DNA of 20,902 nt from a virus: positions 1 through 20,902 of IMG/VR virus record IMGVR_UViG_3300021141_000072. One strand, given 5' to 3'. Under the pieces are notes generated by a model. That model was not told where the DNA came from, did no database searches, and saw nothing but the letters and a program-made list of their open reading frames with translations. Shown here piece by piece: positions 1 through 20,902 of this stretch (position 1 is the stretch's first letter; each line of letters begins with the position of its first letter). The translations under genes and the position numbers were made by a program.

Positions 1-154
1 TAATAACAGTATCATAGTAGGACAAGGAAACATTGTTTCTTATCTAACAACTGCAGGTGCTAATTCATTGTTTACTATAACTGAATTAGGTATGCCAGAT
101 ACTAACACAGGAACGACCGGCTTCAATAGCCCAACTGGCAGTTTTACCGGTTAA
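1..154 (+). CDS. C-terminal end of an unidentified protein, likely structural (partial)
   Basis: Reading from base 2 gives 50 codons open to the left edge and ending in TAA at 152-154. The visible tail is rich in Gly, Thr, Asn and Ser and has no charged clusters, which fits the end of a beta-rich virion protein. It lies on the same strand as the structural gene that follows, separated by a late promoter and a structured leader. No family can be assigned from 50 residues. That the frame is coding rests on its uninterrupted length, its composition and its position before a late promoter. Confidence 0.55.
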   Translation, partial: NNSIIVGQGNIVSYLTTAGANSLFTITELGMPDTNTGTTGFNSPTGSFTG

Positions 155-162
155 TTTTACCC

Positions 163-254
163 TTTTTTGATAAATACATCATACACTCTCATTCTGAGAG
201 TTTATGCAGTTACCCACTGCGTAGCGGCTAGAACCCGCTAATTTTATCAAAGGA
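163..254 (+). promoter_or_regulatory. Structured leader: outer helix plus three hairpins, covering the RBS
   Basis: Four helices can be read directly. The outer helix pairs TTTGATAAA (166-174) with TTTATCAAA (243-251), and can extend to 163/254 with two G-U pairs. Inside it are three consecutive hairpins. CTCTCA/TGAGAG (186-191/195-200) has loop TTC. GCAGT/ACTGC (206-210/216-220) has a 5-nt loop. TAGCGG/CCGCTA (222-227/235-240) has a 7-nt loop. The right arm of the outer helix contains the Shine-Dalgarno AAAGGA (249-254) of the gene at 262. The left arm contains the late promoter, so only read-through RNA could form the outer helix. Late RNA starting near 182 would keep only the three hairpins. 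The folds are read by eye; no energy was computed. Confidence 0.5.
169..176 (+). promoter_or_regulatory. T4-type late promoter motif GATAAATA
   Basis: GATAAATAC differs in one base from the T4 late consensus TATAAATA and is followed by C, as in the extended T4 consensus. It lies 15 nt after the upstream stop codon and about 85 nt before the ATG at 262. By analogy with T4, transcription would start near 182, just before the first leader hairpin. The motif recurs at other late gene starts in this window. Confidence 0.6.
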
Positions 255-261
255 AAAACAA

Positions 262-1632
262 ATGGGACGTCCTCTAAAAATCGCAAAGGCTCAAGCAGTC
301 TTAACAATCACAGATACAACAGCGGCAACAGGTTATGTTACCGTAACTGAAAGTCTAACAACAACTGGCGTTATCGCAGGTATGCCGTTCGTAGTAGCTA
401 GTACAGTTGGCGGCATATCAGCCGCAACAACATACTATATTTTAACAGTTATTGATGCAAATAACTTTACAGTTTCCGCTACTGACTTAAGTGCAAATAC
501 AACACGTACACCGGTTACATTGACTGATACTACTGGTCAATCAGTGTCAATGTCTGTTGGTGTAGTTGATGCATACTTCAATAACCCATTCGGTGGTGCA
601 GGTTTCCCTGCAACTAACGCTAATACATATGGTGTAGTTGGTGGTAACACAGCAATCGTTGGCTCACAGGTTTTACCACGTGTCGCTATCGGTATCTCTG
701 GTACAGGTAACATTTATTCAAGTGATGCTAGTACATTAGTTTATGGCGCTGGTACAGACTTTGCAAATACAGTTTCTACTGGTTCCGCAATTCAAGCAGT
801 TGATGCATATGGTACAACTACTAACTTAGGATTTGCTACAGCTACATTCGGTTATGTATCAGTTGCAGTTGCTAATACAGTTGTTTCCGGCAACGTCATT
901 GGTACAACAGGTAACGCATTGACATTGGCAGTTAATCAACCAGTGTCATTCAGTGCTAACTTAGGTACACTAGTTACAGGCACAACATACTTTGTTAATT
1001 CAACTCCTAACGCAGCCGCATTTACTGTTTCTGCTTCATTAGGTGGTGCACCAAAAGTTATGACAGCCGCAACAGGCACGCCTGATGCATTGCAAGATAG
1101 TATCACGTTGGCAGCAAACGCATCAGCAACTATCACTGGCGTAGGTCAAAATTATGTTTATGCAAATGACGAAGCAGGTTTCATTGTACGTCAAAAAGGT
1201 AAGACAAAATATCTAGTACAAGGTGGTACAACTGGTTTAATCGCACCATGTTATACAGCGAATGTTGCTAACACAGCATTGACACCAAATACAATGAACA
1301 TATTGTCCACTGATGCAGCCTCTGCTACAGCATTTGTTTCAAGTGTTAATGATTACAATTCTGAAGTGTTCCCAGCACAAGTTGCAGCCGGTTCATTAAG
1401 TGTAGGTACAGTATATACAATTTACTCTACTGGTACAACAGATTGGTCAGTATGTGGTGCGGCATCTAATATGACAGGTGTGTCATTCGTTGCTATTGCC
1501 GCAGGTACTGGTACAGGTACTGCGGTATTGAACACAGTTAACCCTGATGTTATCGCTACATTCAACACAGCATACGCCGCTAATACATACGACGGTCAGC
1601 CTAACCCAATCGTAACTATTGCTAACGCTTAA
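262..1632 (+). CDS. Repeat-rich structural protein of T4-like phage
   Basis: This 456-residue protein is almost free of Cys and rich in Thr, Ala, Gly and Val, as in virion decoration or fibre proteins. Two copies of a degenerate beta module of about 70 residues are visible, near residues 26-100 and 211-285. Each has the order hydrophobic 'PV/PF' strand, Gly-rich turn, 'TTYY/TTYF', then 'FTVSA'. A third module near 375-423, around 'GTVYTIYSTGTTDW' and 'AAGTGTGTA', resembles a short domain common in marine phage structural proteins. The start is supported by AAAGGA 8 nt upstream of ATG and by the late promoter at 169. The ORF is followed after 5 nt by the small coiled-coil gene. I do not recognise a named T4 homologue; the exact virion position is unknown. 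Confidence 0.7.
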   Translation: MGRPLKIAKAQAVLTITDTTAATGYVTVTESLTTTGVIAGMPFVVASTVGGISAATTYYILTVIDANNFTVSATDLSANTTRTPVTLTDTTGQSVSMSVGVVDAYFNNPFGGAGFPATNANTYGVVGGNTAIVGSQVLPRVAIGISGTGNIYSSDASTLVYGAGTDFANTVSTGSAIQAVDAYGTTTNLGFATATFGYVSVAVANTVVSGNVIGTTGNALTLAVNQPVSFSANLGTLVTGTTYFVNSTPNAAAFTVSASLGGAPKVMTAATGTPDALQDSITLAANASATITGVGQNYVYANDEAGFIVRQKGKTKYLVQGGTTGLIAPCYTANVANTALTPNTMNILSTDAASATAFVSSVNDYNSEVFPAQVAAGSLSVGTVYTIYSTGTTDWSVCGAASNMTGVSFVAIAAGTGTGTAVLNTVNPDVIATFNTAYAANTYDGQPNPIVTIANA

Positions 1633-1637
1633 TAATT

Positions 1638-1949
1638 ATGGCAACTAGTAGGACAATCAAAATGCCAAAAACTGAAACCGATATAGCAGTTCTTCAGGTA
1701 GAGGTTCAAAACATTACCGATGATATCCGTGAAATAAAAACGGATATCAGAGATATACACGTTGAGATGGTTAAAAACAACGATGATACTAGGGTAATGT
1801 TAAAGGCTATGAAGGACGCTAGTTCGAATGCACATCAATCAATGTCAGAAAAAATCTCCGCATTAGAAAAGTGGAGATGGATGATGATGGGGGCAGGTGT
1901 TGTAATAGGATCATTGGGATTCGATACGATAGCAAAATTGCTAAAATAA
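1638..1949 (+). CDS. Small coiled-coil protein with C-terminal membrane segment (holin/XhlA-like?)
   Basis: The 103-residue product has a heptad-like, charged N-terminal two thirds (about residues 12-75, rich in Ile, Asp, Glu and Lys). A Trp-flanked hydrophobic stretch follows at about 79-98, containing 'MMMGAGVVIGSLGF', and the protein ends in Lys. This topology, a coiled coil then one C-terminal transmembrane helix, is that of XhlA-type proteins and some holin-associated proteins. That similarity is architectural only. The ATG at 1638 has no Shine-Dalgarno. The in-frame ATG at 1662 has TAGGA 8 nt upstream, so the true product may be 95 residues. It is the last gene before a strong terminator. 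A structural or chaperone role remains possible. Confidence 0.6.
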   Translation: MATSRTIKMPKTETDIAVLQVEVQNITDDIREIKTDIRDIHVEMVKNNDDTRVMLKAMKDASSNAHQSMSEKISALEKWRWMMMGAGVVIGSLGFDTIAKLLK

Positions 1950-1975
1950 AAAAAGAGACTTAGGTCTCTTTTTTT
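1948..1975. terminator. Bidirectional rho-independent terminator between convergent genes
   Basis: A perfect 12-bp inverted repeat (AAAAAAAGAGAC at 1948-1959, GTCTCTTTTTTT at 1964-1975) encloses the 4-nt loop TTAG. The arms end in A and T runs, so the RNA hairpin is followed by a U tract on both strands. It overlaps the stop codons of the forward 103-aa gene and the reverse Nudix gene, so it can end both transcripts. Confidence 0.85.
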
Positions 1976-2376
1976 GTAAGTGCGTTTAGTTTCTTCTGAA
2001 CAACATCAAAGTTAACTGTATTAAACAATCCCGGATGTAATGGTTTGGGATATTGTTTATTACCTACCCAAGCATAACCACAATGTTCATCATTTAATAT
2101 AGGAGTAAATTCATCTGATACTTTGCAAAAGAATGTGTGATACGTAAATGTATTATTAACAAACTTTTGAATGGGCACAAGTTTAGCGTGTTCAGGAAAG
2201 TAATTTACTTCTTCAATACACTCACGCTGTAGACCTTCAAGTAATGTTTCATCAGTTTCTATTTTACCACCGGGTATGCCCCAGTTACCCGGATTCTTGT
2301 TATCATTTCTTAACAGGTACAGGAAACGTTTTGTATTTTCAGAATAGAAAAAGATACCTGCGGAAATATTGTTCAT
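1960..2376 (-). CDS. Nudix (MutT-like) hydrolase
   Basis: The product (138 aa from the ATG at 2376) carries a Nudix box at residues 37-59: Gly37, Glu43, then Arg51-Glu52 and Glu55-Glu56. These are the metal-binding residues of enzymes that hydrolyse nucleoside diphosphates linked to another moiety. The usual Gly after the EE pair is Asn58. 'WGIPGGK' just before the box is typical of MutT/NUDT relatives. The substrate cannot be inferred. The reading frame extends upstream to an ATG at 2439, which would overlap the gp15-like gene by 44 nt. I prefer 2376 because it leaves a 19-nt gap, begins directly at the domain, and lies 5 nt after a late-promoter-like GATAAATC, a spacing seen at other genes here. 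It ends in the bidirectional terminator. Confidence 0.85.
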   Translation of the reverse strand: MNNISAGIFFYSENTKRFLYLLRNDNKNPGNWGIPGGKIETDETLLEGLQRECIEEVNYFPEHAKLVPIQKFVNNTFTYHTFFCKVSDEFTPILNDEHCGYAWVGNKQYPKPLHPGLFNTVNFDVVQKKLNALTKKET

Positions 2377-2395
2377 ACTATGATTTATCACAGTA

Positions 2396-3772
2396 TTAGA
2401 TGACGATAGAATAATCTCCTTGATTATACCAACCTTCATATGATTTCATCCAAACGTTGTTGACATAATCAAATCTATACTGCAAATCAGTAGTAAGATT
2501 GGTTACGTATTCTACAGTGGTAGCAGCCTGACTATCAAATGATACAAACCATTCACCCGACGTTGCATCAAACTCAACAATATCATTTGCATTTGCTATC
2601 AATGCTCCCCAGGCAATAGTAGTATTACCGGGACTACCCACATCTTCTACAATAAGATATCTACGCCCATTGATTGGACCTGGCAGTCCTGCGTTTGGTC
2701 CAGTGACTAGTGGGTTAACCACGCTGTCTACAGGATCCAATGTGTTTTGTGGCAGGGTGTCAGTATCAATATCGTATATTAACAATCTATCGTCTGTTGG
2801 ATCAGGAACAATAGTACCTACAATCTCAGTATCCATAAATGGATTCTGTAACCATATCTGACTGATACCAGGTCGTAATGTTCCATAAACATTTAATAAA
2901 CTAGTCCAGTATAAACTAGTGTCAGGTGGAGGAGGATATTCTAAACTTTCATTACTTGGATAAAATGCTTCATCTGCCGGTAGTAGCTGAAGTCTATTAG
3001 CAATCAGTAACAACTTATATCCATATGGTGTAATCTTTTGACGAGTACCTAACAATAAATCATCATCTTGTATATCTTCCAATGCTTGACCTTTAAAGAT
3101 ACTAGCAATAACTTTTTCGATAACGCCCATCTTTTTAAGTTTTGCGGCATTGCTTAACCATATAGGCATATAGAATTTCCAACTTAATACGTCAATAGGA
3201 TTACCTGTACCTTGTGGTATACTGCGACTGGTAAATGTTATGCCATCTTGGTATACAACACTTAAACTAGTCCAATCGATAAAGTTATCAGTACTTTGTA
3301 TTTCTAATGAAGGATTGAATAATGTTCCTAGTTGCTCTATTAGTTCTAATTTCTGTTGATAATTAGTAGTCCAAAAGTCAACATTAATACGCAATGTATA
3401 GGGTACCGGCATAAGTCGTTCAACTGTAAATGCTTGGCCCTGAACTTGTTCATACTGTTGTGTTTCAGTATTATAACTACGTTGACGAACCTGCATTTTG
3501 TCAATAAATGTAGGGTCTTGTGTACGTTTTTGATCGTATTCTAATGCACTAATATAATATGTAATTAGTGGTGCACTTGGTAAATTGCTAGCACTGTTAT
3601 TAGCAATGATAGTACTGGCTTGACGACTACTATCGCCATACATAATAGGTACACGAACTAGTATTTCATTGCCTGCAGGATCCTTGCCTTTAGTCACTTG
3701 CCAAGAACTGAAAATTTTTGCAAATTGTATTAAAAATCTGCGTATCTGATTGTCATAGAAAAATTGTGCCAT
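2396..3772 (-). CDS. 15: Tail terminator / sheath stabiliser, T4 gp15-like, with C-terminal extension
   Basis: The first ~230 of 458 residues follow the T4 gp15 plan. There is 'FFYDNQIRRF' at the N-terminus, 'VRVPIMYGD' after a short variable stretch, then 'ISALEYD' and 'MPVPYTLRINVDFWTTN'. Next come 'LIEQLGTLFNPSLEIQ' and a final 'SWKFYMPIWLS' strand. T4 gp15 caps the finished tail tube and sheath and joins the tail to the neck. T4 gp15 is about 272 aa, so roughly 185 C-terminal residues are additional; they contain Trp/Tyr-rich stretches such as 'YRFDYVNNVWMK' near residue 434. The gene starts 9 nt after the gp14-like gene, matching the T4 order 14-15, but the pair is inverted relative to the gp13 and gp18 genes. 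The call is from recalled family pattern, not alignment. Confidence 0.7.
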   Translation of the reverse strand: MAQFFYDNQIRRFLIQFAKIFSSWQVTKGKDPAGNEILVRVPIMYGDSSRQASTIIANNSASNLPSAPLITYYISALEYDQKRTQDPTFIDKMQVRQRSYNTETQQYEQVQGQAFTVERLMPVPYTLRINVDFWTTNYQQKLELIEQLGTLFNPSLEIQSTDNFIDWTSLSVVYQDGITFTSRSIPQGTGNPIDVLSWKFYMPIWLSNAAKLKKMGVIEKVIASIFKGQALEDIQDDDLLLGTRQKITPYGYKLLLIANRLQLLPADEAFYPSNESLEYPPPPDTSLYWTSLLNVYGTLRPGISQIWLQNPFMDTEIVGTIVPDPTDDRLLIYDIDTDTLPQNTLDPVDSVVNPLVTGPNAGLPGPINGRRYLIVEDVGSPGNTTIAWGALIANANDIVEFDATSGEWFVSFDSQAATTVEYVTNLTTDLQYRFDYVNNVWMKSYEGWYNQGDYSIVI

Positions 3773-3781
3773 TTATATTCT

Positions 3782-5488
3782 TTAAGGTATGGGTGGTATA
3801 GAATCCGGTGCAATAGTAAGTATTGTAGATAGACCTTGTTTCTGTGTAGTAGTTGCCCCATCAGTTAATACTGTTACGTTGCTATTATTTATGAAGCTAG
3901 CTTGTTGTGACAAATCTCCCGGAGTCATACCAGTTTGCGTTCTTACGTTCTGTGATATTCTTACCCATAATCGTCCGTCCCAACGATACAATAGTTGTGG
4001 TAAGTAATCAATGCGTAAGAAGTAATCTCCTACCTTTGGATTCTGAGGGAACGCAATACCTGCACCAGTAGGGAATCCATTTGGTGCTTCACTTGTTCCA
4101 GTTAAGTAACCAGTGGTATAACCAAAGCTACGTGGACTACTACGTGCAATGAATTGGAATCTAGGATCACAGTCAGCACGATAGTCCATAGTATTTGGAC
4201 CGTATGGTTCTGTACCTGTAAAGTTAGGAGCCTCTGGATTCTGGTCAGCAGTTGCGTATGTGTTATCAGCAGTACCATATGGTCCGGTGACGTTAAAGCC
4301 AATACTATCAACAGTTAATACAGTATAGCCAGATACCGGACCTGAACCACCGTCAGTCAGTACCGGTAAAAGTGATGTAGTTTGTAATGAAAGTGTTGAG
4401 TTAGGTGCAACTACACCACCGTCAACAGTCATGTCCCAAATAGCCTGCGCCGATGCGGCAGAAATTCTTAGTACAGGGCTAGCAGTTCTATACAATGAAG
4501 ATTGTACCATTGAAACAGTAGCAACAGGTGGAACTAAGTTAGGTACAACCACGTTGATTGGTGGTGCAGGTTGGTTATACTTACCTGACAACTCAGTATT
4601 AGTTTCAAATTCACCGTATGTAGGAACAATGTATAAGTTGTTTTGATCGTAACCTGATTTAGGTACAAGTCGTTCAGCTTCTTGTAATGCCGCATTGTTA
4701 ATTGCAATATTCTTATTATAAGTAGCAAGAATATCTTTAAGATTTGATGCCGTATCTAACTCCCAATATGTTGTATTTGGTGGCATAGTGCCAGCCGGAA
4801 CTTCTATTTTACTAATGTAATTCTTATCACCAAATGTCATTACATAACCAGCTGGATATACTTTAGTTGGATCCCATATTCCTAAATAATTATCTTGGTT
4901 AATTGGCTCAGCTAATATCTGACTAAATTCTTCACTATCAACTAATGGTTCACATTTAATACGCCACATATGTGGATACCACGTTTGACTAAATCCTTCA
5001 CTAGAAAAGTTAGCATCAGTAATACTATAAAATCTTTTTAATGCTACTGGAATAGTTTCTGCTAAAGGATTATAATCTAATAAATGAGGTAATTCTAATA
5101 CATCACCTACCATTAACTTACGACCAACAATATCAATCATATCATTATAATGCACATTGATAAAGATAATATCGTTGTTTAAGAATAAACCAAACTGACT
5201 TAAATCAAAGTCTAAATTCTGTACATTATAATGACCACGCAATCTATAAATGTTTGGGTCATATGTTCTATCTCTATTCTCTAGGAATAATAAATCCTGA
5301 ATATTAGTAGGATTTAAACTATCATATTCTGGTTGAGTATAATCAATGCTAGGTCCTTGATTAGTTGGACCTAAATATTTATGAATGTATAAATCCGTGC
5401 CGCCAACACGCAATTCTTCGGATATTGTTCTATCAAAGAAACGATAATCATTCTGTTTATTTGGGCGGTATAAGGATAACTTTGGCAT
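3782..5488 (-). CDS. 14: Neck protein, T4 gp14-like, enlarged
   Basis: The 568-residue product begins with a segment ('RTISEEL..GGTDLYIHKYLG', about 20-40) that resembles the 'L.EDL..E....G.D.YY.PR' start of gp14 neck proteins. A beta core follows at about 100-182, with 'LMVGDVLELPHLLD' and 'FYSITDANF', then 'WYPHMWRIKCEPL'. gp14 with gp13 forms the connector between portal and tail. Residues 205-243 look like a type 5/12 carbohydrate-binding fold (Trp205, Tyr211, Gly220, Tyr224, Trp242). Near 483-513 is the motif 'GDYFLRIDYLPQLLYRWDG', recurrent in environmental phage proteins. The protein is about twice the length of T4 gp14 (256 aa). It starts 5 nt after a late promoter and is followed directly by the gp15-like gene. 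The assignment is helped by this order; an unnamed virion protein is the alternative. Confidence 0.6.
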   Translation of the reverse strand: MPKLSLYRPNKQNDYRFFDRTISEELRVGGTDLYIHKYLGPTNQGPSIDYTQPEYDSLNPTNIQDLLFLENRDRTYDPNIYRLRGHYNVQNLDFDLSQFGLFLNNDIIFINVHYNDMIDIVGRKLMVGDVLELPHLLDYNPLAETIPVALKRFYSITDANFSSEGFSQTWYPHMWRIKCEPLVDSEEFSQILAEPINQDNYLGIWDPTKVYPAGYVMTFGDKNYISKIEVPAGTMPPNTTYWELDTASNLKDILATYNKNIAINNAALQEAERLVPKSGYDQNNLYIVPTYGEFETNTELSGKYNQPAPPINVVVPNLVPPVATVSMVQSSLYRTASPVLRISAASAQAIWDMTVDGGVVAPNSTLSLQTTSLLPVLTDGGSGPVSGYTVLTVDSIGFNVTGPYGTADNTYATADQNPEAPNFTGTEPYGPNTMDYRADCDPRFQFIARSSPRSFGYTTGYLTGTSEAPNGFPTGAGIAFPQNPKVGDYFLRIDYLPQLLYRWDGRLWVRISQNVRTQTGMTPGDLSQQASFINNSNVTVLTDGATTTQKQGLSTILTIAPDSIPPIP

Positions 5489-5493
5489 AATAG

Positions 5494-5501
5494 TATTTAT
5501 C
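5494..5501 (-). promoter_or_regulatory. Late promoter GATAAATA abutting the gp14-like start
   Basis: On the minus strand the sequence reads GATAAATACTATT and then ATG (5488-5486). This matches the extended T4 late consensus TATAAATACTATT except at the first base. In T4 the start site lies about 6 nt past the octamer, which here is the A of the ATG. No Shine-Dalgarno can fit between, so the mRNA would be leaderless unless transcription starts further upstream. Confidence 0.7.
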
Positions 5502-5528
5502 GCAATGTCCTACGCTTGAATCCTAAGG

Positions 5529-5557
5529 TTGACAATAAATATGGGTTATGCTATAAT
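5529..5557 (+). promoter_or_regulatory. Consensus sigma70 (host) promoter
   Basis: TTGACA (5529-5534) and TATAAT (5552-5557) are both perfect bacterial consensus hexamers, separated by exactly 17 bp. Start would be near 5564, some 20 nt before the ATG at 5585. This marks the downstream pair (5585, 6751) as genes read by unmodified host polymerase, that is, early genes. The spacer also holds AATAAATA (5534-5541), a late-promoter-like octamer. Confidence 0.85.
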
Positions 5558-5584
5558 AATAAAATCAATACAAAGGAGTGCCTA

Positions 5585-6751
5585 ATGGCAACACGTAAGC
5601 GTAATACAGAGGACCATAGTCTAGTTAAAGCATTAAATCCACGGGATGTGGATGTACAACATTATGGAGATGAACCATTGTTTGTTCTACAACCTGATGA
5701 GGACAAACGCAGGGTTGCATTAATGCGTAGTTTTACTTGGTACAATCGTTTCTATGGTAAGAAAGATGCTAAGGAATTATTGAGTCAGTATTTGGAATAC
5801 AATAAACGTACAAACGATTCTAAAATTATGCGTAGAGTTCACGAAAATGAATTCTTAATGACACTATGCTGGTTGGCACGTATGCAGTTACGTGGCCTTG
5901 AGTTGACTGAACACGAGGAACTAACACTTGAAAACGAAATTAGTCGTTTGTTAAAGTTAGTACATAAACCAGAAGAAGAAAAAGCCGTAGTTGAGGCACC
6001 TGCTCGACCCAACATTCAGGACATTCTAAAAGAAAAAGCACGTGATGCCGCAGGTGAACTTGAAGGATTGTTTGATGAGTTCATCACATCCGGTGCACCC
6101 ACAAAGCATACACTACGTCCTATGGATGAAGTCGCTAAAAAGAATGTGATGCCACAACATATCAGTATTTTAACTGAGGTATGGAAAAAGAAACTGAATG
6201 AGTTTGAGGAAGTACTTAAAGGTACTGACGCACAACTGGTTCAGGGTTATAATCACCTCAGTAAAATTCAGTTAAAAAACATTGTTAAGTTTATTGAATT
6301 AGTTATCAATGACTTGAACAGTTACATTAGTGTTAAGAAAGCCGCAAAAGCTCCTAGGGCACGTAAAGCAGTACCTGTTGAAAAGATTGTATCTAAATTG
6401 AAGTATAAAAAGATATTCAAAGATACTGCAAGTAAGCTTGATTTAGTTAGTATCAGTCCTATCAAACTTCACGGTGCAAGTGAAGCTTGGATTTATGATA
6501 GTGCAAAACGCAAACTGCATCACTATATTGCCGATGATTATAGTAAAGCATTTACTGTAAAAGGTAATACATTGCTAGGATTTGATACAGCAAAAAGCGA
6601 GGTTAAAACACTACGTAAACCTGCTGAACAATTAAAAGAAATTATGGGAAGCAAGCCTGTAGCTCGTAAATTCTTTAACGACATTAAAGCAGTTGCTACT
6701 ACATCTAATGGTCGCTTCAATGAGAATATGATTATACTGAAAGCATTTTAA
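5585..6751 (+). CDS. Conserved protein of unknown function, early-expressed
   Basis: I do not recognise a domain in these 388 residues. The start is set by AAAGGAG (5572-5578) 6 nt before ATG. An in-frame TTG at 5516 lies upstream of the promoter and cannot be used from it. Visible parts are a helical N-terminal segment with 'MRSFTWYNRFYGKKDAKE' (about 49-66), a segment shared as I recall with hypothetical proteins of marine T4-like phages. A charged linker with PEEEK follows near 140, then a Lys/Arg-rich stretch near 265-280 ('KKAAKAPRARKA'). The mixed C-terminal domain contains 'SEAWIYDSAKRKLHHYIAD'. The basic linker hints at nucleic-acid contact, but that is only a guess. It overlaps the MazG gene by one base (TAATG), so the two are probably translationally coupled. 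Confidence 0.75.
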   Translation: MATRKRNTEDHSLVKALNPRDVDVQHYGDEPLFVLQPDEDKRRVALMRSFTWYNRFYGKKDAKELLSQYLEYNKRTNDSKIMRRVHENEFLMTLCWLARMQLRGLELTEHEELTLENEISRLLKLVHKPEEEKAVVEAPARPNIQDILKEKARDAAGELEGLFDEFITSGAPTKHTLRPMDEVAKKNVMPQHISILTEVWKKKLNEFEEVLKGTDAQLVQGYNHLSKIQLKNIVKFIELVINDLNSYISVKKAAKAPRARKAVPVEKIVSKLKYKKIFKDTASKLDLVSISPIKLHGASEAWIYDSAKRKLHHYIADDYSKAFTVKGNTLLGFDTAKSEVKTLRKPAEQLKEIMGSKPVARKFFNDIKAVATTSNGRFNENMIILKAF

Positions 6752-7170
6752 TGAGTAATATTGATTTAAACAAATACAAAGATTTTGTAGAAGCCGTAAC
6801 TAGTAGTGCAAGTAATGATTTGACTACATTTATGAACCGTTGTGATGAACTTGATGGTAATGATGGAGGACCTGATATCAACGTCCCACTATTACTTACA
6901 GCTTGTCTAGGATTAGCGGCTGAAGGTGGTGAGTTTATTGAAGTGCCCAAGAAGATGTTTTTTCAAGGTAAACCACTGACAGAAGCAGAAGTGTTTCACT
7001 TAAAGCGAGAGTTGGGTGATGTTATGTGGTACTGGATTAATGCTTGTCGTGCATTGAATCTTGACCCAAATGATGTGATTGATGAGAATGTTCGTAAATT
7101 AGAAAGTCGTTATCCCGGTGGAACTTTTGACGCACATTATAGTGAAAATCGAAAAGAAGGCGATATCTAA
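6751..7170 (+). CDS. MazG-like nucleotide pyrophosphohydrolase
   Basis: The 139-residue product has the paired acidic motifs of the all-alpha NTP pyrophosphohydrolase (MazG/dUTPase-like) family. They are Glu58-x2-Glu61 in 'AAEGGEF' and Glu87-x2-Asp90 in 'RELGDVMWYW', followed by the Asn/Lys-containing helix 'DVIDENVRKLESRYPGGTFD'. Such enzymes convert NTPs or dNTPs to monophosphates plus pyrophosphate. In phages they are thought to shape nucleotide pools or counter the host alarmone response. Start overlaps the upstream stop by one base. It shares the sigma70 promoter at 5529 and so should be early, in keeping with the dNMP kinase at 9450. Its stop is followed by a hairpin containing a late promoter rather than a clear terminator. 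Substrate preference is unknown. Confidence 0.85.
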   Translation: MSNIDLNKYKDFVEAVTSSASNDLTTFMNRCDELDGNDGGPDINVPLLLTACLGLAAEGGEFIEVPKKMFFQGKPLTEAEVFHLKRELGDVMWYWINACRALNLDPNDVIDENVRKLESRYPGGTFDAHYSENRKEGDI

Positions 7171-7177
7171 GAACCAA

Positions 7178-7210
7178 TAGTTTCCTGATAAATACAACAT
7201 CAGGAAACTA
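7178..7210 (+). promoter_or_regulatory. Late promoter inside a 12-bp inverted repeat that covers the gp13 RBS
   Basis: TAGTTTCCTGAT (7178-7189) and ATCAGGAAACTA (7199-7210) are perfect inverted repeats around a 9-nt loop. The late promoter GATAAATA (7187-7194) begins in the left arm. The Shine-Dalgarno AGGAAA (7202-7207) lies in the right arm, 5 nt before ATG 7213. RNA reading through from the early promoter at 5529 would fold and hide the RBS. RNA started at the late promoter (about 7200) would lack the left arm and be translatable. Confidence 0.75.
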
Positions 7211-7212
7211 AT

Positions 7213-8010
7213 ATGACTATATCTGCAACAGCAAACATTCTTTCTACACCAACCGGCTTAACACTAGATGAGTTGAAACAAGCATTATTCAGCAATCTAC
7301 GTTATAGATTGGGTGATGGCATTATTGACCTAGAGTTAGATCCGCAACACTATGAAGCGGCGTACAACTATGCAATCAAAGTATATCGTCAAAGAGCACA
7401 AAATGCTACGGCTGAATCATATACACTAATGACAGTTGTAAAAAACGTAGATACTTATACACTGCCTCAAGAGTTTATCAATGTTCGTTGTATCTATCGT
7501 AGAACAGTTGGATTAGAGACTGGCCCGGGAGCAAGCAGTTTTGATCCGTTCAGTAGTGCTATTTTAAACACTTATCTATTAAACTATAACTATGCAGGTG
7601 GTATGGCAACATATGACTTCTATGCAGGTTATGTTGAACTAGCCGCACGTATGTTTGGTGGATATGTAATCTATACATTTGATCCAGTTACAAAAGTTAT
7701 TCGTATTGTTCGTGATCCAAAAGGTAGTGGCGAACGAGTATTAATTTGGGCTGATGTTCAAAGACCAGAAGAAGTATTACTACAAGATCCGGGCGCTGGT
7801 GTATGGATTGGCGACTTTATCTTAGCTAATCTTAAACTAATCATTGGTGAAGCACGTGAGAAGTTTGGAACAATTGCAGGTCCAGGTGGTGGCACAACAC
7901 TAAATGGAACAGCTATGAAAGCTGAAGGCAAAGCCGCAATGGAACAACTGTATGATGAACTAAAACGCTATGTAGATTACAGTCAGCCATTGACTTGGGT
8001 ACAAGGCTAA
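7213..8010 (+). CDS. 13: Neck protein, T4 gp13-like (head completion)
   Basis: The 265-residue product fits the gp13 pattern of T4-like marine phages. There is an N-terminal helical region of acidic character ('RYRLGDGIIDLELDPQHYEAA', split by 'LTLDELKQALF'), then a beta segment with 'VDTYTLPQEFINVRCIYR'. The C-terminal helix region has 'REKFGTIAGPGGGTTLNG', with Gly-rich 'GPGGG..LNG' as in cyanophage gp13. gp13 binds the portal with gp14 to form the neck that seals the filled head and accepts the tail. Expression should be late, from the promoter at 7187. The ATG has AGGAAA at a 5-nt spacing. The stop is immediately followed by the ATG of the modular protein at 8011, so both are in one late transcript. 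Confidence 0.75.
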   Translation: MTISATANILSTPTGLTLDELKQALFSNLRYRLGDGIIDLELDPQHYEAAYNYAIKVYRQRAQNATAESYTLMTVVKNVDTYTLPQEFINVRCIYRRTVGLETGPGASSFDPFSSAILNTYLLNYNYAGGMATYDFYAGYVELAARMFGGYVIYTFDPVTKVIRIVRDPKGSGERVLIWADVQRPEEVLLQDPGAGVWIGDFILANLKLIIGEAREKFGTIAGPGGGTTLNGTAMKAEGKAAMEQLYDELKRYVDYSQPLTWVQG

Positions 8011-9390
8011 ATGAGAGCAACAGAGTTCATTGTTGAAGGTGTGACGGAAGGCAAATTAAATGAGATCCGTGACCAACTTTGGACCTGGGTTCAGTCTAAA
8101 TTTCCAAGAACACAATGGCCTGAATATGTGCAACGAGATTTTTTATATCAACAAGCAAAGGGCATTCGTAATCAAGCCGAGTTAGATGATTTTCTAAAAA
8201 GAAACAGAAATGATTTTGGTAAAGTGCAATGGCGTTTAGAAAAACTACCAATAACCATGGATATCTTTACTCCTAAAACGCAAAGAATGATTTTAAGTCG
8301 TGAAGGTGGTAGTTCTAATCCTTTTCAAGTGCCGCGTGACGCTGAAAGACACGCACAGCAATTAAAAATAATTCAACAAAAGGGCGTGAGTGAAGAACCC
8401 ATTATCGTTGCTAAATTATCAAACGGTTATGATTTGATTGAAGGTTGGCACAGAACTATTCAACATTTGAAGGAATTCCCCCAAGGTTACACCGCACCTG
8501 CTTGGGTAGGTTATGGGGCAACTTATACAAGCGAAAGTGTAGAGCAAGGTGTGGCGGAAGGATTAGATGAGGCAGTGGGTGATAACTATCTTTATCACGC
8601 TACAATGCCTGCAGGCATAATGCGTATACTGCGTACCGGAGCAATCAAAGCAACTGACCGCCCGCAGCCATCTACCAAAGCAAGAACACAGTATCCCACA
8701 ATCAGCACCACTAGATCAAAACAATATGCCGAGTCAAATGAGTTTGTGGATTTCTTAAATTTAACCAAAGAAGGCAATGCAGTGATATTGGTGTTTGATC
8801 GCAATGCTGTGGCCAACCACTACAAGATGTTTGGCACAAGTCAAGGTACACAAACTGTAGGTGACGAATATGAAGAAGTAATTGTTGCCCCTAAAGGATC
8901 AATGCCAATCAAAGGAACATTAAAGGGATTCTATTTTAATCCAAAACGTACTAGTGAAATTCAAGAATATCAAGATGTGCCTTGGTTCAAAGAATTATTA
9001 AACAGTCCATATTATATGGGACAAGAGCAAGCTGTGGCGGAAGGTCTTTTCGACAGATTTAAGAAAAAACTAACAGCCAATATTGGCGGAATAGATTTAA
9101 CAGCATCTAAAGAGGGCGGCAGAATTATAATCGATGCATCTTCACAGGGTAAACAATTAGGTATTGTAATGTTCAATATCAATGGCAAAACTCTAGTTGC
9201 CGACAGATTAATGGTTCAACCTGAGTATCGAGGACAAGGAATTGCTGAAATTATGTATGACTGGGCAAAAGGACTTGGCTACACGGTACAACGTAGTAGC
9301 GATCAGACTGATGACGGCAAGAGATTCTGGGATAAACTCAAAGGTGAAGAGACAAATGTATGGGAGCAAGATGTGGCGGAAGGCACTTAA
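8011..9390 (+). CDS. Modular protein: capsid-targeting-like N-terminus, ParB-like, ART-like and GNAT-like modules
   Basis: The 459-residue protein starts 'MRATEFIVEG', very close to the T4 internal-protein targeting peptide (recalled as MKTYQEFIAEA, cut after E). Module 1 (about 15-177) has a ParB/sulfiredoxin-like patch 'GYDLIEGWHRTI' at 139-150. Module 2 (about 185-338) has 'YLYHAT' (193-198), 'ISTT' (231-234) and 'DEYEEV' (285-290), the order of ADP-ribosyltransferase motifs (H/R, STT, ExE). Module 3 (about 346-451) has the acetyl-CoA-binding GNAT motif 'QPEYRGQGIA' (403-412). Each module is followed by EQxVAEG, at 178-184, 339-345 and 452-458, the last one residue from the C-terminus. The motif resembles the T4 prohead-protease site ([L/I]xE before G/A). 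The ATG abuts the gp13 stop, with AAGG upstream. Catalytic activity is unproven for every module; GNAT is the surest, ParB-like the weakest. Confidence 0.7.
   Translation: MRATEFIVEGVTEGKLNEIRDQLWTWVQSKFPRTQWPEYVQRDFLYQQAKGIRNQAELDDFLKRNRNDFGKVQWRLEKLPITMDIFTPKTQRMILSREGGSSNPFQVPRDAERHAQQLKIIQQKGVSEEPIIVAKLSNGYDLIEGWHRTIQHLKEFPQGYTAPAWVGYGATYTSESVEQGVAEGLDEAVGDNYLYHATMPAGIMRILRTGAIKATDRPQPSTKARTQYPTISTTRSKQYAESNEFVDFLNLTKEGNAVILVFDRNAVANHYKMFGTSQGTQTVGDEYEEVIVAPKGSMPIKGTLKGFYFNPKRTSEIQEYQDVPWFKELLNSPYYMGQEQAVAEGLFDRFKKKLTANIGGIDLTASKEGGRIIIDASSQGKQLGIVMFNINGKTLVADRLMVQPEYRGQGIAEIMYDWAKGLGYTVQRSSDQTDDGKRFWDKLKGEETNVWEQDVAEGT
8032..8051 (+). repeat. Degenerate copy of the VAEG-coding repeat near the N-terminus
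   Basis: GTTGAAGGTGTGACGGAAGG matches the 20-bp repeat found three times downstream at 16 of 20 positions, in the same reading frame. It encodes Val8-Glu-Gly-Val-Thr-Glu-Gly14, directly after the targeting-like N-terminus. It may be the ancestral or a decayed copy. Confidence 0.5.
8542..8561 (+). repeat. 20-bp in-frame repeat, copy 1 (EQGVAEG)
   Basis: GAGCAAGGTGTGGCGGAAGG encodes residues 178-184 at the seam between the ParB-like and ART-like modules. It is identical to copies 2 and 3 except at base 9, the middle base of the variable codon. Synonymous positions are also conserved. Confidence 0.9.
9025..9044 (+). repeat. 20-bp in-frame repeat, copy 2 (EQAVAEG)
   Basis: GAGCAAGCTGTGGCGGAAGG encodes residues 339-345 at the seam between the ART-like and GNAT-like modules. 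Nineteen of 20 bases match the other full copies, including the GTG and GCG codons. Confidence 0.9.
9364..9383 (+). repeat. 20-bp in-frame repeat, copy 3 (EQDVAEG)
   Basis: GAGCAAGATGTGGCGGAAGG encodes residues 452-458, followed by one Thr and the stop codon. Its position at the very end of the gene means the GNAT-like module is flanked by a copy on both sides. Confidence 0.9.
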
Positions 9391-9399
9391 CCTAAACTC

Positions 9400-9437
9400 T
9401 TTACTTTACAACATTCCTGTAGTATACTATATACTAC
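9400..9437 (+). promoter_or_regulatory. Host-type promoter overlapping a perfect 8-bp palindrome
   Basis: Two overlapping promoter-like pairs have 17-bp spacing: TTTACT (9400-9405) with TATACT (9423-9428), and TTTACA (9405-9410) with TATATA (9428-9433). The -10 region lies inside an inverted repeat, GTAGTATA (9419-9426) and TATACTAC (9430-9437), around a 3-nt centre. This could be an operator for a dimeric repressor. The RBS GGGAG (9438-9442) follows, 7 nt before the kinase ATG. Confidence 0.6.
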
Positions 9438-9449
9438 GGGAGTTTTTTT

Positions 9450-10082
9450 ATGATTATTGGAGTTACAGGATTGATCGGTAGCGGCAAAGATACTATTGCT
9501 GACTATCTTTGTACATTTCACGGATTTAAACGTATGAGTTATGCGGCCTCATTGAAAGATGCAGTCGCCGCAGTATTTGGTTGGAACAGAGAATACTTAG
9601 AAGGCTCTACTAAAACTAGCAGAGCTTGGCGAGAACAAAAAGACGAATGGTGGAGTAATCGTTTGGGTATGGATATTACTCCACGATGGGTCTTACAATA
9701 TTGGGGTACAGAAGTATGCCGTAATAACTTTCACACTGATATTTGGGTAGCAAGTGTAGAGAATAAACTACGTCAAACAGATGAAAACATTGTGATTACT
9801 GACTGTCGTTTTGCCAATGAAGTCAAAGCATTAAAGAACGTGGGTGCTGTTACAATGCGTGTAAGCAGAGGTGAACGTCCAGTATGGTATAGTGCCGCAG
9901 TTGATTATAACAATGAACCTGAAGGTAGCGAACAAAGACTAAAAGCTATGGTAGAGTTAGGTAACTATTGCGTACACGCTAGCGAGTATAGTAGTATCGG
10001 TTTATTGTATGACTATTACATTGATAACAATGGGTCAATTGATGAGTTACACAAGCAAGTCAACTCAGTGGTCAACTTCTAA
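9450..10082 (+). CDS. 1: Deoxynucleoside monophosphate kinase, T4 gp1-like
   Basis: The 210-residue product opens with a Walker A P-loop, Gly7 to Thr15 ('GLIGSGKDT'), right at the N-terminus as in phage dNMP kinases. Further on are 'PRWVLQYWGTEVCR' (about 71-84), a stretch I associate with phage dNMP kinases, and 'VITDCRFANEV', a Walker-B-like strand with Asp and Arg that likely contacts the nucleotide. Length is somewhat below T4 gp1 (241 aa). Such enzymes phosphorylate dNMPs, including modified ones in T4, to dNDPs for phage DNA synthesis. The gene has its own host-type promoter and RBS (GGGAG, 7 nt), so it is probably early although it sits between late genes. Its 3' end overlaps the convergent HNH gene by 18 bp. 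Confidence 0.85.
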   Translation: MIIGVTGLIGSGKDTIADYLCTFHGFKRMSYAASLKDAVAAVFGWNREYLEGSTKTSRAWREQKDEWWSNRLGMDITPRWVLQYWGTEVCRNNFHTDIWVASVENKLRQTDENIVITDCRFANEVKALKNVGAVTMRVSRGERPVWYSAAVDYNNEPEGSEQRLKAMVELGNYCVHASEYSSIGLLYDYYIDNNGSIDELHKQVNSVVNF

Positions 10083-10412
10083 GTCACCACGACGCCAAGT
10101 TATTTCTTTACGCTTAACAACCTCAATACAGCATAAGCAGACAGTTCGTAAATTAGTAAGAGCAATATTTTCTAAATTACCATCAATGTGATATACTGTC
10201 AACTGTGATGTAAACAAACTTTTAAAGCCACATAAGTCACAAGTGGCTTTTTTCTTGTAACCACTCTTAGTCCAGTTAGCCTTTCTAGGCTTTAACTTTT
10301 TCTTCTTACGACCACACTCATCACATCCGCTTCGATAGTGTGTGACACCCTCACGGATATAATTCACAGCACAGTGATTCTTTCCGCAAGATTTACATAT
10401 AGGTCTTAGCAT
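10065..10412 (-). CDS. HNH-type zinc protein, probable endonuclease
   Basis: In 115 residues there are four CxxC pairs: Cys6/9, Cys30/33, Cys58/61 and Cys92/95. The last two enclose an HNH-like core, 'YHIDGN' (His75, Asp77, Asn79) followed by Asn87, 'NLRTVC'. This is the beta-beta-alpha-metal arrangement of small HNH nucleases with a treble-clef zinc site. A Lys/Arg-rich stretch (36-55) would suit DNA binding. Such genes in phages are often free-standing homing endonucleases, but packaging-related HNH proteins also exist. Here no interrupted gene is evident next to it. The ATG lies 4 nt after a perfect late promoter, with no Shine-Dalgarno. It points against all neighbours and overlaps the dNMP kinase 3' end. 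Confidence 0.7.
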   Translation of the reverse strand: MLRPICKSCGKNHCAVNYIREGVTHYRSGCDECGRKKKKLKPRKANWTKSGYKKKATCDLCGFKSLFTSQLTVYHIDGNLENIALTNLRTVCLCCIEVVKRKEITWRRGDLEVDH

Positions 10413-10416
10413 ACAG

Positions 10417-10424
10417 TATTTATA
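10417..10424 (-). promoter_or_regulatory. Perfect late promoter TATAAATA abutting the HNH gene start
   Basis: The minus strand reads TATAAATACTGT and then ATG. The octamer is the exact T4 late consensus. With T4 geometry the transcript would begin at or one base within the start codon, giving a leaderless mRNA. A palindrome CCTTCGAAGG lies just upstream (10427-10436). Confidence 0.7.
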
Positions 10425-10436
10425 ACCTTCGAAGGC

Positions 10437-10456
10437 ACGGTAATACCGTCTTTTTT
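10437..10456 (+). terminator. Short hairpin with T6 tract, probable terminator before gp18
   Basis: ACGGT (10437-10441) and ACCGT (10445-10449) form a 5-bp stem with a 3-nt loop, followed by C and TTTTTT (10451-10456). It would end forward transcripts running past the dNMP kinase, separating them from the late sheath gene. The stem is short, so efficiency is uncertain. Confidence 0.5.
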
Positions 10457-10465
10457 GAATTTTCT

Positions 10466-10473
10466 ACTAAATA
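10466..10473 (+). promoter_or_regulatory. Weak late-promoter-like motif ACTAAATA upstream of gp18
   Basis: ACTAAATA matches the late octamer at six of eight positions and lies 54 nt before the sheath ATG, downstream of the terminator hairpin. A sheath gene needs strong late expression and no better motif is visible in 10457-10527. The RBS AAAGGAAA precedes ATG 10528. Confidence 0.35.
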
Positions 10474-10527
10474 ATAGTATGCAATTTAGGTAGTAAACCT
10501 CATAATTTTACATAAAGGAAAAATAAA

Positions 10528-13500
10528 ATGGCATTAACATCTCCAGGCGTAGAAGTAACGATCACCGACGAAAGTCAATACTTACCAGCCGCAACAGGCT
10601 CAGTTCCGCTAGTTCTATTAGCAACAGCACAAAATAAAGCAAACGCTAGCGGTACAGGAGTAGCAGTAGCTACTACAGCGGCTAACGCAAACAAATTATA
10701 TCAAGTAACAAGTCAACGTGATTTAGTAAACTTATATGGTACACCTTTCTTCTATACAACGACAAACGGTACACCAATTCAAGGTTATGAATTGAACGAA
10801 TACGGTTTGTTAGCGGCATACTCATTGCTAGGAGTTACAAATCGTTGCTACGTACTACGTTGCGACATTGACTTAGCAAGTTTAGTAGGTCAAACAGGTC
10901 GCCCAACTGGCGCCCCAGCCGACGGCACGTATTGGTTAGACAGTACTACAAGTACTTGGGGTATCTATGAATTTAATGCAACAACTGGTCAGTTTGCATT
11001 ACAGTCACCTATTGTTATTACAGATAGTACTAATTTATCCGGAGGTGTTCCTCTAGTGAGCATTGGCGCAATTGGTGATTATGCAGTTAATGCAATAGAA
11101 GTAACTAATTCACCAACCGGTACTGATAGAACATATTATTATAAAACAACTAATAATGTATGGGTAGTATTAGGTGGTACTGCCTGGAGACTCGATATTC
11201 CTGCAGTTACGTCAACTGTTTCTAACCCAACAATTTCGGCAGGCGGAACGCTTGTTATTGGTATGAGTGGTTTGTTCTCTGCTACTATTACCATTACATC
11301 TGGTAATACTGTGTCTACTATTGCAACTGCAATTAATAATCTAGGCTGGACAAACTTAAGTGCAGAAGTTAGAAGCGGCAAGTTATGTTTGTTTACTAGC
11401 CAAAGACTAAGTGTATCAGCTAATTCAGCAAACGCTAGTCTAGAGATTAGTGGAACAGGATCATTTAGTTCATTAGGTATTACTGCAGGAACGTATTATA
11501 CCCCATTATTGACATACGGCACAAGTGCTCAAATGCCATTATGGACAAGCAGTCAATCACAGCCTCGTCCAACAGGTAGTGTTTGGCTTAAGGTAGGAGA
11601 AGCCGGCAATGGATTAGCCCCTGTCATATCAAGATACAGTACTGCAACAGCATCATGGATTGCAAAAAATATATCATTGGCTACATCAGACTGGGCGGTT
11701 ACTTCAGTATTAGATGCAACAGGTGGACAAGCTATTCCTGCAGGAAGTATATATGGTCAATATAATTTCAATAGTGCTTTCCCTCAGGCACCGGTGTACT
11801 TCTGGGAGAGAATTGCAACTGGTCCTACTGTCATAACAGGTAGTAATACAGCCCCTGATTTTACAGCAGGCCCGTATTATATGGATGTTTATGTAAGTGT
11901 TCCCGGCAGCACAACATTGAGTTCAGCATACAATTTTACTTTAGCCGACAATAGTGACGCTACGGATTTTGTAACAGCTTGGTATGCCGCTGGTATTCCA
12001 TACACAACAGCAACAGTAACAACAGAAGGTTCTATTCAGTTAACACATACTGAAGGTGGTGAAATTATTATGACTGATTACGTAGATTCATCATTTGTAT
12101 CTACTGGTACAAGTAATGGTTTAATCACAGAAGCTGGTTTTATTATAGGAACAACAACTGGTGTTAAGTATGGTCCAAGTGTATTTGTAAGTTCTACTGG
12201 TATAGCACAAACTTCTACTAGTGGAAGTGGTTCTGCCGCAACATTTCAAGCACAGTCAATATACGGAACATATCTTTTAAACGGTGACGGTGTAACTGCC
12301 GGAGGAAGTGGATATGCAATAGGTGATACAATTACAATTGCTGGTACAGTATTTGGTGGTGCAACACCCGCTAACGATTTAGTTGTTGAAGTTACGGCCG
12401 TTTCAACAGGTGCAGTAACAGCAGTAACGTATATATCAGGTGCCCCTGTTGCAGAATATAGAACTCAGTTAAGTAACTGGGTTGAATTTACTTATACTGC
12501 AAACGAAGGTGCTCCAGTAACTGAACCTGCTAATAATACTAACTGGTTCTGGTCTGTTGTTGACCAAGTTGATATTATGGTTCAAAAAGGCGGTGCTTGG
12601 ATTGGTTATAGAAATACAGCATACGATACGACTGGTGCACCTGCTTCAACCGGAACAAATACAACTGATGTAAATGGCCCTATCATTAGTGCTACTGCAC
12701 CTACAACACAAAGTGATGGTACTGCATTAGCATATGGTGACTTGTGGATTGATACAAGTAATTTAGAATTATATCCAGTAATCAGTCGTTGGCAAGCAGT
12801 CAACGGTGAGAATACGTGGGTATTGATTAACAATACTGACCAAACAGGTTCAACAGGTGTTCTATTCCAAGATGCACGTTGGGCAACAAATGGTAATACA
12901 AGTATTACAGATGATCCTATTCCAACAATACAAACAATGTTGTCAAGTAACTACTTAGATTTAGATGCTCCTAATCCAACACTATATCCACAAGGTATGT
13001 TGTTATTCAACACACGCCGTTCAGGTTATAATGTTAAACAGTATCGTAGTAACTACCTTACTCCAGCTAACTTCCCTGATGAAGGTAGCTACCCAACCGA
13101 GACAGCATCTTGGGTAACAGTAAGTGGTAATACTGCAAGTGGTGCTCCTTATATGGGACGTGCGGCACAACGTGCTATGGTTGTTCAAGCATTGCGTTCA
13201 GCAATTGATACTAACACAGACATTCGTGATGAAGATAACTACTTTAACTTGATGGCTACTCCTAACTATCCAGAACTACAACCTAACATGGTTGTATTGA
13301 ATGCGGATCGTGGGGAGACAGGTTACATTATCGGTGATACACCATTAGGTCTTACTGATAGTGCTACTGATATTCAAGCTTGGGCTAACAATGACGCAGG
13401 TGCAACATCAACCGGTGAGACTGGTTTAGTTACACGTAACACTTATTTGGGTCTATTCTACCCAAGTGGTATTACAAATGACTTACAAGGTAACGAAGTT

Positions 13501-14097
13501 GTTGTTCCAGCATCACATATGATGTTACGCACGTTCTTACGTAATGATACTGTTGCTTATCCGTGGTTAGCGGCAGCCGGTACTCGTCGTGGTAATATCG
13601 ACAATGCGTTAAACATTGGTTACTTGGATCGTACTACTGGTGAATTTGTAGCAATCAAGACACGTTTAGGAATTCGTGATGTATTGTATATCAATCAAAT
13701 CAATCCATTAGTGTTCTTCACTGGTGTTGGCTTGTTGAACTATGGTAACAAAAACAGTTTCAATTCACAAAGTGCATTGGACAGAACTAACGTTGCACGA
13801 TTAGTTAACTACATTCGCCGTCAACTAACATTGGCAGCTAGACCGTTCGTATTCGAACCTAATGATACATTAACACGTAATAGTATTGCTGGTGTTATTC
13901 AAACATTGATGGTTGATCTAGTCGCCAAACGCGGTATTTATGATTATCTCGTTCAGTGCGATGATAGTAATAACACCCCGGCAAGAATAGATAGAAATGA
14001 ATTATGGGTAGACGTTGCGATTGAGCCAGTAAAAGCGGCTGAATTCATCTACATCCCGGTTCGTGTTCTAAACACAGGTGAAATATCAGGTGTATAA
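10528..14097 (+). CDS. 18: Contractile tail sheath protein, T4 gp18-like, with a large central insertion
   Basis: The N-terminus ('MALTSPGVEVTITDES', then 'QRDLVNLYGTP' and 'YGLLAAYSLLGVTNRCYVLR') is the classic T4 sheath start. The C-terminal ~310 residues match the conserved sheath core: 'GLFYPSGI', 'YPWLAAAGTRRGNI', 'INPLVFFTGVGLLNYGNK', 'ARPFVFEPNDTLTRNSI' and 'NNTPARIDRNELWVDVAIEP'. The sheath polymerises around the tube and contracts at infection. At 1189 aa it is about 530 longer than T4 gp18 (659). The excess lies at roughly 125-880 and is beta-rich. Repeated Trp/Tyr modules occur near 124-150, 343-380 and 724-770. A 'GGSGYAIGDTITIAG' module known from phage fibre-like proteins is at about 592-620. 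ATG has AAAGGAAA upstream. A hairpin follows the stop. Confidence 0.9.
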   Translation: MALTSPGVEVTITDESQYLPAATGSVPLVLLATAQNKANASGTGVAVATTAANANKLYQVTSQRDLVNLYGTPFFYTTTNGTPIQGYELNEYGLLAAYSLLGVTNRCYVLRCDIDLASLVGQTGRPTGAPADGTYWLDSTTSTWGIYEFNATTGQFALQSPIVITDSTNLSGGVPLVSIGAIGDYAVNAIEVTNSPTGTDRTYYYKTTNNVWVVLGGTAWRLDIPAVTSTVSNPTISAGGTLVIGMSGLFSATITITSGNTVSTIATAINNLGWTNLSAEVRSGKLCLFTSQRLSVSANSANASLEISGTGSFSSLGITAGTYYTPLLTYGTSAQMPLWTSSQSQPRPTGSVWLKVGEAGNGLAPVISRYSTATASWIAKNISLATSDWAVTSVLDATGGQAIPAGSIYGQYNFNSAFPQAPVYFWERIATGPTVITGSNTAPDFTAGPYYMDVYVSVPGSTTLSSAYNFTLADNSDATDFVTAWYAAGIPYTTATVTTEGSIQLTHTEGGEIIMTDYVDSSFVSTGTSNGLITEAGFIIGTTTGVKYGPSVFVSSTGIAQTSTSGSGSAATFQAQSIYGTYLLNGDGVTAGGSGYAIGDTITIAGTVFGGATPANDLVVEVTAVSTGAVTAVTYISGAPVAEYRTQLSNWVEFTYTANEGAPVTEPANNTNWFWSVVDQVDIMVQKGGAWIGYRNTAYDTTGAPASTGTNTTDVNGPIISATAPTTQSDGTALAYGDLWIDTSNLELYPVISRWQAVNGENTWVLINNTDQTGSTGVLFQDARWATNGNTSITDDPIPTIQTMLSSNYLDLDAPNPTLYPQGMLLFNTRRSGYNVKQYRSNYLTPANFPDEGSYPTETASWVTVSGNTASGAPYMGRAAQRAMVVQALRSAIDTNTDIRDEDNYFNLMATPNYPELQPNMVVLNADRGETGYIIGDTPLGLTDSATDIQAWANNDAGATSTGETGLVTRNTYLGLFYPSGITNDLQGNEVVVPASHMMLRTFLRNDTVAYPWLAAAGTRRGNIDNALNIGYLDRTTGEFVAIKTRLGIRDVLYINQINPLVFFTGVGLLNYGNKNSFNSQSALDRTNVARLVNYIRRQLTLAARPFVFEPNDTLTRNSIAGVIQTLMVDLVAKRGIYDYLVQCDDSNNTPARIDRNELWVDVAIEPVKAAEFIYIPVRVLNTGEISGV

Positions 14098-14122
14098 ATG
14101 ATGCCCCCGAAAGGGGTATCAT
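14098..14122 (+). promoter_or_regulatory. Hairpin with GAAA loop directly after the gp18 stop
   Basis: ATGATGCCCC (14098-14107) and GGGGTATCAT (14113-14122) pair over ten positions, one of them G-U. Alternatively CCCC-GAAA-GGGG gives a GNRA tetraloop. There is no T tract after it, so it is more likely an mRNA 3'-end stabiliser or processing boundary than a terminator. Confidence 0.55.
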
Positions 14123-14128
14123 CTTAAA

Positions 14129-14136
14129 GATAAATA
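14129..14136 (+). promoter_or_regulatory. Late promoter GATAAATA for the tail tube gene
   Basis: GATAAATA lies 21 nt before the gp19 ATG. The RBS AGGAG (14144-14148) stands between it and the start, 8 nt from the ATG. No RBS-occluding inverted repeat is evident here, unlike at 7178 and 16020. Confidence 0.6.
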
Positions 14137-14156
14137 AAGATACAGGAGATTAAAAA

Positions 14157-14792
14157 ATGGCAACAGCCTCACAATCATTGTTCAACATGACCGTAGCGTC
14201 AGATAACGCAGGTGGAAATCAGGGCTTATTAATGCCTAAATTACAATATCGTTTCAGAGTTAGTTTTCTGAATTTTGGTGTTGGAGCTACCGTTGAACTA
14301 ACAAAACAGGTAATGGATATCAATAGACCACAAATCAGTTTTGAAGAAATTACACTACCTATCTATAACTCAACATTATATTTGGCAGGTAGACACAGTT
14401 GGAATGAGTTGACAGTTAATTTAAGAGATGATGCTTCTGGTAGCGTTTCTAAATTAGTAGGTCAGCAAGTTCAGAAACAATTAGATATGGTTGAGCAAGC
14501 TTCAGCCGCTACTGGTCAAGATTATAAGTTCCAAACAAACATTGAAATCTTAGACGGTGGCAATGGTACTGCTGTTCCTCAAATATTAGAAACTTGGGAA
14601 TGTTATGGTTGCTACTTAAAAGTAGCTAACTATGGTGCATTAAATTATGGATCAAATGAAATCGCAACAATTGCATTGACTATTCGTTACGATAACGCTA
14701 TTCAGTCTCCATTGACTTCTGGTGTTGGTACAAACATTGGTCGAATCTTGGGTGGTTCTATTGTTACTGGTATCGGTGCTGGTCAAGGTTAA
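14157..14792 (+). CDS. 19: Tail tube protein, T4 gp19-like
   Basis: The 211-residue product follows gp18 as in T4. It has the tube-fold pattern: 'YRFRVSFLNFG' (first strand), a conserved 'INRPQISFEEITLPIYNSTL' region, 'HSWNELTVNLRDD', and a closing strand 'EIATIALTIRYDNAI'. Subunits stack as hexameric rings forming the DNA channel inside the sheath. It is about 48 residues longer than T4 gp19 (163), partly from a helical stretch near 95-120 ('KLVGQQVQKQLDMVEQASA') that replaces a shorter loop. It has a late promoter and strong RBS of its own. The Gly-rich C-terminus is followed 15 nt later by a second tube-fold protein. Confidence 0.85.
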   Translation: MATASQSLFNMTVASDNAGGNQGLLMPKLQYRFRVSFLNFGVGATVELTKQVMDINRPQISFEEITLPIYNSTLYLAGRHSWNELTVNLRDDASGSVSKLVGQQVQKQLDMVEQASAATGQDYKFQTNIEILDGGNGTAVPQILETWECYGCYLKVANYGALNYGSNEIATIALTIRYDNAIQSPLTSGVGTNIGRILGGSIVTGIGAGQG

Positions 14793-14807
14793 TTGAAATT
14801 TTAATCC

Positions 14808-16019
14808 ATGTCTGGATTTTTTCAAAATTTACTTAAGGACGCTGCCGGAGGATTCTTCGGCAACGACTACCTGCGTGATTATACTCACGCCGCTAAGACT
14901 TTTAGACCAAATGCATATCAGTATGCACCTAAACTTAAATTCTTATTCCATGTATATTTTGAAATAAATCCTGCAGTTTATTCAGTTGGACTTGCGACTG
15001 GAACAAACTTTGGATTAGCAGTCAAGACGGTAAAATTACCTTCATATAGTTTTGACACGCACGTTATGAATCAATACAATCGTAAGCGTATTGTTCAAAC
15101 TAAAATTAAATATGATCCTATAGACATTACATTCCATGATGATAACGGAAACAGCGTTCGTAATATGTGGTATAACTATTATACCTATTATTATAAAGAT
15201 TCAACTAAACCAGTTTCGATAACAGCAGGGCGTGTTGGTCCACAATTACCAACTAATACACCGTTAAACTTAGCGGCTGATTATAATTCACGCAATATAT
15301 ACAATAACTCAATAGCCGGTGATGCGGACTGGGGATATATAGGCGATACATCAGCCCCATCACAAACATTAAGCAATTCTTCACAGGGTGTTAGTAAAAT
15401 ACCTTTCTTTAAAAACATACAAATATATGGGTTTAATCAACACAACTTTGTGTTATACACATTAATAAATCCTATACTTACGAGATTTAGCCACGATACA
15501 TATGATTATAGTACAGGCAATGGTACGATGACTAATACAATGACTATTGATTATGAAACTGTTCAATATGCTGAGGGAGCAATGGATGGACGCACACCTA
15601 GCAATACTGTACCAGGATTTGGCTTAGATGCTAATTATGATAGAACCCTAAGTCCTATATCACGTTTAGGTTCTAACCAAACAATTTTAGGTCAAGGTGG
15701 TTTAGTAGATGCAGCCGGTGGATTCACCCAAGCATTAAGTGATGGTAACATTTTAGGTGCTATTCAAATTGCCGGTACATCATATAACACATTTAAAAAT
15801 TCAAATCTAAAACAAGTGGCAAAATCAGATATCAACGGTATATTAACACAAGCAACACAGCAAGCATTACCTGGTACAGTTAGAACTACTACATATTATC
15901 CTGGATTTAGTGTAACACCTGCAGGTGTTGCAAGTGCAGGTAGTCCTACTCCTAATGTATTAGCGTTCCCTCAACGAATCGGCCCAGCTAATGCCGGTAA
16001 TCAATCTGGTCAAGGTTAA
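14808..16019 (+). CDS. Second tail-tube-fold protein, probable virion component
   Basis: This 403-residue protein resembles the gene that follows gp19 in cyanophages. It has 'YLRDYTHAAKTFRPN' (about 22-36), 'APKLKFLFHVYFEINP', 'LAVKTVKLPSYSFDTH', then 'MNQYNRKRIVQTKIKYDPI' and 'ITFHDDNGN..R.MW..YYTYYY'. The strand pattern 'VKLPSYSF..NRK..Q.KI.YDPI.ITFHDD' is that of gp19/gp48/gp54-type tube domains. It may therefore be a tube-end, tube initiator or baseplate-tube adaptor. The last ~120 residues are Gly/Ala/Gln-rich and of low complexity. No Shine-Dalgarno is visible in the 15-nt gap after gp19, so translation may depend on coupling. The precise T4 equivalent is uncertain. Confidence 0.7.
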   Translation: MSGFFQNLLKDAAGGFFGNDYLRDYTHAAKTFRPNAYQYAPKLKFLFHVYFEINPAVYSVGLATGTNFGLAVKTVKLPSYSFDTHVMNQYNRKRIVQTKIKYDPIDITFHDDNGNSVRNMWYNYYTYYYKDSTKPVSITAGRVGPQLPTNTPLNLAADYNSRNIYNNSIAGDADWGYIGDTSAPSQTLSNSSQGVSKIPFFKNIQIYGFNQHNFVLYTLINPILTRFSHDTYDYSTGNGTMTNTMTIDYETVQYAEGAMDGRTPSNTVPGFGLDANYDRTLSPISRLGSNQTILGQGGLVDAAGGFTQALSDGNILGAIQIAGTSYNTFKNSNLKQVAKSDINGILTQATQQALPGTVRTTTYYPGFSVTPAGVASAGSPTPNVLAFPQRIGPANAGNQSGQG

Positions 16020-16050
16020 ATGTATAAATACTTTTAGGAGATTTATACAT
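16020..16050 (+). promoter_or_regulatory. Perfect late promoter within a 10-bp inverted repeat that covers a start codon
   Basis: ATGTATAAAT (16020-16029) and ATTTATACAT (16041-16050) are perfect inverted repeats around an 11-nt loop. The loop contains the Shine-Dalgarno AGGAG (16036-16040). The right arm includes the first two bases of ATG 16049. The exact late consensus TATAAATA (16023-16030) lies in the left arm. RNA initiated there (about 16036) would lose the left arm and leave the start free. Confidence 0.7.
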
Positions 16051-16411
16051 GGCTAGAATACTTGACACACGAACTCAACTTGATTCAACAGTAAGAATAT
16101 TTGATGACTTTTACGCATTTGACTTGGTAGTCAATGGTAATGAGTATGATATTGTTCGTGGATATTTTGTATCAGTATGCGAAACAAAACAAATAGCCGA
16201 TAATTTCACAGTAAATCTGTTTAGAATATCTCAGCAAACACAAGTTCCTGTATTAGACTTGCTTAACTACATTAGAGGTCTTAACAACAAATTAGAAATG
16301 AATACTGTTATTACATATTATCTTAACAGTTTCAAAAGTAAAACAGCATTATACGGTATAGGTACTGTACCTCAACCTAATCAGAATGTCGCTAGAAACG
16401 TAGTATTGTAA
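16049..16411 (+). CDS. Small conserved phage protein of unknown function
   Basis: The 120-residue product has a central region 'RIFDDFYAFDLVVNGNEYDIV', then 'ADNFTVNLFRISQQTQVPVLDLL', and ends with 'YYLNSFKSKTALYGIG' and 'NQNVARNVVL'. I recall similar short proteins next to tail tube genes in marine T4-like phages, always without assigned function. It has no signal peptide, membrane segment or Cys cluster of note. The position between tube proteins and gp4 suggests virion assembly. Its start lies in a hairpin with its own late promoter, and its stop overlaps the gp4 start by one base (TAATG). Confidence 0.7.
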   Translation: MARILDTRTQLDSTVRIFDDFYAFDLVVNGNEYDIVRGYFVSVCETKQIADNFTVNLFRISQQTQVPVLDLLNYIRGLNNKLEMNTVITYYLNSFKSKTALYGIGTVPQPNQNVARNVVL

Positions 16412-16848
16412 TGGCTAAGTATGCACAGGGTATATACACTCCTAAGAACCCAACAAAATATGTAGGTAAACATACTCCTAGATATCGCAGTGGTTGGGAA
16501 CTTACATTTATGACCTTCTGTGATAGTAACAAAAGCGTATTGTATTGGGCTAGCGAATCATTCAGTGTTCCATATCGTCATCCATTTACCGGTAAACCTA
16601 CAATATATATACCTGATTTCTTTGTAGTTTATCAAAACAAGTATGGTAAACAGATAGCAGAAGTTGTAGAGATTAAACCAAAAAAACAAAGTCTTATTGA
16701 GAGTAAAGTTGCTAGTGCTAAAGATAGAATGGTTGTAGCAATCAATCACGCTAAATGGCAGGCTGCTATGGCTTTCTGTAAACAACAAGGTTACATTTTT
16801 AGAGTTATTACTGAGGATGACCTTTTTAGAAACGGTTCACGTAAGTAA
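16411..16848 (+). CDS. 4: Head completion protein, T4 gp4-like (PD-(D/E)xK nuclease fold)
   Basis: The 145 residues align by eye with T4 gp4 (150 aa): 'GIYTPKNPTKYVGK', 'YRSGWELTFMTFCD', 'VLYWASESFSVPY', 'VVEIKPKK', 'KWQAAMAFCKQQGYIFRVITEDDL'. Residues Asp69 in 'IPDF' and Glu87-x-Lys89 in 'VEIKPKK' make a PD-(D/E)xK-like active site, with Glu30 as a possible additional ligand. T4 gp4 (also called gp50/65) is needed for head completion and stable head-tail joining. A nuclease function on the packaged end has been suggested for the fold. The gene overlaps the upstream stop by one base, so it depends on the 16023 promoter. The gp16 late promoter overlaps its stop codon. Confidence 0.85.
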   Translation: MAKYAQGIYTPKNPTKYVGKHTPRYRSGWELTFMTFCDSNKSVLYWASESFSVPYRHPFTGKPTIYIPDFFVVYQNKYGKQIAEVVEIKPKKQSLIESKVASAKDRMVVAINHAKWQAAMAFCKQQGYIFRVITEDDLFRNGSRK

Positions 16849-16855
16849 ATAAATA
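16848..16855 (+). promoter_or_regulatory. Late-promoter motif AATAAATA abutting the gp16-like start
   Basis: AATAAATAC begins on the last base of the gp4 stop codon and is followed by TTTT and then ATG 16861. The T4 start site position coincides with the A of ATG. There is no Shine-Dalgarno in between. Arrangement and spacing match the gp14-like and HNH genes. Confidence 0.55.
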
Positions 16856-16860
16856 CTTTT

Positions 16861-17343
16861 ATGACAAAAAAATTAGAAGATTTATTTGAACTTCCAGAAA
16901 ATAATGATAGAGGTATCACTATTTCTTTACCTGAAAATATGGAAGAAATTACAACGGATACAGCAGAAGCATTAGATAAGATTGAAGCCGCACTTCCTCA
17001 AGTCAGAGGATTAGAAGCAAGTGATACAGAGATGGATGAACTTGCTAGATTGGCAACAGATAGTTATAAAGATTTAATGGATTTGGGTATGCAGGTTGAC
17101 AGTCGTTTTGCTAGTGAAATCTTTAATAGTGCTAGTAGTTTCTTAGGACACGCTATTACATCAAAGACAGCTAAAATCAACAAGAAGCTTAAAATGCTTG
17201 ATTTACAGCTTAAAAAAGCACAACTAGACCAGAAAACAGCAGGTAAAGAAGAAGAAATAAATGCTACCCCGTTAGGCGAAGGTAAGAGTTTAGACCGTAA
17301 TGAACTGCTTAAGATGTTGGCAACTAAAACAACAGATAAATGA
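16861..17343 (+). CDS. 16: Small terminase subunit, T4 gp16-like
   Basis: The 160-residue product (T4 gp16 is 164) has an acidic N-terminal arm. A long central helical hairpin follows (about 55-125: 'MDELARLATDSYKDLMDLGM', then 'FASEIFNSASSFLGHAITSK' and 'NKKLKMLDLQLKKAQLDQK'). The C-terminus is charged and flexible. Such a coiled-coil core forms rings that regulate the large terminase gp17 and recognise or stimulate packaging of DNA. gp17 is not in the window; in T4 it follows gp16 directly, whereas here two head-associated genes follow. The gene directly follows gp4 with a late promoter in the 12-nt gap and no Shine-Dalgarno, so it may be translated from a leaderless mRNA or by re-initiation. 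Confidence 0.75.
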   Translation: MTKKLEDLFELPENNDRGITISLPENMEEITTDTAEALDKIEAALPQVRGLEASDTEMDELARLATDSYKDLMDLGMQVDSRFASEIFNSASSFLGHAITSKTAKINKKLKMLDLQLKKAQLDQKTAGKEEEINATPLGEGKSLDRNELLKMLATKTTDK

Positions 17344-17349
17344 TAAATA
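17342..17349 (+). promoter_or_regulatory. Late promoter GATAAATA overlapping the gp16 stop
   Basis: TGATAAATAC starts with the gp16 stop codon TGA (17341-17343). The ATG at 17369 follows 20 nt later, with ACAGGA (17356-17361) as a weak RBS 7 nt upstream. No inverted repeat covers this RBS. Confidence 0.6.
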
Positions 17350-17368
17350 CAGAATACAGGAATAAGAA

Positions 17369-17998
17369 ATGAAAAGCCTCAAACATTATATAACAGAAAG
17401 TGTACATACTTACAATTACACTATCAAGATTGCTGGCGATGTGGATAAGAATTTTATAGATTTGTTTAAGTACAATCTTAATAAATTTGATCCTATCAGA
17501 ATTAGTGATCCAGTAAAAACTCCTATTCAAAAGAATCCGTATGGATTTCCTAACTTGAGTAATCAGTCTATTACTATTATCAAAGCAGATTTTCGCTATC
17601 CAGCGACAGAGCCAATGATTCAACAGATTGCACAACTATTGGGTTATCAGGTTGATATGGTTCGTGTTGTTGGAACTGATTTTAATGACAGCATTGATAG
17701 TGAACAGGTAGGCTATGCTAATGAGATGAGTCATAATCCATTACTATTGCATCCTGAATTAGAAGAACAACCTGGTGCTAAAGAAGCTAGCAAAAACTAT
17801 GGTGACAGATACTTGTCTAGTATCAAAGACCAATCGAAGGGATCAAAAATTGATACCCCTTACGCAGGTGCAAAAACACCTGACGCATTCGATCCATTCA
17901 AGCCTTACTTGGATGACAAACAGATGGGTGAAAAGAGCCCAATGAGTACAATCAAACGTCCACCGAAGCCACAAACTGGCGCAAGTGCATCTAAATAA
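17369..17998 (+). CDS. Putative head-internal or prohead-core protein with targeting-like N-terminus
   Basis: The 209-residue product starts 'MKSLKHYITES', similar in layout to the T4 capsid-targeting peptide (basic start, aromatic, then [I/L]xE). This would put a prohead-protease cut after Glu10. Residues 13-100 look like a compact alpha/beta domain ('YNYTIKIAGDVDKNFIDLF', 'SITIIKADFRYPATEP', 'QIAQLLGYQVDMVRVV'), resembling as I recall hypothetical proteins of marine T4-like phages. Residues from about 110 on are polar, rich in Pro, Lys and Asp, probably disordered. It lies between gp16 and a very large head-associated ORF, and is late by its promoter at 17342. No enzymatic motif is visible. 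A scaffold/core role is as likely as an ejected protein. Confidence 0.6.
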   Translation: MKSLKHYITESVHTYNYTIKIAGDVDKNFIDLFKYNLNKFDPIRISDPVKTPIQKNPYGFPNLSNQSITIIKADFRYPATEPMIQQIAQLLGYQVDMVRVVGTDFNDSIDSEQVGYANEMSHNPLLLHPELEEQPGAKEASKNYGDRYLSSIKDQSKGSKIDTPYAGAKTPDAFDPFKPYLDDKQMGEKSPMSTIKRPPKPQTGASASK

Positions 17999-18010
17999 AA
18001 GGAACATAAA

Positions 18011-20902
18011 ATGGATTTCAAAAGTTTAATATCACAACTAGACCAGTTGAACGAAGCAACAACAAAAACTAAAACTGGCATCAAGCACACTGCTGAGCCA
18101 GGTGGTTATGGTCGTAAAGACGATGAAGATGAAGAAGGCAATAAAGTTAAAGACAAAACTGCCGAGAAAAAAGGTAAAGGTCGTCCAAAGAAAGCTACAT
18201 CTACATCAGGTGAAGATAAGAGTTATGACTTCAGTGCGTTTGGCGTAACTAAAGGTAAAGATGTTAAGTTACCTAAGTATGACAAAAAGAAAACTAAGAA
18301 GCATAGTATCAAAGAATATCTTGACCAAATGTATGAACCATTGAATGAAATGGGTATTACTGTTAAGCCAATGCCAGGTGCAAGTCAAATCATTGGTGCA
18401 GATGGTAAGCCAATGGGAACTGCTGATGCGGCAACTGCTAACACAATTAAGCAAGCATCTGAAAAAGGTACTCTTAAACTTGGCGGTGATGAAGAAATGA
18501 AAGAAGGCGACATTGGTAAGCATAACAATGCTACTACAGGCTTTGATGCATTAGTTCGTAAACTAACACCTAAGTATGGTAAAGAAGCCGCAACAAAAAT
18601 TGCAGGCTCACAATTAAAGAAAATCAAAGAAGCTGATATGCCTCCCCGTGATGCATTAGCTAGTCCATTGACATTAGAAAGCAAGAAAAAGCCAGATGCT
18701 AACAAAAACGGTATCCCTGACTACGCAGAAGATGGTGAGGGTAAAAACGACTTGAAGAAAAAGAAAGATAAAATTGACGAAGGTATTATGGACAAACTCA
18801 AAGGTATGTTGGTACCTAAACTAATGAAATTATTAGGTCCAGATGCAGAAAAAATTGCCAGCGCAGTTAAACAAGCAACCGGCGGTGATTTTACTCCTAG
18901 TAAAGAAAATGCTATGAAGGTAGTACAAGCTTTAGGAATTGATAGAGCCGCAAACAAACCTGAAATGGCTGAAGGCATTGCTGGCAACTGGCAAGGTAAG
19001 TTAATTCAGGCATTATATACTTTGGGTCTACTAGGTGCGGCAGGCGCCTCTGCCACAATGTGGGGCACAATAGCCGGTGGTAGCATGGCAGTTATTGGCT
19101 TTTTACTGTTGATGTTTGCAAACTCATTCTTTGGTGAAGCCCCTGGCCAAGCAGGGGCTATGGGCAAGTTTGGTAACAAAGGAACTAGTGCTCAAAACGG
19201 TTTAGACGATAACGGTATGCCTATTAGAAATACTAATGTAGATGAATCAGTTAATAAAAAGAAAGTTAAAGAAGATATGGATTCAGAATCAAAGACTGAC
19301 AAAAAGAAATGCCCACCAATGTCACATATTAAAAAAATGTGTCAGGATGGAAAGTCTGTAGCAGAAATTTGCAAAATGCATCCTGATTGTGACCAGAAAG
19401 AATTAAAACAAATGGTAGCTGATTGCAAAAAGAAAATGGTTAAAGAAGGCATGGATCAAAAATTAAATGCCGCACGTTCAGAAGGCAAAGCACACGGTCT
19501 ACGTGGTCACGCACATTGTGGTAAGAACTACGAAGACATGGAAGAAGCACGTTGCTACCATGAAGGCTACAAAGAAGGTCTAGATGAGTGCTATGGTCAG
19601 ATGCCAATTCAAGGTTACGTTGGTGAGACTACCCCAGTAGTAAACACAATGGCAAGCTATGGTGCTGAAGAAGGTGAACTAGCTGAAGCAGACATTGAAG
19701 AAAGTCCATTCACTTGGGCCGCTAAGAACACACCAAAGGGTAGCAAGTTCTCATTAGGTGGTAAAGAGTTCGTTAAGAATGATGCATTTGCTTTTGAAGC
19801 ATTAGACAAACAATTAAATGCACTATTAGAAGATAAAGAAGTTACTGAAGGTATGACTGTTTCTATCAGCAAAGGACAACAAGGTGCTCCTGATTCAGTA
19901 AGTGTATCAGCACAAGACGGTGAAGCTGACCAACTATTGAGCGTTATCAAATCGGCAGGTCTAGGACTGTTTGGTGGTGATGACAGTTCTGGAATGTCAC
20001 ACGCAGATCCAATGACAGTAGATAACGGTGGTGAGCCAGCTGAAATTGGCGCAGGTGGTGATGCGATTGAAGTAGTTGGCGATCACGATGGTATGATGAG
20101 TTTGATGAAGAAACTATCAGGTATTGGTGGTAGTCAATCACACGATGAAGAAACTTGCGAGTCGTGCGGTGGAATGATGGAAGCAGGTCACTCTTGTAGT
20201 AAAGATAAAGAAATGGTTGATGAAGTTGAATCAGAAGACCAAATGACTTATCAGATGGCCGAAGATAATCCTCCAGACAGTGGTGCCGCAGAAGTTGATG
20301 CAGAAGATGCATCAGTATCAGCCGCAAATGCAGCCGCAGCCGCATATAATCCAAGTCAAGATATTGACGAAGGTGGCGACGGTGGTGAAGCAAGTGACGT
20401 AGGAAACATTGGTGTTGAAGCTGGTGATGCTGACGAAGAAATGCAAGCTTCTATGAACGAAGTTGAAAAAATAATTCCTGATCCTAAATACGATCACGAA
20501 CCTCCTGCCCAAGAGAGCGATCCCACACCTGATGACCAAGGAGACGATCCCATACCTGATGACGACCCCGAAGGAGAACAAAAAGAAAGAATGTCAGAAT
20601 CAAGTTTCTTTAGTCTTTACAAAAAATTAGCAATGTTATCTGAAGAATCTACTAGTGAGAAAGATGACAAAGCAGAAGAAGCTGGTAAGAAAGTCAAAAA
20701 AGACATTGAGTATGATGACAAGAAAGACAAGAAGAAAATAGACGAGTGGGCTAATGATGCAGGTCCAGGTAAATCTGTATCAGATACTACATTTGAAACT
20801 GATATTGACTTTATGATGAATGTTATCAGTGGTGGTTTGAACAAGCGTAAGCAAACTGGTCAAACAACTATCCCTGTTCTTGCAAGTCAATTAGGTAGAC
20901 AA
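18011..20902 (+). CDS. Very large acidic/lysine-rich head-associated protein (partial, at least 964 aa)
   Basis: ATG 18011 (RBS AAAAGGA upstream) opens a frame with no stop through the window edge, 964 codons. The N-terminus 'MDFKSLISQLDQLNEA' again has an [L/I]xE-A site at 13-16. Long Lys/Asp/Glu/Gly-rich linkers join short folded segments. Further [L/I/M/V]xE-[G/A] sites recur, e.g. IDEG (255-258), MAEG (319-322) and VTEG. Two hydrophobic helices lie at about 331-351 and 353-371. A Cys-rich patch has Cys434, 444, 454, 460 and 472, and a zinc-knuckle-like C716-x2-C719-x7-H727-x-C729 follows. The last part, 'FETDIDFMMNVISGGLNKR', looks folded. Composition and position suit a prohead core or internal head protein cut by the prohead protease. 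I recognise no named homologue. Minus-strand ORFs in this region are composition artefacts. Confidence 0.7.
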   Translation, partial: MDFKSLISQLDQLNEATTKTKTGIKHTAEPGGYGRKDDEDEEGNKVKDKTAEKKGKGRPKKATSTSGEDKSYDFSAFGVTKGKDVKLPKYDKKKTKKHSIKEYLDQMYEPLNEMGITVKPMPGASQIIGADGKPMGTADAATANTIKQASEKGTLKLGGDEEMKEGDIGKHNNATTGFDALVRKLTPKYGKEAATKIAGSQLKKIKEADMPPRDALASPLTLESKKKPDANKNGIPDYAEDGEGKNDLKKKKDKIDEGIMDKLKGMLVPKLMKLLGPDAEKIASAVKQATGGDFTPSKENAMKVVQALGIDRAANKPEMAEGIAGNWQGKLIQALYTLGLLGAAGASATMWGTIAGGSMAVIGFLLLMFANSFFGEAPGQAGAMGKFGNKGTSAQNGLDDNGMPIRNTNVDESVNKKKVKEDMDSESKTDKKKCPPMSHIKKMCQDGKSVAEICKMHPDCDQKELKQMVADCKKKMVKEGMDQKLNAARSEGKAHGLRGHAHCGKNYEDMEEARCYHEGYKEGLDECYGQMPIQGYVGETTPVVNTMASYGAEEGELAEADIEESPFTWAAKNTPKGSKFSLGGKEFVKNDAFAFEALDKQLNALLEDKEVTEGMTVSISKGQQGAPDSVSVSAQDGEADQLLSVIKSAGLGLFGGDDSSGMSHADPMTVDNGGEPAEIGAGGDAIEVVGDHDGMMSLMKKLSGIGGSQSHDEETCESCGGMMEAGHSCSKDKEMVDEVESEDQMTYQMAEDNPPDSGAAEVDAEDASVSAANAAAAAYNPSQDIDEGGDGGEASDVGNIGVEAGDADEEMQASMNEVEKIIPDPKYDHEPPAQESDPTPDDQGDDPIPDDDPEGEQKERMSESSFFSLYKKLAMLSEESTSEKDDKAEEAGKKVKKDIEYDDKKDKKKIDEWANDAGPGKSVSDTTFETDIDFMMNVISGGLNKRKQTGQTTIPVLASQLGRQ

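Follow-up and report, generated by a model that had tools for sequence, protein, structure and literature searches.

A single viral gene, located within a 20,902-nt stretch of DNA (IMG/VR record IMGVR_UViG_3300021141_000072, positions 1 to 20,902; hereafter the window), encodes a protein in which nearly the same seven residues recur at the end of each of three modules. This layout poses the question of whether the gene delivers several enzymes as one chain that is cut apart in the phage head, as the initial annotation had proposed from the letters alone, or whether it encodes an uncleaved multidomain protein whose modules are separated by similar linkers.

Phage T4 provides the frame for this question. 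T4 internal proteins enter the head via a ten-residue targeting peptide (CTS) that is then removed by the protease gp21, which cleaves C-terminal to Glu in L/I-x-E (PMC9026906). Among them, Alt is an ADP-ribosyltransferase (ART) cut at both ends, and injected internal proteins inhibit host restriction (PMC9026906, PMC5694885, PMC12373910). The P3 preference of related giant-phage proteases differs, being A-x-E in SPN3US (PMC5694885).

Genomic context of the gene

The TAA stop of a gp13-like neck gene abuts the ATG of our gene, so the earlier placement directly behind gp13 was correct, and the protein begins MRATEFIVEGVTEG. The same gp13-like and deoxynucleoside monophosphate (dNMP) kinase neighbors (Table 1) are conserved in contigs L108, L131, L132, and L134, and around it the window holds T4-type genes for the tail and for head completion (gp15, sheath, tube, and gp4-like). 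Since the window's sheath is nearest to those of jumbo phages (e.g., Atu_ph07, Phosso, and PA5oct, at ~46-47%), we regard the window as part of the genome of an uncultured jumbo-type phage related to T4. The window allele was found identical or near-identical (99-100%) in three other IMG/VR contigs (L124, L125, and L126). A tblastn search of isolates found no close relative of the protein, with the exception of one weak partial match, and the Phosso gene at the equivalent position (9656-10246 of L211) has neither a CTS-like start nor repeats. All relatives are metagenomic contigs, and the whole of our evidence is comparative.

A late-promoter-like motif, GATAAATAC, lies ~25 nt upstream of the gp13-like gene. 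In the stretch ahead of that gene (7150-7212, CCTGATAAATACAACATCAGG), this motif sits within a small inverted repeat. Enrichment of T4 late promoters ahead of genes with CTS-like starts gave no clear signal. Elsewhere in the window, at 16411-16848 (+), a TnsA-like endonuclease N-terminal domain lies inside the head-closure (gp4-like) protein.

Table 1. Features of the candidate polyprotein gene and its flanks (window coordinates)
Feature	Coordinates	Strand	Details
gp13-like neck/head-tail adaptor gene, upstream flank	7213..8010	+	phrog_211, E 9e-23
Candidate effector polyprotein gene	8011..9390	+	459 aa
CTS-like targeting peptide MRATEFIVE	8011..8037	+	candidate cut after Glu9 (IVE-G)
Degenerate fourth copy (EGVTEG)	8035..8052	+	2 mismatches; left edge of module 1
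Module 1, weakly ParB-like	8053..8559	+	A3 alignment of 22 relatives
Repeat 1 (EQGVAEG), exact 20-mer	8542..8561	+	candidate cut after Glu183; sister-locus homology ends here
Module 2, predicted ADP-ribosyltransferase fold	8560..9042	+	begins LDE-AVG; AF2 pLDDT 80
Repeat 2 (EQAVAEG), exact 20-mer	9025..9044	+	candidate cut after Glu344
Module 3, predicted GNAT acetyltransferase	9043..9381	+	PF00583, 24 bits vs cut-off 20.7
Repeat 3 (EQDVAEGT-stop), exact 20-mer	9364..9383	+	candidate cut after Glu457; sister-locus homology restarts 9382-9388
dNMP kinase, downstream flank	9450..10082	+	phrog_139, E 4e-49

A coding repeat and the modules between its copies

The EQxVAEG motif on which the initial annotation was built is real, and its three occurrences are encoded by three exact copies of GAGCAAGNTGTGGCGGAAGG, where chance would give 0.01. 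A degenerate copy, GAAGGTGTGACGGAAGGC, directly follows the N-terminal targeting peptide (a copy in G021 reads GAAGGTGTGACGGAAGG). At the protein level, [LIVM]xE[GA] occurs seven times against 1.1 expected (0/500 shuffles), and the same test found no enrichment in the window's sheath, tube, or gp13.

We examined what lies between the repeats using profile searches, alignments, and structure prediction. When the whole chain was modeled with AlphaFold, modules 1 and 3 were confident, module 2 was poorly modeled, the junctions fell below pLDDT 50, and the pTM was low (0.38); this is as expected of separate domains, and the model is not that of one continuous domain across the motifs. Module 3 is a predicted GNAT acetyltransferase by both its fold and its acetyl-CoA loop, with GNAT structures ranking top in the fold search with the chain model and a YRGQGIA motif present (A4 alignment). 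Module 2 was modeled from an eight-sequence alignment, and comparison of this model with structures gave matches to Tpt1 (Z 9.3, rmsd 2.6 over 103) and DarT (Z 8.5) and mostly ART-fold enzymes in the top rows, which supports an ART fold. Its alignment conserves YH and EE, with Y10, Y12, H13, S49, R52, and E103/E105/E106 (module numbering) compatible with a predicted ART catalytic triad and NAD-dependent activity.

Module 1 appears weakly ParB-like: 19 of its 22 relatives gave weak ParB-like PHROG matches (best E 0.007), Pfam ParB_N was matched in 2 of the 22 (E 0.044), and a GYDLIEGWHRT block is nearly invariant in the alignment. A sequence search for solved relatives of modules 1 and 2 returned none that was convincing, and the whole-chain fold search, informative for the GNAT module only, says nothing either way on the module 1 fold. 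Thus, of the three enzyme assignments made earlier, the GNAT and ART modules held up, and the ParB-like one did so weakly. An ART fold and a GNAT in a single chain amount to at least two unrelated domains of the repertoire found in phage polyvalent proteins, and other repeat-bearing ORFs ("carriers") encode nucleotidyltransferase, deaminase, and ParB domains. Many carrier modules are small and have no assigned function, and some, at 45-60 aa, are short for effectors that act autonomously, which counts against the effector reading. Profile searches found no peptidase family match in the window protein, nor in 58 carriers at E 0.001.

Targeting peptide and candidate cleavage sites

The initial annotation had noted that the N-terminus almost matches the T4 targeting peptide. 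This similarity extends well beyond the window, as starts of the form M[KR]x2-3[EDQ][FY][ILV]xE are found on 87 distinct proteins from 17 sequence families at these loci. Among repeat-bearing proteins, 57% have [LI]xE in residues 5-20, versus 25% of other ORFs at the same loci (p 4e-11); of the ~43% of carrier ORFs that do not, some perhaps have wrong start codons assigned.

The proposal that VAE-G approximates the gp21 rule survives in part. The repeat has Val at P3, unlike the L/I of mapped T4 sites. However, selection on the repeat follows the pattern of that rule, hydrophobic-x-Glu. Where the Glu codon has changed, 34 copies are silent and 2 replacing against a neutral expectation of ~1 silent in 9, and the Val codon has been replaced by M30, L4, I2, and E1, counts that come from copies with shared ancestry and do not represent independent events. 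The residue between Val and Glu is loosely small, and Gln is freely variable. The direction is unambiguous: the aligned copies point to selection on the repeat as protein, for Glu and for a hydrophobic P3. Among near copies in G001-G022, an altered last repeat codon (GCx, GAx) is often seen, as though the decay of old junctions began at P1'.

A second signal lies immediately behind the repeat, where [LI]xE occurs at an offset of 1-2 after VAEG in 46 of 290 cases, about ten times the ~4.4 expected. Alignments account for this excess, because stand-alone homologues of the modules start with a candidate CTS cut site at that place: for module 1, the stand-alone relatives open with MRAQEFLTESRG or MRITEIVTESRG, aligned with QGVAEGLTEARD in the fused versions, and for module 2, a stand-alone relative opens with MRLVEFVTEAVGGDYIYHS, aligned with LDEAVGGNYLYHA in the fused version. 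Fused modules therefore keep the candidate cut site of their free-standing relatives, and module 1 of the window retains LNE18-I19 beside the repeat. In L159, a canonical site, EQLTEA, joins a GNAT to an ART-like module at the same place.

We also asked whether these phages carry the corresponding protease. T4-type gp21 and gp23 lie close together in 8 of 22 repeat-bearing contigs, and the sheaths of these contigs match the window's sheath at 48-56% where found. Neither gene is present in the window contig or its closest relatives, all of which are short fragments (relatives 16-75 kb). In the gp23 of these carrier contigs, as compared by eye, YLxE or HLxE stands where T4 gp23 is cut (FLTE).

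The starts of several other ORFs also stood out. Adjacent genes at 9313-11721 of L159 begin MRSHEFLDEY (kinase-like), MRAQEFLTES (ParB-like), and MRAAEFIVEY (GNAT plus ART-like), an apparent island of head-targeted effectors judging by these starts. Many carriers (L099, L041, L078, L089, and others) start MNNEFKK and contain, at residues ~15-40, a segment (TRYVLESATSGGTSAGAVATV) similar to the stretch of the same phages' gp23 around its expected cut (LGESATAGATSTGNIATL), as if they had borrowed the capsid protein's arm. The window itself holds an ORF at 17369-17998 (+) that starts MKSLKHYITES behind a GATAAATAC motif, with relatives starting MKTFHQYLAES (L050) and MKNFYEYLSS (Phosso, L211), and we consider it a candidate CTS-like head protein. 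A further ORF at 18011-20902 (+), which runs off the end after at least 964 aa, starts MDFKSLISQLDQLNEATTK, has 11 [LIVM]xE[GA] sites against 3.2 expected (0/500 shuffles), and resembles at its N-terminus an L076 ORF carrying four repeats; it is possibly a second multi-cut head protein.

The alternative raised at the outset is that the chain stays uncut, as a polyvalent protein in which EQGVAEG is a flexible linker whose DNA happens to allow domain shuffling. Phages are known to encode polyvalent proteins with ART, ParB, and GNAT domains (PMC5512222, PMC7824862), certain polyvalent proteins are transferred uncut (PMC5512222), and the junctions of the chain model are low-confidence and linker-like. 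A linker, however, would need neither an invariant Glu with a hydrophobic residue two positions before it while the rest varies, nor an LxE right behind the repeat that matches the cut sites of stand-alone proteins, and we therefore consider this explanation unlikely.

Less likely still is that the carriers are structural or scaffold head proteins that cleavage at the repeat would clear away, as in T4 gp22, gp67, and gp68. T4 core proteins are indeed cleaved into numerous pieces (PMC9026906), a virion structural family (phrog_13484) has matches among the carriers, and the ORF at 18011 is rich in [LIVM]xE[GA]. Scaffolds, however, would not be expected to have the predicted enzymatic folds of the window protein and other carriers, nor to differ in content between sister phages at a single locus.

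Conservation of the repeat as DNA

An exact scan of IMG/VR located the repeat in at least 120 other viral stretches. Copies were present in 22 of 22 carrier records, where a reversed control pattern was present in none, and those within one record were usually concentrated in few genes. The reading frame is common to 417 of 418 copies at up to 2 mismatches and to 495 of 500 at up to 4. Counted at sites that were not chosen through the DNA pattern, the codons CAA, GGT, GTG, GCG, and GAA are each used in 89-99% of copies, with GGC as the last codon in 84%. In the same ORFs, 11% of alanine codons are GCG and 25% of valine codons are GTG (repeat versus background frequencies of 0.93 versus 0.11 and 0.89 versus 0.25, respectively). 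The repeat is conserved at the DNA level, beyond what the peptide and codon usage would require.

Outside these viral contigs, 257 Gb of GTDB genomes yielded 26 exact matches to the 18-mer in every frame; these look like chance, and we rejected a bacterial or prophage origin. A plasmid origin was likewise rejected, since plasmid matches fell in unrelated genes. Phage isolates gave no full match, and the sequenced relatives Phosso and Atu_ph07 have no copy at up to 3 mismatches.

Such uniform DNA could point to a selfish or mobile element, or to a site for site-specific recombination, that is tolerated in frame as harmless and has no role in packaging or cleavage. Both the strength of the DNA conservation and the dispersal of the repeat over unrelated contigs speak for this explanation. 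However, it accounts for neither the frame lock nor the purifying selection on amino acids; the 18-mer, read directly, has no dyad symmetry, the searched window ORFs include no linked recombinase, and the repeat spreads together with whole modules. We consider it very unlikely. The uniformity may instead stem from a recent spread accompanied by gene conversion, from a recombinase, or from selection for identical DNA because it favors exchange.

Module exchange at the repeats

Homologues carrying different modules between the same motifs, which the initial annotation had named as a sign to look for, proved to be plentiful. Between carrier ORFs, 389 of 825 distinct positions at which homology breaks lie within 12 nt of a repeat, where 68 are expected and control windows shifted by 150 nt gave 64. 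In this break analysis, segment families were built with a wider repeat motif that takes in degenerate repeats, and in 68 of the 77 families with several members the module has more than one neighbor. In 63 ORF pairs, both members have a module running from repeat to repeat with 90-100% DNA identity, and no pair has equally similar flanks: 34 have no other similarity between their loci, and the flanks of the remaining 29 are lower in similarity by over 5 points.

The locus itself is a further case: five module sets are found in related phages at this single syntenic position between gp13 and the dNMP kinase. The window and L124-L126 have CTS-M1-ART-GNAT (M1 being module 1), L108 has CTS-M1-ParB-like-NFDSFK, L131 has CTS-M1 followed by a short LLNEFA module, L132 and L051 have CTS-new module-M1-ParB-like-NFDSFK, and L134 has a split version. 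Nucleotide similarity of sister loci to the window breaks off where repeat 1 ends (8561-8565) and restarts where repeat 3 ends (9382-9388). Module 1 of L132 is 97.3% identical to that of the window in surroundings of 74-81%, and the 97% block shared with L132/L051 begins at 8036. By comparison of these loci, the repeat DNA marks exchangeable in-frame cassettes.

It is hardly credible that these mosaics are metagenome assembly chimeras formed at a short repeat, even though the data are all metagenomic and the repeat is 17-20 bp, because the window and L132/L051 alleles each recur in several separate contigs from different IMG datasets, the ORFs stay open and in frame, stand-alone homologues exist, and the modules diverge by 3 to 70%, meaning that the junctions are old.

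Proposed mechanism

In our view, the gene product is probably a polyprotein of effectors that is targeted to the head of a jumbo T4-like phage and cut by a gp21-type protease, and whose modules are swapped at the repeat. This reading draws on the repeat, its frame lock, the selection on Glu and a hydrophobic P3, the module structure, the exchange of cassettes, and the CTS-like N-termini, all of which were brought out by sequence comparison. Late in infection, the T4-type CTS would draw the chain into the prohead core, where the phage's gp21-type protease, once activated, would cut after the Glu of IVE, VAE, and the adjoining LxE sites, freeing a ParB-like protein, an ADP-ribosyltransferase, and an acetyltransferase. 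We infer that the freed enzymes are then packaged and injected alongside the genome, the fusion allowing a single targeting peptide to serve several effectors. The ~18 bp of DNA spelling QGVAEG, common to junctions across many phages, would act as an in-frame crossover point at which recombination, presumably homologous or microhomology-based, inserts, deletes, and swaps modules, every insertion bringing its own cut site; each phage would therefore carry a different effector set.

The predicted activities (ADP-ribosylation, acetylation, and ParB-like nuclease or binding) suit host take-over or counter-defense, by analogy with T4, whose Ip proteins inhibit type IV restriction enzymes (PMC12373910) and whose Alt protein modifies RNA polymerase (PMC9026906). 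The polyprotein idea of the initial annotation thus holds by comparison; what it missed is that its motif is also a repeat for module exchange at the DNA level. Our best reading is that T4-type internal proteins have been turned into shuffling polyproteins. We hold more tentatively, as something that may well prove wrong, a fuller gene-cassette system, in which the 18-bp coding repeat is both recombination point and head-protease dicing site, and captured modules are automatically packaged, released, and delivered. A dedicated recombination process may drive such a system and keep the repeat DNA uniform.

Comparison with known systems

The nearest parallels are T4 IPI, IPII, IPIII, and Alt (PMC9026906, PMC5694885, PMC12373910), which share with our gene a short N-terminal peptide ending in hydrophobic-x-E and late expression, and whose gene sets likewise differ among related phages. 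In T4, each gene encodes a single protein that has a CTS to itself. Our gene instead places several modules behind one CTS in one chain, linked through a repeat that is conserved as DNA and has V at P3, and packaging is predicted. Polyvalent proteins (Iyer et al. 2017, PMC5512222) similarly combine many unrelated domains, including ART, ParB, and GNAT, with extensive mosaicism; they are predicted to enter with the DNA, and the authors likened them to viral polyproteins. Their release, however, was ascribed to embedded peptidase domains, found in part of the class (PMC5512222), whereas profile searches found no peptidase domain here and the junctions carry copies of a prohead-protease-like site, at which recombination breakpoints also fall. 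In phiKZ and SPN3US, ejection and inner-body head proteins are also cut after x-x-E by a gp21 relative; there, however, propeptides are removed, and the parts of the report available to us do not describe multi-effector release from a shuffled chain (PMC5694885).

Integron gene cassettes offer a comparison in working principle only, being exchangeable coding units bounded by a common short DNA site. Our system differs in having no integrase and no palindromic attC-like site, and its cassettes are in-frame protein modules; an integron-like or site-specific cassette system was rejected on the lack of dyad symmetry and of a recombinase in the searched window ORFs. In the T-even adhesin gp38, with its glycine-rich motifs, and in T-even ip-locus cassettes, variable segments are separated by conserved coding motifs, which supply the homology for swapping. 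These motifs serve structural roles or as targeting signals for whole genes, unlike a processing site between fused effectors. The string EQGVAEG was not found in the literature searched. Relative to T4 internal and polyvalent proteins, what appears to be new, as far as the portions of those reports available to us extend, is a putative processing site that recurs along the chain and doubles, in its DNA, as the crossover point; the cassette logic itself also stands a fair chance of being new.

If this reading is true, injected anti-host enzymes are handled by these phages in plug-in fashion: whatever domain came to lie between two repeats would be targeted to the head, released, and delivered. 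The release mechanism is directly testable with one protease assay. Scanning from repeat to repeat would then become a practical way of mining hundreds of uncharacterized candidate counter-defense effectors, and it would reveal how phages re-arm through recombination. The T4 internal-protein theme would thereby grow from one of individual genes into one that includes shuffled polyproteins.
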